NCBI RefSeq assembly: GCF_900105685.1
Contig: NZ_LT629781.1
Span: forward strand, 1,612,001-1,676,000
DNA: 64,000 bases
Source: Verrucomicrobium sp. GAS474
GTDB lineage: Bacteria > Verrucomicrobiota > Verrucomicrobiia > Methylacidiphilales > GAS474
Direction: 5' to 3'
Part shown: piece after piece, positions 1-64,000 of the stretch
Layout of the letters: every line of letters starts with the position of its first letter
How positions within the stretch are numbered: the first letter of the stretch is position 1
Translations under genes and position numbers: made by a program
The notes under the pieces: generated by a model
The model's input: the letters and a program-made list of their open reading frames with translations, nothing else
What the model was told of the DNA's origin: nothing
The model's database searches: none

Positions 1-617
1 TCCCGGCCGAGGTCCCCTACCTCGCCTCGACCGACGACGCGGCGGGGAAGGAAAAGAGGGAGGATGGCCCCCTCCGCGTCGGCATCGTCTGGGCCGGAAG
101 CGCCGCCCATGTCGAGGACCGGAGCCGGTCGTGCCCCGTCGAGGCGCTCGTGCCGTTGACGCGGGTCGAGGGGGTCGAGTTCGTCGGCCTCCAGAAGTTC
201 GAGCCGGGGAAGGGCGGGAACTATCCCTTCCCGAACGCGGTGGCCGAGTGCCGCGACTTCCTCGACACGGCGCGGGTCGTCGCGGGGCTCGACCTCGTGA
301 TCTCGGTCGACACCTCGGTCGCCCACCTCGCGGGCGGGATGGGGAAGCCGCTCTGGCTCCTCCTGCCGTGCCATGCGGAATGGCGGTGGCTCCTCGACCG
401 GGAGACCTCGCCCTGGTATCCGACGGCCCGCCTCTTCCGCCAGCCCCGGCCCGGGGACTGGGAGGGATTGGCCGAGCGCCTCGCCGGGGAGCTCGCGATT
501 TTGGCGGAAGAAAAAAAAGAACGAAGGGAAGGTCGCGCCATCGGGGCCGGGCCTGCCGCCGCGTTGATTTCGGAAGGGGGAGTCGCAACCGTCCACCATG
601 GGACCCCAGGCCCATGA
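1..617 (+). CDS. TPR protein with GT9-like C-terminal domain, 3' part only
   Basis: Reading frame open from base 3 through a TGA at 615-617; the 5' end lies outside the window. The visible ~204 residues match the C-terminal half of the two complete TPR proteins at 598-2184 and 3907-5451: a strand with VGIVWAG near the left edge, then LDLVISVDTSVAHLAGGMGK, then a tail with SPWYPTARLFRQP. ISVDT followed by HLAG is the nucleotide-sugar-binding signature of GT9 (heptosyltransferase-like) folds. Its stop overlaps the most upstream start of the next gene, so the genes are probably co-transcribed. Inferred role: glycosyltransferase acting on flagellin, from its position at the edge of a flagellin cluster. 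Confidence 0.8.
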   Translation, partial: PAEVPYLASTDDAAGKEKREDGPLRVGIVWAGSAAHVEDRSRSCPVEALVPLTRVEGVEFVGLQKFEPGKGGNYPFPNAVAECRDFLDTARVVAGLDLVISVDTSVAHLAGGMGKPLWLLLPCHAEWRWLLDRETSPWYPTARLFRQPRPGDWEGLAERLAGELAILAEEKKERREGRAIGAGPAAALISEGGVATVHHGTPGP

Positions 618-2184
618 TCCTCCTCCCATGAGTGCCCCCTCCTTTGAAGAAGCCGCCGCGATGGCGCAGGAAGCCCTCCAGCTCCAATCGGCCGGCGATC
701 CGGCGATGGCGATCGAGATCTACCGGAAGACCCTGCCGACCCTCGACGCGGTCCCCGAGATCCACAACAACCTCGCCGTCTGCCACTTCAACCTCGGCGA
801 CCTCGAGGAGGCCGAGCGGGAACTCCGCATGGCGCTCCGCCTCCGGCCGACCTACGCCGAGGCCCACAGCAACCTCGGCAACACGCTGAAGGGCGTCGGC
901 AAGGTGCGGGAGGCCGTCAGCCATTACCGCGAGGCGCTCCGCCTCTCCCCCCATTACGCCTGGGCCCACTTCAACCTCGGCACCTGCCTGCTGGAGGAAC
1001 ACCAGCCCGCCGCGGCCGAGGCCGAGCTGCGGGAGGCGCTCCTCCAGCTTCCGAAGGCGGCGAAGGTCTGGCGCAATTTCTCCCTCGCCCAGCTCGAGCA
1101 GGGGAACGTCGCGGGGGCGCTCGAGGCGATCGACCGGGCCTTCGCCCTCGATCCCGACGACGCCGAGGTCCGCTGCAACCGGGCCCTCGCCCGCCTCCTC
1201 TGCGGCGACTTCAAGGTCGGCTGGGAGGAATACGAGTGGCGGTGGCGGCTCCCCGATAACGCGCCCCTCCGCTACCCGATGCCCCGCTGGAAGGGGGAGG
1301 ACCTGCGGAACAAGCGGATCCTGCTCTGGACCGAGCAGGGCGCGGGGACGGCGATCCAGTTCATCCGCTACGCGCCGCTGCTGGCGGAACGGGGGGCCGA
1401 GGTCGTCGTCGCCTGCCCGGAAAGCCTCCGCCGTCTCTTCGTCTCGGCGCGGGGCGTCTCCGAGGTCGTCAGCCGGGAGGGGGGGGCGGGGAAGGGTTCG
1501 GGATCGCCGACCGTTCCGCCGTGCGATTACGAGCTGCCGATGATCTCCGCCGCGCTCCGCTTCGGGACGACGGAGGGGACGGTCCCGCCGCCGGAACGGT
1601 TCTTCCTCCCCGACGAGGCGGGGATCGAGGACGACGAGGAGATCGCGGCGAAGCCTCCCGGGCGGAAGCCCTTGTTGAAGGTCGCCCTCGTCTGGGCGGG
1701 CAATCCGGCCCACGCCAACGACCGCCTCCGCTCGATCCCCCTTTCGATCTTCCATCCCCTCGCCTCGATCCCGGGCATCGAGTGGATCAGCTTCCAGAAG
1801 GGCGATCCCGCCCTCGTCGCGAAGGCGGTGGCGGGCTGGCCCGCCGGACCGGAGGGGCGGGGTTTGCGCGATGCGGGGAGCGGCTTCGCCGACTTCTACG
1901 ACACGGCGATGGCGCTGGAGGAGGTCGACCTCGTGATCTCGGTCGACACCGCCGTGGCCCATCTCGCGGGGAGCCTCGGGAAGCCGACGGCGCTCTTCCT
2001 CCCCTTCCATCCCGATTGGCGGTGGATGCTCCGCCGCGGGGACACGCCGTGGTATCCCTCGGTCCGGCTCCTGCGCCAGGCGACGCCCCCCGCCGGGACG
2101 AGCCATGAGAGCGTGGCCGCAGCCTGGGCCGAACCGTTGGCCGCCGTGGCGACGTTGCTGAGAGAGCTGGCCGCGCTCCGATGA
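598..2184 (+). CDS. TPR protein with GT9-like glycosyltransferase domain
   Basis: 528 residues. N-terminal half (about 10-215) is a run of TPR units with the usual W/L-G-Y-A-P pattern (e.g. AEAHSNLGNTLKGVGK). The C-terminal half carries WTEQGAGTAIQFIRY, then VALVWAGNPAH, then EEVDLVISVDTAVAHLAGSL, the conserved GT9-like core. The domain order is that of TPR glycosyltransferases often encoded in flagellin-glycosylation islands. Start uncertain: ATG 598 overlaps the upstream stop by 20 bp; ATG 628 (MSAPSFEEA) gives a protein ten residues shorter. Paralogous to its neighbours on both sides except for the CgeB-like gene between them. The acceptor substrate is not shown by the sequence. Confidence 0.85.
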   Translation: MGPQAHDPPPMSAPSFEEAAAMAQEALQLQSAGDPAMAIEIYRKTLPTLDAVPEIHNNLAVCHFNLGDLEEAERELRMALRLRPTYAEAHSNLGNTLKGVGKVREAVSHYREALRLSPHYAWAHFNLGTCLLEEHQPAAAEAELREALLQLPKAAKVWRNFSLAQLEQGNVAGALEAIDRAFALDPDDAEVRCNRALARLLCGDFKVGWEEYEWRWRLPDNAPLRYPMPRWKGEDLRNKRILLWTEQGAGTAIQFIRYAPLLAERGAEVVVACPESLRRLFVSARGVSEVVSREGGAGKGSGSPTVPPCDYELPMISAALRFGTTEGTVPPPERFFLPDEAGIEDDEEIAAKPPGRKPLLKVALVWAGNPAHANDRLRSIPLSIFHPLASIPGIEWISFQKGDPALVAKAVAGWPAGPEGRGLRDAGSGFADFYDTAMALEEVDLVISVDTAVAHLAGSLGKPTALFLPFHPDWRWMLRRGDTPWYPSVRLLRQATPPAGTSHESVAAAWAEPLAAVATLLRELAALR

Positions 2185-2194
2185 GGATGCGAGG

Positions 2195-3910
2195 GTGGCA
2201 GGAATGGGAGTGATGGGAAAAAGCACGATTCTGCTATTGGCCGATGCCGGGGACCCGGCGGCCTGGAGTCGCGCCCGCCGCGCGCGCGCGGCTCTCTCCT
2301 CGGGGCGAGGAGACGAGCGCCAGCGGGTGCTCCTCCGCGACCTCGCCGACATGGAGGCGCTCTTCCCCCGCCTGGCCGACTCGGGCGACGTCGCGGCGGT
2401 CGGCGTCCGGCACGTGCTGGTGACGCAGCAGCGGCTTTTCCTTTCCCATTTCGACATCGGGGAGATCCGCCTTTTCTCCGCGCCCTCGGACGCCTTGCGG
2501 GCTTTCCTCGAGGAGGTTCTGGCGGCTCACGGCGCTGAAATGGGGGTCGAGGAGGGGGGTGATCCGGGCTCGGACGAAGGGATCGAAAAAGAAGGCAGGG
2601 ACGGCGTCTGGGTCGCGATCCACGAAGCCTCGACTCCCGCGACGAAGACCGCCGAGGCGATCGCCCGCGCCTGCGCCGAGGAGGGCCACCGGACCGAGAT
2701 CTGGGAAACGGGGATGATCCGGGCCCGCGTCCTGATGGAGGACGACGACGCCTCCTTCGCCGCCGAGACGGGGGCCGTCATCGGGCGCGAGATCGCCCGG
2801 CGCATCGAGGCCGGCGGGATCGGGACGATCCTCGGCCTCGACCTGAACTGGTACCTCGATCCGGGCCTCTTCCTCGACCATCCCCGGATCCGGCGGGTCG
2901 TCTCCTTCTGGTTCGACGACGTGAAGGCCTGGTGCCAGGCCCCCTACAACGCCTGCTTCCCCGGCGCCGCCGCCCGCCTTCCCGAGGCCCTCCGACATCC
3001 GAAGGTCCTCCACTGCTGCTACGGGCGGGGACAGCTGGAGGAGATGCGGCTCCTCGGCTTTGCGAACACCCGGCTCAGCTTCCTCGCCGCCCCCGCCGAG
3101 GCGCTTCGCCGCCGGGAGTGGCCCTCTCCCGAGACGAAGGGGAAGGCCGCGTTCGTCGGGAACCCCGGCCTCAACGTCCCCCCGCCACCGGCCCTCCTCG
3201 CGCTGCTGGAGCGGGGGGCGGAGATCGAGGAGATCCGCTCCCTCGCGCGGGAGATCGCGCTCCTCTTCGCCCGGAGCCATTTCGCCGCCCTCGTGGCGCG
3301 GGAGCCGTCGGTCCTCGCCTTCTTCGCCCACGCGCTCGAGCTCCGGGCGCGGGAGCCCTACATCCCGGCGGCGGTCGTCTTCCGGGCCCTGGAGGCCCAT
3401 TTCCCGGCGGTCCTCGCCGCGCTGAACCACTCCGGGGAGATCCTCAACGCCCTCCTCGTCGTGAAGATGGCGAACCAGTTCGACCGTCCCGCCCTCGTCC
3501 ACCGCCTGTGGCGGGCGGGGCTCCTCGACGTCCACAGCAACGCCGATGCGTGGCGGGCCTACGGCATCGAGGCGCGGCCCGACGTTCCCTTCCACCGCCT
3601 CGGCGAGGTCTACCAAAACTATCTCTGCCATCTCAACGGCTCCAACGCCTGCCGGGACGCGACGGCGAACGAGAAGCTCTTCGAGATCGCCGCCTACGGC
3701 CGGGTCTCGGTCAACTTCGCCTCGCCCGACGTCCTCCGCTGCTACGGTGAGGGCGAGATCGCGGCGATCGCCTCCCTCGGCGAGGCCGAGGCCCGGGTGC
3801 GGGGTTTCCTCGCCGATCCCGACACGGCCCTCGCCTTCGGCGAGCGGGCGCGCCGCCGCACCGCGTCGGAGCACCTCTGGAACCACCGCCTCCGGGGGCT
3901 CCTGACGTGA
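2195..3910 (+). CDS. CgeB-like glycosyltransferase (family 1/DUF3880 type)
   Basis: Up to 571 residues. The C-terminal ~120 residues carry the CgeB/Glyco_trans_1_2 pattern: NEKLFEIAAYGRVSVNFASP, an acidic EGEIAAIASL block, then a helix ending in R.R.TASEHLWNHR. A similar order is seen in the minus-strand gene at 11755-13008, at the other edge of the flagellin cluster. The middle contains VVSFWFDDVKAW, typical of the DUF3880-like Rossmann half. Start is ambiguous: GTG 2195, ATG 2204 and ATG 2213 are in frame and purine-rich sequence precedes each. Its stop overlaps the GTG of the next gene in a GTGA junction, which suggests translational coupling. Probably transfers a nucleotide-activated sugar; flagellin as acceptor is inferred from context. 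Confidence 0.7.
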   Translation: MAGMGVMGKSTILLLADAGDPAAWSRARRARAALSSGRGDERQRVLLRDLADMEALFPRLADSGDVAAVGVRHVLVTQQRLFLSHFDIGEIRLFSAPSDALRAFLEEVLAAHGAEMGVEEGGDPGSDEGIEKEGRDGVWVAIHEASTPATKTAEAIARACAEEGHRTEIWETGMIRARVLMEDDDASFAAETGAVIGREIARRIEAGGIGTILGLDLNWYLDPGLFLDHPRIRRVVSFWFDDVKAWCQAPYNACFPGAAARLPEALRHPKVLHCCYGRGQLEEMRLLGFANTRLSFLAAPAEALRRREWPSPETKGKAAFVGNPGLNVPPPPALLALLERGAEIEEIRSLAREIALLFARSHFAALVAREPSVLAFFAHALELRAREPYIPAAVVFRALEAHFPAVLAALNHSGEILNALLVVKMANQFDRPALVHRLWRAGLLDVHSNADAWRAYGIEARPDVPFHRLGEVYQNYLCHLNGSNACRDATANEKLFEIAAYGRVSVNFASPDVLRCYGEGEIAAIASLGEAEARVRGFLADPDTALAFGERARRRTASEHLWNHRLRGLLT

Positions 3911-5451
3911 GCGCGGGCCAGACCGGCGATCCCCGGTTGCAGCCGATCATCGCCCTCTTCCAGGAGGGGCGGGGCGGGGAGGGGACGTCGGCCCTCGACC
4001 GCTTCCTGGCGGCGGAACCCGATCACGTCGAGGCGCTGGCCCTCGCGACGTTCTGCCACGTGAGGGCGGGGAACAAGGAAGCGGCCCGCGCCTGCGTCGG
4101 GCGGGCGGCGACCCTCGGCCTCTCGCATCCGGTGGCGCTGAACAACCTCGGCCTGCTGGCCGAGGAAGCCGAGGCCGCGCCGGGGACGATCGCGGCGCTC
4201 TTCCGCCGCGCGGCGGAAGCCGATCCGGGAAACGGGGAAATCGCCGACAACCTCGAACGGGCGCTGGTCGCAGAGGGACTGGCTCCCGGCGCGGCAGCCG
4301 GGTTTTGGGAAAAGGAGCTGCGCGCCTATCCGCGGATGGCCGGGCTCTGGACGGGCCTGGGCAATCAGGGCCTCGCGGCGGGCGACCTGGCCGGGGCGGG
4401 GGAGGCTTTCGCCCGCGCGGCGGCGCTCCGCCCGGAGCGGGCCGAGACACGGGTGAACCTCGGCATCGTCGAGCACCGGCAGGGGCGGCCCGAGGCGGCG
4501 CTCCGGCGGTACGCGGAAGCGGCGGCGCTGGAGGGAGGGGAGGGGCCGTCGTCGGCGTTGCGCTGGAACCGCGCCCTCTCCCGGCTCACCCTCGGCGATC
4601 TTGAGAACGGCTTCGCCGATTACGAGGCGCGCGATTACCTCGGGGCCTACCGCCGTCTCCCGGTGCCGCGCTGGACGGGGGAACCGTTCTCGGGAACGCT
4701 GCTGCTCCACGCGGAGCAGGGTTTCGGCGACGCGATCCAGTTCGCCCGTTATGCGGCGCTGGCGAAGGAGCGGGGGGGAAGCGTCCTCCTCGCCTGCGAC
4801 CCGCTGCTGGAGCGGCTGCTCGCCCGGGTGCCGGGCGTCGACGGGATCGTCCGCGCCTCGGAGATCGACCGGGCGGCGCGGGAGGCCGCGTGGGAGGCTC
4901 CCCTTCTCTCCCTGCCCCACATCGTGCGGACGCGGCTGGAGACGATTCCGGCGTCGGTGCCGTACCTGGCCTGGGATGAAAAACCGGGGCGGACGGGAGA
5001 TCGCGGTCCTCTCCGGGTCGGCCTCGTCGCCTCGGGCAATCCGAAATACGGGAACGACCTCCGCCGCTCGATCCCGCCCGCCCTCCTCGCCCCGCTGGCT
5101 GCCGTCCCCGGCGTCCGCTGGACGGGATTCCATCACGACGGCTGTCCGGGCGGATGGTGGGAGGAAGGTCTGGCGGGCCTTCCCGACGGGTCCGATTTTT
5201 ACGACACGGCGTTGCGGCTCCGGGAAATGGATCTCGTCATCTCGGTCGACACGGCCTCGGCCCATCTGGCGGGGGCGATGGGGCTCCCGCTCTGGATCTT
5301 GCTGCCGCACGCCGCCGATTGGCGCTGGCTGCGCGATTGCGCCGACTCGCCGTGGTATCCGACGGCCCGCCTCTTCCGCCAGCCCCGCGACGGGGCGTGG
5401 GACGAAGTGGTCTCGGCGGTCGGAACGGCACTGGCCGGGTTTCCGAGGTAA
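3907..5451 (+). CDS. TPR protein with GT9-like glycosyltransferase domain
   Basis: 514 residues starting at GTG 3907, coupled to the upstream gene by a GTGA overlap. N-terminal TPR array (about 10-215) including MAGLWTGLGNQGLAAGDLAG and ETRVNLGIVEHRQGRPEAAL. C-terminal GT9-like domain with LHAEQGFGDAIQFARYA, VGLVASGNPKYGNDLRRSI and MDLVISVDTASAHLAGAM, ending in SPWYPTARLFRQPRDG. The last motif is nearly the same as in the truncated gene at the left edge, so the genes are recent paralogues. Last plus-strand gene before the minus-strand flagellins; the intervening gap holds a bidirectional hairpin terminator. Function as a glycosyltransferase is family knowledge; flagellin modification is inferred. 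Confidence 0.85.
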   Translation: MSAGQTGDPRLQPIIALFQEGRGGEGTSALDRFLAAEPDHVEALALATFCHVRAGNKEAARACVGRAATLGLSHPVALNNLGLLAEEAEAAPGTIAALFRRAAEADPGNGEIADNLERALVAEGLAPGAAAGFWEKELRAYPRMAGLWTGLGNQGLAAGDLAGAGEAFARAAALRPERAETRVNLGIVEHRQGRPEAALRRYAEAAALEGGEGPSSALRWNRALSRLTLGDLENGFADYEARDYLGAYRRLPVPRWTGEPFSGTLLLHAEQGFGDAIQFARYAALAKERGGSVLLACDPLLERLLARVPGVDGIVRASEIDRAAREAAWEAPLLSLPHIVRTRLETIPASVPYLAWDEKPGRTGDRGPLRVGLVASGNPKYGNDLRRSIPPALLAPLAAVPGVRWTGFHHDGCPGGWWEEGLAGLPDGSDFYDTALRLREMDLVISVDTASAHLAGAMGLPLWILLPHAADWRWLRDCADSPWYPTARLFRQPRDGAWDEVVSAVGTALAGFPR

Positions 5452-5455
5452 AAAC

Positions 5456-5490
5456 AAAGAGGCCGGTTCCCGCGAGGGAACCGGCCTTTT
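5456..5490. terminator. bidirectional rho-independent terminator
   Basis: Perfect 11-bp stem GGCCGGTTCCC / GGGAACCGGCC (5461-5471 with 5476-5486) and a GCGA loop. T-run on the plus strand (5487-5490); on the minus strand it is followed by TCTTTGTTTTT. It lies between convergent genes: the TPR glycosyltransferase on plus and the first flagellin on minus. The same hairpin recurs at 6571-6596. Confidence 0.85.
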
Positions 5491-5523
5491 GCTTAAACCT
5501 TGGAGGAGTTACCCGCTACCCAA

Positions 5524-6333
5524 TTACTTGAGGAGGGAGAGGACCGCCTGCTGGCTCGAGTTGGCCTGGGCCAATTCGGCGGTGGCCGACTGGAGCAGGA
5601 TGTTATACTTCGAGAGGTTCGTGCTTTCCGTGGCGATGTCGAGGTCGGCAATGGCGCTGTTGGCGCTGGTGACGTTCGTCCGCTCGGTGTTGATGTTGGT
5701 GATGTAGAAGTTGAACTTCGAGACATCGGCGTTGACCGAGGCTCGGCGGGTCGTGATGCAGGCGATGGCGGAGTTCAGGAGCGTCAGCGAGGAGAGCGCA
5801 GCCGTGGTCGTGCTGATCGAGACCGCATTGATGCCGAGGCTGGTGGTGCTGCCGACGGTGGAGAGCGTCAGGTAATCGGTGACGCCGTCCGCGTTGATCG
5901 CAACCGAGATGCTGGCCGCCGCGAAGAGGCTGATGCCGTCGAACGTCGCGTTGCTCGAGATCGAGTCGATCTGGGTCTGGAGCGTGGCGAATTCGGTCTG
6001 GTAGTTCGCGCGGTCCGAGCTGCCGAAGGAACCGTTGGTCGCTTCCTGGGCGAGTTCGGAGAGGCGGGTGAGGATGTTCTGGATCGTGGTCAGGAAGCCG
6101 TCGGTGGTCTGGGCGGCGGAGACGACGTCCTGGGCGCCCTGGGAGGCGGCGGTGAGGCGGCGGATACGGGCGGAAAGATTGCCCGAGACGGCGACGCCGG
6201 CGGCGTCGTCGGAGGGATCAGCCAAGCGGGAACCGGAAGCGAGCTTCTGGATCGACTTGGTGAGCTGGGTGTTGTTGTAGTTGAGGTAGTTCGTCGCGCT
6301 GACGGCGGCGATGTTCGTTCCGATGACGGCCAT
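5524..6333 (-). CDS. flagellin (copy 1)
   Basis: 269-residue flagellin. N-terminal D0/D1 domain begins MAVIGTNIAAVSATNYLN and holds QKLASGSRLADPSDDAAGVA, DGFLTTIQNILTRLSELAQE and NGSFGSSDRANYQTEF. The C-terminal domain holds TNINTERTNVTSANSAIAD and ends AELAQANSSQQAVLSLLK. The region between is only about 60 residues, so D2/D3 outer domains are essentially missing, giving a short filament subunit. Secreted by the flagellar type III apparatus, so there is no signal peptide. An unusual cysteine (SAIACITTRRASVNAD) lies in the C-terminal D1 helix. Start ATG has AAAGGAAAT as Shine-Dalgarno. Identical in protein to the copy at 6633-7442. Confidence 0.97.
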   Translation of the reverse strand: MAVIGTNIAAVSATNYLNYNNTQLTKSIQKLASGSRLADPSDDAAGVAVSGNLSARIRRLTAASQGAQDVVSAAQTTDGFLTTIQNILTRLSELAQEATNGSFGSSDRANYQTEFATLQTQIDSISSNATFDGISLFAAASISVAINADGVTDYLTLSTVGSTTSLGINAVSISTTTAALSSLTLLNSAIACITTRRASVNADVSKFNFYITNINTERTNVTSANSAIADLDIATESTNLSKYNILLQSATAELAQANSSQQAVLSLLK

Positions 6334-6465
6334 AGTGATTTCCTTTCAAATACTGTCCCCATCATGGGGCCAGGTCGGTTCCTTCCGACGTTCCGGTTTT
6401 TAGAGGACCGGCAACCTGTCGAGGATTCCTTCCTCTCGAACCTCGGTCTATGACCGACGTCCTGT
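6334..6465 (-). promoter_or_regulatory. structured flagellin 5' leader (copy 1), possible CsrA target
   Basis: About 130 nt between the predicted transcription start and the ATG. Three hairpins in mRNA sense: TCGAG...CTCGA (6419-6439) with loop purines GAAGGAAT; GTCGG-AAGGAA-CCGAC (6374-6389); and CCCCAT-G-ATGGGG (6357-6369). The Shine-Dalgarno itself is AAAGGAAA. AAGGA matches the ANGGA core bound by CsrA/RsmA. The stems recur with compensating base changes in the other leaders, which supports a real RNA structure. CsrA control is inferred by analogy with hag and flaA leaders of other bacteria; no csrA or fliW gene is in this window. Confidence 0.55.
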
Positions 6466-6470
6466 CTTAT

Positions 6471-6497
6471 CTTTCGGAAGGAACGGGGAAAACTTTA
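6471..6497 (-). promoter_or_regulatory. FliA (sigma-28)-like promoter of flagellin copy 1
   Basis: Minus-strand TAAAGTTT (6490-6497), exactly 11 bp, then TCCGAAAG (6471-6478). The sigma-28 consensus is TAAAGTTT-N11-GCCGATAA, so the -35 is a perfect match and the -10 matches at five of eight positions. Flagellin copies 2-4 have the same layout and spacing. Confidence 0.65.
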
Positions 6498-6570
6498 CCT
6501 TTTTTTGAGGAATCTTTTTCTCCGTCCCGCTTTTCCCTGGGGAAGAGGAGAGAGGTGGTAAAAACAAAGA

Positions 6571-6600
6571 GGCCGGTTCCCGCGAGGGAACCGGCCTTTT
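6571..6600 (-). terminator. terminator of flagellin copy 2
   Basis: Duplicate of the hairpin at 5461-5486: an 11-bp stem (6571-6581 with 6586-6596) and GCGA loop. On the minus strand it is followed by TCTTTGTTTTT. It separates flagellin copy 2 from the promoter of copy 1. Confidence 0.85.
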
Positions 6601-6632
6601 GCTTAACCTTGGAGGAGTTACCCGCTACCCAA

Positions 6633-7442
6633 TTACTTGAGGAGGGAGAGGACCGCCTGCTGGCTCGAGTTGGCCTGGGCCAATTCGGCGGTGGCCGACT
6701 GGAGCAGGATGTTATACTTCGAGAGGTTCGTGCTTTCCGTGGCGATGTCGAGGTCGGCAATGGCGCTGTTGGCGCTGGTGACGTTCGTCCGCTCGGTGTT
6801 GATGTTGGTGATGTAGAAGTTGAACTTCGAGACATCGGCGTTGACCGAGGCGCGGCGGGTCGTGATGCAGGCGATGGCGGAGTTCAGGAGCGTCAGCGAG
6901 GAGAGCGCAGCCGTGGTCGTGCTGATCGAGACCGCATTGATGCCGAGGCTGGTGGTGCTGCCGACGGTGGAGAGCGTCAGGTAATCGGTGACGCCGTCCG
7001 CGTTGATCGCAACCGAGATGCTGGCCGCCGCGAAGAGGCTGATGCCGTCGAACGTCGCGTTGCTCGAGATCGAGTCGATCTGGGTCTGGAGCGTGGCGAA
7101 TTCGGTCTGGTAGTTCGCGCGGTCCGAGCTGCCGAAGGAACCGTTGGTCGCTTCCTGGGCGAGTTCGGAGAGGCGGGTGAGGATGTTCTGGATCGTGGTC
7201 AGGAAGCCGTCGGTGGTCTGGGCGGCGGAGACGACGTCCTGGGCGCCCTGGGAGGCGGCGGTGAGGCGGCGGATACGGGCGGAAAGATTGCCCGAGACGG
7301 CGACGCCGGCGGCGTCGTCGGAGGGATCAGCCAAGCGGGAACCGGAAGCGAGCTTCTGGATCGACTTGGTGAGCTGGGTGTTGTTGTAGTTGAGGTAGTT
7401 CGTCGCGCTGACGGCGGCGATGTTCGTTCCGATGACGGCCAT
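6633..7442 (-). CDS. flagellin (copy 2)
   Basis: Protein identical to flagellin copy 1 (269 residues, same D0/D1-only architecture and same cysteine in SAIACITTRR). It is one of the two units of the tandem duplication described separately. Shine-Dalgarno AAAGGAAAT sits at the usual distance from the ATG. It has its own leader, promoter and terminator, so each copy can be expressed as a monocistronic unit. Identical proteins suggest dosage or recombination-driven maintenance rather than division of labour. Confidence 0.97.
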   Translation of the reverse strand: MAVIGTNIAAVSATNYLNYNNTQLTKSIQKLASGSRLADPSDDAAGVAVSGNLSARIRRLTAASQGAQDVVSAAQTTDGFLTTIQNILTRLSELAQEATNGSFGSSDRANYQTEFATLQTQIDSISSNATFDGISLFAAASISVAINADGVTDYLTLSTVGSTTSLGINAVSISTTTAALSSLTLLNSAIACITTRRASVNADVSKFNFYITNINTERTNVTSANSAIADLDIATESTNLSKYNILLQSATAELAQANSSQQAVLSLLK

Positions 7443-7577
7443 AGTGATTTCCTTTCAAATACTGTCCCCATCATGGGGCCAGGTCGGTTCCTTCCGACGT
7501 TCCGGTTTTTAGAGGACCGGCAACCTGTCGAGGATTCCTTTCCTCTCGAACCCCGGTCTCGATGACCGATGCTCTAT
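7443..7577 (-). promoter_or_regulatory. structured flagellin 5' leader (copy 2)
   Basis: Nearly the same as leader 1. Hairpins lie at 7466-7478 (CCCCAT/ATGGGG) and 7483-7498 (GTCGG-AAGGAA-CCGAC), with a distal TCGAG/CTCGA stem near 7528-7549. AAGGA motifs appear in loops and in the Shine-Dalgarno. Because this leader is part of the duplication it adds little independent support for the structure. Confidence 0.5.
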
Positions 7578-7582
7578 CCCTT

Positions 7583-7609
7583 ATTTCGGAAGCAGGCCCA
7601 AAAACCTTA
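7583..7609 (-). promoter_or_regulatory. FliA (sigma-28)-like promoter of flagellin copy 2
   Basis: Minus-strand TAAGGTTT (7602-7609), 11 bp, TCCGAAAT (7583-7590). One mismatch to the -35 consensus; the -10 keeps the CCGA core. The sequence between the boxes differs from promoter 1, so conservation of boxes and spacing is informative. Confidence 0.6.
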
Positions 7610-7670
7610 ATTCTTTTTGCGATTCTTTTGCGGGGAAAATTACCTAGGCCGTGGCAAAGCCAAAGCCGCC

Positions 7671-7907
7671 CTCCCTCTCCCCTAGGAGTCTGAACGTATG
7701 GGTACTGCTCCCCCTTCAGTACGTACCCTCGGGCGTACCGGAACCATCCGATTTTAATCCAGTTCGGAGACGAGGCGCCGCCCAAGCGCGTCCGCCTAGC
7801 TAAGGCCCTCAGAACAGGAGGTTCCAGGAGGGGCAAAGCCCCTCTTGGGCTATAAAGCGGAGCGCCTCCAGCTGTACAGGGTCGACCCCGCCAGCCCCGA
7901 AGGGCCC
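7671..7907 (+). repeat. dispersed intergenic repeat, copy A (type 1)
   Basis: Member of a family with seven copies in this window. In plus sense it runs from CCTAGGAGTCT through GATTTTAATCCAGTTCGGAG, CCCAAGCGCGTCCGCCTAG and the core hairpin GAGGGGC-AAA-GCCCCTC (7828-7844). It continues to TATAAAGCGG, CTCCAGCTGTACAGGGT and CCCCGAAGGG. Located between the promoter of flagellin 2 and the terminator of flagellin 3. No ORF or terminal inverted repeat of a known element was recognised. Confidence 0.8.
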
Positions 7908-7937
7908 TCCGCAAGGCCGCCCCCCCAAACAAAAAAA

Positions 7938-7959
7938 GGCCGCCCCTTCCGGGACGGCC
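7938..7959 (-). terminator. terminator of flagellin copy 3
   Basis: Hairpin with loop TTCC, stem 7938-7946 with 7951-7959. The single plus-strand mismatch becomes a U-G pair in minus-strand RNA, and seven T residues follow on the minus strand, so it fits termination of the minus-strand flagellin. Confidence 0.8.
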
Positions 7960-7979
7960 TTTTCATTCCACCTACCGAA

Positions 7980-8789
7980 TTACTTCAGGAGGGAGAGAAC
8001 CGCCTGCTGGCTCGAATTGGCCTGGGCCAATTCCGCCGTGGCCGACTGGAGCAGGATATTGTACTTCGAGAGGTTGGTGCTCTCGGAGGCGATATCGAGG
8101 TCGGCGATCGCGCTGTTCGCGCTCGTGACGTTCGTCCGTTCGGTGTTGATGTTGGTGATGTAGAAGTTGAACTTCGAGACATCGGCATTGACCGAGGCGC
8201 GACGGGTGGTGATGCAGCTGATCGCCGAGTTGAGCAAAGTCAACGAGGAGAGGGCCGCAGTCGTCGTGCTGATCGAGACCGTGCTGATGCCGAGGCTCGT
8301 GGTGCTGCCAACGGTGGAGAGCGTCAGGTAATCGGTGACGCCGTCCGCGTTGATCGCGACCGTGATGCTCGTCGCCGCGAAGAGGCTGATCCCGTCGAAC
8401 GTCGCATTGCTGGCGATCGAGTCGATCTGCGTCTTCAGGGTCGAGAACTCGGTCTGGTAATTCGCCCGGTCCGCGCTGCCGAAGGAGCCGTTGGTGGCTT
8501 CCTGCGCCAACTCGGAGAGCCGGGTCAGAATGTTCTGGATCGAGGTGAGGAAGCCGTCCGTGGTCTGGGCCGCGGAGACGACGTCCTGCGCGCCCTGGGA
8601 CGCCGCGGTGAGGCGGCGAATACGGGCGGAGAGGTTCCCCGAGACGGCGACACCGGCCGCGTCATCGGAGGGGTCGGCCAAGCGGGACCCGGAAGCGAGC
8701 TTCTGGATCGACTTGGTCAACTGCGTGTTATTGTAGTTGAGATAATTCGTCGCGCTGACCGCGGCGATATTGGTTCCTATCACTGCCAT
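7980..8789 (-). CDS. flagellin (copy 3)
   Basis: 269 residues, about 95 percent identical by eye to copies 1 and 2. Differences include GFLTSIQNIL, EFSTLKTQIDSIASN, AATSITVAIN and SAISCITTRR. The D0/D1-only architecture and the C-terminal cysteine are conserved. Shine-Dalgarno AAAGGAAC precedes the ATG. It has its own promoter, leader and terminator. Many third-position changes relative to copies 1 and 2 while protein is conserved show purifying selection on the filament subunit. Confidence 0.97.
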   Translation of the reverse strand: MAVIGTNIAAVSATNYLNYNNTQLTKSIQKLASGSRLADPSDDAAGVAVSGNLSARIRRLTAASQGAQDVVSAAQTTDGFLTSIQNILTRLSELAQEATNGSFGSADRANYQTEFSTLKTQIDSIASNATFDGISLFAATSITVAINADGVTDYLTLSTVGSTTSLGISTVSISTTTAALSSLTLLNSAISCITTRRASVNADVSKFNFYITNINTERTNVTSANSAIADLDIASESTNLSKYNILLQSATAELAQANSSQQAVLSLLK

Positions 8790-8924
8790 AAGAGTTCCTT
8801 TCTAATCCCAAGCCCGTCATGGGCTCGGGTCGGTTCCTTCCGACATCCGGTTTTTACATGAAGGTCCCGGCGACCTTTCGAGGAATCCCTCCTCTCGAAT
8901 CTCGATCTGCAGACCGAGTCCTGA
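8790..8924 (-). promoter_or_regulatory. structured flagellin 5' leader (copy 3)
   Basis: Diverged from leaders 1-2 but with the same three stems: GCCC/GGGC (8812-8824), GTCGG-AAGGAA-CCGAC (8829-8844) and TTCGAG/CTCGAA (8877-8899, loop containing GAGGGA). The first stem has changed sequence on both arms relative to leaders 1-2, i.e. compensatory change. ANGGA-like motifs remain in two loops and in the Shine-Dalgarno. Confidence 0.55.
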
Positions 8925-8929
8925 CTCGT

Positions 8930-8956
8930 GTATCGGATTTAAAAAGGGAAACTTTA
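8930..8956 (-). promoter_or_regulatory. FliA (sigma-28)-like promoter of flagellin copy 3
   Basis: Best match of the set: minus-strand TAAAGTTT (8949-8956), 11 bp, TCCGATAC (8930-8937), six of eight positions of GCCGATAA with a perfect -35. Confidence 0.7.
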
Positions 8957-9040
8957 GTCTTTTTTGGGAAAAAGACCGAATAACGGCACAACTCTTTCTC
9001 GGCCTGCTCCAAAGGGAGTGAGAAGAAAGGAGCACAAAGA

Positions 9041-9067
9041 GGCCGGTCCCCTTTCGGAGACCGGCCT
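9041..9067 (-). terminator. terminator of flagellin copy 4
   Basis: On the minus strand GGCCGGTCTCC-GAAA-GGGGACCGGCC: an 11-bp stem with one U-G pair and a GAAA tetraloop, followed by TCTTTG. Analogous in position to the other flagellin terminators. Confidence 0.75.
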
Positions 9068-9103
9068 GTTGCTTAACCTTGGAGGAGTTTACCCGCTACC
9101 CAA

Positions 9104-9913
9104 TTACTTGAGGAGGGAGAGGACCGCCTGCTGGCTCGAGTTGGCCTGGGCCAATTCGGCAGTGGCCGACTGGAGCAGGATGTTGTACTTCGAGAGGTTC
9201 GTGCTTTCCGTGGCGATGTCGAGGTCGGCGATGGCGCTGTTGGCGCTGGTGACGTTCGTCCGCTCGGTGTTGATGTTGGTGATGTAGAAGTTGAACTTCG
9301 AGATGTCGGCATTCACCGAGGCGCGGCGGGTGGTGATGCAGGCGATCGCCGTGTTCAGCAGCGTCAGCGAGGAGATCGCCGCCGTCGTCGTGCTGATGGA
9401 GACGGCGTTGATCCCGAGGCTCGTCGTCGTTCCGATGGAGGACAGGGTGAGGCTGTCGACGATGCCGTCGGCATTGATCGCCACCGTCACGCTCGTCGAG
9501 GTGAAGAGGCTGATGCCGTCGAACGTCGCGTTGCTCGCGATCGAATCGATCTGGGTCTGCAGCGTGGCGAATTCGGTCTGGTAGTTCGCCCGGTCGGCGC
9601 TCCCGAAGGAGCCGTTGGTCGCTTCCTGCGCCAGCTCGGAGAGCCGGGTCAGGATGTTCTGGATCGTGGTGAGGAAGCCGTCCGTGGTCTGGGCCGCGGA
9701 GACGACGTCCTGGGCGCCCTGCGAGGCCGCGGTGAGGCGGCGGATGCGGGCGGAGAGGTTGCCCGAGACGGCGACGCCGGCGGCGTCGTCGGACGGATCG
9801 GCGAGGCGCGAGCCCGAGGCGAGCTTCTGGATCGACTTGGTGAGCTGCGTGTTGTTGTAGTTGAGGTAATTCGTCGCGCTGACGGCGGCGATGTTGGTTC
9901 CGATAACGGCCAT
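9104..9913 (-). CDS. flagellin (copy 4)
   Basis: 269 residues. The N- and C-terminal D0/D1 regions are close to copies 1-3; the short central region differs most (TSTSVTVAINADGIVDSLTL), as expected for the surface-exposed part. Cysteine conserved in TAIACITTRR. Shine-Dalgarno AAAGGAAC. Own promoter, leader and terminator. Confidence 0.97.
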   Translation of the reverse strand: MAVIGTNIAAVSATNYLNYNNTQLTKSIQKLASGSRLADPSDDAAGVAVSGNLSARIRRLTAASQGAQDVVSAAQTTDGFLTTIQNILTRLSELAQEATNGSFGSADRANYQTEFATLQTQIDSIASNATFDGISLFTSTSVTVAINADGIVDSLTLSSIGTTTSLGINAVSISTTTAAISSLTLLNTAIACITTRRASVNADISKFNFYITNINTERTNVTSANSAIADLDIATESTNLSKYNILLQSATAELAQANSSQQAVLSLLK

Positions 9914-10054
9914 AAGAGTTCCTTTCTGCTTACTGTCTCCATCATGGAGTCAGGTCGGTTTTTTCCTGCCGACGTCCCCGGGGTTTTCCTAAGGTCTCGG
10001 GAGCCTTTCGAGGGTTTTCCCTCTCGAACATCAGTCATTTAACCGATGCTCTGT
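9914..10054 (-). promoter_or_regulatory. structured flagellin 5' leader (copy 4)
   Basis: Most diverged of the four long leaders but the stems persist: CTCCAT/ATGGAG (9937-9949), GTCGG/CCGAC with a longer loop (9954-9973, loop CAGGAAAAAA in mRNA sense) and TTCGAG/CTCGAA (10007-10028). CTCC/GGAG here replaces CCCC/GGGG of leader 1, a paired change on both arms. Confidence 0.55.
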
Positions 10055-10059
10055 CCCTT

Positions 10060-10086
10060 ATTTCGGAAGGCACACGGTAAACTTGA
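10060..10086 (-). promoter_or_regulatory. FliA (sigma-28)-like promoter of flagellin copy 4
   Basis: Minus-strand TCAAGTTT (10079-10086), 11 bp, TCCGAAAT (10060-10067). Same spacing as the other flagellin promoters. The remaining sequence up to 10197 shows nothing further that I recognise. Confidence 0.6.
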
Positions 10087-10197
10087 GTTCTTTTTGTAAA
10101 AAAGTAGTGGGAACTACTCAGGACTACTCACGGCGTCATGAGGCTACGTTGCGGAATGAGAGGGGAAATGCATCTCGGTTGACCATCCCATGGAAAA

Positions 10198-10230
10198 CCC
10201 TCGGAACCTGATTTCAAAAGGCTCCGAGGG
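10198..10230 (-). terminator. terminator of flagellin copy 5
   Basis: Stem CCCTCGGA (10198-10205) with TCCGAGGG (10223-10230), followed by TTTT on the minus strand, 24 bp downstream of the stop of the fifth flagellin. Confidence 0.75.
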
Positions 10231-10253
10231 CTTTCAGGTCAAGGACGTCCGGC

Positions 10254-11084
10254 TTACCGCGAGGAACTGGCCGACGGGGTCAGGAGGCCGAGGACGGTCT
10301 TCTGGTTCGAGTTCGACTGGGCGAGGAGGGAGACGCCGAACTTCGTGAGGATGATGCTCTGGCTCAGCTTCGTGCTTTCGGAGGCGATGTCGACGTCGGA
10401 GATGGCGCTGTTGGCGCTGATGACGTTCGTCTGCTCGTAGCCGATGTTCGTGCTGTAGAAGTTGAACTTCGAGATGTCGGCGTTCACCGAGGCGCGGCGG
10501 GAGGTGATGCAGCTGATCGCGGCGGTGAGGAGGGTGATGGCCCCGGTCGCGGCGGTGACGGTGCTGATCGAGACGGCGGAGAGGCCGAGGCTGGTCGCCG
10601 TGGCCACGGTGGAGAGGACGAGGCTGTCGGTGCTGCCCGAGGCGTTGACGGCGAGGGTGACGGTGCCGGCGCTGAAGAGGGAGAGGCCGTCGAAGGTGGC
10701 GCTGGTGGCGATGAGGTTGATCTGGGAGAGGAGGGTCGAGAACTCGGTCTGGTAGTTCGCGCGGTCGGCGCTGCCGAAGGAGCCGTTGCTCGCCTCCTGG
10801 GCGAGTTCGCCGAGGCGGGTGAGCTGGCTCTGGATGGTGGAGAGGAAGCCGTCGACGGTCTGGGCGAGGGAGACGACGCTCTGGGTGACCGTCGAGGCGG
10901 CGCCGAGGCGGGCGACGCGGGCGGTGAGGTTCCCGCTGACGGCGACGGAGGCGGCGTCGTCGGAGGGGATGGCGAGGCGGGAGCCCGACGCGAGGCGGCT
11001 GATCGAGCGGCTCGAGGCCTCGTTGTTCTGGTTGATGTAGGTCGCGACGCTCAGGGCCGCGATGTTGGTACCGATGGCACTCAT
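10254..11084 (-). CDS. flagellin (divergent copy 5)
   Basis: 276 residues, clearly flagellin (MSAIGTNIAALSVATYIN, ASGSRLAIPSDDAA, NGSFGSADRANYQTEFSTL, ANSAISDVDIASESTKLSQS) but only about 60 percent identical to the other four by eye. It ends with a seven-residue tail after the usual LGLL. The cysteine is kept (AAISCITSRRASVNAD). Its leader is short (about 50 nt) and unlike those of copies 1-4, so it may be expressed at another level or time and form a distinct filament segment. Shine-Dalgarno GAGGACGGAA. Confidence 0.95.
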   Translation of the reverse strand: MSAIGTNIAALSVATYINQNNEASSRSISRLASGSRLAIPSDDAASVAVSGNLTARVARLGAASTVTQSVVSLAQTVDGFLSTIQSQLTRLGELAQEASNGSFGSADRANYQTEFSTLLSQINLIATSATFDGLSLFSAGTVTLAVNASGSTDSLVLSTVATATSLGLSAVSISTVTAATGAITLLTAAISCITSRRASVNADISKFNFYSTNIGYEQTNVISANSAISDVDIASESTKLSQSIILTKFGVSLLAQSNSNQKTVLGLLTPSASSSR

Positions 11085-11136
11085 GGTTCCGTCCTCGTTC
11101 TTTCCACCCCGGAATCATTCCAGGGTACGCTCACGA

Positions 11137-11163
11137 TACCCGGAAAAATGAGTAAAAAAAGTA
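11137..11163 (-). promoter_or_regulatory. weak FliA-like promoter of flagellin copy 5
   Basis: Minus-strand TACTTTTT (11156-11163), 11 bp, TCCGGGTA (11137-11144). Spacing equals the other four, but the boxes are weaker. A GGAAT/ATTCC palindrome (11111-11121) follows in the leader. Confidence 0.35.
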
Positions 11164-11257
11164 CTAAAGCAATGATTTCAAATGCCGAAGAGGAGAGGGC
11201 CGCTTTTCCCTTCGGCTTCGGCATCGCCCCTTTAGATCGTTAACACGCCCTAGCGCC

Positions 11258-11368
11258 TTAATAACGATGGTAATGGTGATGATGATGGGGATGGTGGTCG
11301 TCGATATAGAGGGCGCACCCGGAGAGGAGCAGGGAAAGACCGAGCCCCAGGAGGAGGAGAGCTTTCAT
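11258..11368 (-). CDS. 36-residue His-rich lipoprotein
   Basis: Small ORF starting MKALLLLGLGLSLLLSGC, a classic lipoprotein signal with lipobox LSGC (Cys18). The mature part is only 19 residues: an acidic YIDD stretch followed by a His cluster (HHPHHHHHYHRY), which could bind transition metals. Signal sequence closely resembles that of the next lipoprotein (MKALALSGLALALLFSGC), so the two are likely paralogues. Function unknown; metal binding is inference from composition only. Confidence 0.6.
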   Translation of the reverse strand: MKALLLLGLGLSLLLSGCALYIDDHHPHHHHHYHRY

Positions 11369-11432
11369 CCCCTAATCTACGCCCGATCGGCGCTCAAATC
11401 CACTCCCTGATCCCACTTCGGTCCCGCAATTC

Positions 11433-11717
11433 CTAATGATGGGGATGAGGCGGGGGAGTCCCGGAGGGAGGGGCGGGATGGGCCGCGGCATGAGCGTGGG
11501 CGGTGGAATGGCCCGCAGGACGGGGCGCGGGCCGGGAGGGCGGCGGGCGATGGGTCTGGCGATGAGCGGGGTAATAGCGGGGGTGGGCGTCGTAATAGAC
11601 GACGGTCGAATCGCGGTAGGCGTAAGAAGGGGGATAGGGATCGGAGTATCCCGTCTCGACCGCGCATCCCGAGAAAAGGAGGGCGAGGGCGAGCCCCGAG
11701 AGGGCAAGAGCTTTCAT
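11433..11717 (-). CDS. small Tyr/Pro/His-rich lipoprotein
   Basis: 94 residues. Lipoprotein signal MKALALSGLALALLFSGC with Cys18 as lipidation site. The mature part begins with a Tyr/Pro-rich segment (YSDPYPPSYAYRDSTVVYYD) and continues Pro/His/Ala-rich to an HPHH end. Low-complexity, predicted surface-tethered. Sits 64 bp upstream (in transcription sense) of the 36-residue relative at 11258-11368. No enzymatic domain is visible. Confidence 0.65.
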   Translation of the reverse strand: MKALALSGLALALLFSGCAVETGYSDPYPPSYAYRDSTVVYYDAHPRYYPAHRQTHRPPPSRPAPRPAGHSTAHAHAAAHPAPPSGTPPPHPHH

Positions 11718-11754
11718 CCCCCACTCTACCCCCGATCCGTTCCGATCCCAAATC

Positions 11755-13008
11755 CTAAGCGGCCCTCGTCAGGCCCAATCCTCCCAGCACCTCGCGCACC
11801 CGGTGGGCCCAGGTGTGTTCGGCGAGGAAGCGTTCCCGTCCCGCCGCGGCGAGGGCTTGGCGTTCCGGGGCGTGGGTCAGCCAGCGGGCGATGGCCGGGG
11901 CGATCTCGGCCTCGGTGCGGTAGCAGGCGATCTCGGTCCCCTCGCGGTAGCAGGCGAGGAGCTCCGGCTTCACGTCGGTGAGGAGGGCCTGGCCGCAGGC
12001 GGTGGTCTGGAAGACGCGGAAGGGGAGGCCGCCGAGGACCGACTGGGGATCGGTCCCCTGCAGGTGGAGGCGGCCCTCGGCGTAGAGGAGGGGGAGGTCG
12101 CGCAGGGGGAGGTTCCCGGTATTGTGGAAGTGGAGGGGATGGGGGGCGGGGCCGACGAGGGCGGCCAGTTCCCCGGCCCCGGCCTGGGTCTGTTCCAGAT
12201 TCCCGGAAAAGAGGGTGACGGGGGCGGCGTCGAGGGCGGCGCGGAGCATCCGGCGGCGGACCTCGTTTTTCCCCAGGTGCCAGGCGAGGGCGCGGAGGGC
12301 GAGGAGGGCGTCGGGAGTCCGGACGGCGAGGGCCTCGACCTCGGCGCGGAGCCGTTCGGGCAATCCGGCGAGGGCGGCCTCGACGAGGGCGAAGGGATCG
12401 GCGCCGAAGGGGGCGGCGACGAGGGCGGCCTCGACCTGCCGGGCCGCCTTCGCGAGGACGGGGGAGAGGGCGGCCTTCCGCGCCTCGATGGCGGCGCGGG
12501 AGGCCAGGGTGCCGATGAAGACGACGTCGTCGACCGTCCGTCCCTCGGGGGGGAGGGGGCGATAGAAGTCGGGATCGGCGGCGAGGTGGATGGGGCGGGA
12601 GGCGATGCCGTGCCGCTCCGCGAGCCAGGCCCGCCAATGGCCGTCCCAGACGTGGTGATGGACGTGGGGCCGCCGCAGCGCGTCGAGGAAGCCGGGCTCC
12701 CGCTCCCAACGGGTGACGGGCCGGTAGGGATCGTCGAACCAGAAGCAGACGAGGGGGCGCCCGGCGACCTCGGGCCGCTCGAAGAAGGAGGGGAGGGTGA
12801 AGAGGAGGGCGCTGGCGGCGAAGAGGGCGGCGGGGTCCTTCCGCCCGATCTCGGCGGCGAGGGCCGCGGCGGTCTCCTCCGGGGGGGCGTCGGGCCGGCG
12901 GAGCGCCCGTTCCTCCACCTCGTGCCCGGCGGCGCGGAGGGCGGCGTTCCACTCGTCGAGGGCCAGGTGGCGCATGCCGAGGAGGGGATGGAGGGTGAGG
13001 AAGTTCAT
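11755..13008 (-). CDS. CgeB-like glycosyltransferase
   Basis: 417 residues from ATG 13006-13008. N-terminal Rossmann-like half with PLVCFWFDDPYRPV and HHHVWDGHW; C-terminal half with FRVFQTTACGQALLTDVKPE, CYREGTEIACYRTEAEI and a final HTWAHRVREVL helix, the conserved pattern of CgeB/Glyco_trans_1_2 proteins. CgeB relatives act on spore coat or flagellar surface glycans. The open frame runs further upstream into the divergent coaX region; I chose the first ATG outside it. No strong Shine-Dalgarno. Likely part of the flagellin-modifying set. Confidence 0.75.
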   Translation of the reverse strand: MNFLTLHPLLGMRHLALDEWNAALRAAGHEVEERALRRPDAPPEETAAALAAEIGRKDPAALFAASALLFTLPSFFERPEVAGRPLVCFWFDDPYRPVTRWEREPGFLDALRRPHVHHHVWDGHWRAWLAERHGIASRPIHLAADPDFYRPLPPEGRTVDDVVFIGTLASRAAIEARKAALSPVLAKAARQVEAALVAAPFGADPFALVEAALAGLPERLRAEVEALAVRTPDALLALRALAWHLGKNEVRRRMLRAALDAAPVTLFSGNLEQTQAGAGELAALVGPAPHPLHFHNTGNLPLRDLPLLYAEGRLHLQGTDPQSVLGGLPFRVFQTTACGQALLTDVKPELLACYREGTEIACYRTEAEIAPAIARWLTHAPERQALAAAGRERFLAEHTWAHRVREVLGGLGLTRAA

Positions 13009-13050
13009 CCGTTTGCAAAAAGGCGCAGGCAAGGTATAGATGCCTTCTCC

Positions 13051-13839
13051 ATGCCGGACGAACTCAAAAAGAAAGAGGCTCCGTTCCTCGTCGTCGACGT
13101 GAGCAACTCGTTCACGAAGTACGCCGTCGCCACGCCGGGCCGCCTGCTGCGCGGGCAGGGCGGCACCTGCCCGACGCCGTCGCTCAACCTCGCGACGGTC
13201 CGGGCTCTGGCCCGCCGTTTCAAGGGGAAGGCGGTCTTCCTCAGCAGCGTCGTCCCGGCGCGGACGAAGATCTTCCGGCGCGTCTTCGGCAGGCGGCTCC
13301 ACGTCCTCCACGGGGAGGCGGTCCCGCTGGGGATGCCGGTCCGCTATCCGAACAAGGCCCGGATCGGCCCGGACCGCCTGGCGAACGCCCTCGCCGTCCG
13401 CTCCCTCTACGGCGCGCCCGCCGTCGTCATCGACTTCGGCACGGCGGTGACCTTCGACGTGATCGACCGGGACGGGGCCTACTGCGGCGGCGTCATCGCC
13501 CCCGGCCTGAACATGATGACCGAGTACCTGCACGAGCGGACGGCGCTCCTCCCCCGCGTCGAGGTCCGCGAGCCGCGCCGCGCCATCGGGAAGAGCACCG
13601 AGGAGGCGATCCGCGTCGGCGCGGTGATCGGCTACCGGGGGATGATCCGGGAGATCCTCGGCGCGGTCCGGAGCGAGCTCCTCGCGGGGAAAAAGCCGAA
13701 GGGGACCGTCCACGTCGTCGCCACCGGCGGGCAGGCCGGGATCGTGGCGCGGGCGATGCCCGAGGTCGCTGCCGTCGTCCCGGGGCTGACCCTCGACGGG
13801 CTCCGGCTCTGGGCCGGGACCGTCCTCGCCTCTATTTGA
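13051..13839 (+). CDS. coaX: type III pantothenate kinase
   Basis: 262 residues from ATG 13051. Phosphorylates pantothenate, the first step of CoA synthesis, in the cytoplasm. The ASKHA-fold phosphate loop DVSNSFTKYA near the N-terminus, the PNKARIGPDRLANALA segment and the DFGTAVTFDVID motif followed by GGVIAPGLNMM are the CoaX signatures. Length is near the family norm. Divergent from the CgeB-like gene 42 bp away. The 3' end overlaps the convergent membrane-protein gene by 8 bp. Confidence 0.93.
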   Translation: MPDELKKKEAPFLVVDVSNSFTKYAVATPGRLLRGQGGTCPTPSLNLATVRALARRFKGKAVFLSSVVPARTKIFRRVFGRRLHVLHGEAVPLGMPVRYPNKARIGPDRLANALAVRSLYGAPAVVIDFGTAVTFDVIDRDGAYCGGVIAPGLNMMTEYLHERTALLPRVEVREPRRAIGKSTEEAIRVGAVIGYRGMIREILGAVRSELLAGKKPKGTVHVVATGGQAGIVARAMPEVAAVVPGLTLDGLRLWAGTVLASI

Positions 13840-14251
13840 GCGATCGGTTGCCCGGCAGCCGGTTGCGGATCGCCTTCAGCCCGAGGAGCCCCGCGCGGAG
13901 CTTCAGGTGGTGGAGGCCGGAGAGGAAGAGGATCGCCGTCCCGAAGAGGGTCCCGGTGATCGGCAGCGGGATTCCGGCGAGGATCGCGCCGAGGAGGGCC
14001 TTCCAGAACGCCGCCGTTCCCTTTCCGTGGCCTCGGCCCCACCGCTTCTCCACCTGCCACACGGCGACGAAGGTGACCGCGAAGGCGGCGACCGAGACGA
14101 AGAGGACGTCGAGGAACCCGGTGGCCGCCTCGCCGCCGAAGGCGAGGAGGTCGATCCCGAGGATGATCGCCCCGCTCGCCGGATGGTAGAAGGTCTCCCA
14201 AAAGGAGGCGGGCTGCGTCGGGTCGCGAGGTTCGGGGGTCTGGGGCGGCAT
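13832..14251 (-). CDS. hypothetical membrane protein
   Basis: 139 residues. Three likely membrane segments: around SGAIILGIDLLAFGG, VLFVSVAAFAVTFVAVW and GAILAGIPLPITGTLFGTAI, followed by a basic tail. Not recognised as a named family. Its stop overlaps the end of coaX; 64 bp separate its start from trpA on the other strand. Confidence 0.65.
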   Translation of the reverse strand: MPPQTPEPRDPTQPASFWETFYHPASGAIILGIDLLAFGGEAATGFLDVLFVSVAAFAVTFVAVWQVEKRWGRGHGKGTAAFWKALLGAILAGIPLPITGTLFGTAILFLSGLHHLKLRAGLLGLKAIRNRLPGNRSLK

Positions 14252-14315
14252 CTCTCCCTAATCTACCACATCTTTCCGGGTTGCACCGCCTTCCGCTTCC
14301 CGGTTGGATACCGGG

Positions 14316-15170
14316 ATGTCGCAGACCGCCACGCCGAGCCTCGCCCCGAACCGCATCGACGCCGCCCTCGGCCGCCTCCACGCCGCGGGGAAGAAGGCCT
14401 TCGTCGCCTACATCGGTGGCGGCGACCCGACGCTGGCGGCGACGCCCGACCTCATCGTCGCGCTGGCGCAGGCCGGGGCCGACGTCGTCGAGCTCGGCGT
14501 CCCGTTCTCCGATCCGTTGGCCGACGGCGTGGTGAACCAGCTCTCCGCCCAGCGCGCCCTCGACGCCGGGGCGACGCTTCCCGGCCTCCTCGCCGCCGTC
14601 GCCGCGGCGCGGAAGCGGACCGAGGTCCCGATCGTCCTCTTCACCTATTTGAATCCCCTCCTGCGGCGCGGCCTCGCCGAGACGTTGCGCGAGGCGCAGA
14701 AGGCCGGGGTCGATGGCGCCCTGGTCCTCGACCTCCCGGTCGGCGAGACGCTGGAGGGCGGGGAGTCGGTCTTTCCCGAAGGGTTCCGCCACATCCAATT
14801 GATCGCCCCGACGACGCCGCCCGAACGGGTCGCCGAGATCGCCCCGGCGGCGAGCGGCTTCATCTATTATGTCTCCCGCGCCGGGGTGACGGGGATGCAG
14901 AGCGAGATCGCGACCGGCATCAAGGAGCAGGTCGCCGCGATCCGCGACGCCTACCGCGACCGGTTCGAGGACCGCGCGCCGGTCCCCATCTGCGTCGGCT
15001 TCGGCGTCTCGACGCCCGAGCAGGCCCGCACCGTCGCCCAGACCGCCGACGGCGTCGTCATCGGCAGCGCCATCGTGAAAAAGATCGGCGAGTGGGGAAA
15101 AGAGCCCGATTTGGCGAAGCGGCTGGAAGAGTTCGTCCGTCCGTTCGCCGAGGCGATTCACGCGAAGTAG
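14316..15170 (+). CDS. trpA: tryptophan synthase alpha subunit
   Basis: 284 residues. Cleaves indole-3-glycerol phosphate to indole and glyceraldehyde-3-phosphate for the beta subunit. Catalytic Glu in ELGVPFSDP and Asp in DPLADG are both present, as are FTYLNPLL, GFIYYVSRAGVTG and GFGVSTPEQA of the phosphate-binding end of the TIM barrel. ATG 14316 (MSQTATPSL) is preferred over an in-frame TTG at 14304. No trpB or other trp gene is adjacent. Confidence 0.95.
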   Translation: MSQTATPSLAPNRIDAALGRLHAAGKKAFVAYIGGGDPTLAATPDLIVALAQAGADVVELGVPFSDPLADGVVNQLSAQRALDAGATLPGLLAAVAAARKRTEVPIVLFTYLNPLLRRGLAETLREAQKAGVDGALVLDLPVGETLEGGESVFPEGFRHIQLIAPTTPPERVAEIAPAASGFIYYVSRAGVTGMQSEIATGIKEQVAAIRDAYRDRFEDRAPVPICVGFGVSTPEQARTVAQTADGVVIGSAIVKKIGEWGKEPDLAKRLEEFVRPFAEAIHAK

Positions 15171-15192
15171 GAACGCCTCCCCCTTCGCGCCG

Positions 15193-15735
15193 CTACACCA
15201 TCCCCAGCTTCTTCTTCCCTGCCTCGGTGATCCGGTCCGGCCCCCACGGCGGGTCCCAGACGACGGCGACCTGCGCCTCGGTCACGCCGGGGAGGGTCAG
15301 CAGCTTCGCCCGCGCGTCGGCGGCGATCGAGGGACCCATGCCGCAGCCGGGGGCGGTGAGGGTCATCTGCGCCGAGATGACGGAGCCCTTGCCCTCGGCG
15401 TCGGGCGCGATCTCGAGGGTGTAGACGAGGCCGAGGTCGACGATGTTCACGGGGATCTCGGGGTCGTAGCAATTCTTGAGCTTCTCCCACGCCGCCTCCT
15501 CGAGGGTCTGGCCCTCGGGGAGGGCCTGCGCCTCGGTGACGGCGGTGCGGCCCAGGGCGTCGGCGTCGGTCCCGGCGATGCGGAAGAGGCCGCCGAGGCT
15601 CGGGACGGCGACGGTGAAGGTGTCGCCCAGCGCCTGGGTGATGACGACTTCGGTGCCGACGGGAAGGAGATGGGAGTCGCCGCCGGGGATGCGGATCGCG
15701 GTGACTTCCCGGGAAAGAGGGAGGGATTGGCTCAT
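15193..15735 (-). CDS. sufT: SufT-like Fe-S cluster assembly protein
   Basis: 180 residues from ATG 15733-15735. The C-terminal ~110 residues are a DUF59/MIP18 domain: KNCYDPEIPVNIVDLGLVY, MTLTAPGCGM with the conserved Cys, and VVWDPPWGPDRI. An N-terminal ~70-residue extension (VTAIRIPGGDSHLLPVG) is typical of SufT rather than of plain PaaD-like proteins. SufT helps maturation of Fe-S proteins. It stands alone here, without suf genes nearby, convergent with trpA. Confidence 0.85.
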   Translation of the reverse strand: MSQSLPLSREVTAIRIPGGDSHLLPVGTEVVITQALGDTFTVAVPSLGGLFRIAGTDADALGRTAVTEAQALPEGQTLEEAAWEKLKNCYDPEIPVNIVDLGLVYTLEIAPDAEGKGSVISAQMTLTAPGCGMGPSIAADARAKLLTLPGVTEAQVAVVWDPPWGPDRITEAGKKKLGMV

Positions 15736-15876
15736 GGGTGGAAAAAGGGGGTTCGGGAGGGGTTCCTTTCTCGCTGATTCCGACCGGAATAGCACGGAAA
15801 TAAGAAGAAAATCGGGATGGCGTGAATTTCAATTTTAGCGTGGCCATTTGACGGGGCGGCCCGTCATACTGCCCTG

Positions 15877-18800
15877 GTGTCTATCGGTACATTGAAGCTG
15901 AAGCAGGCTGTCCGACTCCTCTCCTTTGGGACGGCTCTTTTCGTCATTTCCCTCGCGGGGGTTTCCCAGGCACGCGCCGCCGGGGCGGCCGACCTGTTCA
16001 AGCAGGGGGTCGAGGCGCTCAATACCGGCGACTACCCCGGCGCGATCACCCCGCTGAAGGACATCGTCGACCATTACCCGACCGAGGTCATCTATCCCGA
16101 CGCCATGCTCGCCCTCGGGCAGGCCCAGCTCGCGGTCGGCGAAATCGACAACGCGCTCCAGAATTTCACCAAGGTCGCGACCACCCCCGCCTATCCCGGC
16201 GACCTCCGCGAGATGGGGAGCTACTACATCGGCCAGGCGCTCTTCTCCAAGGGCGCGCGGCAGACGGTGAAGGCCGACCGCGACAAGGCGCTCCTCCAGG
16301 CGGGCGAGGCCTTCGGGAAGTACCTGAAGGATTATCCCCCCGCCGCGGGCGACAACCCGACGGGGATCTTCCGCCAGGAGGCCCATTACTACCGGATGCA
16401 GGCCCTCTACTTCGGCGGGGACAACGCCGGGGCCGACAAGGAGGCGGCGACGCTGATCGCCGAATACCCGAACAGCGAGGAGAAGGGCGAATACTATCTC
16501 TGGAGCGGCAAGATCGCGGCGGCCTCGGCCCGCGCCGTGATCATGAAGGACCTGACGAAGATCGACGTCCCGCTGGTGCAGCAGTTCGTCGCGAAGGCCT
16601 TCGACGCCTTCTCCCACGTCCAGGCCAGCCCCTCGCTCGCCGCCCTCTCCAACGACGCGCAGACCGAGATCGGCGCGCTCGAGATGGACTACGCCGAGGT
16701 CTTCCAGGGCCCGGCGAACAAGGCGGCCCGCTCGGCCGAGTTCGACAAGGCGATCGCCGCCTTCGTGAAGGTCCTGCCGAAGGAGCGGATCCTCCCGCTG
16801 GAGGAGAAGAACCTCGCCGAGATCGCCGGGAAGATCCGCGACGCCGCCCTCTCCGGGAACAAGGCCCTCTACCGCTCCCTCCTCGACCGCCGCCAGCGGC
16901 AGCAGGCGGTGATCGACGAGATCAAGAAGAGTCCCGATCCCGCCGTCTCCGCCGGGCTCCGCATCGGCGAGGCCTACGTCCGGACCGACCGGCAGAACGA
17001 GGCCCGCACTGTCCTCCGCTTCTACGGCCCCCTCGCCGCCTCGGAGGAGGACCGGAAGAAGGCGGGGTACCTCACCGTCCTCACCTACACCCTCCAGAAG
17101 AACGTGGCGAAGGCCGACGAGGCTCTCCAGAAGCAGATCGCCGACTTCGCCACCGATCCCAACTCGAAGAACCTCCGCTACTTCATCGCGCAGACCCTCC
17201 GCCAGCAGGAGGAATTCCCCGCCGCCGTCGAGCAGTACAAACGTTACATCCAGGACGCCCCCGACGGCCGCTATTACGATCCCGCCGTCGCCGAACTGGC
17301 CGAGACGATGATCACGCTGAAGCAGGAGGCCGCCGTCGTCCCCGTCCTCACCGACTTCCTCAAGAAGAAGCCGGCGAGCCCCGAGGCGCCCCGCGCCCAC
17401 TTCCTCCTCGGTCGCGCGCTCGCCGCCCAGGGGAAGCCGACCGAGGCGGTCGCCGAGTTCCGCATCGTCCTCCTGAACGCCGCGGCCGAGGCCCGGCTCC
17501 GCACCGATTCGGCGGTCCAGTCGGCGGCGGCCCTCTCCCAGGCGGGTTCCTTCGACCTCGTGATCGCGCTCAGCGACGAGTTCGTCCCGAAGAACATCTC
17601 CCCCCTCGCCTCGGCGGCCCTCCTCTACTACAAGGGCGCGGCCCAGGCGCAGAAGAAGTACGTCCCCGGCGCCATCGCCGCCTTCGAGCAGGTGCTGAAG
17701 GACTACCCGAAGGAACCCTACGCGATCTACGCCGGGCAGCAGGCCGTCCAGCTCCGCATCTCCCAGAACGAGCTCGACCAGGCCCTCGCCATCGCCCAGC
17801 TCCTCCGCGAGGCGGCCCCCGATTCGCCCCAGGCGGCGGGCGCCGCGATGGTGATCGGGCAGGTCTACGAGAAGCGGGCCGATTACGAGAAGGCCGCCGC
17901 CACCTACGCCCCGGCGGCGGCGGGGGCGACGCCGATCGCCCCCGTCGCCGACGCGCAGCTCGCCGCGATGTGGCTGACGGCGGCGAAGGCCCTCGGCGTC
18001 TATACGGCGCTCGGCGAGGAGGACAAGAAGCTCTGGACGCAGCGGACCGACGCGGCGACGGCGGCGGCGCTCGACGCCGTGAACCGCTTCCCGACGGCGC
18101 GCGCCGCGGGGCGGGCGCTCGAGGGGCTCGTCGCGGTCACGATCCTGAAGATCGACGCGGGGGTCTTCACCCTCGACGCCGGGACCGGCTTCTTTGCCGA
18201 CCAGGCCGCCAAGGCCGCCGCCCCGGCCAAGGGCCGCTACGAGCTGGCCCGGGCCGCCGTCATCATGCGGCGCGGGAAGGCCGAGGAGGCCTTCCCCCTC
18301 TACCAGAAGGCCTATGCCGACGCGGCGATCCTCTGGACGCCCGAGGACCTGGAACGCTTCGGCGAGCTCCTGCTGGCGGGGAAGCAGTGGGAGACGGCCG
18401 TCGCCGTCTTCACGAAGCTGAAGGCGAGCTACACCGGGCAGGGCGAGGACCGGGCGCAGGCGGCGGCGGCCTACGGCCTCGGCGCGGCGAAGCTCGGCGC
18501 GGGCGATTCGGCCGCCGCCGACACCTTCTTCGGCGAGCTCGAAAAGAACTACCCCTGGTCGGAAAAGATCTGGGAGGCGAAGCTCGGGCGCGGGCGGGCC
18601 GCGGCGGGCCGCGGCGACCAGGACAAGGCGCAGGACTACTTCAAGCAGATCATCATGGCGGGCGCCTCGACGCCCGAGATCAAGGCGCAGGCCCTCCTCG
18701 GCTTCGCCCAGGCGCTCGAGGCCCAGGGGAAGCTCTTCCCCGACGCGAAGGGCGATCTCCCGAACGCGGTGAACAATTACAAGAAGATCGACGCCTTCTA

Positions 18801-18984
18801 CGAATCGGTCCCCTCCGTCGCCGCCGAGGGGCTGTGGCGCGCCGGGCAGCTCTACGAGAAGGCGGGACGGAACGCCGAGGCCCGCGACGCCTACGCGCTG
18901 CTGGTGAAGAAGTACAAGCAATCGTCCTTCTTCGCCCAGGCCGACGAGCGGCTGAAGGCGCTCCCCGCCGCTCCGGCGAAGTAG
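15877..18984 (+). CDS. large secreted TPR-repeat protein
   Basis: 1035 residues starting at GTG 15877. N-terminal signal peptide (hydrophobic SFGTALFVISLAGV, cut near ARAAG). The remainder is a long array of TPR/TPR-like helical pairs, e.g. AADLFKQGVEALNTGDYPGA, EVIYPDAMLALGQAQLAVGE, APRAHFLLGRALAAQGKP and DAYALLVKKYKQSS. No catalytic domain. Predicted periplasmic or outer-membrane-associated scaffold. Followed 28 bp later by the beta-helix gene, so probably an operon. Partners unknown. Confidence 0.8.
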   Translation: MSIGTLKLKQAVRLLSFGTALFVISLAGVSQARAAGAADLFKQGVEALNTGDYPGAITPLKDIVDHYPTEVIYPDAMLALGQAQLAVGEIDNALQNFTKVATTPAYPGDLREMGSYYIGQALFSKGARQTVKADRDKALLQAGEAFGKYLKDYPPAAGDNPTGIFRQEAHYYRMQALYFGGDNAGADKEAATLIAEYPNSEEKGEYYLWSGKIAAASARAVIMKDLTKIDVPLVQQFVAKAFDAFSHVQASPSLAALSNDAQTEIGALEMDYAEVFQGPANKAARSAEFDKAIAAFVKVLPKERILPLEEKNLAEIAGKIRDAALSGNKALYRSLLDRRQRQQAVIDEIKKSPDPAVSAGLRIGEAYVRTDRQNEARTVLRFYGPLAASEEDRKKAGYLTVLTYTLQKNVAKADEALQKQIADFATDPNSKNLRYFIAQTLRQQEEFPAAVEQYKRYIQDAPDGRYYDPAVAELAETMITLKQEAAVVPVLTDFLKKKPASPEAPRAHFLLGRALAAQGKPTEAVAEFRIVLLNAAAEARLRTDSAVQSAAALSQAGSFDLVIALSDEFVPKNISPLASAALLYYKGAAQAQKKYVPGAIAAFEQVLKDYPKEPYAIYAGQQAVQLRISQNELDQALAIAQLLREAAPDSPQAAGAAMVIGQVYEKRADYEKAAATYAPAAAGATPIAPVADAQLAAMWLTAAKALGVYTALGEEDKKLWTQRTDAATAAALDAVNRFPTARAAGRALEGLVAVTILKIDAGVFTLDAGTGFFADQAAKAAAPAKGRYELARAAVIMRRGKAEEAFPLYQKAYADAAILWTPEDLERFGELLLAGKQWETAVAVFTKLKASYTGQGEDRAQAAAAYGLGAAKLGAGDSAAADTFFGELEKNYPWSEKIWEAKLGRGRAAAGRGDQDKAQDYFKQIIMAGASTPEIKAQALLGFAQALEAQGKLFPDAKGDLPNAVNNYKKIDAFYESVPSVAAEGLWRAGQLYEKAGRNAEARDAYALLVKKYKQSSFFAQADERLKALPAAPAK

Positions 18985-19012
18985 ACGAAGACGAAGAGGA
19001 AAAGGGAGAGCG

Positions 19013-20320
19013 ATGATGAGGCGTTTCCTCCTTCCGCTCTCCGCCGCTTGCCTCCTCCTCGGCCTGCTTCCGGGCCGGGCGTTGGCGGCCTCTCCTCCGG
19101 GGGAGGTCTGGATCGCGATCCGCGCCGACAAGGCGGCGGGCCGGGGGACGGCGCAGGACCCCTGCGACGGATCGACGGCGGCGAGGATGAAGGCCCTCCT
19201 CGCCGCGCTTCCCGAGAGTACCCGCGTCCACTTCGCCGAGGGGACCTTCCCGATCGAACCCGCCTCCCGCTTCTGCGGCGCGGGCGAGTTGCTCTGCGGC
19301 GTCGAGCTCAAGGACGGCTGGAAATTCGAGGGGGCCGGGCAGGGGCGGACGATCCTCCGCGCCGACTATGCGGGCTTGTCGAGGCAGGCGAAGGAAAAGG
19401 CGACGAGCTATTGCCTGCTGCAGGGCGGCCTCGCCCGGCCCGGGGGGCTGGCCGGTTTCGAGCTGCGGAACGTGACGCTCGACTGCAATCCGGGCAAGGC
19501 GGGGGCGAATCTTCCGAAGGCGAAGATCGTCGCGACGGCCCTCGGCCTCAACGGGACCCACTGCCTGATCGAGGGGGTCGAGATGATCCATGGCTACAAC
19601 GGGAACCAGACCGCCGGGACCGAGGCCTTCTACGTCGCCATCGGGCGGCCTCCGGGGGCCGACGGCTTCGGGAATACGGTCCGCCGCTGCCACCTCCACG
19701 CGATGAGCGAGGCCCGCTCGCTGGAGCTTCTCCTCGGCCTCTCGGGCTTCGGGGAGACGACGTTTGCGAACCGCGACCTTCTCTTCGAGGAGAACCTCCT
19801 CGACGGCCTCGACGAGAACGGTCACCTCGCGACCCAGGGGCTGAACTGGTTCACGGCGGGAGGGAAATCGACCCAGCCGAATTTCAAGATGACGGGCAAC
19901 ACGGTGAGGAACTGCGGCGTGGCCGCCTACGGCGATACCGCCGCCACGCCGCTCGACAACTGCCAGATCGTCGGGAACACCTTCGAGATCCCGCCCGACG
20001 GCGTCGGCATCTACGTCCTCCACCCGCTGACCCACACCTTCATCGACGGGAACGTCTTCCGCTTCGCCGGGCCGGGAGGGCAGGGGATCATCCTCGGGCA
20101 GGGGGACCAGCCGGTTTCGGGGCTGATGCTGAGCAACAACCTCTTCACCGGGGAGAAGCGGTGCGCCGTGAATCTCTGCGGCGACCCGCACCTCACCGAG
20201 GCCCTGATCGTGAACAACCGGGTCGAGGGGAAGAGCGGCCTCGGGGCGCTCTGCAACGTCTCCGGCCTCGGGGCCGACGTGACGATCTCCGGCAATATCC
20301 TCCCTACGCCGGAGCGGTAG
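19013..20320 (+). CDS. secreted right-handed beta-helix (pectate-lyase-fold) protein
   Basis: 435 residues; ATG 19013 follows AAAAGGGAGAG. Signal peptide (FLLPLSAACLLLGLLPGRALA). The body has repeating Asn/Gly-rich beta-helix turns such as FEGAGQGRTILRADY, NGTHCLIEGVEMIHGYNGN, GNTVRNCGVAAYG and DNCQIVGNTFEIPPDGVGIY. This is the parallel beta-helix fold of carbohydrate-active or surface proteins. No catalytic residues could be assigned. Co-oriented with the TPR gene upstream; ends 9 bp from the convergent TPR gene. Confidence 0.75.
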   Translation: MMRRFLLPLSAACLLLGLLPGRALAASPPGEVWIAIRADKAAGRGTAQDPCDGSTAARMKALLAALPESTRVHFAEGTFPIEPASRFCGAGELLCGVELKDGWKFEGAGQGRTILRADYAGLSRQAKEKATSYCLLQGGLARPGGLAGFELRNVTLDCNPGKAGANLPKAKIVATALGLNGTHCLIEGVEMIHGYNGNQTAGTEAFYVAIGRPPGADGFGNTVRRCHLHAMSEARSLELLLGLSGFGETTFANRDLLFEENLLDGLDENGHLATQGLNWFTAGGKSTQPNFKMTGNTVRNCGVAAYGDTAATPLDNCQIVGNTFEIPPDGVGIYVLHPLTHTFIDGNVFRFAGPGGQGIILGQGDQPVSGLMLSNNLFTGEKRCAVNLCGDPHLTEALIVNNRVEGKSGLGALCNVSGLGADVTISGNILPTPER

Positions 20321-20329
20321 GGGCGGCGG

Positions 20330-21583
20330 TTATTTCGCCGGGGCGGCGGGGGGGGCGAGGACCGTGGAAGTCGAGGCCGGGGCCGAGGGGGCCCGGGCGG
20401 GACCGGTATCGCCGATCGAGCCGAGGCTGGCGCTGGGGGCGGGCGCGGGCGTCGTGTCGGTGTTTCGCATCACCTCGATCTGCTGGATGATGCCGCCGAG
20501 GCGGGTGCGGAAGTCGCCCAGCCACCGGTTCCAATCGTCGTTGGCGGCGGCGGAGGGGCGGGGGATGTTCGTCGTCGGGTCGCTCGCCTGGCGGTCGAGG
20601 AGGGAGAGGTAGAAATCGAGCATCTTCGCCCAGGCCGGATTCTCCTTGTTCTTCAGGATCGTCTCGAGGAGGGCCGTCTGGTCGAGGAGGTTCCCCTTGT
20701 ATTCGGCGAGGAGCTGGTCGGCGCAGCGGCGCTGCCAGTAGAGCTGGTCGTCCTTCTCCAGCGTGTTGACGAGCCAGATGAACGACTGGAGGGCGGCGGT
20801 CTGCTTCGGCTTGTCCTTCGTGATGCCGTAGAGGGTGACGAGGCGGAGCCACGACTCGGCGGCGAAGGGATGGAAGGGGGCGATGGCGAGGGCGGTCTCG
20901 TATTTCGCGATCGCGTCGGGGACCTTGTGGAGCTGGAAGGCGATGTCGGCCTGGCGGAAGTTCGAGGTCTGGATCAGCTTCTCGAGGGAGGGATTCTGCT
21001 TCTTGAACCGCTCGTAGAGCTCGTCGGCCCGTTCCCAGTTGTTCGCCAGGTACTCGGTCTCGGCCAGTTCCCACGTGGCGGCCTGGGAGAGGCGGAGGGA
21101 GGAGGAGAAGTCCGACTTGTCGAGGGACGAGGCCTTGTTGATGGCGAAGGAGAGGGTCTTGTAGAAGGCTTCCCGGGCGCGGTCGTAGGCGCCGAGCTGC
21201 TTGTAGAGCTCCCCGGACTGGAACATGGCGCGGGGGGCGTCGATCTGGTCGGTGAACTCGGAGAGGTAGCGCCGGTACCAGACGAGGGCGGCGGTCGGCT
21301 CGTCGATCTTCTGGGCGATCTTCGCCCGGAGGAAGACGGCCTCGGCGAGGGCGGGCCGGTCGACGCCGGGGACCCGCATGAAACGCTCGATGAGCTGGAT
21401 CGCGATGGCGTAGTCCCCCCGGTCGGCGCAGCGGCGGGCCTGGGCGAGGACTTCGTTCGGCGTGGCGATGCCGGGGTTGAAGTCGTTGTCGTCGGCGTGG
21501 AGCGGCAGCGTCGACGGGAGGGTGAGCCCGAGGGTGAGGAGGAGGAGCAGGGCGGCGCGGAGGATCACCATCTTGCCTCGCAC
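20330..21583 (-). CDS. secreted TPR-like protein
   Basis: 417 residues with a signal peptide (VILRAALLLLLTLGLTLPS). The mature part has TPR-like helix pairs (EVLAQARRCADRGDYAIAIQ, ALVWYRRYLSEF, AYDRAREAFYKTLSFA, DAIAKYETALAIAPFHPFAA). The end is a Pro/Ala/Ser/Thr-rich low-complexity tail, likely disordered. No enzyme signature. Followed in transcription sense by nothing on the same strand; the gene upstream (21640-22395) is also secreted and 56 bp away, so the two may be co-transcribed. Confidence 0.75.
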   Translation of the reverse strand: MRGKMVILRAALLLLLTLGLTLPSTLPLHADDNDFNPGIATPNEVLAQARRCADRGDYAIAIQLIERFMRVPGVDRPALAEAVFLRAKIAQKIDEPTAALVWYRRYLSEFTDQIDAPRAMFQSGELYKQLGAYDRAREAFYKTLSFAINKASSLDKSDFSSSLRLSQAATWELAETEYLANNWERADELYERFKKQNPSLEKLIQTSNFRQADIAFQLHKVPDAIAKYETALAIAPFHPFAAESWLRLVTLYGITKDKPKQTAALQSFIWLVNTLEKDDQLYWQRRCADQLLAEYKGNLLDQTALLETILKNKENPAWAKMLDFYLSLLDRQASDPTTNIPRPSAAANDDWNRWLGDFRTRLGGIIQQIEVMRNTDTTPAPAPSASLGSIGDTGPARAPSAPASTSTVLAPPAAPAK

Positions 21584-21639
21584 GGTACCGTTCCCTCCCC
21601 TCGATGTCTACCTCTTCGCTCTCGACCGGAGGCGCGTGC

Positions 21640-22395
21640 CTACCGCTGCGGGACGGTGTAGATGACGGAGCTGCCGTGGCCCGAGGGGGCCTCCTGGTTC
21701 CACGTGTAGGGGTAGCGGATGTGGAGGAGGAGGTCGTCGCCGTCGCCGTCGGTGCCGTCTTCTTCCCGGGCTTTGCCCTTGGTCTTGGCGTCGGAGGCGG
21801 GGGAGCCGTCGGCGTTGTATTGGCCGCGCTGCTGCTTGGCCAGTTCCTCGGCGTCCCGATGGGCGCGGACCCAGTCGAGGAAGGCGTTGGAGGCGGGCTT
21901 CGGGGCGGGCGTCTCCTGGACGACGTCGGCTTCGGGGAGGTCGCCGCCGTCATTGCCGGCGTGCTCCTTTGCCTTGGAGGGAACGGGTTCCATGCCGAGG
22001 CCGTGGGCGGCGGGAAGCTCGGCGATGATCGATTCGGTCCGGGGGGCGGGGGCGACCTTCGCCGGTCCGAGGGGCCGGAGGGCGTCAGGGAGGGGGGGGA
22101 GGGCGACTTCGTTGGAGCTCGCCATCATGTCCTTCGGGTCGCCGCCGCCGCGGACCCCGGCGCGCATGGCGACGGGATTGGAGAGGAAGTGGGTCGCCTG
22201 GGGGGAATTCGGGGAAAAGACGGTCTGGTCGACGTCGGCGTAGGGAATATCGGAGGCCGACGCCCCGGGGGAGGGGAGGAGGAGGCTCAGGGTAAACGCA
22301 CTCCAGGCCAGCGCCAGGATGGGGCTGGGGAAGGGATGCCGGGGTTGCGCCCGAATCATTCGGGGCGAACCACTTACAGAGATATTGCGTTTCAT
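21640..22395 (-). CDS. hypothetical secreted protein
   Basis: 251 residues. Long N-region then hydrophobic ILALAWSAFTLSLLL with a likely cleavage near ASA-SD, so exported. Mature part is polar and low complexity, with an acidic DGTDGDGDDLLLH stretch before a C-terminal IRYPYTWNQE. No family recognised. An in-frame ATG at MIRAQPRH would give a more normal signal peptide and may be the true start. Confidence 0.55.
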   Translation of the reverse strand: MKRNISVSGSPRMIRAQPRHPFPSPILALAWSAFTLSLLLPSPGASASDIPYADVDQTVFSPNSPQATHFLSNPVAMRAGVRGGGDPKDMMASSNEVALPPLPDALRPLGPAKVAPAPRTESIIAELPAAHGLGMEPVPSKAKEHAGNDGGDLPEADVVQETPAPKPASNAFLDWVRAHRDAEELAKQQRGQYNADGSPASDAKTKGKAREEDGTDGDGDDLLLHIRYPYTWNQEAPSGHGSSVIYTVPQR

Positions 22396-22473
22396 GGCGC
22401 TTGCGCGCCAAGCGGAGGCCTAGGGATTCCTGCTTTGGGGTGGCTCCATCCGCCCGCAATCTTTTGGAATCAA

Positions 22474-23598
22474 CTAAAATCCGATCAGCGCAGATTCCTT
22501 ATCGGCAAAAACTTCGAGATCTTTAGTTTCTTCGAACGCCCGGGCCTGGCCGGTGAATTCACTGGAACCGATGACGCGGAACTTGATGCTCAGCTCGCGG
22601 CACGACTGGACGATCTGGAGGAGGAGCTTGATGATCGTCATCTCGATCCGCTGGACTTCGCTGGCGTCGATCAGGAGCTTGTTGAGGCCGGAATCGACCA
22701 TTTCCCGGGTCTTGGGGGAGATGTAGTTCGCGAGCTCGGTGGCGATGATCTGCGAGGGGTTGTTCGGGATCTTGCAGACCTGGATGCCGCCGGCGACGAA
22801 GAAGTAGCGGCTGGAGGTGTCGACGTTCATCGCGCGGCAGACGCGGTAGAAGAGTTCCGACGGGTCGATCGGCTTCGTGATGACGCCGTTGAAGCCGATG
22901 GACTGCGCCCGGTTCTGCTCCTCGGTGGCGGTCTTCACGCTCATGCCGAAGACGGGGACCGACTTGGTCTTCGTGTTGGCGCGCATCATCTGGAAGAAGT
23001 TGAACGCCGCGCCCTCGGGGAGGGAGAGGTTGATGAGGATGACGTCGGGGACTTCCTTCGAGGAGAGGTCGATCGCCTCGCCGCACTGCGCGGCGCTGGT
23101 GACGCGCCAGGAGGTGCTGGAGAAGGCGGAGCGGACCTGGTCGATGATCGCGGGCTTGTCGTCGACGACGAGGATGTTCGCGGTGTCCTCGAGGGTCTTG
23201 TTGCGGTTCTCGCCGGAGCCCTTGGGCTGGAGGTCGAGGACGCGGCCGACGCGCTCCAGGAGGACCTGCTCGGTGAAGGGCTTGATGATGTAGTCGCGGA
23301 TGCCCATGCGGGCGATCTTCACGACGTTTTCCTTGCCGGCTTCGGCCGTCAGCATGATGACGGGGATTTCCTTCAGGACGGGGTCGGCCTTGAGCTTGCT
23401 GAGCGTCTCGACGCCGTCCATGACGGGCATCGTGACGTCGAGGATGATCAGGTCCGGGTTTTCCCGGGTCGCGACCGCGAGGCCCTCGACGCCGTTGCTG
23501 GCGAAGGAGAGATCGACGTTGTAATTTTTGAAGGCGCGACCGATGACCATGTGGATCATCTTACTGTCGTCGACGCTCAGGATCTTGGGCTGGGCCAT
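22474..23598 (-). CDS. tandem-receiver response regulator with STAS-like C-terminus
   Basis: 374 residues. Receiver 1 (about 4-125) is complete: acidic pair VDDSK, phospho-acceptor Asp in LIILDVTMPVMDG and Lys in YIIKPF. Receiver 2 (about 140-260) has VVDDKP and VITKPID but the acceptor position reads VILINLSLP, Asn instead of Asp, so it probably cannot be phosphorylated. The last ~110 residues (KLLIDASEVQRIEMTIIKLL, then IKFRVIGSSE) look like a STAS/anti-anti-sigma fold. Directly downstream of the CheX-like gene (7-bp gap), so co-transcribed with it. Confidence 0.8.
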   Translation of the reverse strand: MAQPKILSVDDSKMIHMVIGRAFKNYNVDLSFASNGVEGLAVATRENPDLIILDVTMPVMDGVETLSKLKADPVLKEIPVIMLTAEAGKENVVKIARMGIRDYIIKPFTEQVLLERVGRVLDLQPKGSGENRNKTLEDTANILVVDDKPAIIDQVRSAFSSTSWRVTSAAQCGEAIDLSSKEVPDVILINLSLPEGAAFNFFQMMRANTKTKSVPVFGMSVKTATEEQNRAQSIGFNGVITKPIDPSELFYRVCRAMNVDTSSRYFFVAGGIQVCKIPNNPSQIIATELANYISPKTREMVDSGLNKLLIDASEVQRIEMTIIKLLLQIVQSCRELSIKFRVIGSSEFTGQARAFEETKDLEVFADKESALIGF

Positions 23599-23605
23599 GG
23601 TAGTC

Positions 23606-24133
23606 TTATTCCTCTAAACGGGCAAAAATGCAAATGTTCAACGTCTCGTTGATTTCGGGCACGTTGAAAGAGCTGGTCAGGGAGAGCGGGGATTGCAGGT
23701 TGTCGACGCTGACCTTCAGGCCCCGGAGGACGGTGGGGATGCTGAGGGCGCAGTTGAATCCGCGGTCGGCCATCTTCGACTTGAGGTTGCCGGTCACCAT
23801 GTTGGTGAGCTCGCCCACGACGTCGTTGACCTCGTCGGCGGGGCGGTTGGGATCGTCTCCCAGGATGCGGTTCGCGGCGGCCTTCGCGAGGCCGTCGGTG
23901 AGGTTGAGGTAGAGGATGCCGGTCATCTTGCCGGTGAAGCTGACGCCGCCGCTGACGCCGGAGATCTCGATCGGCGGTTTGGCGATGTCGTCCTCCGTCT
24001 CATTGGCCGCCACCTCGATGTTCAACATCGTGGCGAAGACTTCTCTGGCGGCGGCTCGGGCGAAGGTCGATATGATATGCACAGGCAAGGCTTCCGTTTT
24101 TGAATGTTCGGCGACGGTTACTGAGGGAAGCAC
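23606..24133 (-). CDS. CheX-like chemotaxis phosphatase-family protein
   Basis: Up to 175 residues from GTG 24131-24133. The core ELTNMVTGNLKSKM within DEVNDVVGE follows the ExxN phosphatase helix of CheX/CheC/FliY proteins, with the glycine-rich strand SGGVSFTGKMTGILYLNL before it. CheX removes phosphate from CheY-type receivers. Pairing with the receiver gene 7 bp downstream suggests that its receiver 1 is the substrate; this is inference. Start is uncertain, as later GTG and TTG codons are in frame. No cheA or cheY gene is in the window. Confidence 0.8.
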   Translation of the reverse strand: MLPSVTVAEHSKTEALPVHIISTFARAAAREVFATMLNIEVAANETEDDIAKPPIEISGVSGGVSFTGKMTGILYLNLTDGLAKAAANRILGDDPNRPADEVNDVVGELTNMVTGNLKSKMADRGFNCALSIPTVLRGLKVSVDNLQSPLSLTSSFNVPEINETLNICIFARLEE

Positions 24134-24394
24134 TTAGCATACCTCGTTTGCGTAGTTCTAGTAAAATCGGGAATACGCGAATCTTTCTCTTTTTCTACCT
24201 AGGCATCGGGGGGAGTTCGGACCCGTTCAACAGGGAAGATGGACGGGCTCTGTCCGGCGCGATGTGCTTCATTCGGCTGACGCCGCCCGGGCTCTTTAAA
24301 TGCTAGACGGGCTCTTCCGTTTCGTACATGGTTTCGGTCACCGAAGCCCCGTCTGCTTCCTGAAACTGCATCGCAAGGCTTTAGCGTATTTCCG

Positions 24395-25348
24395 ATGGAA
24401 AAAACGGCATCCCAGCCCCCGATTCAGCCCCCGAGCGAGGCGACCCCCGGCCAGCCCCCCATTTACGAGCTGATTTCCGACCCGAAGGCGAGCCAGGTCC
24501 TCCCCTCCCTCGGCGTGATCGTGAAGCAGCTGCAGCACCTCACCGGGAACCCCCGGACGACGGTGCAGGAAATCACCGCCCTGATCCGCGCCGACCAGAG
24601 CCTGACGGTGAAGATCCTCCGGCTCTCGAACTCGGCCTTCTACGCCCCGGTCGAGCCGATCCTCCACATCGACGAGGCGGTCCTCTTCCTGGGGCTCAAC
24701 CAGGTCCGCAACGCGATCCTCACCGCCCGCCTCATCGAGGCGACGGCCCCGATCCCGGAACATCTGCTGACGTGGCGCGACTTCTGGCTCCACGAGGTCG
24801 CCGTGGCGATCGTCCTCCAGCATCTCTCGGGTTACATGCGCCAGCCCCGGATGACCGACGAGGCTTATTACGTCATGGGGCTCTTCCACGACATCGGCAA
24901 GCTCGCCCTCGCCCTCCTCGCCCCCGATATTTTCAAGAAGATCCTCACCGAGACGGCGGAGAAGCAGTGCGAGATCTCCCCCGTCGAGATTGAGATCGCC
25001 GGGCTGAACCATGCCAGCATCGGGGCGTGGTACCTTCAGCAGCAGGGCCTCCCGCCCTCGCTCTACGAGGCGATCCGGCTTCACCACTCGTGGAGCTACA
25101 GCCCGGGCCCCGTCGAGGAGGCGGCGATGATCTCCCTCGCCGACCAGATCGTCCACCTCTTCCGCCTCGGGGCCTCGGGGACCTACTTCCCGCCCGAGTG
25201 GAACCCCGGCGAATCGCCGGAGTGGCTCGTTTATCGCGAGGGAGTGAACAATCTGGCTCCCCGCTGGCCCGATCTGTTGCTCGAGACGTGGAATAAGGTG
25301 AAGCATGTCTCGACGATTTTTGAGAGTTTGAGTTTTGAGGGGGAGTAG
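24395..25348 (+). CDS. HDOD-domain signalling protein
   Basis: 317 residues. After a Pro-rich N-terminus, an HDOD domain (about 30-240): NPRTTVQEITALIRADQSLT, VKILRLSNSAFY, DEAVLFLGLNQVRNAIL and MGLFHDIGKLALAL. HDOD proteins are degenerate relatives of HD phosphohydrolases and act as non-catalytic signalling scaffolds. The HD pair is visible in FHDIGK, but the other metal ligands could not be verified by eye. Divergent from the CheX/receiver operon; the 261-bp gap between them shows no clear promoter. Confidence 0.88.
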   Translation: MEKTASQPPIQPPSEATPGQPPIYELISDPKASQVLPSLGVIVKQLQHLTGNPRTTVQEITALIRADQSLTVKILRLSNSAFYAPVEPILHIDEAVLFLGLNQVRNAILTARLIEATAPIPEHLLTWRDFWLHEVAVAIVLQHLSGYMRQPRMTDEAYYVMGLFHDIGKLALALLAPDIFKKILTETAEKQCEISPVEIEIAGLNHASIGAWYLQQQGLPPSLYEAIRLHHSWSYSPGPVEEAAMISLADQIVHLFRLGASGTYFPPEWNPGESPEWLVYREGVNNLAPRWPDLLLETWNKVKHVSTIFESLSFEGE

Positions 25349-25349
25349 G

Positions 25350-25592
25350 GGGCGGAGCGCCCGTTGGGGCGGGCGGGGTCGACCCTGTACAGCTGGAGGC
25401 GATCCGCTTTATAGCCCAAGAGGGGCTTTGCCCCTCCTGGAACCTCCCCTTCGGAGGGCCTTAGCTAGGCGGACGCGCTTGGGCGGCGCCTTATTTCCGA
25501 ACTGGATTAAAATCGGATGGTTCCTGGAGCGCCCGAGGGTACGAGCGATAGGGAGAGACGGGGCCAATACGCCCTGACTCCTATTGTGAGAG
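25350..25592 (-). repeat. dispersed intergenic repeat, copy B (type 1)
   Basis: Reverse-oriented copy. Core hairpin GAGGGGC-TTT-GCCCCTC at 25420-25436; flanks include GACCCTGTACAGCTGGAG, CTAGGCGGACGCGCTTGGGC, GATTAAAATC and GACTCCTATTG. It fills the whole space between the 3' ends of the convergent HDOD and chromate-transporter genes. Confidence 0.8.
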
Positions 25593-25598
25593 GGGCGC

Positions 25599-26906
25599 TT
25601 AGGGGTTGAATACTTCCCACATGAGGCCTGCCGCTGCTGCGGCGGCGATCACGGCCATGGGATTTCTTTTTCCGGGGACCAGTGCGATGAATGCGGCCAC
25701 GGCGACTCCGATGGCGAAGAGGTCGATCTTCCCGCCCCGTGCCTCGGGGAAGAAGGTGTGGAGCGCGAACCAGACGGCGAGGTTCAGGATGACGCCAACG
25801 ACTGCGGCGGTTACGGCACCGAGGATCGAGGCGGTGCGGCGGTCGGCGGAGAGCCGCGCGACATGGGGGGCGCCGAGGAAGATCCAGACGAAACTCGGGA
25901 CGAAGGTCATCCAGGCGGTGAGTCCGGCCCCGAGGGTGGCGGCGAGGAGGGGGGGGAGGGTTCCCGGCTGGTTCCATGCGCCGAGGAATCCGACGAATTC
26001 GAGGGCGATGACGAGCGGCCCGGGCGTCGTCTCGGCGAGGCCGAGGCCGTCGATCATCTGTCCGGGCTGGAGCCAGCCGAAGTGCTCGACGGCCTGCTGT
26101 CCCACGTAGGGGAGGACGGCGTAGGCCCCGCCGAAGCCGATGAGGGAGGCTTTCGCGAAGAACCATCCTTCCCGGACCAGCGTCTGTCCCGGCCCCAGCG
26201 CCCACGCCAGCAGGGCGACGGGGGCGAGCCAGGCGAGCAGGCCGAGGCCGCCGACGCGCATGAGGCGGCGGCCCTCCCCTTGCCAGGAGGGGGGAACGGA
26301 CGGCGCGGCAGGTCCGGGCGCGGCCTTCAGCAGGAACCAACTCCGGCCGCCCCGCCCCGCCGCGAAGCCGGCCAACGCCGCCTCGCCGAGGACGAGCGGG
26401 AACGGAAGATGGAAGGCGAAGAGGGCGAGGAACGCGGCGGCGGCGACGGCATGGGCGGCGGGACTCCGCAGCGCCTTCCCTCCGATCCGCAGGAGGGCGG
26501 CGACGACGAGGGCGGCGACGGCCGGCTTCAGCCCGTGGAAGAGCCCGGCGAGCGCGGGGACGGTGCCATAGGCGACGTAGAGCCAGCTCAACGCCCAGAG
26601 CAGGACGGCGGCGGGGAGGACGAAGCCGATCCCGGCGACGAGGCCGCCCCGCGTCCGGTGGAGGAGCCAGCCGAGGTAGATGGCCAGCTTGTGCGCCTCG
26701 GGGCCGGGGAGGAGCATGCAGTAATTGAGCCCGGCGAGGAATTGCTCCTCCGTGACCCATTTCTTCCGCTCGACGACTTCGGCGTGCATCAGGGCGATCT
26801 GCCCCGAGGGGCCGCCGAAGCTGACGAGGCCGAGCTTCAGCCAGAAGCGCGAGGCCTCGCGGAACGAGGGGCGGGGCGCGTCGGGCGAGGGCGTGGGCTC
26901 GGTCAT
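25599..26906 (-). CDS. chrA: chromate transporter, two-domain form
   Basis: 435 residues with two homologous membrane halves. Half 1 has FWLKLGLVSFGGPSGQIALM, EEQFLAGLNYCMLLPGPEAH and KLAIYLGWLLH; half 2 has GWFFAKASLIGFGGAYAVLP and GLGLAETTPGPLVIALEFVG. These FGG and PGP motifs define the CHR superfamily; members export chromate or other anions at the inner membrane. Full-length and intact. The real substrate here is unknown. Confidence 0.9.
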   Translation of the reverse strand: MTEPTPSPDAPRPSFREASRFWLKLGLVSFGGPSGQIALMHAEVVERKKWVTEEQFLAGLNYCMLLPGPEAHKLAIYLGWLLHRTRGGLVAGIGFVLPAAVLLWALSWLYVAYGTVPALAGLFHGLKPAVAALVVAALLRIGGKALRSPAAHAVAAAAFLALFAFHLPFPLVLGEAALAGFAAGRGGRSWFLLKAAPGPAAPSVPPSWQGEGRRLMRVGGLGLLAWLAPVALLAWALGPGQTLVREGWFFAKASLIGFGGAYAVLPYVGQQAVEHFGWLQPGQMIDGLGLAETTPGPLVIALEFVGFLGAWNQPGTLPPLLAATLGAGLTAWMTFVPSFVWIFLGAPHVARLSADRRTASILGAVTAAVVGVILNLAVWFALHTFFPEARGGKIDLFAIGVAVAAFIALVPGKRNPMAVIAAAAAAGLMWEVFNP

Positions 26907-26960
26907 GCGCCCTCATCGGTAGACGAGGGGCCCGGGGACTGCAACCGCTTTAGCGCGCCG

Positions 26961-27686
26961 TCACAGGAATGGCACCGTCGAGTCCGGGACCAGCGCGGCG
27001 ACCATGCGGGCGGCCTCCTCGAGGGAGAGGCGGTCGGTGTTCAGCGTCATGTCGTAGCCGTGCGGGTCGTCGATGTCGCGGTGGAAGTAATGGCCGATGA
27101 AGCGCATCCGGGCGCGGTCGATCTTCTTCGCCCGGGCGCGGGCCTCGGCGAGGGAGAGGGGACTGAGGCCGGGGAGGGCGGAGGGATCGGCCAGCCGTTT
27201 CGCCCGCTCCTCGAGGGTGCCGACGATGCGGATGTGCCGCGCCTCCGGCATCCCCATCAGGACGATGTGGGAGGCCCGGCCGACGAAGATCGCGCGGCCG
27301 ATCTTCGCAAGGCCGAGGATCGTCTCGATCATCTTTTGAACGAGGAGGAAACGGTCGGGATGGAGGCCGACGAGTTCCTCGACGATGTCATCGATGGCCG
27401 AGGTCTGCTCGTCGGTCAGGAAGGCGCGGATCCGGTCGGGGAGGTGATGGTCGCGGACGATCCGGGCGGCGAGCTCGTCGTCGAAGACGAGCCAGGGCCG
27501 GGGGTGGGGGCCCCGTTCGCTGAGGATCGTCCCGGCCAGGCGGGCGATGGCCTCGCCGCCCGCTCCTTCCTCCCGGGAGAGGGTGATGACGGGGCCGGGG
27601 TGGTCGAGGGCCGCGGGGTGGAGGGAGTGGTGCCGGGGGCCTTCGGTGTTGAGGTAAGCGGCGAGGGGGGAGAGGGGGGTGTTCAT
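26961..27686 (-). CDS. cytidylate-kinase-like family protein
   Basis: 241 residues, start ATG 27684-27686 behind GGAGAAACCACT. Matches the cytidylate-kinase-like family (Cytidylate_kin2): ITLSREEGAGGEAIARLAG replaces the usual P-loop, then FDDELAARI, GRAIFVGRASHIVL and RIVGTLEERAKRLA, ending with DMTLNTDRLSLEEAARMV. The P-loop lacks the normal GK(S/T), common in this family. Substrate unknown. 31 bp from the PNPOx-like gene and in the same direction, so probably one transcript. Confidence 0.8.
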   Translation of the reverse strand: MNTPLSPLAAYLNTEGPRHHSLHPAALDHPGPVITLSREEGAGGEAIARLAGTILSERGPHPRPWLVFDDELAARIVRDHHLPDRIRAFLTDEQTSAIDDIVEELVGLHPDRFLLVQKMIETILGLAKIGRAIFVGRASHIVLMGMPEARHIRIVGTLEERAKRLADPSALPGLSPLSLAEARARAKKIDRARMRFIGHYFHRDIDDPHGYDMTLNTDRLSLEEAARMVAALVPDSTVPFL

Positions 27687-27717
27687 AGTGGTTTCTCCGG
27701 GGTGGGAGGAGGAAGAG

Positions 27718-28233
27718 CTAGTCTTCCTTGATTTCCTCGGGGTTGATCTGGAAATGCATGTAGTTCTGCGGCGTGGTGCACTCGACGCGCTCGACCCGCG
27801 TGCAGATGACGGCGGTGGAGGGGCCTTCGGCGCAGTTCTGGAGGAAGTAGGCGTGATGCTTGTCCCGCACCTGGTTCCAGACCCGTTTCACGGTCTTCGC
27901 ATCGGTGAGGACGGTGGCCCGGCCGGTGAGGTTCACGACGAGGGTGAGGTCGCGGTTGAAGAAGGTCCAGCTGACCCGGGGCCGGGCCTGCAATTGGGCG
28001 ACCTTGCGGCTGGAGGGGGCCGTCAGCGTGTAGAGATAGGGGAAGTCCTGGCAGGCGAGGGTCGACATCCAGCGCGTCCGGGGGAAGCCTTGCTCGTCGA
28101 CGGTCGAGAGGAGGCCGGGTTGGTCGCCGTCGATCAGTTCCCGGACGAGGCCCATGATGTCCTCGCTTTCCTCCGCCTGGTAGGGAAGGGGGACGAGGGC
28201 GGGGGCGTTGCGCGATTTCAGGTTGGTTTTCAT
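27718..28233 (-). CDS. pyridoxamine 5'-phosphate oxidase-family protein
   Basis: 171 residues from ATG 28231-28233, with AAGGAACACCACC in front. Split beta-barrel flavin-binding fold: GLLSTVDEQGFPRTRWMSTL, VAQLQARPRVSWTFFNRDLT and LTGRATVLTDA. Such general-stress/PNPOx-like proteins bind FMN, F420 or heme; the cofactor cannot be read from the sequence. Divergent from the PocR/AraC gene, which may regulate it; the 108-bp intergenic region would hold both promoters. Confidence 0.8.
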   Translation of the reverse strand: MKTNLKSRNAPALVPLPYQAEESEDIMGLVRELIDGDQPGLLSTVDEQGFPRTRWMSTLACQDFPYLYTLTAPSSRKVAQLQARPRVSWTFFNRDLTLVVNLTGRATVLTDAKTVKRVWNQVRDKHHAYFLQNCAEGPSTAVICTRVERVECTTPQNYMHFQINPEEIKED

Positions 28234-28341
28234 GGTGGTGTTCCTTGGTTCCAGCCTACGCCTGCGGGCGCGCCCTGCTCCGCATCGGTTGGTCAAAAGA
28301 GGGCCGATCTTGTCTTGACCTCCGTGGTATCGTGCAGGGAG

Positions 28342-29280
28342 ATGCTGAAGCCCACCGAAATCCTTCAGCAGCTTTCCGAATCCCGGATCTATCGGGACTA
28401 CGAGGCGGCGTTCAGCGACGCCACGCGGCTCCCCCTGGCCCTTCGTCCGCACGAGATCTGGCGGCATGCGATGGAGGGGAAGAAGAACCAGAACCCGTTC
28501 TGCCTCCTCCTCGCCCAGTCGAGCCGGAGCTGCGCCGCCTGCCTGGAGGTGCAGCAGAAGATGACCGACGGCGCGCAGGCGGGGGAGAAATCGGCGACGG
28601 TCACCTGTTTCGCCGGACTTTCCGATACCGCCGTGCCGCTCCGCGTGGGGACCGAGGTGATCGGGTTCCTCCAGACGGGGCAGGTGGCGTTGGGGAAGCC
28701 GAGCCGGGCGGGGTTCTCCCGGGTCTGCCGCCAGTTGATCGAGTGGGGCGTCGAGGTCGACCTCCGCCGGTTGGAGGATGCCTATTTCCACGGCAAGGTT
28801 CTCTCTCCCGAGCAATACGGGGCGATGATCCGGCTGCTCGAGATCTTCGCCCAGCACCTCTCGGCCTTCGCGAACCAGCTCCTCATCCGCAAGACGCAGG
28901 AGGAATCGCCGATGGTGACGAAGGCGAAACGCCTCATCGCCGACCGGAGCGGGGACGACCTCTCCCTCGACGAGATGGCGAAGGCGCTCAACGTCAGCAC
29001 CTTTTATTTCTGCAAGCTCTTCCGCAAGGCGACGGGGCTGACCTTCACCGAGTACCTTTCCCGGACCCGGGTCGAGAAGGCGCGGAACCTCCTCGTGAAC
29101 CCGAACCTCCGGGTGAGCGAGATCGCCTTCGAGTGCGGCTTCGGCTCCCTCGGCCACTTCAACCGGGTCTTCCGCAAGATCGCGGGGGCCTCCCCCAGCG
29201 CGTACCGGGAGAGGCTCCTGAAACCGGCCCCGGCCAAGGCCGCTAAAGCCGCGAAATCAAAAGTTCCCGCTGGAAGATAA
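28342..29280 (+). CDS. AraC-family regulator with PocR sensory domain
   Basis: 312 residues. N-terminal PocR domain (about 8-165) with Cys-rich CLLLAQSSRSCAACLEVQQ and a later VTCFAGLSDTAVPL, a ligand-sensing PAS-like module that binds small hydrocarbon-type or metabolite ligands. C-terminal AraC DNA-binding domain (about 195-295): DDLSLDEMAKALNVSTFYF, CKLFRKATGLTFTEYL and SEIAFECGFGSLGHFNRVFR. Alanine/lysine-rich tail. Its 3' end overlaps the convergent PEPCK gene by 38 bp. Confidence 0.88.
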   Translation: MLKPTEILQQLSESRIYRDYEAAFSDATRLPLALRPHEIWRHAMEGKKNQNPFCLLLAQSSRSCAACLEVQQKMTDGAQAGEKSATVTCFAGLSDTAVPLRVGTEVIGFLQTGQVALGKPSRAGFSRVCRQLIEWGVEVDLRRLEDAYFHGKVLSPEQYGAMIRLLEIFAQHLSAFANQLLIRKTQEESPMVTKAKRLIADRSGDDLSLDEMAKALNVSTFYFCKLFRKATGLTFTEYLSRTRVEKARNLLVNPNLRVSEIAFECGFGSLGHFNRVFRKIAGASPSAYRERLLKPAPAKAAKAAKSKVPAGR

Positions 29281-31081
29281 GCTCCTTCGGGAGGTCGGCG
29301 TAGAGCTTCAGGAAGAGCTCGTCCTGGAGCATCACCTCGTTCTTCCAGCCCTCGATGTCGATCGCGAGGGAGCGGGCGAGGCGGTCGTTGTCCTCCTTCG
29401 TCAGCCCCTTCATGTCGATGTCCTTCGCCTCGGGCATCCAGCCGAGGGGGGTCTCCAGCGCGGGGACGCGGCCCTGGCAGCGGTCGACGATCCATTTCAG
29501 GACCCGCATGTTCTCCCCGAAACCGGGCCAGAGGAAGGCGCCGTCCCCGTCGGCATCGCGGCGGAACCAGTTCACGTGGAAAATTTTCGGCGGGTTCCGG
29601 AGCAGCTTCCTCATGCGGAGCCAGTGGGTGAAGTAGTCCCCCATGTTGTAGCCGCAGAAGGGGAGCATCGCCATCGGGTCGCGCCGCACCACGCCGGTCT
29701 GGCCGCCGGCGGCGGCGGTCGTCTCCGAGCCCATCGTCGCGCCGACGTAGACGCCGTGGATCCAGTTGAAGGTCTGGAAGACGAGGGGCATCGTGGTGGC
29801 GCGTCGGCCGCCGAAGACGATGGCGCTGATCGGGACCCCCTCGGGCCGGTCGACCCCGGGATCGAGGGCGGGATTGTTCCGCATCGGCGCGGCGAAGCGG
29901 CTGTTCGGATGGGCCGCCTTTTCCTTCGAGGCGGGAGTCCACGGTTTCCCCTTCCAGTCGATCGCCCGGGCGGGGGGCTCCCCGTCCTTCCCCTCCCACC
30001 AAGGATCGCCATCGGGCGTGAGGGCGACGTTGGTGAAGATCGTGTCGCGGGACATCGAGATCATCGCGTTCGGGTTCGACTGGTAGTTCGTCCCCGGGAC
30101 GACGCCGAAGTAGCCCGCCTCGGGATTGACGGCGTAGAGCCGCCCGTCGGTGCCGGGCCGCATCCAGGCGATGTCGTCTCCGACGGTGGTCACCTTCCAG
30201 CCCCGGAACCGCTTCGGCGGGACCATCATGGCGAAGTTCGTCTTGCCGCAGGCGCTCGGGAAGGCGGCGGCGACGTAGGCTTTCTCCCCCTCGGGCGACT
30301 CGACGCCGAGGATCAGCATGTGTTCGGCCATCCACCCCTCGTCCCGGCCCAGGAAGGAGCCGAGGCGGAGGGCGAGGCACTTCTTCCCCAGGAGGACGTT
30401 GCCGCCGTAATTCGAGCCGGTGGAGATGATCGCGTTGTCCTGCGGGAAGTGGGCGATGTAGCGCCGCTCCGCATCGACGCCGAGGGTGCAGTGGAGGCCC
30501 TTCGTGAAGGTCCCCGTCTTGCCGAGCTGCGCCAGGTGCTGCCACGCCACCGCTCCCATCCGGGTCATGATCCCCATGCTGAGGGCGACGTAGATCGAAT
30601 CGGTGACCTCGACGCCGACCTTCGTCAGCGCCGATCCCGGCGGCCCCATGAGGTAGGGGACGACGTACATCGTCCGTCCCGCCATGCCACCCTCGCAGAG
30701 CTTGTGGAGGCGCTGGTACATGGCGTCGGGCGCGGTCCAGTGGTTGGTCGGCCCCGCCTCCTGCCGCGTCCGGGTGCAGATGAAGGTCCGCTCCTCGACG
30801 CGGGCGACGTCGCCCGGGTGGGAGCGGTGGAGGTAGCAGCCGGGCCACCGCTTCGCGTTGAGCGGGATGAGGATTCCGGCGGCGACGGCGAGTTCGGTGA
30901 GGCTCTTCTTTTCAGCCTCGCCGCCGTCGCACCAATGGACGGCGGCGGGACGGCAGAGGGTCTCCATCTCCCGCACCCAGGCGAGGACGCCGGGATGGCC
31001 GGGGAGGGACTTCGGGGAGGAAGGAAGGAGGGGCATGGTCGGGGGAGGGTTGGAGGTTTGGGGGGGAAGGAGTTCAGGCAT
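29243..31081 (-). CDS. pckG: phosphoenolpyruvate carboxykinase (GTP)
   Basis: 612 residues. Interconverts oxaloacetate and PEP with GTP/GDP, cytoplasmic gluconeogenesis. Kinase P-loop AAFPSACGKTNFAM with catalytic Cys and Lys, PEP/oxaloacetate site GNVLLGKKCLALR, metal-binding VGDDIAWM and guanine-pocket FGENMRVLKWIV are all present. ATG 31079-31081 overlaps the upstream stop by 8 bp; an internal ATG at 31034-31036 (MPLLPSS) is an alternative. It follows the YdcZ-like gene and probably shares its transcript. Confidence 0.96.
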   Translation of the reverse strand: MPELLPPQTSNPPPTMPLLPSSPKSLPGHPGVLAWVREMETLCRPAAVHWCDGGEAEKKSLTELAVAAGILIPLNAKRWPGCYLHRSHPGDVARVEERTFICTRTRQEAGPTNHWTAPDAMYQRLHKLCEGGMAGRTMYVVPYLMGPPGSALTKVGVEVTDSIYVALSMGIMTRMGAVAWQHLAQLGKTGTFTKGLHCTLGVDAERRYIAHFPQDNAIISTGSNYGGNVLLGKKCLALRLGSFLGRDEGWMAEHMLILGVESPEGEKAYVAAAFPSACGKTNFAMMVPPKRFRGWKVTTVGDDIAWMRPGTDGRLYAVNPEAGYFGVVPGTNYQSNPNAMISMSRDTIFTNVALTPDGDPWWEGKDGEPPARAIDWKGKPWTPASKEKAAHPNSRFAAPMRNNPALDPGVDRPEGVPISAIVFGGRRATTMPLVFQTFNWIHGVYVGATMGSETTAAAGGQTGVVRRDPMAMLPFCGYNMGDYFTHWLRMRKLLRNPPKIFHVNWFRRDADGDGAFLWPGFGENMRVLKWIVDRCQGRVPALETPLGWMPEAKDIDMKGLTKEDNDRLARSLAIDIEGWKNEVMLQDELFLKLYADLPKELIFQRELLISRL

Positions 31082-31523
31082 GTTCGATCAGATAAATGCC
31101 GCCGATGAGGAGGACGACCCCGGCGAGCCGTCCGGGCGTGGCGGCGTGGGAGGCGAAGCCGAGCCACCCGAAGTGGTCGAGAGTGAGCGACATCACCATC
31201 TCCCCCGCCACGATGAGGGCGAAGAGGGTCCCCGCGCCGAGGCGGGTGCAGAGGCCGATCATGAGGCTGATGAAGATCGCGCCGCAGAGGCCGCCGCCGA
31301 TCCAGTTCCACCACGGGATCCGGGCGATCAGCCGCGCCTCGGGCATCGCCACCCGGGTGACGACGGCGTAGAGGAGAAGGAAAAGGGAGCCGACGGAGAA
31401 GGTGACGAAGGCCGGGATGAGGGAGGAGCCGAAGGTTTGCTTCAGCGGATTGTTGATGCCGCCCTGCAGGGGCAACATCATTCCCGCCAGAAGCGCCAAA
31501 GAGAGGAAACCGAGGCTGTTCAT
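31074..31523 (-). CDS. DMT-family (YdcZ/DUF606-like) membrane transporter
   Basis: 149 residues, about five transmembrane helices. Begins LGFLSLALLAGMMLPLQGGI with NNPLK, typical of the DUF606/YdcZ half-size drug/metabolite transporter family; helices continue through VTFSVGSLFLLLYAVV, WIGGGLCGAIFISLMIGL, TLFALIVAGEMVMSL and LAGVVLLIGGIYLI. Works as an inner-membrane dimer or with a partner; substrate unknown. The 229-bp region to the divergent AraC gene likely carries both promoters. Confidence 0.85.
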   Translation of the reverse strand: MNSLGFLSLALLAGMMLPLQGGINNPLKQTFGSSLIPAFVTFSVGSLFLLLYAVVTRVAMPEARLIARIPWWNWIGGGLCGAIFISLMIGLCTRLGAGTLFALIVAGEMVMSLTLDHFGWLGFASHAATPGRLAGVVLLIGGIYLIEHA

Positions 31524-31752
31524 AGGGCTCCATCGTGGGCCGTTCCCCGGCGGCGGTCTTGCGGCTCCTTGGCCAAAATCCCGCCTTTCTTGTCCTTGCC
31601 TTCCCCCCTGCGCCGCGCCCGCTTCCCAGGGTAAAGGATGACAATTCCGAGCATAACCAGGACAACCTTGGTCTTCCCTATTTTGCCCTCACCCTGTAGT
31701 TTGGCTGAAACGTGTTAGGTTTGTTTCCGACCCGTTTTCGACCGTCATCGCC

Positions 31753-32781
31753 ATGCCGCCCGAGACCCTTTCCCCCATCCCCCCCGACCTCGCCCATGCG
31801 GAGGAAGCGGCGGCGTGGCGTCCCATCGAGGGGAGCTGGCGGCCGCTTTACGGCAGTTTCCCGGGGGAGGGGATGAGCGTCGAGTGGCACGACTTCGAGA
31901 CCGAGAAGCCGTTCGACTGGAGCCGGAGCTTCCACGCGCCGAGCCTCGAAATCTGCCTCAATTTCTCGGGCGAGGCCCGCTTCGGGATGAACGGGGCGGG
32001 GAAGGAAATGCAGCCGCTCGCCGCCCGGCAGGCCGCCCTCTACACGACGGGGAAGGAGCGGCTGAAGGCGCAGCGTCTTCCCGGGATGCGGCACCGCTTC
32101 GTGACGATCGAGCTCTCGGCCGGGTTCATGGGGACCGCCCTCGGGACGCCGGAACTCCGCGCCGGGCTCCGGGACGACGTCCACCGCTTCCTCGACGCCC
32201 CGGAGGAGTCGGTCCCGCTCCTTGAGATCTTCCCCCTCCCCACCGCCCTCCTCGCCCTGCGGGAGCAGCTCCTGGAGCCCCCGGTCCCGCCCGCCGCCCG
32301 GCCCCTGTGGTACCCGGCGAAGGTCGCCGAGGTAATGGGGCAGATCCTCTTCAAGGCCGAGGGGGAGCCGGAACTCTTCTGCGAGCGGCGCAAGCGGCAG
32401 ATGCGGGAACGGATCGACCGGGTCTGTTTCCTCCTGAAGCGCGACCTCGAAAACCCGCCGACCCTCGAGATGCTGGCGAAGGAGGTCGGCTGCAGCACCT
32501 TCTACCTCAGCCGGACGTTCTCCCAGGCCGTCGGGATGACCCTCCCCCAATACCTGCGCGGCGTCCGCATCGAGCGGGCGGCGGAGCTCCTCCGCAACGG
32601 CGGCAAGGGGGGCGCGGGGAAGACGGTGACCGAGGTCGCCTTCGAGGTCGGCTACACCTCGCTCAGCGCCTTCAACAGCGCCTTCGTCGAGATCATCGGC
32701 TGCTGCCCCGGCCTCTATCCGATGGCGGCGAACAGCAAGATCGCGATGGCGCGCCGCCCCTCGGCGGCCAATGGAAAATAA
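31753..32781 (+). CDS. AraC-family transcriptional regulator
   Basis: 342 residues. N-terminal ~220 residues form a ligand domain of no recognised subtype (EICLNFSGEARFGMNG suggests a cupin-like AraC_binding fold). C-terminal AraC DNA-binding domain: LEMLAKEVGCSTFYLSRTFS, QAVGMTLPQYLRGVRIERAA, TEVAFEVGYTSLSAFNSAF. The second helix-turn-helix is interrupted by a Gly-rich GGKGGAGK insert. Targets unknown; the divergent YdcZ/pckG operon is a candidate. Confidence 0.85.
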   Translation: MPPETLSPIPPDLAHAEEAAAWRPIEGSWRPLYGSFPGEGMSVEWHDFETEKPFDWSRSFHAPSLEICLNFSGEARFGMNGAGKEMQPLAARQAALYTTGKERLKAQRLPGMRHRFVTIELSAGFMGTALGTPELRAGLRDDVHRFLDAPEESVPLLEIFPLPTALLALREQLLEPPVPPAARPLWYPAKVAEVMGQILFKAEGEPELFCERRKRQMRERIDRVCFLLKRDLENPPTLEMLAKEVGCSTFYLSRTFSQAVGMTLPQYLRGVRIERAAELLRNGGKGGAGKTVTEVAFEVGYTSLSAFNSAFVEIIGCCPGLYPMAANSKIAMARRPSAANGK

Positions 32782-32797
32782 GGGAAGCCGACGGTCC

Positions 32798-33373
32798 ATG
32801 AAGAAGCGTTCCGCTCCGCCCTCCCTCCTCTCGTCGTGCGGCTGCGGCTGCGCCGGGGACGGGGAGACCCACCTCGGCCTCGCCGTCACCTCGGTGAAGG
32901 GAGAGGCAAGGACCGATGCAAAAGGGGAGGCGAAGGCCTCCGACCGTTACAGCGCCGCCGTCGAGGCCTGCCGCCGGGCGGGATTGCGGAAGACGGTGGC
33001 CCGGGACACGATCCTCGCCTTCCTCGACCGGCGCGGCACCCCGGTAACCCTCTCCTCCGTCGCCGAGGCCCCGGGCATCGCCGAGCAGTGCGATCCGGCG
33101 ACGGTCTTCCGTGTCCTGCAGAAGCTCGAGGAGATCGGCGTCGTCCGCCGCATCTGGCTTCACGAGCGGACCCCCTACTACGTCCTCGCCGAGGCGGGCC
33201 GCCACAACGATTACGTCCTCTGCGTCGGCTGCGGCAAAGTCGAGCCGACCGGCCTCGACTGCCCCGGACGGGCCATGGAGGCCGAAGTCACTTCCCGCCT
33301 CGGCTACGCCTCGGTGCGGCATGAGCTCGGCTTCTACGGCCTCTGTCCCGCGTGCCAGAAGAAGCAGGGCTAG
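32798..33373 (+). CDS. Fur-family metalloregulator
   Basis: 191 residues from ATG 32798, which has AGGGAAG upstream; an earlier ATG at 32771 overlaps the previous gene. N-terminal ~45-residue extension contains SSCGCGCAGDGET, not seen in standard Fur. Winged helix: LRKTVARDTILAFLDRRGTP and PATVFRVLQKLEEIGVVRR. Metal sites: HNDYVLCVGCGKVE and the final CPACQ, i.e. two CxxC pairs for structural zinc. Regulated metal is unknown. Downstream of and close to the AraC gene. The last 86 bp overlap the convergent AraC gene. Confidence 0.88.
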   Translation: MKKRSAPPSLLSSCGCGCAGDGETHLGLAVTSVKGEARTDAKGEAKASDRYSAAVEACRRAGLRKTVARDTILAFLDRRGTPVTLSSVAEAPGIAEQCDPATVFRVLQKLEEIGVVRRIWLHERTPYYVLAEAGRHNDYVLCVGCGKVEPTGLDCPGRAMEAEVTSRLGYASVRHELGFYGLCPACQKKQG

Positions 33374-34229
33374 CGGGATCGGCGGGAGAGCTGAGGGAGC
33401 GGAGCCGGAACGCATTCGGCGTCTCTCCCGTGAAGCCGGCGAAGGCCTTGCCGAATGCGCTGAGGCTGTTGAACCCGACGGCGAGGGCGGTCTCGGTCAC
33501 GTTCTCCTTTCCTCCCGCCAGTTTCTCCATCGCCAGCAGGAGGCGCGCCCGGAGGGCGTATTCCCGCCACGTCATCCCCGCCGCCTCGTGAAAGCGGCGG
33601 CGGAAGGTCCGTTCCGAAAGGGCGGCGGCCCGCGCGACGTCGGCGAGGGCCGCCGCGCCGGGGGTGGAGAGCGCCTGTTCCGCCGCCGCCCGGAGGCGGT
33701 CGGGGCCGATCCGGGGCAGGGAGTAGGGAAGGCGGGGCTCGGCGCAGAGGGTGCGGCAGAGCTGGGCGAGGGTGGCGAAGAAATCGGCGGCGTAGCGCCG
33801 TTCCTCGGCCCGCCGGGGCTTGTTCGTCCAGCGGAGCGAATAGCCGATCATCTCCCGCAGGAGGGGGGGCGCGGCGAAGACCCGGATGCGGCTCCGTTCC
33901 CCGCCGAGGGAGGGATACCGTTTCGGGTCGAAGTAGACGTTGCCGAGGGAGACCCCCGCGAGGATCGTCCGGTGGCGGGCCCCGGCCGGAATCCATGCCG
34001 CCCGGTGGGGCGGAAGGAGCCAGACCTCCTCGGCGGTCTCGAGCCGGACGGTGCCGTGGAAGGCGTAGAGGAGCTGGTGGTTTGCGTGCCGGTGCCAGCC
34101 GTAGGCGAGGGTGCGCGGCTCTTTCCCCGTCCCGTCGGCGAAGGAGAAGGCGGGGGCCTGCGCCTGGACGAGGCCGAGGCGGCGGAGTTCCCGGGCGGTG
34201 GCGGCGGTGGAAAGGGAGGGGTGGGGCAT
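33288..34229 (-). CDS. AraC-family transcriptional regulator with cupin domain
   Basis: 313 residues from ATG 34227-34229. N-terminal cupin-like effector domain (YGWHRHANHQLLYAFHGTVR, LLPPHRAAWIPAG), C-terminal AraC domain (ALADVARAAALSERTFRRRF, ETALAVGFNSLSAFGKAFAG, GETPNAFR). The helices are complete by about residue 270; the rest is an Arg/Ser/Pro-rich tail (RDRGRRSRAHAAPRRSRG) encoded antisense to the end of the Fur-family gene. Divergent from the methyltransferase gene, a possible target. Confidence 0.85.
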   Translation of the reverse strand: MPHPSLSTAATARELRRLGLVQAQAPAFSFADGTGKEPRTLAYGWHRHANHQLLYAFHGTVRLETAEEVWLLPPHRAAWIPAGARHRTILAGVSLGNVYFDPKRYPSLGGERSRIRVFAAPPLLREMIGYSLRWTNKPRRAEERRYAADFFATLAQLCRTLCAEPRLPYSLPRIGPDRLRAAAEQALSTPGAAALADVARAAALSERTFRRRFHEAAGMTWREYALRARLLLAMEKLAGGKENVTETALAVGFNSLSAFGKAFAGFTGETPNAFRLRSLSSPADPASPASSGTRDRGRRSRAHAAPRRSRGGK

Positions 34230-34326
34230 GGAGCGGAATCCCCATTCAACCCTGTTTGGCCGGAAAAAGCAAAAGAATGGCCGAAAGACGAAAGCGGACC
34301 CGTTCGGAAAATGGGAAGATGGAGCG

Positions 34327-35127
34327 ATGACAAACCTTTCTGCCGCCGCCTCGGCCCATCGGGCGGAGATCCTCGAACAGTTCACGAAACAGGCCGGTCC
34401 CTTCGCCGCCCGGCCCGAGCACTCCGATGCGGAAATCTTCGCGAAGATCCTCGACTTCTCCGGCGTCGGCCCGGGGGACGAGGTCCTCGACGTCGCCTGC
34501 GGGCCGGGGCTGGTCACCTGCGCCTTCGCGGCGCGGGCGGGCCGGGTCACGGGGATCGACCTCACCCCGGCGATGATCGCCGAGGCCCGGCGGACCGAGG
34601 CGGCGCGCGGGGCGCGGAACGTGGCGTGGGAGGTCGGCGACGCCGAGGCGCTCCCCTTCGCCGACGGCACGTTCTCGATGGTCGTCACCCGCTACTCGTT
34701 CCACCACCTCACCGAGCCCGAGCGGGCCTGGCGGGAGATGGTCCGCGTCTGTCGCCCGGGCGGGACGGTGCTGGTCATCGACGCCTCGGTCCCGCTGGAG
34801 CAGGCCGAGGCCTACGACCGCTTCGAGCGGTTCCGCGATCCCTCCCACTCCCGCGTGATCCCGCTGGAGAGCTTCGAGCCGATGGCCGCCGAGGTCGGCC
34901 TGGAGGCGGTGCGGATGGGATTCTACCGCCTCGACGTCGGCATCGAATCGCTCCTCGCCTCCTCGTTCCCGAGGCCGGGCGACGACGAGCTGCTCCGCGC
35001 CCTCTACCGGGAGGAGGCGCTGCGGGGGATCGACTCCGGCGGCCTCGCGCCGCGGGAGGAGAACGGCGAACTGCGGATCTCGTTCCCCACGCTGATGGTG
35101 GCGGGGAGAAAGGCGATGGCCAGATAA
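34327..35127 (+). CDS. class I SAM-dependent methyltransferase (UbiE-like)
   Basis: 266 residues from ATG 34327. SAM-binding motif I VLDVACGPGLVTCAFA, then GIDLTPAMIAEAR and DAEALPFADGTFSMVVTRYS, then GGTVLVIDA: the Methyltransf_11 pattern of UbiE and related enzymes. The acceptor is not evident. Divergent from the cupin-AraC regulator with a 97-bp intergenic region. Confidence 0.85.
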   Translation: MTNLSAAASAHRAEILEQFTKQAGPFAARPEHSDAEIFAKILDFSGVGPGDEVLDVACGPGLVTCAFAARAGRVTGIDLTPAMIAEARRTEAARGARNVAWEVGDAEALPFADGTFSMVVTRYSFHHLTEPERAWREMVRVCRPGGTVLVIDASVPLEQAEAYDRFERFRDPSHSRVIPLESFEPMAAEVGLEAVRMGFYRLDVGIESLLASSFPRPGDDELLRALYREEALRGIDSGGLAPREENGELRISFPTLMVAGRKAMAR

Positions 35128-35174
35128 CTTTGCTTCTGGCCGCTCCTTCCCATGGCTCGGCCCTCAAGGAGGTT

Positions 35175-35350
35175 AGATCCAGCGGAGTAAAGTGAGCGTA
35201 CGGGAGACGGCCTTTAGGGCTGCGTTCCATCTACACCACGGCCTATCAGAGGGGGTGGTGCAGGAGGGGCGCAGCCCCTCTTGCATCTCTAAACGCGCGG
35301 GTTACATCCACCTGTACAGGGTCATGTACCCGGTCCCGAAGGGCCGCCCC
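35175..35350 (+). repeat. dispersed intergenic repeat, copy C (type 2)
   Basis: Core hairpin GAGGGGC-GCA-GCCCCTC at 35264-35280, followed by TTGCATCTCTAA, TACATCCACCTGTACAGGGT and CCCGGTCCCGAAGGGC. Upstream sequence differs from type 1 but contains a GCCTATC block shared with copies D and E. Located between the convergent methyltransferase and histidine kinase genes. Confidence 0.75.
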
Positions 35351-35365
35351 TCCCCCCGCGATCCC

Positions 35366-37498
35366 TTAATTCGCCCCCGCCCGGCCCGCGAGCCAGGCTT
35401 CGCGCAGGGCGTTCTCCAGGGCTTTCCGGTTCAGCGGCTTCGTGAGGTAGCTGTTCATCCCCGCCTCCAGGCACCGCTCCTTCGCGCCGTTGATGGCGTC
35501 GGCGGTGAGGGCGATGATCTGGATCGGATTCCCCTCGGAGCGGAGGGCGCGGGTGCATTCGAGGCCGTCCATCTCGGGCATCTGCATGTCCATGAGGATG
35601 ACGTCGTAGGGATAGGCGTTGGTCTTCTTCGCGGCGCGGACGGCCTCGAGGCACTCGATCCCGTTGGCGGCGGGATGGCCGCCGAAGCCCATCTGCTTCA
35701 GCAGGAGGAGGACGAGGCGCATGTTGATGGCGTTGTCCTCGGCGACGAGGATCCGCATCGGGTAGCGGGCGGCGAAGGGGAGGCTCTCGTCGTTCGAGGC
35801 GTTGGAGGCGGCCTCGGCGGGGGAGGGGGTGTGGGCGCGGCAGGGGAGGGTGAAGCGGAAGGTGCTCCCCTGGCCGGGGACCGAGGTGGCGGCGAGGGCG
35901 CCGCCCATGAGGTCGACGAGGCGCTTGCAGATCGCGAGGCCGAGGCCGGTGCCGCCGTATTTCCGCGTGGTCGAGGAATCGGCCTGGGTGAAGGGGCGGA
36001 AGAGGCGGGCGATGACCTCCTCCGTCATCCCGATGCCGGTGTCGGAGACCTCCAGGTGGAGGTGGCGCGTGCCGTCCCCGGCGAGACCTTCTCCGAGGAA
36101 GGCGCGGAGCGTGACGCCGCCCTTCTCGGTGAACTTCGCCGAGTTCGAGAGGAGGTTGACGAGGATCTGGCGGAGGCGGGCCGAATCGCCGATGAGATGC
36201 TCCGGGACGTCGTCGGCGATCTCCTGGACGAGGGCGAGGCCCTTCGCCCGGTACTGGGGGCTGAGGATCTCGACGGCGTCGCCGATGCAGGCGCGGAGCT
36301 GGAAGGGGCAGCTCTCGACCTCGAGCTTGTTCGCCTCGATCTTGGAGAAGTCGAGGAGGTCGTTGATGAGGGAGAGGAGGGACTCGGCGCTCCGCTTGAT
36401 CGTGTTGATGTAGTCCTTCTGCTGGGCATCGACGCCGGTGGTCTCCAGCAGGATGTTGCTGAAGCCGATGACGCCGTTCATCGGGGTCCGCAGCTCGTGG
36501 CTCATCATGGCCAGGAACTCGCCCTTCGCCCGGTCGGCGGCCTCGGCCTTTTCCTTCGCCTTCACGAGGTCGCGCTCGGCCCATTTCCGGGAGGAGATGT
36601 TCGTGCAGGTGATGGCGATCCCCTCGCCGAGCGGGGCGCCCGCGATGCGGAACCACTCCGGCGCGGCGGGCTTCATCGTCCCGGCGAAGGCCTGGAGCGG
36701 CGTCGGCGTCGGGGGGATGGTCTCGTACTCGAACTCGTCGCTCTGGCCGCTCTCGACGATGTGGACGAGGTGGTTGAAGAGGGGGCTCTCCCGGTGCTGG
36801 GGGAGGACCTCGAGGAGGCGCTGGCCGACGAGGCCCTTTCCGCTTTGGCCGCCGCCCCAGGTCCGCTCCGCGGCGGGGTTCGCGAGGATGAAGCGGAAGT
36901 CGATGATCTTCCCGTTCTCGTCGCGGATGGCGGAGAAGGCGAGCATGCCATCGACGCCGCTGCGGAGGACGCCGTCGAGGAGGTGGCGGCTCTCGGCCAG
37001 GTCCTGCTCGATCGCCTTCCGGGAGGTGATGTCGGTGAAGGTCGCGGCGAAGCCGTCGCCGAGGCGGGCGGCGTTGATCTGGAACCAGTGGGGGGCGGCG
37101 TAATGCTCGGTGTAATACTCGAACTCGACCGGCTCGCCGCTGTTGGCGACGGCGACGAAGGTCTCGAAAATGCCCTCGAAATCGAGGTGGGGGGCGGCCT
37201 CCAGGAGGGTCTTTTCCGACCACGCCCTGCCCTTCTTTTTCGCCTCCGGCTGGGGGGCGGCATCGGGGTCCTCGCCGAAGAAGAGCCCGGCGGCGGGGTT
37301 GGCCAGGAGGCAGGCGAAGTCGGTGATCCGGCCCCGGGCGTCCCGGAGGGCGCGGAAGGCGGCGGTCCCGCGCAGGGCGTGGCGGATGACGCCGTCGAGG
37401 AGGGTCCGCGTCGTCTGGAGGTCGAGGGCGAGGTCGGGGACGGCCGACGGTTCCCCTGCCGCTGGCGTCGCCGTTCCGGATGGGGAGGGCTCCGTCAT
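35366..37498 (-). CDS. hybrid sensor histidine kinase (PAS-PAS-HisKA-HATPase-REC)
   Basis: 710 residues, cytoplasmic (no membrane segment seen). Two PAS-like domains (about 25-165 and 170-315), each ending in a TDITSRK/TNISSRK-type motif. HisKA H-box FLAMMSHELRTPMNGVIGFS, N-box LVNLLSNSAKF, G1 DTGIGM and G2 GGTGLGLAICK make the ATPase complete. C-terminal receiver (about 580-700) has VAEDN, acceptor in VILMDMQMPEMDG and YLTKPL. No partner regulator is adjacent. Confidence 0.93.
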   Translation of the reverse strand: MTEPSPSGTATPAAGEPSAVPDLALDLQTTRTLLDGVIRHALRGTAAFRALRDARGRITDFACLLANPAAGLFFGEDPDAAPQPEAKKKGRAWSEKTLLEAAPHLDFEGIFETFVAVANSGEPVEFEYYTEHYAAPHWFQINAARLGDGFAATFTDITSRKAIEQDLAESRHLLDGVLRSGVDGMLAFSAIRDENGKIIDFRFILANPAAERTWGGGQSGKGLVGQRLLEVLPQHRESPLFNHLVHIVESGQSDEFEYETIPPTPTPLQAFAGTMKPAAPEWFRIAGAPLGEGIAITCTNISSRKWAERDLVKAKEKAEAADRAKGEFLAMMSHELRTPMNGVIGFSNILLETTGVDAQQKDYINTIKRSAESLLSLINDLLDFSKIEANKLEVESCPFQLRACIGDAVEILSPQYRAKGLALVQEIADDVPEHLIGDSARLRQILVNLLSNSAKFTEKGGVTLRAFLGEGLAGDGTRHLHLEVSDTGIGMTEEVIARLFRPFTQADSSTTRKYGGTGLGLAICKRLVDLMGGALAATSVPGQGSTFRFTLPCRAHTPSPAEAASNASNDESLPFAARYPMRILVAEDNAINMRLVLLLLKQMGFGGHPAANGIECLEAVRAAKKTNAYPYDVILMDMQMPEMDGLECTRALRSEGNPIQIIALTADAINGAKERCLEAGMNSYLTKPLNRKALENALREAWLAGRAGAN

Positions 37499-37615
37499 TG
37501 CGATCTGTTATGGCCCGGTTTCGGACCCGACTCAAGCCCGCATCGCGCGAAATGAAACCGGAAAGCCGCCCGTTTCACGAATAGTCTCTTCGGTCCCTTG
37601 CCGATTGCCGTTCCC

Positions 37616-38143
37616 CTACTTCTGCGTCCACTTCCCGTTTTCGTCCTGGAGCCATTCGCCCGAGTTGGCCTGGGAGAAGAGGCGCTTCCCGGCGGCGCGG
37701 GCCTCGACGTCGAGGGTCGTCCCCTGGGTCGAGGCCTGGGTGCCGTAGATGGTGCGGCGGGCGCGGTTCTCCTCGTCGACGATCCGCTTGATGTAGTCGC
37801 CGTAGTTTTCCCCGGTGTTGACCTTCCCGGCGGCGGCGTTCCCGGCGGGGAGATCGCGGATGGCGACGTAGCCGGTGGCCGCCTCGCCGATGAAGTGGGT
37901 CTCCTTCAGCGACTGGACTTCGGAGCTCAGGTTGTGGGCGTCCTCGGCGGCCCCGCCGGTCTTGTCCTTGGTGGCGTCGGCGGCGGGTTTCGGGGCCTCG
38001 TTGCGGCTGGTGACGTCGACCTTCATGTTGACGTCGATGACGACGGGCTTCGGGACGGCGACGTTCACCGTCGGCGCGCAGCCGTTGAGGAGGAGCGAGA
38101 CGCAGGGAAGGGCGAGGAGGAGGGGGCGGCGGGGGAAGGTCAT
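37616..38143 (-). CDS. YnbE-YdbL fusion lipoprotein
   Basis: 175 residues. Signal peptide with lipobox LLNGC (Cys22). Residues 22-45 (CAPTVNVAVPKPVVIDVNMK) correspond to E. coli YnbE, a lipoprotein with CTPRIEVAAPKEP followed by alternating hydrophobics. After a ~25-residue linker, residues ~75-175 correspond to YdbL/DUF1318: HFIGEAATGYVAI, then IVDEENRARRTIY, and the C-terminus AGKRLFSQANSGEWLQDENG. In E. coli YnbE and YdbL are separate partners of the AsmA-like YdbH in an inner-to-outer membrane bridge. Here the YdbH-like gene is immediately upstream with overlapping ends, so the same assembly is likely. Assigned from memory of the E. coli sequences. Confidence 0.75.
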   Translation of the reverse strand: MTFPRRPLLLALPCVSLLLNGCAPTVNVAVPKPVVIDVNMKVDVTSRNEAPKPAADATKDKTGGAAEDAHNLSSEVQSLKETHFIGEAATGYVAIRDLPAGNAAAGKVNTGENYGDYIKRIVDEENRARRTIYGTQASTQGTTLDVEARAAGKRLFSQANSGEWLQDENGKWTQK

Positions 38144-40035
38144 GGCTTTTTGGGAGGCGGGGTTGAGGGCGGGATCGGCGACGGGGTCGATGTCGTGGGC
38201 TTGTCGATCTGGACGGAAATCTGGGGGGGCTTTTGCTCGGGGAGGGAGAATCCGGGGGTGGTCTGGTTTTCCTGTTTCCAGTTCAGGACAAAGTTACGCT
38301 TTCCGGCGGGGCCTTCAAGATGGAGTTCGGCGGTGCTCGTCGGGACGCCGTAGTGGAGGAGGACGGTGCCGAGGTCGAAGGGATAGTTCTCGAAGCTCTC
38401 GAGGACGCGGGCGACGATCTGCCGCTGGGCCGAGTAGGGCCCCCAGCTCTCGGGGAGGCGGGTGGCGACCTCGGCGACGGAGGGGATGGCGAGGCGGCCG
38501 CCCGAGGGGAATTTCAGCTCCCCCTCGCAGGTCAGGATTTCCCGGGCGCGGGCGTCGACGACGACGTGGGCGTTGACCTTCCCGGAGAGGTCGAAGTGCT
38601 CCCCGGCGACCTTCCGCACGGGAACCTGCGCCTGGCTGCCGCTCATGTAGAGCCCGGCATGCCACGGGAAGCCGTCGCCGAAGCCGACCCGGTAGAAGCC
38701 GTCGAGGTAGCCGTCGTAGAATTTCCCGCCGATCTTCCCGAAGATCCCCTCGCGGTTGAAGGTGACGGTGGCCCAGACGTCCTGGGCGGCGATCTCCTTC
38801 CAGCTGGCTTCCTTCATCTTGATCGTCTCGACGAGGTTCCGGGCGGTGCTGTCCTGCGGGGGGAGGTTGAACTCGACGCCGCTGCTCTGGTCAAGGCCGC
38901 TCAGCTTCACGCCGTAGGCGGGGAAATCGAGCTCCGGGGCGCTGATGACGAGGCGGTTTTTGAACTGGAGGTGGCTGAGCTGGCTGATGCTGAGGTTCTG
39001 GGAGGTCGAGTTGAAGCTGAGGGGGAGGGCGAGGCCGGGCTCGCCGAAGGCGGTGATGGTGAGGTGGAGATGGAAGAGGCCGAAGTCCTTCAGGACCCAT
39101 TCCTTCACCGGGGCGTCGGCGGCTGCCGGTGCCGGGACGGGCGCCGGAGCCGGAGTCGGAGTTGGAGCCGGAGTTGGAGCCGGAGTGGCGGGGGCGAGGT
39201 GGGCCTTGAACTCGTCGGCGAAGGCGAAGAGACGGGGGCCGATGTAGATGGTGGGGTCGGAGATGGAGAGGTACTCGATCTCCTGCCGGGCGAGGCCGGC
39301 CCAGGTGAAGTGGATCTCGATGTGGCCGAGGTCGAGGACGGGGGAAAGCTGGTCGTCCCGGGCGTAGAGGCGGACGCCGTTGGCGACGGCGACCTGGGTC
39401 TCGTTCTCCTTCGCGGCGGCGCGGGAGACGCTGCCGGTGTTCCATTCCAGCGGCGTCGATCCGCCGATGGAGAGGGGGATCGCCTCCATGCCGGGGGCGA
39501 GGTTGTCGAGCCAGACGGTACCGCGGATGATCCGGACCTTGTAGAAGATGTGGCGGATGATCTCGATGGGGTTCGTGTCGTCCTTGTCGTCGTCGGCCTC
39601 GGCGACGGCCTTCCTTTCGGTCTCCTTGTGCCCGGCGGCGAAGGCGGCGGCCATCTTGCCGACGGTGATCTCGGGTTCTTCCAATTCGATCAGGCGGAGG
39701 CGGCGGACGGTGGGGAGCTTCGCCCAGTTCCAGACGATCTCGACCCGCTTCGCGCGGAAGTAGGGATCGGGGGCCGCCGGATCGGGGCCCGTCATGGTCA
39801 CGTCGAGGAGGGCGAGGGAAGAGGAGCTGTCCCACCGCGCCCCGGAGAAGGCGAGGGTCTGGCCGTTGAGCGAGTGGAGGAGCCGGGCCACCTGCCGCAT
39901 GGTGAAGCCGGGAAAGAGCGAGGCGACGAGGAGGATGCCGAAGAGGAGGCCGAGAAGGCCGAGGCCCGCCAAGGCGCCGCCACCGAGCCAGGGATGGGGG
40001 CGGAGGAGGGCGGGAAGGCGCGGCATAGGGAGCAT
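38140..40035 (-). CDS. AsmA-fold intermembrane bridge protein, YdbH-like
   Basis: 631 residues from ATG 40033-40035 (ATG 40024-40026 also possible). One N-terminal transmembrane helix (LGLLGLLFGILLVASLF) anchors it in the inner membrane; the rest is a long beta-strand-rich periplasmic region without catalytic motifs, as in AsmA-like lipid-bridge proteins. A Pro/Ala/Thr-rich hinge lies around residues 280-310 and the C-terminus is Pro-rich. Overlaps the YnbE-YdbL fusion gene by 4 bp. Members of this group (TamB, YhdP, YdbH) support phospholipid movement to the outer membrane. YdbH assignment rests on neighbour and topology. Confidence 0.7.
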   Translation of the reverse strand: MLPMPRLPALLRPHPWLGGGALAGLGLLGLLFGILLVASLFPGFTMRQVARLLHSLNGQTLAFSGARWDSSSSLALLDVTMTGPDPAAPDPYFRAKRVEIVWNWAKLPTVRRLRLIELEEPEITVGKMAAAFAAGHKETERKAVAEADDDKDDTNPIEIIRHIFYKVRIIRGTVWLDNLAPGMEAIPLSIGGSTPLEWNTGSVSRAAAKENETQVAVANGVRLYARDDQLSPVLDLGHIEIHFTWAGLARQEIEYLSISDPTIYIGPRLFAFADEFKAHLAPATPAPTPAPTPTPAPAPVPAPAAADAPVKEWVLKDFGLFHLHLTITAFGEPGLALPLSFNSTSQNLSISQLSHLQFKNRLVISAPELDFPAYGVKLSGLDQSSGVEFNLPPQDSTARNLVETIKMKEASWKEIAAQDVWATVTFNREGIFGKIGGKFYDGYLDGFYRVGFGDGFPWHAGLYMSGSQAQVPVRKVAGEHFDLSGKVNAHVVVDARAREILTCEGELKFPSGGRLAIPSVAEVATRLPESWGPYSAQRQIVARVLESFENYPFDLGTVLLHYGVPTSTAELHLEGPAGKRNFVLNWKQENQTTPGFSLPEQKPPQISVQIDKPTTSTPSPIPPSTPPPKKP

Positions 40036-40095
40036 TAACTTTGCCCCGGGAACGGGAAACGTCAATGAGGGGGAGTCGGAACGGGACGCCGCTCT

Positions 40096-41217
40096 CTAGT
40101 GGGCAGCCACCACTTCGTCGGCCAGCGGGACGAGGTTGCCGCCGCTCTGCTCGCTCAGCGCCTGGGTGATCGCATTGTCTTGGGCCGTCGTCTTCCGGGA
40201 GGTGAGGAGGAGGATGTCGATCTTCGGCAGGGAGTCCGCGCGGGCACGGAGGTCGGCGAGGAGGGCCTCGGCCCGGATGGGATCGGGGCGGGCGTTGGCC
40301 CCGGTGACCTGCCACTGGCCGTCGGTGACGACGATGATCCAGTCGGGAGCGAGGGAAATGGCCTGCCGGAGCGCGGTGTCGCCCCGGGTGCCGTTCCCCT
40401 CGAAGGAGGGCACGCCGGGGGTGCCGCCTTTCACGGAGAAGTGGATGCCCTGCCGGGCGACCTTCGCGAGCCAGCGGCGGGCCTCGGCGCGGTTGGCCTC
40501 GGTGGCGGGCAGGGGCTCCCCTTTCCAGGCGAGGGAGCCGTTCTTGAAGACGATCAGGTCGAAGAGGACGGCGGGCGGCAGCGTGTCGATCCGGGCGAGG
40601 GCCTCGGCGTAGAGCGTGTCGAAGAGGCCGGGCCGGCGGAGGAAGATCGAGTCCGAGACGTCGAAGACCAGGACGATCCGGCGGCCCGATCCCTCGACGC
40701 CGTACAGGGAGAGGGTGCCGGGACCGGCCTGGGGGGAGGCGGCGCTGCCGCTGGCGGAAGGGCCGGTGTTTGCGCTCGTGTTCGCGCTGGTGCCCGCTTC
40801 GGTTTCGGAGGAGCTGGCGGCGGTGGCGGACGAGGCCATCGTTTCGGCGGGGGCGCTCTCCTGACCTGGGCTCTGGCCCTGCGCCGGGACGGAAGTCGGC
40901 GGCGGCGGCGGGATCGGCGCGACGGCAACGGGAGAAACCGGGGGCGGGGCCGGGACGGCTTCGGGCGTCGGGGCAGCGGAGGCCGCGGCGTGAGATTGAG
41001 CCTGGGCCTGGGCTGCCGGGCGCGCCGCCGCCGCCCCGTTCAGGAAGCTCAGCGAAAGAGAGGGAGCCGGGGCGAAGCCCCGTCCGGGCGTCTTCGCGTT
41101 GTGGAAGAAGAGAACGAGGAGCAGGAGGCCGAGGAGATGGAGGAAAACGCTCCCTCCCGCAAAGAGGACAAGACGGAATGAGCCCCGGTCGGCGGTTTTT
41201 CCCGAAGCGTCTTCCAT
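40096..41217 (-). CDS. von Willebrand factor A domain membrane protein
   Basis: 373 residues from ATG 41215-41217. N-terminal transmembrane helix (VLFAGGSVFLHLLGLLLLVL), a ~120-residue Pro/Ala/Ser-rich linker, then a VWA domain: MIDAS motif DVSDS in VLVFDVSDSIFLRR, a Thr in GTRGDTALRQA and Asp in IIVVTDGQW. VWA domains bind ligands through a metal ion. Sixty bp upstream of the YdbH-like gene in the same direction, so possibly one operon. Ligand unknown. Confidence 0.8.
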   Translation of the reverse strand: MEDASGKTADRGSFRLVLFAGGSVFLHLLGLLLLVLFFHNAKTPGRGFAPAPSLSLSFLNGAAAARPAAQAQAQSHAAASAAPTPEAVPAPPPVSPVAVAPIPPPPPTSVPAQGQSPGQESAPAETMASSATAASSSETEAGTSANTSANTGPSASGSAASPQAGPGTLSLYGVEGSGRRIVLVFDVSDSIFLRRPGLFDTLYAEALARIDTLPPAVLFDLIVFKNGSLAWKGEPLPATEANRAEARRWLAKVARQGIHFSVKGGTPGVPSFEGNGTRGDTALRQAISLAPDWIIVVTDGQWQVTGANARPDPIRAEALLADLRARADSLPKIDILLLTSRKTTAQDNAITQALSEQSGGNLVPLADEVVAAH

Positions 41218-41328
41218 GACGCGCCCGAAGATAGGACAAGTTTCCCGGGTAGGCAACCCTGTGGCACGATGTCGCAGGGGCCGATCGGGGCTTGCCGTTC
41301 CGGGGAGGCCTCCCTTGGATGGGGGGGC

Positions 41329-41730
41329 ATGGTTCGGTTCCTCGGCTATCCGCTGGTTGCCCTGGCCCTCTTCGCGATGGCGGGAGGGCATTGGGCCGTG
41401 CTCCAGTCGGTGGCCTGGGCCGGGATGGTCGCCGAGCGCGTCGAGGCAAAGATGTCCCTCCGCCAAGCCGTCGCCCAGACCCTCGACGGCGAGCATCCCT
41501 GCGAGATGTGCGCGAAGATCGTGATCACGAAGAAGCAGGAGAAGGACGACCCCGCCCCGGGCCTCCTCCTCGTGAAGGCCGCCAAGAAAGCCGAGGCCGT
41601 CTCCTCCCTTCCTTCCGTCGTCCCGCCCGCCTTCCCCTCCGCCCGCCTCGCGTGGCGGACCGAAGCCCTCGTCGGTCCCCTGCGGACCGAGGCCCCGCCC
41701 GCGCTCCCGCCGCGAGGCCTCCTCTCCTAG
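41329..41730 (+). CDS. small exported/membrane protein with PCEMC motif
   Basis: 133 residues from ATG 41329. One N-terminal hydrophobic segment (VALALFAMAGGHWAVL), then an amphipathic segment and a GEHPCEMCAKIVITKK motif whose CxxC pair could bind a metal. The C-terminal half is Pro/Ala-rich. The family is not named. Position 106 bp upstream of a TonB receptor suggests a role in the same uptake process; copper or iron are possible cargoes, not shown. Confidence 0.6.
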   Translation: MVRFLGYPLVALALFAMAGGHWAVLQSVAWAGMVAERVEAKMSLRQAVAQTLDGEHPCEMCAKIVITKKQEKDDPAPGLLLVKAAKKAEAVSSLPSVVPPAFPSARLAWRTEALVGPLRTEAPPALPPRGLLS

Positions 41731-41835
41731 CCGCGCGCTAGGCCGTCGTCGGCGCGCCCTTTTCGGGCCCGCCTCCCCCCCCTCGTCATTTCCGCCGGGC
41801 GCGATCGCGTCCGCGCGGCACGGAAAGGAGCTCGT

Positions 41836-44178
41836 ATGAGTTCATTGGATTCGTTTTGGAACAAGGCCGCCCGGGCCGGGCTGGCTGTCGGATTATCGGG
41901 TTTATTGGCTTCGGTCGTCGGGGCCGAGGAACCCGCGCAGAAATTGGAGGAAGTCGTCGTCAGCGCGGCGGCCCCTTCGGGTCTACCCTCGCCGGTTGCG
42001 AAGTATCGGCTCCCGAACACCGCCGCGAGCCTCACCGCCGACCGGATCGACGAGACGCTCAACATCGTCGACAGCGAGGACGCGCTGAAATACCAGCCGA
42101 GCCTCTTCCTGCGGAAGCGGAACAACGGCGACACCCAGGCCGTCCTCGCCACGCGGACGGCGGGCGTCAACGCCAGCGCCCGCAGCCTCGTCTACGCCGA
42201 CGACGTCCTGCTCTCCGCGCTGATCGGGAACAACAACACGAACGGCGCGCCCCGCTGGGGGATGGTCTCGCCGGGGCAGATCGACCGGGTCGACGTGATC
42301 TACGGCCCCTTCGCGGCGGCCTATCCGGGCAATGCGGCCGGAGGCGTCGTCCTCATCACGACGAAGATGCCCGAGACGTTCCTCGCCGACTTCAGCCAGA
42401 CCGAGTCGTTCCAGACCTTCCGCCTCTACGGGACGAAGGACACCTACGAGACCGACCAGAGCAGCTTCGTCCTCGGCGACCGGCACAAGGACCTTGCCTG
42501 GCTGGTGACCTACAACTTCCAGAACAGCTACAGCCAGCCGCTCGCCCTGATCACGAGTTCGTCGGCGGGCGGGACGGCCCCGGCGGGGACGACCGGAGCC
42601 TATGCGGCGGCGGGCAAGACAGGAACTAGGGCTGATGTCCTCGGCGCGGGCGGCCTCCTCCACACCCAGATGACGAACACGACGGGGAAACTCGCCTGGG
42701 ACCTCACGCCGGCGTGGAAGGCGACCTACCAGATCGGCTTCTGGAACAACGACGCCGACGCCCGCGTCCAAAGTTACCTGCGCGATGGTGCGGGGAACGC
42801 GACCTTCGGCGGGCTGAAGAGCTTCGCGGGCAACACCTACTCCCTCGACCAGAGCCACCTCTCCAACGCCCTCTCGCTGAAGAGCGAGACGAAGGACGAT
42901 TTCGACTGGGAAGTCGTCGCCTCGAACTACTACTACCTCCAGGACCTCCAGCGGAGTCCCTACACCGTCGGCACGGGGACCAACTTCAGCACCAACGGAA
43001 ACATCGCCCGGATGGACGGGACGAACTGGACGAACGGCGACCTCAAGGGGATCTACCGACCCGCCGGGACGGGCGGAGAGGGTGGCCACGAGATCAGCTT
43101 CGGCCTCCACGGCGACCGCTACGAGCTGAGCAACCCGACCTACGCCACGCCGACGTGGAACGCCGGGGCCGACTCGACCTCGACGCTCTACACGAAGGGC
43201 GAAGGGATGACGATGACCGAGGCCCTCTGGGCGCAGGACGCCTGGAAATTCGCCCCGAAGTGGACGCTGACCCCCGGCGGACGACTCGAATTCTGGGAAG
43301 CGACGAACGGCTACAACCTCGCCACCACCCAGAACGCGACCGGCGGCGTGACCGGGACGACCGTGACGAATCAGCCGGGCATGGCGAAGGTCAATTTCTC
43401 CCCGAAGCTCTCCCTCGGCTACGACCCGAGCGAGAGGTGGAACGTCACCGGCTCCTTCGGGCAGGCCTACCGCTACCCGACGGTGACGGAATTATACCAG
43501 ATTGTCTCGACCGGGACGACCTACGCCGCGCCGAACCCGAACCTCAAGCCGGAGAACGTGATCTCGGAGGAACTCGCCGTCACGCGGAAGTTTGCGGGTG
43601 GGGGCGGGAGCCTCCGCGCCTCGGTCTTCAACGAGTACATCAACAACGCGCTGATCTCCCAGACCTCCTACCTGGCGGGCGCGACCGCCCCGACCTCCTA
43701 CGTCTCCAACGTCAACGTCGTCCGCAACACGGGCATCGAACTCGCCTTCCAGAAAGACAATGTCGGCATCGAGGGGCTGACGCTCTTCGACAGCGTCACC
43801 TACGTGAACTCGGAGATCCTCAGCGATCCCGCGTGGGCCACGGCCTATGGCTCGACGGCGGTCGGCAAGCGGGTCCCCTATGTCCCCGATTGGCGGGCGA
43901 CGTTCGGCGCCACCTACCATCCGGACCGCCATTGGGCGCTCACGACGGCGGGGCGCTACAGCGGCGTCCAATACTCGACGCTCGACAACACCGACAACAA
44001 CAACGGCGTCATGGGCTCCTTCGACAGCTTCGTGGTCTTCGACCTCCACGCCCAATACAAATTCAACGATCGCTTTTCCGCCGATGCCGGGATCGACAAC
44101 GTGAATGGCGAGAAATACTTCCTCTACCATCCGTTCCCGCAGCGGACGTTCTCGGCGGCGGTGAAGTATGCGTTTTGA
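41836..44178 (+). CDS. TonB-dependent outer-membrane receptor
   Basis: 780 residues, ATG 41836 behind AAAGGAG. Signal peptide (LAVGLSGLLASVVGAEE), TonB-box-like EEVVVSAAAP, plug domain (about 45-170) with VLATRTAGVNASARSLVYAD and IDRVDVIYGPFAAAYPGNAA, then a 22-strand-type beta-barrel ending in the aromatic SAAVKYAF. Complete and intact. Substrate unknown; no adjacent TonB/ExbB genes. Confidence 0.92.
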   Translation: MSSLDSFWNKAARAGLAVGLSGLLASVVGAEEPAQKLEEVVVSAAAPSGLPSPVAKYRLPNTAASLTADRIDETLNIVDSEDALKYQPSLFLRKRNNGDTQAVLATRTAGVNASARSLVYADDVLLSALIGNNNTNGAPRWGMVSPGQIDRVDVIYGPFAAAYPGNAAGGVVLITTKMPETFLADFSQTESFQTFRLYGTKDTYETDQSSFVLGDRHKDLAWLVTYNFQNSYSQPLALITSSSAGGTAPAGTTGAYAAAGKTGTRADVLGAGGLLHTQMTNTTGKLAWDLTPAWKATYQIGFWNNDADARVQSYLRDGAGNATFGGLKSFAGNTYSLDQSHLSNALSLKSETKDDFDWEVVASNYYYLQDLQRSPYTVGTGTNFSTNGNIARMDGTNWTNGDLKGIYRPAGTGGEGGHEISFGLHGDRYELSNPTYATPTWNAGADSTSTLYTKGEGMTMTEALWAQDAWKFAPKWTLTPGGRLEFWEATNGYNLATTQNATGGVTGTTVTNQPGMAKVNFSPKLSLGYDPSERWNVTGSFGQAYRYPTVTELYQIVSTGTTYAAPNPNLKPENVISEELAVTRKFAGGGGSLRASVFNEYINNALISQTSYLAGATAPTSYVSNVNVVRNTGIELAFQKDNVGIEGLTLFDSVTYVNSEILSDPAWATAYGSTAVGKRVPYVPDWRATFGATYHPDRHWALTTAGRYSGVQYSTLDNTDNNNGVMGSFDSFVVFDLHAQYKFNDRFSADAGIDNVNGEKYFLYHPFPQRTFSAAVKYAF

Positions 44179-44229
44179 CCCTCGCGGGATCGCGCTTTTC
44201 TTTTTTATCGGCCCGGAGGAGAATGGCTC

Positions 44230-44394
44230 ATGATTCCGTTCCTCGCCGAAAGTTGCTGCGACGTCGTCGCCAGCAGCTACCCGATCACGAAGACCGCCGT
44301 CTGGATCACCGCCGGAATCGCAGGCCTCGTCCTCGCGTTGGGGATCGTGATGGGGCTGCTGATCGCGAAGAAGCGGGGGCAGGCGAAGGGGTAG
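44230..44394 (+). CDS. 54-residue single-pass membrane protein
   Basis: Small ORF with a strong Shine-Dalgarno (CCCGGAGGAG, 8 nt before ATG 44230). Sequence begins MIPFLAESCCDVVASSYPIT, then one transmembrane helix (ITAGIAGLVLALGIVMGLLI) and a basic AKKRGQAKG end, so probably N-out, C-in. Lies 51 bp downstream of the TonB receptor. No family recognised; a small inner-membrane accessory of uptake is a guess. Confidence 0.6.
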   Translation: MIPFLAESCCDVVASSYPITKTAVWITAGIAGLVLALGIVMGLLIAKKRGQAKG

Positions 44395-44404
44395 GAAAAC
44401 GACG

Positions 44405-44710
44405 TTCAGCCCCCTTCGGCTCCGCCCGCACTGGGACGCGTGATTCCTCCCAAGCGGACAAGGGAACTAGCGGACGTTCTCTACCCGAAGCGGACGGCCT
44501 AATGCGGCACTGCTCTCAACAGTTCAGGCCTATCTGACGGGGACTGCCGTCGCGGTAGCGACACTCGTTCCTCAGGGGAAACAAACTTGCAGGGCCGGGA
44601 GGCAAGTCCAGGAGGGGCGAAGCCCCTCTTGCGTCGTCTAACACGTGCGGGGTACATCCAGCTGTACAGGGTCATCTACCCGGTCCCGAAGGAGCGTTCA
44701 CCGCCCCCTT
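44405..44710 (+). repeat. dispersed intergenic repeat, copy D (type 2)
   Basis: Core hairpin GAGGGGC-GAA-GCCCCTC at 44612-44628, then TTGCGTCGTCTAAC, ATCCAGCTGTACAGGGT and CGGTCCCGAAGG. Upstream block with CCTCCCAAGCGGACAAGGGA, ACTAGCGGAC and CAACAGTTCAGGCCTATCTG is nearly the same in copy E, but D has an extra ~60-bp insert (44542-44605). Fills the gap between convergent genes; I see nothing else in this 325-bp stretch. Confidence 0.8.
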
Positions 44711-44719
44711 CGCAATCTT

Positions 44720-45901
44720 TTAAATCTTCTCCACCAGGAATCCCTTCAAGTATTCCGTTTCGGGAATATGAAGCAGCACGGGGTGGTCGCCGCCCTGTCC
44801 CAGCGTGGAGACGAGGCGGAGGGTGCATCCCGCGTCCTTGGCCGCGCCTTGCAGCATGGTGTGCCAGAGTTCCCGCGTCAGGTGGTGGGAGCAGCAGTAG
44901 GTGGCCAGCAGGCCGCCCGGCCCGATCATCCGCAGGGCGCGGAGATGGAGTTCGTGATAGCCGCGCAGGGCGGAGGAGACCTGGTCCTTGGTCTTCGTGA
45001 ACGAGGGGGGATCGAGGACGATCATGTCGTAGCGCCCCTTCCGCCGCTCGGCTTCGCGGAGCCAGTCGAAGGCGTTCGCCTCGATCCAGTTGATCTCGAG
45101 GTTCTCCCGCGCGGCGGCGGCCTTGCCCCGGCCCAGTTCCTCGGCCGATTGGTCGAGGGCGTCGCAGGAGACCGCGCCCGCCTTCCTCGCGGCGAGGGCG
45201 AAGAGGCCCTGGTTGCAGAAGCAATCGAGGATCCGCTTTCCCTTCGCGTAGGGGAGGACGGCGGCGTGGTTGTCGAGCTGGTCGAGGTAGAGGCCGGTCT
45301 TCTGCCCGGCGAGGAGGTCGAGGTCGAGGTCGACGCCGAGGATGTTCAGGCGGGTCGGCGGCGCGTAGGAGCCGAGGAGGGCCCCCTGCTCGCGCGGGAG
45401 CCCTTCGAGGGTGCGGACGGCGATGTCGTTCCGGGCGAGGATCGTCTTCGCCCCGGTCTTCTCGGCGGCGAGGGCGACGATCTCCGGCTGGAGGCGGGCC
45501 ATCGCGGCGGTGACGGTCTGGAGGACCAGGACGGCCTCCTCCCCGGTGCCGTATTGGTCGAGGATCAGGCCGGGGAGCCCGTCGGACTCCGACCAGACGA
45601 GGCGCTGGGCGTTGCGGGCCGGGAGCCGCTTCCGCAGGGCGAGGGCGGCGTCGAGGGCGCGGCTGAGGAAGGCCGAGTCGAGTTCCTCGTCGCGGAGGGA
45701 GTAGCGGCGGACGACGATCTGGGACTTGCTATTGTAGATGCCCGAGCCGAGGGGGCGGCCCTTCGTGTCGATGATCCGCACGGTCCCGCCGTCGACGGCC
45801 CCGTCCTCGACGCGGGCGACCTCGCTGCGGAAGACCCACGGGTGGCCGTCCCGGATGCGGTGGCGGGTGGCTTCATTCAGATAAAGGGCGGGGCGGGACA
45901 T
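44720..45901 (-). CDS. class I SAM-dependent rRNA (cytosine-C5)-type methyltransferase, RlmI-like
   Basis: 393 residues. N-terminal PUA domain (about 1-75; HPWVFRSEVARVEDG), an EEHD-like middle with QYGTGEEAVLVLQTVTAAMA and GQKTGLYLDQLDNHAAVLPY, then the SAM domain with ILDCFCNQGLFALAA and VLDPPSFTKTK. TYCCSHH holds the probable catalytic Cys. Family enzymes modify 23S rRNA; exact position cannot be read here. Confidence 0.88.
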   Translation of the reverse strand: MSRPALYLNEATRHRIRDGHPWVFRSEVARVEDGAVDGGTVRIIDTKGRPLGSGIYNSKSQIVVRRYSLRDEELDSAFLSRALDAALALRKRLPARNAQRLVWSESDGLPGLILDQYGTGEEAVLVLQTVTAAMARLQPEIVALAAEKTGAKTILARNDIAVRTLEGLPREQGALLGSYAPPTRLNILGVDLDLDLLAGQKTGLYLDQLDNHAAVLPYAKGKRILDCFCNQGLFALAARKAGAVSCDALDQSAEELGRGKAAAARENLEINWIEANAFDWLREAERRKGRYDMIVLDPPSFTKTKDQVSSALRGYHELHLRALRMIGPGGLLATYCCSHHLTRELWHTMLQGAAKDAGCTLRLVSTLGQGGDHPVLLHIPETEYLKGFLVEKI

Positions 45902-46012
45902 GAGGGGTTTAGCGTAGGCGAATCAGGGACGATGGAAATGAGGAAAAAAGGTGGCTCCCGGGGGGGCGATCTGGCACCGTTCTGCCCGTTTCTTCAAAGT
46001 CCTTTTGCCCCT

Positions 46013-46477
46013 ATGTCTGTCCTCGCCCTCGATTATGGAACCAAGCGGATCGGCGTCGCCGTGAGCGACACGACGCGGTCGCTGGCGCGGCCCCTCCCGT
46101 TCCTCCCGGCGGAGCCGTTCGGGGCGCTGGTGAAGGCCCTCCGCGGCATCGTCGCCGAGCACAAGGTGGAGACGATCGTCGTCGGCATGCCCCGGAACAT
46201 GGACGGTTCCTACGGCGAGGCGGCGCAGAAGGTGCGGGCCTTCATCGCCCACCTGGCCCGGACGATCGTGACGCCGATCCAGACCGTCGACGAGCGGCTC
46301 TCCACCGTCCAGGCCGGACGCTATCTCCACGAGGCGGGCCACAAGGCGAAGGACCAGCGGACGAAGATCGACAGCGCCTCCGCCGCCGTCCTCCTCCAGG
46401 CCTACCTCGACCGCCTCACCGTCCATCCCGGGATCGAGGACGCGGGGCCCGACCTGGAATCGCCGGAGCACGATTGA
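46013..46477 (+). CDS. ruvX: Holliday junction resolvase-like protein RuvX/YqgF
   Basis: 154 residues from ATG 46013. RNase H fold: VLALDYGTKRIGVAVSDTTR, VVGMPRNMDGSYGEAA, TVDERLSTVQAGR and the C-terminal KIDSASAAVLLQAYLD acidic helix. Takes part in pre-16S rRNA 5' processing and has been described as a putative resolvase. Its TGA overlaps the ATG of truA. Confidence 0.92.
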   Translation: MSVLALDYGTKRIGVAVSDTTRSLARPLPFLPAEPFGALVKALRGIVAEHKVETIVVGMPRNMDGSYGEAAQKVRAFIAHLARTIVTPIQTVDERLSTVQAGRYLHEAGHKAKDQRTKIDSASAAVLLQAYLDRLTVHPGIEDAGPDLESPEHD

Positions 46478-47313
46478 TGTCGGCGCATCCGATGGCGGGG
46501 CACAAGCTGACCATTGCCTACGACGGGGCCGCCTTCAACGGCTGGCAGCGCCAGGCGGGCCACCCCTCGATCCAGCAGACCGTGGAGGAGGTGATCGCGC
46601 GGATCTGGAATCGCCCGATCTCGATCGAGGGCTCGGGCCGGACCGACACCGGGGTCCACGCCGTCGGCCAGGTCGCCGGGTTCACCGCGCCCCGGAAGCT
46701 GGCGGCCCCGGTCCTCCTCCGCGCGTTGAACGACCACCTTCCCTTCGCGATCCGGGTGACGAAGGCCGAGTTCCTGGAGCCGAGCTTCCACGCCCGCTTC
46801 GACGTCCGGGAGAAGACCTACGAATACCGCGTCCACAACGCCCCCTTCAGCGATCCCTTCCTCGTCGACCGCGTCTGGCACCTGCCGATGCCGCTCGATT
46901 TCGCGGCGATGGAGGCCGCCGCCGCCCACCTGCGCGGGGAGCACGATTTCGCCGCGATGGCCTCGAACGCCGGCTACGCGCGGACGACGACGGTGCGGAC
47001 GATCTCCGAGCTCGCGATTTCCCGCAGGGGGCCGCTCGTCCTCTTCCGCGTCACCGCCGACGGCTTCCTCTACCACATGGTGCGGAACATCGTCGGGGCC
47101 TTGACCCGGGTGGGACGGGGAAAGCTCTCGCCCGCCGACTTCGGCAAGATCGTGAGGGCGGGCAAGCGGACCGCCGCCCCTGCCTCGGCCCCCGCGATGG
47201 GGCTCTACCTCATGAAGGTCGGCTACTACCCGAAGCCGGTCCGTCTCCAACGGGCCAAGAACCGGCGGGACCCGACGTGGCTGCCGGAACCGGACGCCGA
47301 CGACGCAGAGTGA
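46477..47313 (+). CDS. truA: tRNA pseudouridine(38-40) synthase
   Basis: 278 residues from ATG 46477, coupled to ruvX by a TGATG overlap. Converts uridines 38-40 of the tRNA anticodon arm to pseudouridine. Catalytic Asp in GSGRTDTGVHAVGQ; also AYDGAAFNGWQRQ, SFHARFDVREKTYEYR and FLYHMVRNIVGAL. The 3' end carries a polar tail and overlaps the convergent PEP-CTERM gene by 104 bp. Confidence 0.95.
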   Translation: MSAHPMAGHKLTIAYDGAAFNGWQRQAGHPSIQQTVEEVIARIWNRPISIEGSGRTDTGVHAVGQVAGFTAPRKLAAPVLLRALNDHLPFAIRVTKAEFLEPSFHARFDVREKTYEYRVHNAPFSDPFLVDRVWHLPMPLDFAAMEAAAAHLRGEHDFAAMASNAGYARTTTVRTISELAISRRGPLVLFRVTADGFLYHMVRNIVGALTRVGRGKLSPADFGKIVRAGKRTAAPASAPAMGLYLMKVGYYPKPVRLQRAKNRRDPTWLPEPDADDAE

Positions 47314-48145
47314 GGGTGAACGCCGCCGCGCCCAGGCCGAGGAGGCTGAGGGCGAGGGACGAGGGCTCCGGAGCGGCGGAAAGCGTGAGGACGATGTCGC
47401 CGCCCGAGAGGGAGAGGGCCGTGTTCATGCCGTTGAGCGTCGAGGAGGAGAGTGTCAGGCCTCCGCTGATCGCCCCGTTGCCGTCGACGACCAATCCCGA
47501 GTAGCTGCCCGCCGTTCCGGCGGTGAAGAGCGTATAGGTCCCCGTGCCGAGCGTCGTGCCGACCTCGTTCAGGGTGAGGACCGTGTTGGAGAACGAGACG
47601 GAGCCGAGCGTCCCGACGTCTACCTGATCGTGGCTGGTGGTGCTGGCGAGGTCGAAGGTCATCGAGGCCCCGCTTAACAGCAGGGAGGTTGCCTGGGTGT
47701 CGCTCGCGCCGCCGACGGTGACGGTGGTCGCGCCGATGATGGAAGTCGTCGTGGAGCCGACCGCGCTGACCGTGAGGTAGGCGGCGCTGCCGCCGGGGTT
47801 GAAGGTCGAATTGAGGGTCAGCGTCGCGCCCGAGGTCCCGGAAACATTCGAGAAGGTGATCGTCGAGGAAGGGCTGAGATCGAGGAGGGTGAAGGTCCCG
47901 GCGACGCCGACGACCGATGAGCCGCCCCCGAAGGTGTACGCTCCCGCTGCGAGCTGGAGAACGGTCCCGTTCGCGATGCTGCTCCCGTCGATGACCAGCG
48001 TCCCGGTGCTCCCGCTTTGGAGGGAGAAATTCAGCGACGCGCCCGTCAGGGTGAGGCTTCCGTCATCGGCCCGCGCCCCGCCCGCGACAACGAAGAGGCC
48101 GAAAACGACCGGAGCGACAAAACGGGCGAAAGAAGGCTTCACCAT
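47210..48145 (-). CDS. PEP-CTERM sorting-domain secreted protein
   Basis: 311 residues from ATG 48143-48145. Signal peptide (FVAPVVFGLFVVAGGARA), a Ser/Thr/Gly-rich beta-strand repeat region as in autotransporter-like passengers, then the sorting signal APEPSSLALSLLGLGAAAFT followed by RRRR. PEP-CTERM proteins are processed by exosortase and linked to exopolysaccharide production; no exosortase gene is seen here but an exopolysaccharide cluster lies at 53-64 kb. Oddity: the reading frame continues 27 residues past the Arg cluster, into DNA antisense to truA. Confidence 0.85.
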   Translation of the reverse strand: MVKPSFARFVAPVVFGLFVVAGGARADDGSLTLTGASLNFSLQSGSTGTLVIDGSSIANGTVLQLAAGAYTFGGGSSVVGVAGTFTLLDLSPSSTITFSNVSGTSGATLTLNSTFNPGGSAAYLTVSAVGSTTTSIIGATTVTVGGASDTQATSLLLSGASMTFDLASTTSHDQVDVGTLGSVSFSNTVLTLNEVGTTLGTGTYTLFTAGTAGSYSGLVVDGNGAISGGLTLSSSTLNGMNTALSLSGGDIVLTLSAAPEPSSLALSLLGLGAAAFTLTLRRRRPVPAATSGPAGSWPVGDGPASGSSRPS

Positions 48146-48274
48146 AGAAAGGATTCGGGAGGGAGTACTACATGAGACCCTCAATGTGGCACAATAAGAA
48201 ATTACATTATTTCGAGTAAAAACTAATCGTTAGATACAATCTATTGCCGAGGCGGGCGATTTCTCCCTAGGCGG

Positions 48275-48307
48275 CAGGGGAGGAGCCCTTTTATAAAGGG
48301 CAGCCCC
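48275..48307 (+). promoter_or_regulatory. Shine-Dalgarno separated from start by a hairpin (trmL)
   Basis: AGGGGAGGA (48276-48284) is followed at once by a perfect 7-bp hairpin GCCCTTT-TAT-AAAGGGC (48285-48301), then six bases and the ATG. Linear spacing of 23 nt is too long, but folding the hairpin would bring it to about 6 nt. Confidence 0.5.
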
Positions 48308-48784
48308 ATGCCCGACCTTCCCCGCCTTCACCTCGTCCTCGTCGAGCCGGAGATCCCCGGCAACTCGGGGAACGTCGGGCGGCTCTGCGCGGCGTCGGGC
48401 GTGCGGCTCCATTTCGTCGGGAAGCTCGGGTTCGATCTTTCGGACAAGGCGCTGAAGCGGGCGGGGCTCGATTACTGGCCCCTCCTCGATTGGACGACGT
48501 GGGCCGACCTCGACGCCCTCCGCGCCCAGGCCGATCCCGGGGCCGGGTGGCATTTCTTCACCACGAAGACGAAGCGGTTCCACACGGCGGCCCGCTACCG
48601 CGCCGGCGATTACCTCGTCTTCGGCAAGGAGACGAAGGGGCTCCCCGAGGCGCTCCTCGCCGCGCACGCCGACGCCTGCGTCACGATCCCGATGCGGAAT
48701 CCCGGCGTGCGGAGCCTCAACCTCGCGACCTCGGTCGGGATCGGCGTCTACGAGGCGCTGCGGCAAATCGAGGGTTGGCAATAG
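48308..48784 (+). CDS. trmL: tRNA (cytidine(34)-2'-O)-methyltransferase
   Basis: 158 residues, SPOUT family. VLVEPEIPGNSGNVGRLCAA, LVFGKETKGLPEALL and the knot-forming IPMRNPGVRSLNLATSVGI are the TrmL signatures. Methylates the wobble nucleotide of specific leucine tRNAs. Followed by hisF 47 bp downstream. Confidence 0.93.
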   Translation: MPDLPRLHLVLVEPEIPGNSGNVGRLCAASGVRLHFVGKLGFDLSDKALKRAGLDYWPLLDWTTWADLDALRAQADPGAGWHFFTTKTKRFHTAARYRAGDYLVFGKETKGLPEALLAAHADACVTIPMRNPGVRSLNLATSVGIGVYEALRQIEGWQ

Positions 48785-48831
48785 TCCGGTCTTTCGCGTA
48801 GTACGAAGGCCCCTTTTCAAAACGCCACGCC

Positions 48832-49602
48832 ATGCTCGCCAAACGGATCATCCCCTGCCTCGACGTCCACGCCGGGAAAGTCACGCGCGGGCAGCAGTTC
48901 GGCCGGGCCGAGGCGGGCGGCCTCACCGAGGTCGGCGATCCCGTCGCCCTCGCCCTCCGCTACAACGAGCAGATGGCCGACGAGCTCGTCTTCTTCGATA
49001 TCACCGCCTCCTCCGAGGGGCGCCGGAACATCCTCGACGTGATCGAGCGGACCGCCGACCAGTGCTTCATGCCCCTCACGGTCGGCGGCGGCATCCGCGC
49101 CGTCGACGACATGCGGGCGATGCTCAACGCCGGGGCCGACAAGATCAGCGTCAACTCGGCGGCGGTCGCCAATCCCGACCTCATCCGGGCCGGATCGGAA
49201 CGCTTCGGCGCGCAGTGCATCGTCCTCTCCATCGACGCGAAGCGGACCCCCGCCGGGTTGTGGAAAGTCTTCACCCACGGCGGCCGCAAGGAAACCGAGT
49301 GGGAGGCCGAGGCGTGGGCCGTCCGCGGCGTCGAGCTCGGCGCCGGGGAGATCGTCCTCAACAGCATCAACGCCGACGGGATGAAGACCGGCTTCGACAT
49401 CGAGATCACCCGCCGCGTCAGCGAGGCCGTCCCCGTCCCCGTCGTCGCCAGCGGCGGCGCGGGAAAGATCGAGCACTTCGCCGAAGTGCTGGGCGCGGGA
49501 AAGGCCGACGCGGTCCTCGCCGCGAGCGTCTTCCACTACGGCGAGATGACCGTGCCGCAGGTGCGGGAGTACCTGAAGCAGCAGGGTTTCCCGACGCGGT
49601 AG
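48832..49602 (+). CDS. hisF: imidazole glycerol phosphate synthase subunit HisF
   Basis: 256 residues. Cyclase subunit making imidazole glycerol phosphate and AICAR with ammonia from HisH. Catalytic Asp in IIPCLDVHAGKVTRGQQF and the second Asp in IVLSIDAKR; also GGGIRAVDDMR, DKISVNSAAV, GEIVLNSINADG and VVASGGAGKIEHF. Full length. No other his gene adjacent. Confidence 0.96.
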   Translation: MLAKRIIPCLDVHAGKVTRGQQFGRAEAGGLTEVGDPVALALRYNEQMADELVFFDITASSEGRRNILDVIERTADQCFMPLTVGGGIRAVDDMRAMLNAGADKISVNSAAVANPDLIRAGSERFGAQCIVLSIDAKRTPAGLWKVFTHGGRKETEWEAEAWAVRGVELGAGEIVLNSINADGMKTGFDIEITRRVSEAVPVPVVASGGAGKIEHFAEVLGAGKADAVLAASVFHYGEMTVPQVREYLKQQGFPTR

Positions 49603-49609
49603 CCAAAAG

Positions 49610-49860
49610 AGCAGGGCCGCTTCGGTTCCGCCAGCACTCGGACGCGTAGTTCCTCCCAAGCGGACAAGGGAACTAGCGGACTCTTTCTACCCGAAGCGGA
49701 TGGCCTAATGCGGTGTCGCTCCCAACAGTTCAGGCCTATCTGATGGGGAGGTCCAGGAGGGGCGAAGCCCCTCTTGCGTCGTCTAACCCGTGCGGATCGC
49801 CTCCACCTGTACAGGGTCTGTACCCGGTCCCGAAGGGCATCCACCGCCCCCTTCGCGTCC
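49610..49860 (+). repeat. dispersed intergenic repeat, copy E (type 2)
   Basis: Core hairpin GAGGGGC-GAA-GCCCCTC at 49757-49773, then TTGCGTCGTCTAAC, CTCCACCTGTACAGGGT and CGGTCCCGAAGGGC. Upstream block closely follows copy D without its insert. The only copy between two co-oriented genes (hisF and mdh). The 80 bp from 49861 to mdh must hold any mdh promoter. Confidence 0.8.
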
Positions 49861-49941
49861 TCCCCCCCCGCACCAATTTCCGCGCAGTCTTCGCCAAGAA
49901 CCGCCCCTAGGAAACCCCTCGGGGCATGTTACACTGTCGGC

Positions 49942-50871
49942 ATGAGAAAGCCCAAAGTCACCGTGGTCGGCGCCGGATTTGTCGGAGCGACGGCGGCGCA
50001 GCGTCTGGTCGAAAAGAATCTCGCCACGGTCGTCCTCCACGACATCGTCCCCGGCATGCCCCAGGGGAAGGCACTCGATCTCATGCAGTCGGCCTGCATC
50101 GAGGGCTATGAATCGACCGTGACCGGGACGAACGATCCCGCCGACTACGCCGGTTCCGACATCGTCATCGTCACGAGCGGCCTCGCCCGCCAGCCGGGGA
50201 TGAGCCGCGACGACCTCCTTTTGAAGAATGCCGAGATCGTCGGATCGGTCGCGGAGAACATCAGGAAATACGCGCCGGACGCCATCGTCATCGTCGTCAG
50301 CAATCCCCTCGACGTCATGACGGCCCTCGTCGCGGCGAAGACCGGCTTCCCCAAGGAGCGGGTGATGGGGATGGCGGGGGTCCTCGACTCGGCCCGGTTC
50401 CGCGCCTTCATCGCGATGGAACTCGGCGTCGCGCACCAGGACGTCGACGCCATGGTCCTCGGCGGCCACGGGGACGACATGGTCCCGCTCTCCCGCTACA
50501 CCACGGTCAGCGGCATCGGGATCGAGGCCCTGCTGCCGCCGGAAAAGATCGCCGCCCTCGCCGAGAGGACCCGCAACGGCGGCGCCGAGATCGTGAAGCT
50601 CCTCCAAAAGGGGAGCGCCTACTACGCCCCCTCCGCCGCCGCCGTCGCGATGGCGCAGGCGATCCTGAGGGACGAGAAACGGCTCCTCCCCGCCTCGGCC
50701 TGGTGCACGGGACAGTACGGGATCGAGAACCACTACGTCGGCGTCCCCATCGTGCTGGGGAAGGAGGGCGTCGAGAAGATCGTGACGCTCGACCTGACCG
50801 CCGAGGAGCTGAAGGCCCTCCACGCCAGCGTGGGGCGGATCGCGGAGAGCGTGGCGAAGCTGGGGCTCTAG
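49942..50871 (+). CDS. mdh: malate dehydrogenase
   Basis: 309 residues from ATG 49942, LDH-like MDH type. NAD site VTVVGAGFVGATAAQRL with Asp at the end of strand two (VVLHDIVPG), substrate loop Arg residues in SGLARQPGMSRDD, SNPLDVMT, VLDSARFR and catalytic His in MVLGGHGDDMVPL. Oxidises malate to oxaloacetate in the TCA cycle. A strong terminator follows. Confidence 0.96.
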   Translation: MRKPKVTVVGAGFVGATAAQRLVEKNLATVVLHDIVPGMPQGKALDLMQSACIEGYESTVTGTNDPADYAGSDIVIVTSGLARQPGMSRDDLLLKNAEIVGSVAENIRKYAPDAIVIVVSNPLDVMTALVAAKTGFPKERVMGMAGVLDSARFRAFIAMELGVAHQDVDAMVLGGHGDDMVPLSRYTTVSGIGIEALLPPEKIAALAERTRNGGAEIVKLLQKGSAYYAPSAAAVAMAQAILRDEKRLLPASAWCTGQYGIENHYVGVPIVLGKEGVEKIVTLDLTAEELKALHASVGRIAESVAKLGL

Positions 50872-50895
50872 GTTCTGGGGGCTGGGTACTGAAAC

Positions 50896-50926
50896 GCAAA
50901 AAGCTCCCCTTGGGGAGCTTTTTTGC
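50896..50926 (+). terminator. rho-independent terminator of mdh
   Basis: GCAAAAAGCTCCCC and GGGGAGCTTTTTTGC arms with a TT loop, T-run of six; 25 bp after the mdh stop. A-run on the other strand makes it potentially bidirectional. Confidence 0.9.
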
Positions 50927-50958
50927 GTGGTGCGGAGAGGCGATGCCTCGGTCGTCGT

Positions 50959-51107
50959 ATCGTGGGGGCCTGCCCGCCAGAGTGCGGCAGATCGTTTCTC
51001 CCGTCTCCCTATCCCGGTACCCCGCCCCTTTTACCCTCCCTATCCCCTGTCCCTTGACCCCTGAAACGATCTGCCGTCATCCGACCGGCAGGCCCTTGAA
51101 ACACGAT
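50959..51107. repeat. large interrupted inverted repeat with pyrimidine-rich loop
   Basis: Nested arms: ATCGTG (50959-50964) with CACGAT (51102-51107); GGGCCTGCC (50966-50974) with GGCAGGCCC (51087-51095); CGGCAGATCGTTTC (50985-50998) with GAAACGATCTGCCG (51063-51076). The internal loops are symmetric (10 and 10 nt). The 64-nt apical loop is C/T-rich. No ORF. Origin unknown: small RNA, leader or recombination site. Confidence 0.6.
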
Positions 51108-51190
51108 TCGGAACGATCCCTCGATCGGTCCTGTGTTAGTTCTATCACGGCCGCCGGAAAAGAGTGTCAGGTAGGTTGCCCTTTCTTTTT

Positions 51191-51207
51191 GTAGGTTCGT
51201 AACCTAC
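51191..51207 (+). promoter_or_regulatory. palindrome upstream of LuxR-type regulator
   Basis: GTAGGTT-CGT-AACCTAC, a 7-bp perfect inverted repeat 40 bp before the start codon. A half-site GTAGGTT recurs at 51171-51177, 20 bp away (two helical turns), which would suit an operator for a dimeric regulator, possibly autoregulation. Confidence 0.4.
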
Positions 51208-51246
51208 GTGCTTTTCATTTGGAAAAAGGGGAGAGATACTCAGCCC

Positions 51247-52089
51247 ATGGCAAAGCGCCCTCCGACCCTGCTGGCCCGGCTCGTTCCCCCGACTGAGTCG
51301 AAGCCCCGGAACCGATCGAATGCGAAATCGAAAGCGGAGGCCAAGCCGAAACCGCAGCGCCCCCCCGCCCCGAAGAAGGGAAGGCCGATCGCCCCGTTCC
51401 AGAACAAGGCGCAGGGCGCTCCTGTCCGCATCGCGATTCTCGACGACCAGCCCCTCGTCATCCTCGGCCTCACCGTCTCCCTGGAGGAGACCGGGAACTT
51501 CACCCTCTGCGGCCAGGCGACGACGATCCCCGACGCCCGGGAGCTGATCGAGCAGGCCCGCCCCGACGTCACCATCCTCGACCTCTCCCTTGGCGGACGG
51601 GACGGCGTCGAGTTCCTCGAAGAGCTGCACCGCCTCCATCCCGCGGGGAAGATCCTCGTCCTCACCGCGTGCGACGAGAACCTCTACGCGCGCTGGGCCT
51701 TCCGCGCCGGAGCCTCGGGCTACCTCATGAAGACCTCCGGCCCCGAGGAGGTGATCGCCGCCCTCCGCACCATCCTGCGCGGCAACAAGGCGGCGAGTGA
51801 ATCGCTCCAGCAGGCCGCCCTCGCCCGCGCCCTCGGCGAGGGCGGGGTCTCCCCCTCCTCGACGCCGCTCCACGGCCTCTCCCAGCGGGAGCTCCAGGTC
51901 TTCAGCCATCTCGGCGGCGGAAAGACCACGTCCGAAATCGCCGGTCTCCTGAACCTCGGCGTGAAGACGATCGGCACCTACCGCGAGCGGCTGAAGGACA
52001 AGCTCGGCCTCCTCACCGGCCCCGAACTCGAGGAATCGGCCCGCCAATACGTCCGGAACGGCATCATCCCCGAGGTCGGCAAAAGGTAG
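51247..52089 (+). CDS. NarL/LuxR-family response regulator
   Basis: 280 residues from ATG 51247 (GTG 51208 would add 13). First ~55 residues are a basic Lys/Pro/Arg-rich extension (RNRSNAKSKAEAKPKPQR), not part of normal NarL proteins. Receiver (about 60-180): ILDDQP, acceptor in DVTILDLSLGGRDG, MKTS. LuxR HTH (about 205-265): LSQRELQVFSHLGGGKTTSE followed by IAGLLNLGVKTIGTYRERLK. Cognate kinase unknown. Confidence 0.9.
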   Translation: MAKRPPTLLARLVPPTESKPRNRSNAKSKAEAKPKPQRPPAPKKGRPIAPFQNKAQGAPVRIAILDDQPLVILGLTVSLEETGNFTLCGQATTIPDARELIEQARPDVTILDLSLGGRDGVEFLEELHRLHPAGKILVLTACDENLYARWAFRAGASGYLMKTSGPEEVIAALRTILRGNKAASESLQQAALARALGEGGVSPSSTPLHGLSQRELQVFSHLGGGKTTSEIAGLLNLGVKTIGTYRERLKDKLGLLTGPELEESARQYVRNGIIPEVGKR

Positions 52090-52217
52090 GGATTTCTCCT
52101 GTTTATGTTATCGTAAAACCGCTCTGATATAATTGAAATAATGTAGATTTTTTGATAGATGCAACTCTTTGATTTTCATCATCATAAAGACAATTTTATG
52201 TACATTAAATTCTGAGG

Positions 52218-52245
52218 TTGATTGATTCAATGGGCGGGATATAAA
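52218..52245 (+). promoter_or_regulatory. candidate sigma-70-type promoter
   Basis: TTGATT (52218-52223), 16-bp spacer, TATAAA (52240-52245), 48 bp before ATG 52293. It sits at the end of a strikingly AT-rich stretch (52100-52250) in an otherwise GC-rich window. A GGGCG/CGCCC palindrome (52232-52251) overlaps the -10. Confidence 0.4.
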
Positions 52246-52292
52246 TCGCCCCCGATGAATGCAACTTCCTTTCCCCAACAGCCCCTCCAGTC

Positions 52293-53015
52293 ATGAATGT
52301 CGTCACGTTATTGAAGGAGATGCTGGGAACCTATTTCCCTGAGTTCATCTGGCTGCTGATCTTCAACGCGATTCTGACCCCGATTTTCATCGGCCTCTGG
52401 ATTTTCGTCTTTCCCCTGGTCATCCGGGGCTGGATCCGGCAGGCCGGGTCCGAAGTCGCCTTCACGCGGACGAACTTCACCCCGATCTTCAAGTCGCTCC
52501 TCTCCGAAATCCGGGCGATGCGGATGGACCTCCAGTCCCTCGCCCCCGCGCCGCAGCCCTACGTTCCCGCTCCCGCCCCGCTCTCCGCGCCGACGGCCGC
52601 GGCTCCGGGGGCGGCCGTTCCCGACCTCGTCACCCCGTCGCCGCGCCACCACATCCTCGTCCTCGAGGACGACGCCTCGATCGGGCCGATCATGTTGCAG
52701 ATGTTGCAGCGCCTCGGCCACGAGGGGACGCTGGCCCCCGCCGGAGAGGAGGCCTTGGAGGCCTACAACGCCGCCCTGGCCGCCGGGACGCCCTACCCCA
52801 TCGCCCTCTTCGACCTCACGATCCACGGGGGCATGTCGGGCCGCGAGGCCTTCAAGCTCGTCAAACAGAGCGGCTCCCCGATGAAGGTGATCGCCTGCAG
52901 CGGCTCGATCGACGACCAGATGCACAAGGAACTCCTCTTCGAGGGCTTCGTCGACGTGCTGCGGAAGCCGTTCACCGCGCAGACCCTGCGGGCGGTGATC
53001 GAGAAGCATCTCTAG
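52293..53015 (+). CDS. membrane-anchored receiver-domain protein
   Basis: 240 residues. One long hydrophobic N-terminal region (FIWLLIFNAILTPIFIGLWI and FVFPLVI) anchors it; a short coiled/Pro-Ala-rich linker (about 75-115) leads to a C-terminal receiver: LVLEDDASIG, acceptor in IALFDLTIHGGMSG, VLRKPF. No output domain, so phosphorylation may alter interactions at the membrane. Located 203 bp after the LuxR-type regulator. Confidence 0.8.
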   Translation: MNVVTLLKEMLGTYFPEFIWLLIFNAILTPIFIGLWIFVFPLVIRGWIRQAGSEVAFTRTNFTPIFKSLLSEIRAMRMDLQSLAPAPQPYVPAPAPLSAPTAAAPGAAVPDLVTPSPRHHILVLEDDASIGPIMLQMLQRLGHEGTLAPAGEEALEAYNAALAAGTPYPIALFDLTIHGGMSGREAFKLVKQSGSPMKVIACSGSIDDQMHKELLFEGFVDVLRKPFTAQTLRAVIEKHL

Positions 53016-53041
53016 GGAGCCCGAAGGCCGCCCCTTCCTCC

Positions 53042-54223
53042 CTACTTGATCAAGCCCTTCACCCCGCTGATGACGCGATCGATGTCGGCGTCGGTCAGCT
53101 TGGCGGAGAGGGGGAGGGAGACGGTCTGTTCCCCGATGCGGTGGGCGACGGGCCAGGCCGCCGCGTCCCAGCCGAACCGCTTCTTGTAGGCGGAATGGGT
53201 CGGGATCGCCCGGTAGTGGACGCCGGTGCCGATGCCGAGGCGGTGGAGGTGGAGGAGGAGGGCGTCGCGGGTGATGCCGCCGGTCCGCGCGGGGTCGATG
53301 AGGACGGTGTAGAGGTGGAGGGCGTGGCGGCTGCCGGTGGAGAGGGTGTCCTCCAGCGGGGCGGGGAGGCCGATGGGAAGGTCGGCGAAGGCTTCCTGGT
53401 AGCGGTTCCAGACGACGAGGCGGCGTTCGAGGTAGGCGCCGATCTTCTCCATCTGCCGGAGGCCGATCGCGGCCTGGAGGTCCATCATGTTGTATTTGAA
53501 GCCGACCTCGGCGACGTCGTAGTGCTTGTAGCCGTCGTCGGAGAAGCGTTTCCAGGCGTCGAGGCTCATGCCGTGGAGGGCCAGCATCTTGATGCGGGCG
53601 GCGATCGCCTCGTCCTTCGTGATCACCATGCCGCCCTCGCCGGTGACGATGTTCTTCGTCGAGTAGAAGCTCAGAGCGCCGCAATCGCCGAAGGTCCCGG
53701 CGGCCCGTCCCTTGTAGAGCGTCTCGATGGCGTGGGCGCAGTCCTCGATGACGTGGAGGTTGTGCTCCTTCGCGATCGCCATGAGGGCGTCCATGTCGCA
53801 CGGGCGTCCGGCGAAGTGGACGGGGAGGAGGGCCTTGGTCTTCGGGGTGATCTTCCGGCGGACGTCGGCGGGATCGATGTTGAAGGTGGAGGGGTCGACG
53901 TCGGCGAGGACGGGGGTCGCCCCGGCGTGGATGATCGCGTTGACGGTGGCGCAGAAGGTCATCGCGGTGGTGATGACCTCGTCGCCGGGCTGGAGGTCGA
54001 GCGCCAGGCAGCTGAGGTGGAGGCCGGCGGTGCACGAATTGAGGCCGACGGCGAAGGGGGCGGCTTCGCCGGGGTTCGTCTTGTAGGCGGCGATCGATTT
54101 CTCGAAGGCGGCGGCCTTCGGTCCGGTGCCGAGCCAGGCTTTCTGCATCGAATCGACGACTTCGTCGATTTCGTCGCGGGCGATGAGGGGCTGGCCGAAG
54201 ACGAGATATTCGGGAGAGGACAT
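53042..54223 (-). CDS. DegT/DnrJ/EryC1/StrS-type sugar aminotransferase
   Basis: 393 residues from ATG 54221-54223. PLP-dependent enzyme that aminates nucleotide-linked keto-sugars. GLNSCTAGLHLSCLALDLQP, DEVITTAMTFCATVNAII, EDCAHAIETLYKG and the PLP-Lys motif SFYSTKNIVTGEGG are all present; C-terminal half has VHYRAIPTHSAY. Convergent with the receiver gene and divergent from the glycosyltransferase, at the edge of the exopolysaccharide region. Confidence 0.92.
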   Translation of the reverse strand: MSSPEYLVFGQPLIARDEIDEVVDSMQKAWLGTGPKAAAFEKSIAAYKTNPGEAAPFAVGLNSCTAGLHLSCLALDLQPGDEVITTAMTFCATVNAIIHAGATPVLADVDPSTFNIDPADVRRKITPKTKALLPVHFAGRPCDMDALMAIAKEHNLHVIEDCAHAIETLYKGRAAGTFGDCGALSFYSTKNIVTGEGGMVITKDEAIAARIKMLALHGMSLDAWKRFSDDGYKHYDVAEVGFKYNMMDLQAAIGLRQMEKIGAYLERRLVVWNRYQEAFADLPIGLPAPLEDTLSTGSRHALHLYTVLIDPARTGGITRDALLLHLHRLGIGTGVHYRAIPTHSAYKKRFGWDAAAWPVAHRIGEQTVSLPLSAKLTDADIDRVISGVKGLIK

Positions 54224-54330
54224 CCCTGCGAAATACCATCTCTGCCAAAAGAGGAAAGGGGAAAAGTCCCCTTGCCTCTTTTTACCGGGTCGGTACGCTC
54301 GCACGGGGTCGGTTTTCCTGTTATACCCTA

Positions 54331-56739
54331 ATGAATCTCAAGCGGCTGTTGATCGTTGCCGAACCAGGTAAAGACGGGGTCTTTGACTACGTCTGCTCCC
54401 TCGTCGACAGCCTCCACCGGGAACATCCCGAGATCACCGTCGATCTCGCCTATTCGAGCCGCCGCTGCGGCGATTCCCTCTCCGGGTTGGTTGCCCGGGT
54501 CGAGGCCCACGGCGGGGTGACCTTCAACATGAAGGTCGGCAATTTCCCCGAGTTCGGTGACCTCCGGGCCTCGCTCGGGATCGTCTCCCTCGTCCGCCGC
54601 CGCCGGACGCAGCTCATTCACGCGCAGAGCTCGAAGGCGGGGGGACTTTGCCGGGTCCTGCGCCGCCTCGTTCCCGGCTTCCCGCCGGTGGTCTACACTC
54701 CGCACGCCTACTACGGCCTCGACGGGCGGAACGACGCGAAGGCCCGCTTCTTCAACTTCATCGAGTGGGTGCTGGGACGGCAGGATATCGCGATCGCCGA
54801 TTCGCCCGACGAGCGGGAATTCGCCCTCCGGCGGCTCGGTCTCCCTCCCCGGCGGGTCGCGCCGATCTACCTCGGGGTCGACACGGAGCGGTTCCGCCCG
54901 CCGACGGACGAGGAGCGGCGGGCGGCGCGGGCCGAGTTCGGCTTCTCCGACGGGACGCCGGTCCTCGTCACGGTGGGACGGGAATCGGCGCAGAAGAATT
55001 ATCCGGCGCTCTACCGGGGCCTCGATCCGATCCTCTCCAACCCGAGGACGAATCTCCTCTTCTTCCATGCGGGGGCGGGCGGCGCGGCGCTGGCGGCGCG
55101 GTGGCTCTCCCCCGAGGCGCGGAAAAAGCACCGCGCGGTCGACTTCATCTCGGCCTTCGAGCGGCTCCTGTGGGCCGCCGACGGCTTCATCCTGGCGAGC
55201 CGCTACGAGGGGCTCTCCCTCGCCGTCGTCTCGACGCTCTGCTGCGGGCCGAAGATGTTCCTGAGCCGGGTGCCGGGGAACAAGTGCCTGGCCCGGATCG
55301 GCTTCGGCGAGGTCTCCTGGCTGGAGCCCGAGGCGGGGGCCGCCGATCCGTTCGGCGTCCCCTTCGAGGAGCGGATCGGGGCGGCGGTGCGGGAGTGGCT
55401 GAAGCATCCCGTCCCGGCCTCGCCCGCCCAGGCGGCGCTGGCCCGTTCTTCCTTCGACGCGCGGATCCAGATGCGGAAGGTCTTCCGGCTCTACCGCCAC
55501 TTCGCCGCGACCTATCCGAAGCAGCCGCCGCTCCGCCGCCTCCTCATCGTCTCGGAGCCGGGTAAGGACGGCGTCTTCGATTACATCACGGAGCTGATCG
55601 GCTTCCTCCATCGCCGCCGCCCGGAGATCACCGTCGACCTGGCCTACTCCTCCAACCGGAGCGGGAAGGGCCTCATGGGCCTCGTGGAGCAGGTCCGCGC
55701 CCACGGGGGCGAGGCGATCGACCTCCACGTCGGGAACATGCCGAAGCCCCGGGACCTCGTCGCCTGCTGGCAGCTGGCGGCGCTGGTGCGGCGGCGGAAG
55801 ACCCAGCTGGTCCACGCGCAGAGCTCGAAGGCGGGCGGCCTCGCGCGCCTCGTCCGGCGGATCGTCCCCGGCTTCCCTCCCGTGATCTACAGCCCGCACG
55901 CCTACTACGGCCTCGACGGGAGGCGGACGGTCCTCGCCCGGATCTTCGGCTTCATCGAGCGGGTGCTGGGGCAGCGCGGCATCTCGGTCGCCATTTCCCC
56001 GGACGAGCGCGATTTCGCGATCCGCACCCTCGGCATCCCGCCCCGGAAGGTCATCTCGATCCAGCAGGGGATCGACACGGGGCGGTTCCGCCCGCCGACT
56101 GCCGAGGAGCGCCGGGCGGCGCGGGCCGAGTTCGGCTTCCCCGAGGGGAAGACGGTCCTCGTCACGGTGGGGCGGGAATCGGTGCAGAAGAATTATCCGG
56201 CGCTCTACCGGGGCCTCGATCCGGTGCTCGCCGATCGGGCCTGGAACCTCCTCTTCTTCCATGCCGGGGCGGGCGGGGCGGCGCTGGCCGACCAATGGCT
56301 CTCCCCCGCGGCGCGGCAGAATTGGAAGGGGGTCGAGTTCACCTCGGCGGTCGAGCGGCTGTTCTGGGCCGCCGACGGCTTCATCCTGGCGAGCCGCTAC
56401 GAGGGGCTCTCCCTCAGCGTCCTCGCCTGCCTCTGCAGCGGGCCGAAGATCTTCCTCAGCGCGGTGCCGGGGAACATCTGCCTCGGGAAGCTCGGCTTTT
56501 CCGAGATCGTCTGGATCGAGCCCGCGGGAACCTTCGCCACGGTCGACGATCCCTTCGGCCCGCTCTTTGAGGAGCGGATCGCGGCGGCGATCCGGGAATG
56601 GCTCCGCGATCCCGTCCCGCCCGTTCCCGACCAGTCCGTCCGGGCGCGGGTCCGCTTCGACATCGCGACGCAGATGGGGAAGCTCTTCCACCTCTACGAT
56701 TACGTGACCCAACATCCCGACATGGAGGAAGTGCTGTGA
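54331..56739 (+). CDS. double-domain GT4 glycosyltransferase
   Basis: 802 residues made of two full-length, closely similar halves (about 1-400 and 401-802). Each has the N-terminal Rossmann half (RLLIVAEPGKDGVFDYV versus RLLIVSEPGKDGVFDYI), QSSKAGGL, PHAYYGLDGR and a donor-binding half with VTVGRES.QKNYPALYRGLD, LFFHAGAGGAAL and ADGFILASRYEGLSL. The E-x7-E-like retaining GT4 motif is recognisable in ASRYEGLSL. Single uninterrupted ORF, so an internal gene duplication and fusion. GTGA overlap with the flippase gene. Confidence 0.85.
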   Translation: MNLKRLLIVAEPGKDGVFDYVCSLVDSLHREHPEITVDLAYSSRRCGDSLSGLVARVEAHGGVTFNMKVGNFPEFGDLRASLGIVSLVRRRRTQLIHAQSSKAGGLCRVLRRLVPGFPPVVYTPHAYYGLDGRNDAKARFFNFIEWVLGRQDIAIADSPDEREFALRRLGLPPRRVAPIYLGVDTERFRPPTDEERRAARAEFGFSDGTPVLVTVGRESAQKNYPALYRGLDPILSNPRTNLLFFHAGAGGAALAARWLSPEARKKHRAVDFISAFERLLWAADGFILASRYEGLSLAVVSTLCCGPKMFLSRVPGNKCLARIGFGEVSWLEPEAGAADPFGVPFEERIGAAVREWLKHPVPASPAQAALARSSFDARIQMRKVFRLYRHFAATYPKQPPLRRLLIVSEPGKDGVFDYITELIGFLHRRRPEITVDLAYSSNRSGKGLMGLVEQVRAHGGEAIDLHVGNMPKPRDLVACWQLAALVRRRKTQLVHAQSSKAGGLARLVRRIVPGFPPVIYSPHAYYGLDGRRTVLARIFGFIERVLGQRGISVAISPDERDFAIRTLGIPPRKVISIQQGIDTGRFRPPTAEERRAARAEFGFPEGKTVLVTVGRESVQKNYPALYRGLDPVLADRAWNLLFFHAGAGGAALADQWLSPAARQNWKGVEFTSAVERLFWAADGFILASRYEGLSLSVLACLCSGPKIFLSAVPGNICLGKLGFSEIVWIEPAGTFATVDDPFGPLFEERIAAAIREWLRDPVPPVPDQSVRARVRFDIATQMGKLFHLYDYVTQHPDMEEVL

Positions 56740-58202
56740 GCGAACCGAACGCCGTCGGGACCCATCGTCGGGAGCTGTTCTTCAACCAGCTCTGGCAGGG
56801 GCTGAACTTCGCCTCGAAGGCGGGATTCCTCGCCCTCCTCACGCCGCTGATGCTGAAGACGTGGGGGGGAGGAGGCTACGGCATGTTCGCCCTCTCCAGC
56901 TCCCTCCTCGTCTCGATGGCCGTCCTCGACGGCGGCGTCCGGAGCATGACCCGGCTGAAGCTCTGCGAGGCGATCGTCGCCGGGGACGACCGCGCCTTCG
57001 GCCTCCACATCGGCCGGGGCCTCGCCTCCTTCGGCCTCGTGGCGCTGACGGCCTTCCTCGTCGCGATGGCGGGAGGGTTCGCGGGGATCTGGAGCCGGGC
57101 GCTGAACCTCCCGCCCGAGGGCGATTTTCTGATCCCGGCGACGGTCGGCCTCGTCGGCCTCTTCATGCTCAGCATGCTGGCGATGGAGCCGCTGGCGGCG
57201 CGGGGGAAGCTTTCCGCGCTGAAGGCGGCGAACACCGTCGGCGCCTGCGCGGGGATTCCCGTCGTGGCGCTCCTCCTCGTCCTCCCGGTCCACCTCACCG
57301 TCTCGGCGGCGGTCTTCGCCTATCTGGTCTGCCTCATCGTCCCGAACTTCGTCCTCATCGTCCGCTCGGGGCTCTTCGGGGAGCGGCTGTGGCGGGACTG
57401 GGGGACGATCCGGTGGGGCGACGTCGCAGCGACGTTCCGGGCCGGGGGCTGGTTCTACATGACGACGATCGCCTGGATCGTGAAGACCCACGCGCTGACC
57501 TTCGTCGTCTCCGCCATCGGCGGTCCCGCGGCGGCGGGGGCGTTCTACATCCTGCTGCGGATCACCGAGATCGTCGGGAACCTCGGCTCGACCTCGGGGG
57601 AGACGGCCCTCTCCGCCCTGGCGCGGGAGCCGCAGCCGGAGAAGCGGGCCGAGTCGTTCCGGCATACGCTCCTCTACGCCGCCGTCTTCTGCCTCCACGG
57701 CGCGCTCGGCGTCGGCTTCCTCACGGGGGCGGTGCTGGAGCGGTGGCTCCCCGATTTCCACGTCGTCGCCGCGATCGGCTGGGCGATGGCGGCCTACGGC
57801 CTCGCCGGGGCCTTCGGGCGGATCACGGTGAACGCGGCGATGGGGACGGGATTGATCCGCATGGCGGCCATCGGGACCATCGCCGAGGCCGTCGGGGTGA
57901 CGCTGGCCGGGGTCCTGCTCCAGCCGCGCTGGGGCCTTCCCGGCCTCTTCGCCGGGGGAAGCCTCGCGGCGCTCTGCATGGTGCCGACGGCATGGGCCCT
58001 CTGCGCGAATTTCGGGAAAGGATCACCCGCCGGGTTCTTCGGGACGTGGGTGGCCCCGCTGGGACGGCTCCTCCCGCTTCTGGTGGTGAACGGAGTGGTC
58101 CTCTTCTTCGCCGCACGCTGGGATACCCTCCCCGCCCTCGCCGTCGCCGTGGCGGTGACGGGGGGCTGCGTGGTGGTCGAGATCAAGCGGCTCCATCGGT
58201 AG
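56736..58202 (+). CDS. polysaccharide flippase-like membrane protein (MATE/MOP, Wzx-like)
   Basis: 488 residues from GTG 56736, Shine-Dalgarno GGAGGAA. About 12-14 transmembrane helices with polar residues, starting FNQLWQGLNFASKAGFLALL and including WIVKTHALTFVVSAIGGPAA and AGAFYILLRITEIVGNLGS. Architecture of the MOP superfamily exporters that flip lipid-linked oligosaccharides. Translationally coupled to the glycosyltransferase, consistent with Wzx of an exopolysaccharide pathway. Confidence 0.8.
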   Translation: MSEPNAVGTHRRELFFNQLWQGLNFASKAGFLALLTPLMLKTWGGGGYGMFALSSSLLVSMAVLDGGVRSMTRLKLCEAIVAGDDRAFGLHIGRGLASFGLVALTAFLVAMAGGFAGIWSRALNLPPEGDFLIPATVGLVGLFMLSMLAMEPLAARGKLSALKAANTVGACAGIPVVALLLVLPVHLTVSAAVFAYLVCLIVPNFVLIVRSGLFGERLWRDWGTIRWGDVAATFRAGGWFYMTTIAWIVKTHALTFVVSAIGGPAAAGAFYILLRITEIVGNLGSTSGETALSALAREPQPEKRAESFRHTLLYAAVFCLHGALGVGFLTGAVLERWLPDFHVVAAIGWAMAAYGLAGAFGRITVNAAMGTGLIRMAAIGTIAEAVGVTLAGVLLQPRWGLPGLFAGGSLAALCMVPTAWALCANFGKGSPAGFFGTWVAPLGRLLPLLVVNGVVLFFAARWDTLPALAVAVAVTGGCVVVEIKRLHR

Positions 58203-58209
58203 GGATTCC

Positions 58210-58472
58210 CAACCCTCCCTCTCCCAAGCGTTTTTCTCCCAATAGGAGTCTAGGCGTATTGGTCCCATCTCTCCCTATAGTCCGTACCCTCGGGCGCTCA
58301 GGGAAGCAGCGGATTTTAATCCAGTTCGGAGACGAGGCGCCGCCCAAGCGCGTCCGCCTAGTTCAGGCCCTCCGAAGGGGAGGTTCGAGGAGGGGCGAAG
58401 CCCCTCTTGGGCTATAAAGCGGGTCGCCTCCAGCTGTACAGGGTTGACCGCGCAAGCCCCGAAGGGCGGTCC
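58210..58472 (+). repeat. dispersed intergenic repeat, copy F (type 1)
   Basis: Core hairpin GAGGGGC-GAA-GCCCCTC at 58390-58406; also AATAGGAGTCTAGGCGTATT, GATTTTAATCCAGTTCGGAG, TATAAAGCGG and CTCCAGCTGTACAGGGT. It forms an inverted pair with copy G. Confidence 0.8.
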
Positions 58473-58499
58473 CCGTTCCGCGATCCCTTTCCCCGTGCG

Positions 58500-58690
58500 C
58501 CCTTATCTCCCAAGCGTTCCGTTTGCCAAGCGTATGGGATAGGGGCGCTTGGGAGAAAGGCGTATGGGACACGGAGCGCATGGGAGAGGGACGCTTGGGA
58601 GATGAGGCGTATGGGATACGGAGCGCATGCGAGAGGAGCGCTTGAAAGATGAGGCGTATGGGCACGGAAAGCCTGGGAGACCCACGCTGG
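58500..58690. repeat. degenerate short tandem repeats between copies F and G
   Basis: About 45-bp-class units of the pattern GCGTATGGGA...CGGAGCGCATGGGAGA...GCGCTTGGGAGA, at least four imperfect copies of GCGTATGGG. The same words occur in the outer flanks of copies F and G (AAGCG, GGCGTAT). No ORF with gene-like properties. Confidence 0.65.
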
Positions 58691-58692
58691 GA

Positions 58693-58965
58693 AGCGCCAC
58701 GGAGCGGGGCAGCCCTTCGGGACCTGCGCGGTCAACCCTGTACAGCTGGAGGCGATCCGCTTTAACGCCACAGAGGGGCTCCGCCCCTCCGTGACCTCCT
58801 GTTCTGAGGGCCTGAACTAGGCGGACGCGTTTCCCCCTGCGCCTCATCTCCTAACTGTTTTAAAATCCGCTGCTTCCCGGAGCGCCCGAGGGTACGTACT
58901 GAAGGGGTAGCGGTACCAATACGCCTAGACTCCTATTGGGAGACGACTCTATGGGAGAGGGGCGA
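58693..58965 (-). repeat. dispersed intergenic repeat, copy G (type 1)
   Basis: Inverted relative to copy F. Core hairpin GAGGGGC-TCC-GCCCCTC at 58773-58789; flanks GTCAACCCTGTACAGCTGGA, CTAGGCGGACGCG, TTTTAAAATCCGCTGCTTCC and AGACTCCTATTGGG. It ends 15 bp from the stop of the Wzc-like gene. Confidence 0.8.
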
Positions 58966-58980
58966 TAGGGCCGGAGCGCC

Positions 58981-61170
58981 CTACTTCTTTGCAAATCCGA
59001 GCTTCTGTTTGGCTTGCTGGACGAACGGTTTTTCGTCGATCTCGTGGGCGAATTTCTTGGCGCGGACGAGCCACTCCTCGACGGGCTCGAGGTCGGGGCA
59101 GCCCTGGAGGACGACGCCGTAGATTTCCATCCGGGCGGTGGCGGCGCGGGCGGCGAGGCGCATGAGGTCGGAGGTCGTCGCGCCCTGGTAGTCGGAGACG
59201 ACGATGATCTGGGTCCGGGGCGGGGCGGCGAGGAGGAGGTGCCACTGCTCGAGGAGGGGCGGGCCGTCGATGAAGATGAAGTCCCAGTCCTTCGTCAGGC
59301 GGGTCAGCTCGGGGGCGAGGGGGCGGCGGGAGATGAGGCTGTCGACGTCGCCCTCGAAGTCGCCCGCGTCGATCATCGCGAGTTCCTGGACGGCCGAGTA
59401 GGCGATGTGTTCCTCCAGCGCGTCGTCGGCGAAGAGCCAGTCGGCGAGGCCGGAGACGGGGCTGATGCCGAGGCGCTTCGCCAGGCGGTTGTCGGAGAAG
59501 TTGAGGTTGATGACGAGGGTCTTCTTTTCCGACTTCGCCAGGAGGATGGCGAGCTGGGCCAGGGCCTCGCGGGAGTCGCCGCCCTCGCCGACGCTCGAGA
59601 AGGCGAAGATCTGGGGGTGGCCGCCGGTGAAGGAGTTCCGCAGGAGCTGGCCGCGGAGGTAGCCGAGGTCGGAGGGGGAGTCGGTGAAGTGGGCGGTCTT
59701 GCCCTTCCCGCTCCGCGTGCTGGCGGTGGCGCCGAGGGGGAGGGTGGCGAGGCAGGGGAGGCCGGTCGCCATCTCGATCTGGACGGGGGTGCGGAGGCGG
59801 GAATCGAGGAGGTGGATGAGGAAGGCCGCCCCGGCGCCGCCCGCGATGCCGAAGAAGGCGCCGAGGAAGAGGTTCAGGATGAGGCTGGGGCGGACCGGCT
59901 TCTGGTCGGCGAGGCCGGGATCGACGACGGCGATGACGCTGGCCTGGCTCTCGATGCCGTCCTCGGGCTTGGTCTCGGTGAGGAGGCGCTTGCGGAGGTT
60001 GAAGTCGCTGAAGGCGCGGGAGAGCTCGCCCTTCTTCGTCTGGAGCTGGCTGATCTTCTTCTCGTTCTCGGTCGCCTGCCGGGTGAGGACTTCCTCCTCG
60101 GTCCGGCTGATGTCGAGGGAGGAGCGGAGGCCCTGGGCGAGGTGGTAGGCCTGCCGGACGAGCTGGCGGCGGAGGCTAACGGCCTCGGCCCGCTTGCCGT
60201 CGAGGCGGAGGCCCCGGGTGCTGTAGGCGGAGAGGGAGAGGTATTCCGACTCGACGAGGATCAGCTGGGTCTTGAGGTTGTTGATCGTGGCGTCGGTGCT
60301 GAAGGTGGGGAATTCCTCGAGGGGGAGGTTCTTCGCGACGTAGGCGTCGAGCTCGCGGACCTGTTCCTCCAGCTTCACCCGCTCGCTGGTGACGGTGGCG
60401 AGGTTGTCGATGACCTTGGCCGAGGTGTTCCGCGCGAGGATGAGCTGGGACTGCACTTCGCCGAGACGGCCGGCGAGGGTGTTCATCGTCATGATGTGGT
60501 CGAAGAGGAGGTTGACGACCTTGGTGGCGAACTCGGGGTTGCACGACTCGACGGTGATGGTGCCGAGGCGGCTGTTCCGGGTGGCGGAGACCTTGATGTT
60601 GGCCCGGTTCGAGTCGAAGCCGCTGAGGGAGATCTTCGGCTCCTTGTCGTTAAAGGAGAGGGCGCCGGGGAGGATGTGGAGCTGCTGGGCGAGGGCCCGC
60701 TTGATCTCGCGGCCCGGGATGCTGAGGATGAGGCTCTGGACCATCTCGCGCGAAGTCTCGGCGTCGTTCGCGTTCTCGGCGGCGGTCTGGAAGGGGAGCT
60801 GGTCGACGAGGAAGGTCCCCTTCGCCTGGTAGGTGCGCGGGGTGATGAGGTACATCGCGAAGCCGAGGAGGAGGCCGATGGAGAGGCCGATGATCCAGAT
60901 GTGGAGCTGCTCCCGGACGAGGGACATGAAGTTCTCGAACGTCGGCTCCTGGCCTTCCTCGGCGACGTGCTCGACCGGCACGGGGGCGGAGGAGGCGGGA
61001 TAGAGGGGATAGCCCTCGCCGGGGGGGGGGTAGCCGCCGCCGCCCGGCGCGCCGAGGCCGAGGAGGAGGATCCGCATCTGCTCCCGCGCGATGGCCGCCG
61101 CCTGCTGCATGACGGCTTCGGGGATTTCCTCGCCGGGGCGGGAAGGCTGCATGGGAGCGGAGGGGGTCAT
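58981..61170 (-). CDS. Wzc/GumC-like polysaccharide co-polymerase with degenerate kinase domain
   Basis: 729 residues from ATG 61168-61170 (TTG 61197 possible). N-terminal Pro-rich cytoplasmic part, TM1 (WIIGLSIGLLLGFAMYLI, about 92-109), a long periplasmic Wzz-type coiled-coil, TM2 (around 420-445) and a BY-kinase-like C-terminal domain. The Walker A region reads SSVGEGGDSREA, lacking GK(S/T); Walker A' reads LVINLNFSD; only the Walker B-like FIFIDGPPLL remains. No C-terminal Tyr cluster. It probably controls chain length without autophosphorylation. Confidence 0.85.
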   Translation of the reverse strand: MTPSAPMQPSRPGEEIPEAVMQQAAAIAREQMRILLLGLGAPGGGGYPPPGEGYPLYPASSAPVPVEHVAEEGQEPTFENFMSLVREQLHIWIIGLSIGLLLGFAMYLITPRTYQAKGTFLVDQLPFQTAAENANDAETSREMVQSLILSIPGREIKRALAQQLHILPGALSFNDKEPKISLSGFDSNRANIKVSATRNSRLGTITVESCNPEFATKVVNLLFDHIMTMNTLAGRLGEVQSQLILARNTSAKVIDNLATVTSERVKLEEQVRELDAYVAKNLPLEEFPTFSTDATINNLKTQLILVESEYLSLSAYSTRGLRLDGKRAEAVSLRRQLVRQAYHLAQGLRSSLDISRTEEEVLTRQATENEKKISQLQTKKGELSRAFSDFNLRKRLLTETKPEDGIESQASVIAVVDPGLADQKPVRPSLILNLFLGAFFGIAGGAGAAFLIHLLDSRLRTPVQIEMATGLPCLATLPLGATASTRSGKGKTAHFTDSPSDLGYLRGQLLRNSFTGGHPQIFAFSSVGEGGDSREALAQLAILLAKSEKKTLVINLNFSDNRLAKRLGISPVSGLADWLFADDALEEHIAYSAVQELAMIDAGDFEGDVDSLISRRPLAPELTRLTKDWDFIFIDGPPLLEQWHLLLAAPPRTQIIVVSDYQGATTSDLMRLAARAATARMEIYGVVLQGCPDLEPVEEWLVRAKKFAHEIDEKPFVQQAKQKLGFAKK

Positions 61171-61255
61171 GGTGCGATTGGAGGGGGATTCTATCAAGAA
61201 TCTCCTAAGATGACTCTAGGGGATTTTACAGATATTGCAGGAAATAAGGGAAATA

Positions 61256-61876
61256 TTAGAGGAAGTTCTTCGGAACGGTCAGGACGTCGCCGGGCTGGAG
61301 GAGGACGTTCTGCTCGGCGCTGAGGCCGCGGAGGACCGACTTCAGGTCGAGTTCGTAGATGTCGGTGACGCCCGCGTTCTGGCGGAGGAGCTTCACGCGG
61401 CGGGTGTTGGCGATCGAGGTGAAGCCGTTGGCGGCGGCGATGGCGTCGAGGGCGCGCATCGGCCCTTCGGTCATCTCGATGTGGATCTGGTGGAAGACCT
61501 CGCCGAGGACGGTGATGCGGGGGGTGTGGAATTCCTCGACGTGGACGACCTTCGTCCCCTTGGAGGCCTTGGCGACGGCGGCGGCGAGGGCGTCGGGCGA
61601 GAGGCCGACGACGGTGATCTCGTTGGCGGTCCCGGCGTCGGCGTTGCCGTCGAGGTCGAGTTTCCCTTCCTGGGAGACGGCGACGACGGAGACGGTGCCG
61701 TCGGCCTTCTTCAGGGTGATCTTGTCGAGGAGGGCGATGGTGTAGGGCTGGACGGAGTGCCGGAGGAGGACGACCCCGGCGGGGAGGGCGGCTTCGGCGG
61801 CATGGCCGGTCGTCAGGCCGAGGAGGGCCGTGAGCGTGGTGAGCGTGGCGAGGAGGAGCGCGAGGTTCTTTTTCAT
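61256..61876 (-). CDS. SLBB-domain polysaccharide export protein
   Basis: 206 residues with a signal peptide (LALLLATLTTLTALLGLTTG). TPRITVLGEVFHQIHIEM matches the beta-grasp start of an SLBB domain; later LQPGDVLTVPKNFL is the usual close of the Wza-type domain. Shorter than Wza and without lipobox, so possibly a periplasmic adaptor rather than the outer-membrane channel. Between the Wzc-like and barrel genes on one strand. Confidence 0.75.
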   Translation of the reverse strand: MKKNLALLLATLTTLTALLGLTTGHAAEAALPAGVVLLRHSVQPYTIALLDKITLKKADGTVSVVAVSQEGKLDLDGNADAGTANEITVVGLSPDALAAAVAKASKGTKVVHVEEFHTPRITVLGEVFHQIHIEMTEGPMRALDAIAAANGFTSIANTRRVKLLRQNAGVTDIYELDLKSVLRGLSAEQNVLLQPGDVLTVPKNFL

Positions 61877-61918
61877 GAGGGGGGTGGGGCGTTGGGTGGG
61901 AAAGGGGGAAAGGGGTTC

Positions 61919-63439
61919 CTAGAATTTCATGGCGATGCCGGTGGAGAGGCGGAAGTCCTCGGTCTGGTGGCCGTCGCCGACGACGGTCTCGGTGCGGAGG
62001 TAGGTCCCCTTCACGTAGATGCGGGAATCGCTCCCGATCTTGTCGGGGAGGCGGTAGGCGAGCTCGACCTCGGGGCGGAGCTCGATGGTCTCGAAGAGGG
62101 TCCGCTCGAAGGTGTAGTCGGTGAGGGCGACCTGGGGGATGAGGTACCAGTTCCCGCCGAGGAAGACCTCGGGGATGAACTGGACGGCGCTGGAGGTGTA
62201 GTTGTTGTCCTTGTCGAGCTCGTTCGCCTGGAAGAGGCGGTCGTACTTCAGGGTGAGGCGGAGGCGGGGGCTCCAGTCGAAGCTGGTGTGGCCGCTCATC
62301 CGCCAGCCGGAGAGGGCGTGGCGATTGGGATTGCCGTCGCTGGCGGTGAAGCTCATCGCGTCCCAGCCGAAGAGGACTTCGGTGAAGAGCCGGGGATCGG
62401 GCTTGCCGCGCCAGCCGAAGCCGTTGATCAGCTCATTGTAGGCGGAGCCGCGGGAAACCTCGGTCTGGCGGAGATTGTTCCAGACGAAGACGTCGACGTT
62501 CGGCAGGACGCGGGTCCCGGCCTGGGTCATGTAGTTCCAGGTGTCGGCGTCGATGTAGGGGGTGAAGTCCCCGGTGAGCTCGTTGAGGACGCCGTTCTGG
62601 GGATGCTTCATGTGGGTCCAGGAGAAGTCCTGGCTGACGAAGCTCTGGGAGGTGACCTGGTAGTCCCCGTGGATGCCGGGCGCGAGGATCTGGCGCTTCA
62701 CGCGGCCGATGCGCTCGTTGTCCCGGTCCTCGAAGCCGGTGCTGGTGAAGTCCTCCATCGTGAGGTAGGGCCGCCAGATCGCCGAGCCGCGCCCGATGCG
62801 GCCGTCGAGGTTCAGCTGGTTGTTCAGCGCGTTGAAGCGGTCCTGGGTATCGAAGACGTCGGCGGTGAAGAGGTAGTGGCCGTGGAGGCCGAGGATGGTG
62901 TCGTACCGCTCGGTGTAGACGGAGTCCGGGGTGCCGACCTGGAAGTCGGCCCCGGCGGAGAGGGTGGTGAAGTAGTCGCCGATGTGGTTGTCGGGCGAGA
63001 GGTTGATGTTCGACTCGTAGGTGTGGGTCACGCCCGCGTAGGGGGTGATGGTGAAGAGGCCCTGCTTCGCCGGGGTCGGCTGGAGGCCGAAGGCGGGGAC
63101 GGAGCTGATGACGTCCCGGTAGAGGTAGGGATAGTAGCCGGGATCGTAGGCGAGGGGGAGCCCCTCGAGGTTGATGTGACGCTCCGGGCGGAGGACGCCG
63201 GGATTGTAGAGGGGGCGGTCGGTGAAGAGGCCCTGCTGGACGACCTCGGGGGCGGCGAAGTCGATCTCGGGCTCGGGCGGGACGGCGCGGGTGCGGGAGA
63301 GGCCGGGGATGACGGCGTCGGCGGTCTGGGGCTGGGGCGAGATCTCCTCGGTCCCCGGCGTCAGGGCGCGGGCGGAAGTGAAGAGGAGGAGCAAGGCCGC
63401 GCCCGCATGGCGGGTTGCCTTGGCAGTCCCGATCCTCAC
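61919..63439 (-). CDS. outer-membrane beta-barrel protein of exopolysaccharide operon
   Basis: 506 residues, GTG start at 63437-63439 overlapping the stop of the receiver gene (GTGA). Signal peptide (HAGAALLLLFTSARA). The mature protein has alternating aromatic/polar strands such as GLFTITPYAGVTHTYESNI, RLRLTLKYDRLFQ, IELRPEVELAYRLP and the terminal FRLSTGIAMKF, as in the OMP_b-brl_2 family often found in exopolysaccharide clusters. May serve in secretion of the polymer. Confidence 0.75.
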   Translation of the reverse strand: MRIGTAKATRHAGAALLLLFTSARALTPGTEEISPQPQTADAVIPGLSRTRAVPPEPEIDFAAPEVVQQGLFTDRPLYNPGVLRPERHINLEGLPLAYDPGYYPYLYRDVISSVPAFGLQPTPAKQGLFTITPYAGVTHTYESNINLSPDNHIGDYFTTLSAGADFQVGTPDSVYTERYDTILGLHGHYLFTADVFDTQDRFNALNNQLNLDGRIGRGSAIWRPYLTMEDFTSTGFEDRDNERIGRVKRQILAPGIHGDYQVTSQSFVSQDFSWTHMKHPQNGVLNELTGDFTPYIDADTWNYMTQAGTRVLPNVDVFVWNNLRQTEVSRGSAYNELINGFGWRGKPDPRLFTEVLFGWDAMSFTASDGNPNRHALSGWRMSGHTSFDWSPRLRLTLKYDRLFQANELDKDNNYTSSAVQFIPEVFLGGNWYLIPQVALTDYTFERTLFETIELRPEVELAYRLPDKIGSDSRIYVKGTYLRTETVVGDGHQTEDFRLSTGIAMKF

Positions 63440-63837
63440 GCGCCGCCGCCTCCCAGGCCCGGCTGCTGCTGCTGGAGGATCGTCTTCTTCGCGAGGCTGA
63501 TGGTGCTCCGCAGCTCGGAGATGCTCAGCGGCTTGCCCAGGATCTTGAGGATGTTGAGACGCTCGGCGCGGGGCATGTCGATCGCGCCGGTGTCGCCGGA
63601 GAAGAGGATGATCGGGAGTTTATCGTAGCCCGCGTTTCGCAGTTCCTCGACGGCGTCGAGGCCGAGGCGGTCCGGCATGAAGTAATCGATGAGGAGGACG
63701 TCGACTTTCTCGTCCCGGACGAGTTCGACAATGCCTTGGGAGTCAGGACGATAAAGGGACTGCCAGCCGCCTTGCGCCACGATCTGCGCAATAATCATCC
63801 CCACGGCCTCCAGATCATCGACAACAAGAAGTTTCAT
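63436..63837 (-). CDS. single-domain response regulator
   Basis: 133 residues, receiver only: VVDDLE, acceptor in VLLIDYFMPDRLG, switch Ser in ILFSGDTG and ILGKPL. The C-terminal tail is Gln/Gly-rich (QQQQPGLGGGGA). Positioned between the sugar transferase and barrel genes and overlapping the latter, so phospho-signalling is built into the polysaccharide operon. Confidence 0.88.
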   Translation of the reverse strand: MKLLVVDDLEAVGMIIAQIVAQGGWQSLYRPDSQGIVELVRDEKVDVLLIDYFMPDRLGLDAVEELRNAGYDKLPIILFSGDTGAIDMPRAERLNILKILGKPLSISELRSTISLAKKTILQQQQPGLGGGGA

Positions 63838-63937
63838 AAAACGTTCGTAGTGGAGTACCAGCTTGGCGGGACGGCAACAATAAGGAAGATTTTCCGTCGC
63901 AATTTACCGCTCAACCGGTCTCCGCCGGGACCGCTCC

Positions 63938-64000
63938 CTAATAGGCGTTTTTCGGGGGGAAAAGGGTCATCAGGATGATCTTGAAATCCCGCATGAGGCT
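63938..64000 (-). CDS. sugar transferase (undecaprenyl-phosphate glycosyl-1-phosphate type), 3' end only
   Basis: Last 20 residues before TAG at 63938-63940: LMRDFKIILMTLF followed by PPKNAY. The DFKII..T......NAY pattern is the usual C-terminus of bacterial polyprenyl-phosphate sugar transferases (WbaP/GumD type), the priming enzymes of exopolysaccharide synthesis. The rest lies outside the window. Confidence 0.7.
   Translation of the reverse strand, partial: SLMRDFKIILMTLFPPKNAY

Follow-up and report, generated by a model that had tools for sequence, protein, structure and literature searches.

The leaders of four flagellin genes in the window (the whole 64-kb stretch of DNA that was analysed) are most probably CsrA-repressed, FliW-relieved flagellin leaders, a reading to which we assign a probability of about 0.85 on sequence grounds. 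It is based on the anatomy of the leaders, on csrA, fliW and fliA with their genomic context, on conserved CsrA residues, on the co-occurrence of csrA and flagellin, and on the strand specificity, spacing and covariation of GGA-loop hairpins. Judged by these features, the predicted structures agree with CsrA-FliW leaders wherever this is testable, and the part in which they appear to differ is a hairpin with an AYGAN loop between the two GGA sites.

Six flagellin genes are present in the complete genome of 3.76 Mb from which the window derives, and five of them are located in the window, all on the minus strand. Flagellins F1-F4 comprise 269 amino acids each, and a congener (MAG) has a flagellin that is 75% identical. 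The following genes, leaders and candidate promoters were annotated:

5524-6333, minus strand: flagellin gene F1 (ORF; Flagellin_N/C Pfam matches)
6633-7442, minus strand: flagellin gene F2 (ORF; 1 base different from F1)
7980-8789, minus strand: flagellin gene F3 (ORF)
9104-9913, minus strand: flagellin gene F4 (ORF)
about 6334-6480, 7443-7590, 8790-8940 and 9914-10065, minus strand: leaders of F1-F4, upstream of the starts at 6333, 7442, 8789 and 9913
6471-6497, minus strand: sigma28-like promoter of F1, TAAAGTTT-N11-TCCGAAAG (sequence match)
7583-7609, minus strand: sigma28-like promoter of F2 (sequence match)
8930-8956, minus strand: sigma28-like promoter of F3, TAAAGTTT-N11-TCCGATAC (sequence match)
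10060-10086, minus strand: sigma28-like promoter of F4 (sequence match)

The candidate sigma28-like sites lie at -164 to -173 of F1-F4, upstream of every hairpin, and give predicted leader lengths of approximately 137-147 nt. A fliA gene is present in the genome with a score over the family cut-off. F1 and F2 differ in one of 810 bases, their proximal leaders are identical, and by their sequences they represent a recent duplicate. Since they are near-identical, the four leaders of the original prediction, which were confirmed as such, count as three independent copies.

Folding of the F1-F4 leaders and of the leader from congener G002 revealed five helices per leader, H1 to H5, instead of the three hairpins predicted originally, with folding z-scores of -2.8 (F1), -2.1 (F2), -1.7 (F3), -3.0 (F4) and -3.6 (G002). 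The positions of the elements are as follows:

6443-6457, minus strand: H1 core, F1 leader (folding)
6421-6437, minus strand: H2, F1 leader, GGA in the loop (folding)
6374-6389, minus strand: H4, F1, GTCGG-AAGGAA-CCGAC with CsrA-type GGA hexaloop (folding; unpaired probability of the loop GGA 0.96-0.97)
7483-7498, minus strand: H4, F2 (folding)
8829-8844, minus strand: H4, F3 (folding)
9954-9973, minus strand: H4, F4, loop CAGGAAAAAA (folding)
6353-6373, minus strand: H5, F1, CTG.CCCC-ATGAT-GGGG.CAG with AYGAN pentaloop, between the two GGA sites
7462-7482, minus strand: H5, F2 (folding, loop comparison)
8808-8828, minus strand: H5, F3, loop ATGAC, stem GCCC/GGGC
9933-9953, minus strand: H5, F4, stem CTCC/GGAG
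11107-11125, minus strand: AYGAN hairpin before flagellin F5, CCCTGGA-ATGAT-TCCGGGG (outside the region covered by the original prediction)
6340-6346, minus strand: Shine-Dalgarno sequence AAAGGAA of F1, the second conserved GGA site
7449-7455, minus strand: Shine-Dalgarno sequence of F2
8795-8801, minus strand: Shine-Dalgarno sequence of F3
9919-9925, minus strand: Shine-Dalgarno sequence of F4

Compensating and G-U changes distinguish the copies in H1 and in the outer pairs of H5. In the five sequences (F1-F4 and G002), six pairs with changes on both sides were counted, more than the 2.8 ± 1.1 of shuffles. The covariation proposed for the start-proximal stem, with CCCC/GGGG, GCCC/GGGC and CTCC/GGAG in the different copies, was found as written. 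For H3, 72% of the cells are paired, which is weak support. The H4 stem GTCGG/CCGAC is invariant around the loops AAGGAA, AAGGAAU or CAGGAAAAAA, as had been described, and because of this invariance it is without covariation in its own family. Loop GGA motifs had also been described. They are present in H4 in all leaders; in H2, which has the loop GGA nearest the promoter, the motif is present in F1-F3 only and is lost in F4 and G002, a point missed by the original prediction, and the covarying stem, H5, bears an AUGA(N) loop instead. In some minimum-energy folds (F3, F4 and G002, not F1) the 5' end of the leader pairs with the Shine-Dalgarno/start region.

A conserved non-GGA loop on a covarying hairpin was an element that the original prediction had missed. 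In 14 leaders, picked for having the hairpin and thus biased towards pairing, pairing in the H5 stem amounts to 94%, each of its six pairs has changed on both sides, and the covariation score is 0.958 versus 0.253 ± 0.057 after shuffling (0/500). The ATGATG in the H5 loop was considered as the start codon of a leader peptide, as it opens an overlapping out-of-frame ORF in F1, F3 and F4; this candidate was rejected, since the frame stops early in G039 and G020 and the peptide is therefore not conserved.

GGA is kept in all five leaders (F1-F4, G002) at two places only, the H4 loop and the Shine-Dalgarno sequence, which reads AAAGGAA in all leaders and agrees with the site proposed originally. 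The H4 loop GGA is predicted to be open with a probability of at least 0.76 at every base, and the Shine-Dalgarno GGA is mostly open. Hairpins with an ANGGA hexaloop located 15-50 nt before a Shine-Dalgarno GGA were found in the 64-kb window before F1-F3 only. The distance from the loop GGA to the Shine-Dalgarno GGA is 39 nt in F1-F3, with H5 in between, and 42 nt in G002. These distances are inside the range of 10-63 nt reported for CsrA bridging, with an optimum of about 18 nt (PMC7652899); in the flaA leader of C. jejuni the spacing is 21 nt (PMC4894983). In leaders of the class, the two GGA sites are mostly 19-22 nt apart without a hairpin between them or 37-45 nt apart with one, the exceptions being G074_a (13 nt), G137 (26 nt) and three near-identical leaders with 36 nt and no hairpin. 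The observed spacing fits bridging by a single CsrA dimer.

These distances also bear on the role of H5. The most likely role is that of a spacer, while an auxiliary or altered contact with CsrA is possible. That H5 is a spacer and nothing else, with a loop kept for folding and a shortened path between the GGA sites as its effect, comes close to even odds without quite reaching them. It agrees with the short spacing of most leaders that lack an intervening hairpin, and with other families, in which the place of H5 is taken, at unchanged spacing, by another hairpin that often reads CCCC-GCAA-GGGG. Such a role alone does not account for an AYGAN loop that hardly varies although the stems bearing it are unrelated.

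AYGAN is the commonest pentaloop of the leader set (21 hairpins versus one reverse complement, on unrelated stems). It mostly starts at -31 to -35 from the start codon, about 20 nt from the Shine-Dalgarno GGA, where Opitutaceae leaders have a canonical GGA loop (GGA at -30 to -33). Two paralogous leaders of genome G075 share an identical GGCCAC stem, which is closed by AGGAT in one and by ATGAT in the other. Also CsrA itself varies: proteins from 12 genomes have L/V/R at position 43 and S/T/A at position 45, in contrast to H/F/Y/Q/M and K/Q/E/M/R/G in other class members. The AYGAN loop is present in 9 of the 11 scored genomes with variant CsrA versus 1 of 24 others (p=7e-6), a coincidence that may go back to one ancestral event and is therefore a lead only.

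The preferred position, the unrelated stems, the AGGAT/ATGAT swap on one stem and the coincidence of the loop with the 43/45 variant together suggest that H5 could itself be a CsrA site, bound by a CsrA of this order with shifted specificity for AYGAN that replaces the GGA loop of the Opitutaceae type; in RsmQ, H43 matters in nucleic-acid binding (PMC9928087). We consider this possible, though on the unlikely side. Besides the potentially single origin of the correlation, G028 and G091 carry the CsrA variant without a scored AYGAN loop, and in C. jejuni the exchange of GGA for UGA in SL1 of flaA abolishes CsrA control (PMC4894983), so that an AUGAU loop should bind ordinary CsrA poorly. Tentatively, and with doubt prevailing, the sequences can be read such that the CsrA of the order and its flagellin target changed together, with the 43/45-altered protein recognising AYGAN rather than ANGGAN 20 nt upstream of the Shine-Dalgarno sequence. 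A function of H5 as CsrA site is compatible with a CsrA-FliW leader and would refine the main explanation.

A model combining the AYGAN hairpin and the Shine-Dalgarno sequence found five sites in this genome, each preceding one of the flagellins F1-F5, followed by a next candidate with E=9; several of the matched sequences were used to build the model and match by construction. Among the relatives, matches were obtained in flagellated genomes only and the non-flagellated ones were without match. Three weak phylum-level matches outside the order, at a prepilin-like gene, in the interior of a coding region and at a short frame, were rejected as chance. A conserved loop with this flagellin specificity, at five genomic sites that all precede flagellins, could also be the target of another loop-binding protein that acts on flagellin mRNA only and besides CsrA. 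We regard this as improbable, as CsrA is the partner indicated both by where the loop lies and by the exchange of AGGAT for ATGAT.

The CsrA-FliW reading is further supported by the protein genes. Both regulators for which the original prediction suggested a search are encoded in the genome, each by a single gene. The csrA gene scores 76 bits (cut-off 27) and fliW 103 bits (cut-off 25), and the two lie side by side in the gene order flgN-flgK-flgL-fliW-csrA known from Bacillus. CsrA retains L4, R6, K7, R44 and E46 for RNA binding as well as N55 and I51, positions used in FliW binding (V/I51) (PMC6692469, PMC7829508). A set of 116 relatives contains 23 genomes with flagellin, 23 with csrA and 23 with fliW, and 22 genomes are common to all three. 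Among 384 genomes of the class, 89 have flagellin, 86 csrA and 83 both (Fisher p=1e-72, with kinship ignored), and csrA is almost confined to genomes with flagellin.

For a class-wide comparison, 100 flagellin upstream regions were used, with counts that ignore phylogeny. Hairpin loops with GGA were found 51 times versus 14 times for TCC, which represents the GGA-loop count on the opposite strand, and 4.8 ± 2.2 times in shuffles. A GGA hairpin is present in 23 of 35 leaders with a sigma28-like promoter versus 3 of 20 located directly behind csrA (p=6e-4), and these three are near-identical to one another. Throughout the class, these sequence counts tie GGA loops to one strand and to one type of leader. 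The stem of the GGA hairpin is 100% paired in 16 leaders of many families and covaries at 5 of 6 pairs; together with the preselected H5 set, wider alignments thus show the covariation expected from the original prediction. A clear GGA hairpin near the Shine-Dalgarno sequence is absent in congener G001 and several members of the order. The class-wide covariance model had no match to F1-F4; the architecture is shared, but we do not claim that leaders throughout the class are homologous.

Given the abundance of flagellin mRNAs and the frequent occurrence of stable stems at 5' ends, the hairpins might simply stabilise the message without involvement of CsrA. This is quite improbable in view of the GGA-loop bias by strand and leader type, the spacing relative to the Shine-Dalgarno sequence and the occurrence of csrA almost only together with flagellin. 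Although the leaders are long, structured and covarying, they are hardly credible as members of a known riboswitch or attenuator family, as Rfam 15 gave no match in the window at the gathering threshold (at relaxed threshold only sub-threshold chance matches) and no terminator-like hairpin was found before the gene at the end of the folded leaders.

The CsrA reading of the original prediction is thus supported: where they could be tested, none of the refuting outcomes that it named was observed, and the candidate promoters are located upstream of all hairpins. Transcription start, CsrA binding, repression and the FliW switch are the parts that we infer. According to the proposed mechanism, transcription of the flagellin genes by sigma28 would yield mRNAs with leaders of ~140 nt. 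One pocket of a CsrA dimer would bind the H4 loop GGA and the other the Shine-Dalgarno GGA, with the folded H5 bringing both sites within bridging distance, and the bridged CsrA would exclude the 30S ribosome. As long as unexported flagellin occupies FliW, CsrA would be free to repress; upon flagellin export, FliW would bind CsrA and translation could begin.

In open papers, no description of flagellin control by CsrA and FliW was found for Verrucomicrobiota, most subscription journals being outside the search, and a conserved AUGA-type loop is not described for the CsrA flagellin brake of Bacillus and Campylobacter. The near-exclusive co-occurrence of csrA and flagellin in the 384 genomes fits flagellin control as an old, dedicated job of CsrA. 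Also, the two spacing classes (~20 nt direct, ~40 nt with hairpin) offer a natural test of dimer bridging, and for a test of protein-RNA co-evolution between the AYGAN loop and the altered CsrA, two proteins and a pair of short RNAs would suffice. If true, AYGAN recognition would be a natural specificity change in a protein known for its preference for GGA.

Compared with known systems, the leaders share with B. subtilis hag the two GGA sites, one of them over the Shine-Dalgarno sequence, the location of csrA directly downstream of fliW in the order flgN-flgK-flgL-fliW-csrA, and the FliW-binding Asn55 of CsrA. They differ from hag in that several paralogous leaders with five hairpins each are present, that a hairpin with an AYGAN loop is placed between the GGA sites, and that the flagellin genes F1-F5 lie away from csrA. 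With C. jejuni flaA (PMC4894983) they have in common the ANGGA hexaloop hairpin plus Shine-Dalgarno GGA, sigma28 transcription (here predicted), compensatory changes in relatives, and FliW antagonism, here known from the genes alone. The flaA leader comprises 45 nt, its two hairpins are adjacent and its spacing is 21 nt, whereas here the leader has about 140 nt with 39-nt spacing and H5 in between, and UGA-type loops, which abolish control when introduced into SL1 of flaA, are conserved. The glgC leader of E. coli likewise combines a high-affinity hairpin loop upstream of a Shine-Dalgarno site with dual-site bridging by CsrA (PMC7652899), but it is non-flagellar and has the sRNAs CsrB/C as antagonists instead of FliW.

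At window positions 5524-7590, the flagellin genes F1 and F2 including their leaders form a near-perfect tandem duplication, with 1 mismatch across the 810 bases of coding sequence. The distal parts of the leaders differ. On either side of the flagellin genes (598-5451 and 11755-13713), TPR and glycosyl transferase-like proteins are encoded. The domain matches are PF13524 and, weakly, PF01075, and the proteins possibly serve flagellin glycosylation.

The genome's sixth flagellin gene, F6 (locus L003, G000:C1:1720180-1723581), lies outside the window and carries a sigma54-like -24/-12 element (TTGGCATGGCCGGTGCT) about 100 nt upstream. Its upstream region, which those of the flagellin copies G001_c and G002_d in the congener genomes resemble, is without the H4/H5 hairpin leader. 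F6 may be produced at another stage than F1-F4.

Many other Verrucomicrobiota flagellin leaders have in common a longer conserved RNA, located as follows:

Upstream parts of loci L055, L073, L074, L084, L091, L094, L098, L105, L111 and L112: longer conserved leader RNA

Its elements are GTCG..GACA, GGCNGGCCGGCAGCC..AGCCGGC, GGTG..CACC, a GGA hairpin, CCCC-GCAA-GGGG and the Shine-Dalgarno hairpin GACTCANGGAAGGAGTC; no match to this RNA was found in Rfam.

Regarding CsrA, the putative repressor acting on flagellin leaders, the class genome G322 has three csrA genes (on C30, C15 and C5); nearly all other class genomes that carry csrA have one. In the CsrA of G015 (L120), the otherwise conserved Glu46 is lost, with RRSGP instead of R-x-E, although a flagellin leader with AYGAN hairpins is still present. 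Many genomes of the class have one flagellin gene located immediately 3' of csrA (G111:C18, G253:C116, G379:C3, G171:C61 and others), as hag likewise directly follows csrA in Bacillus; most flagellin genes in this position are without hairpin leader.
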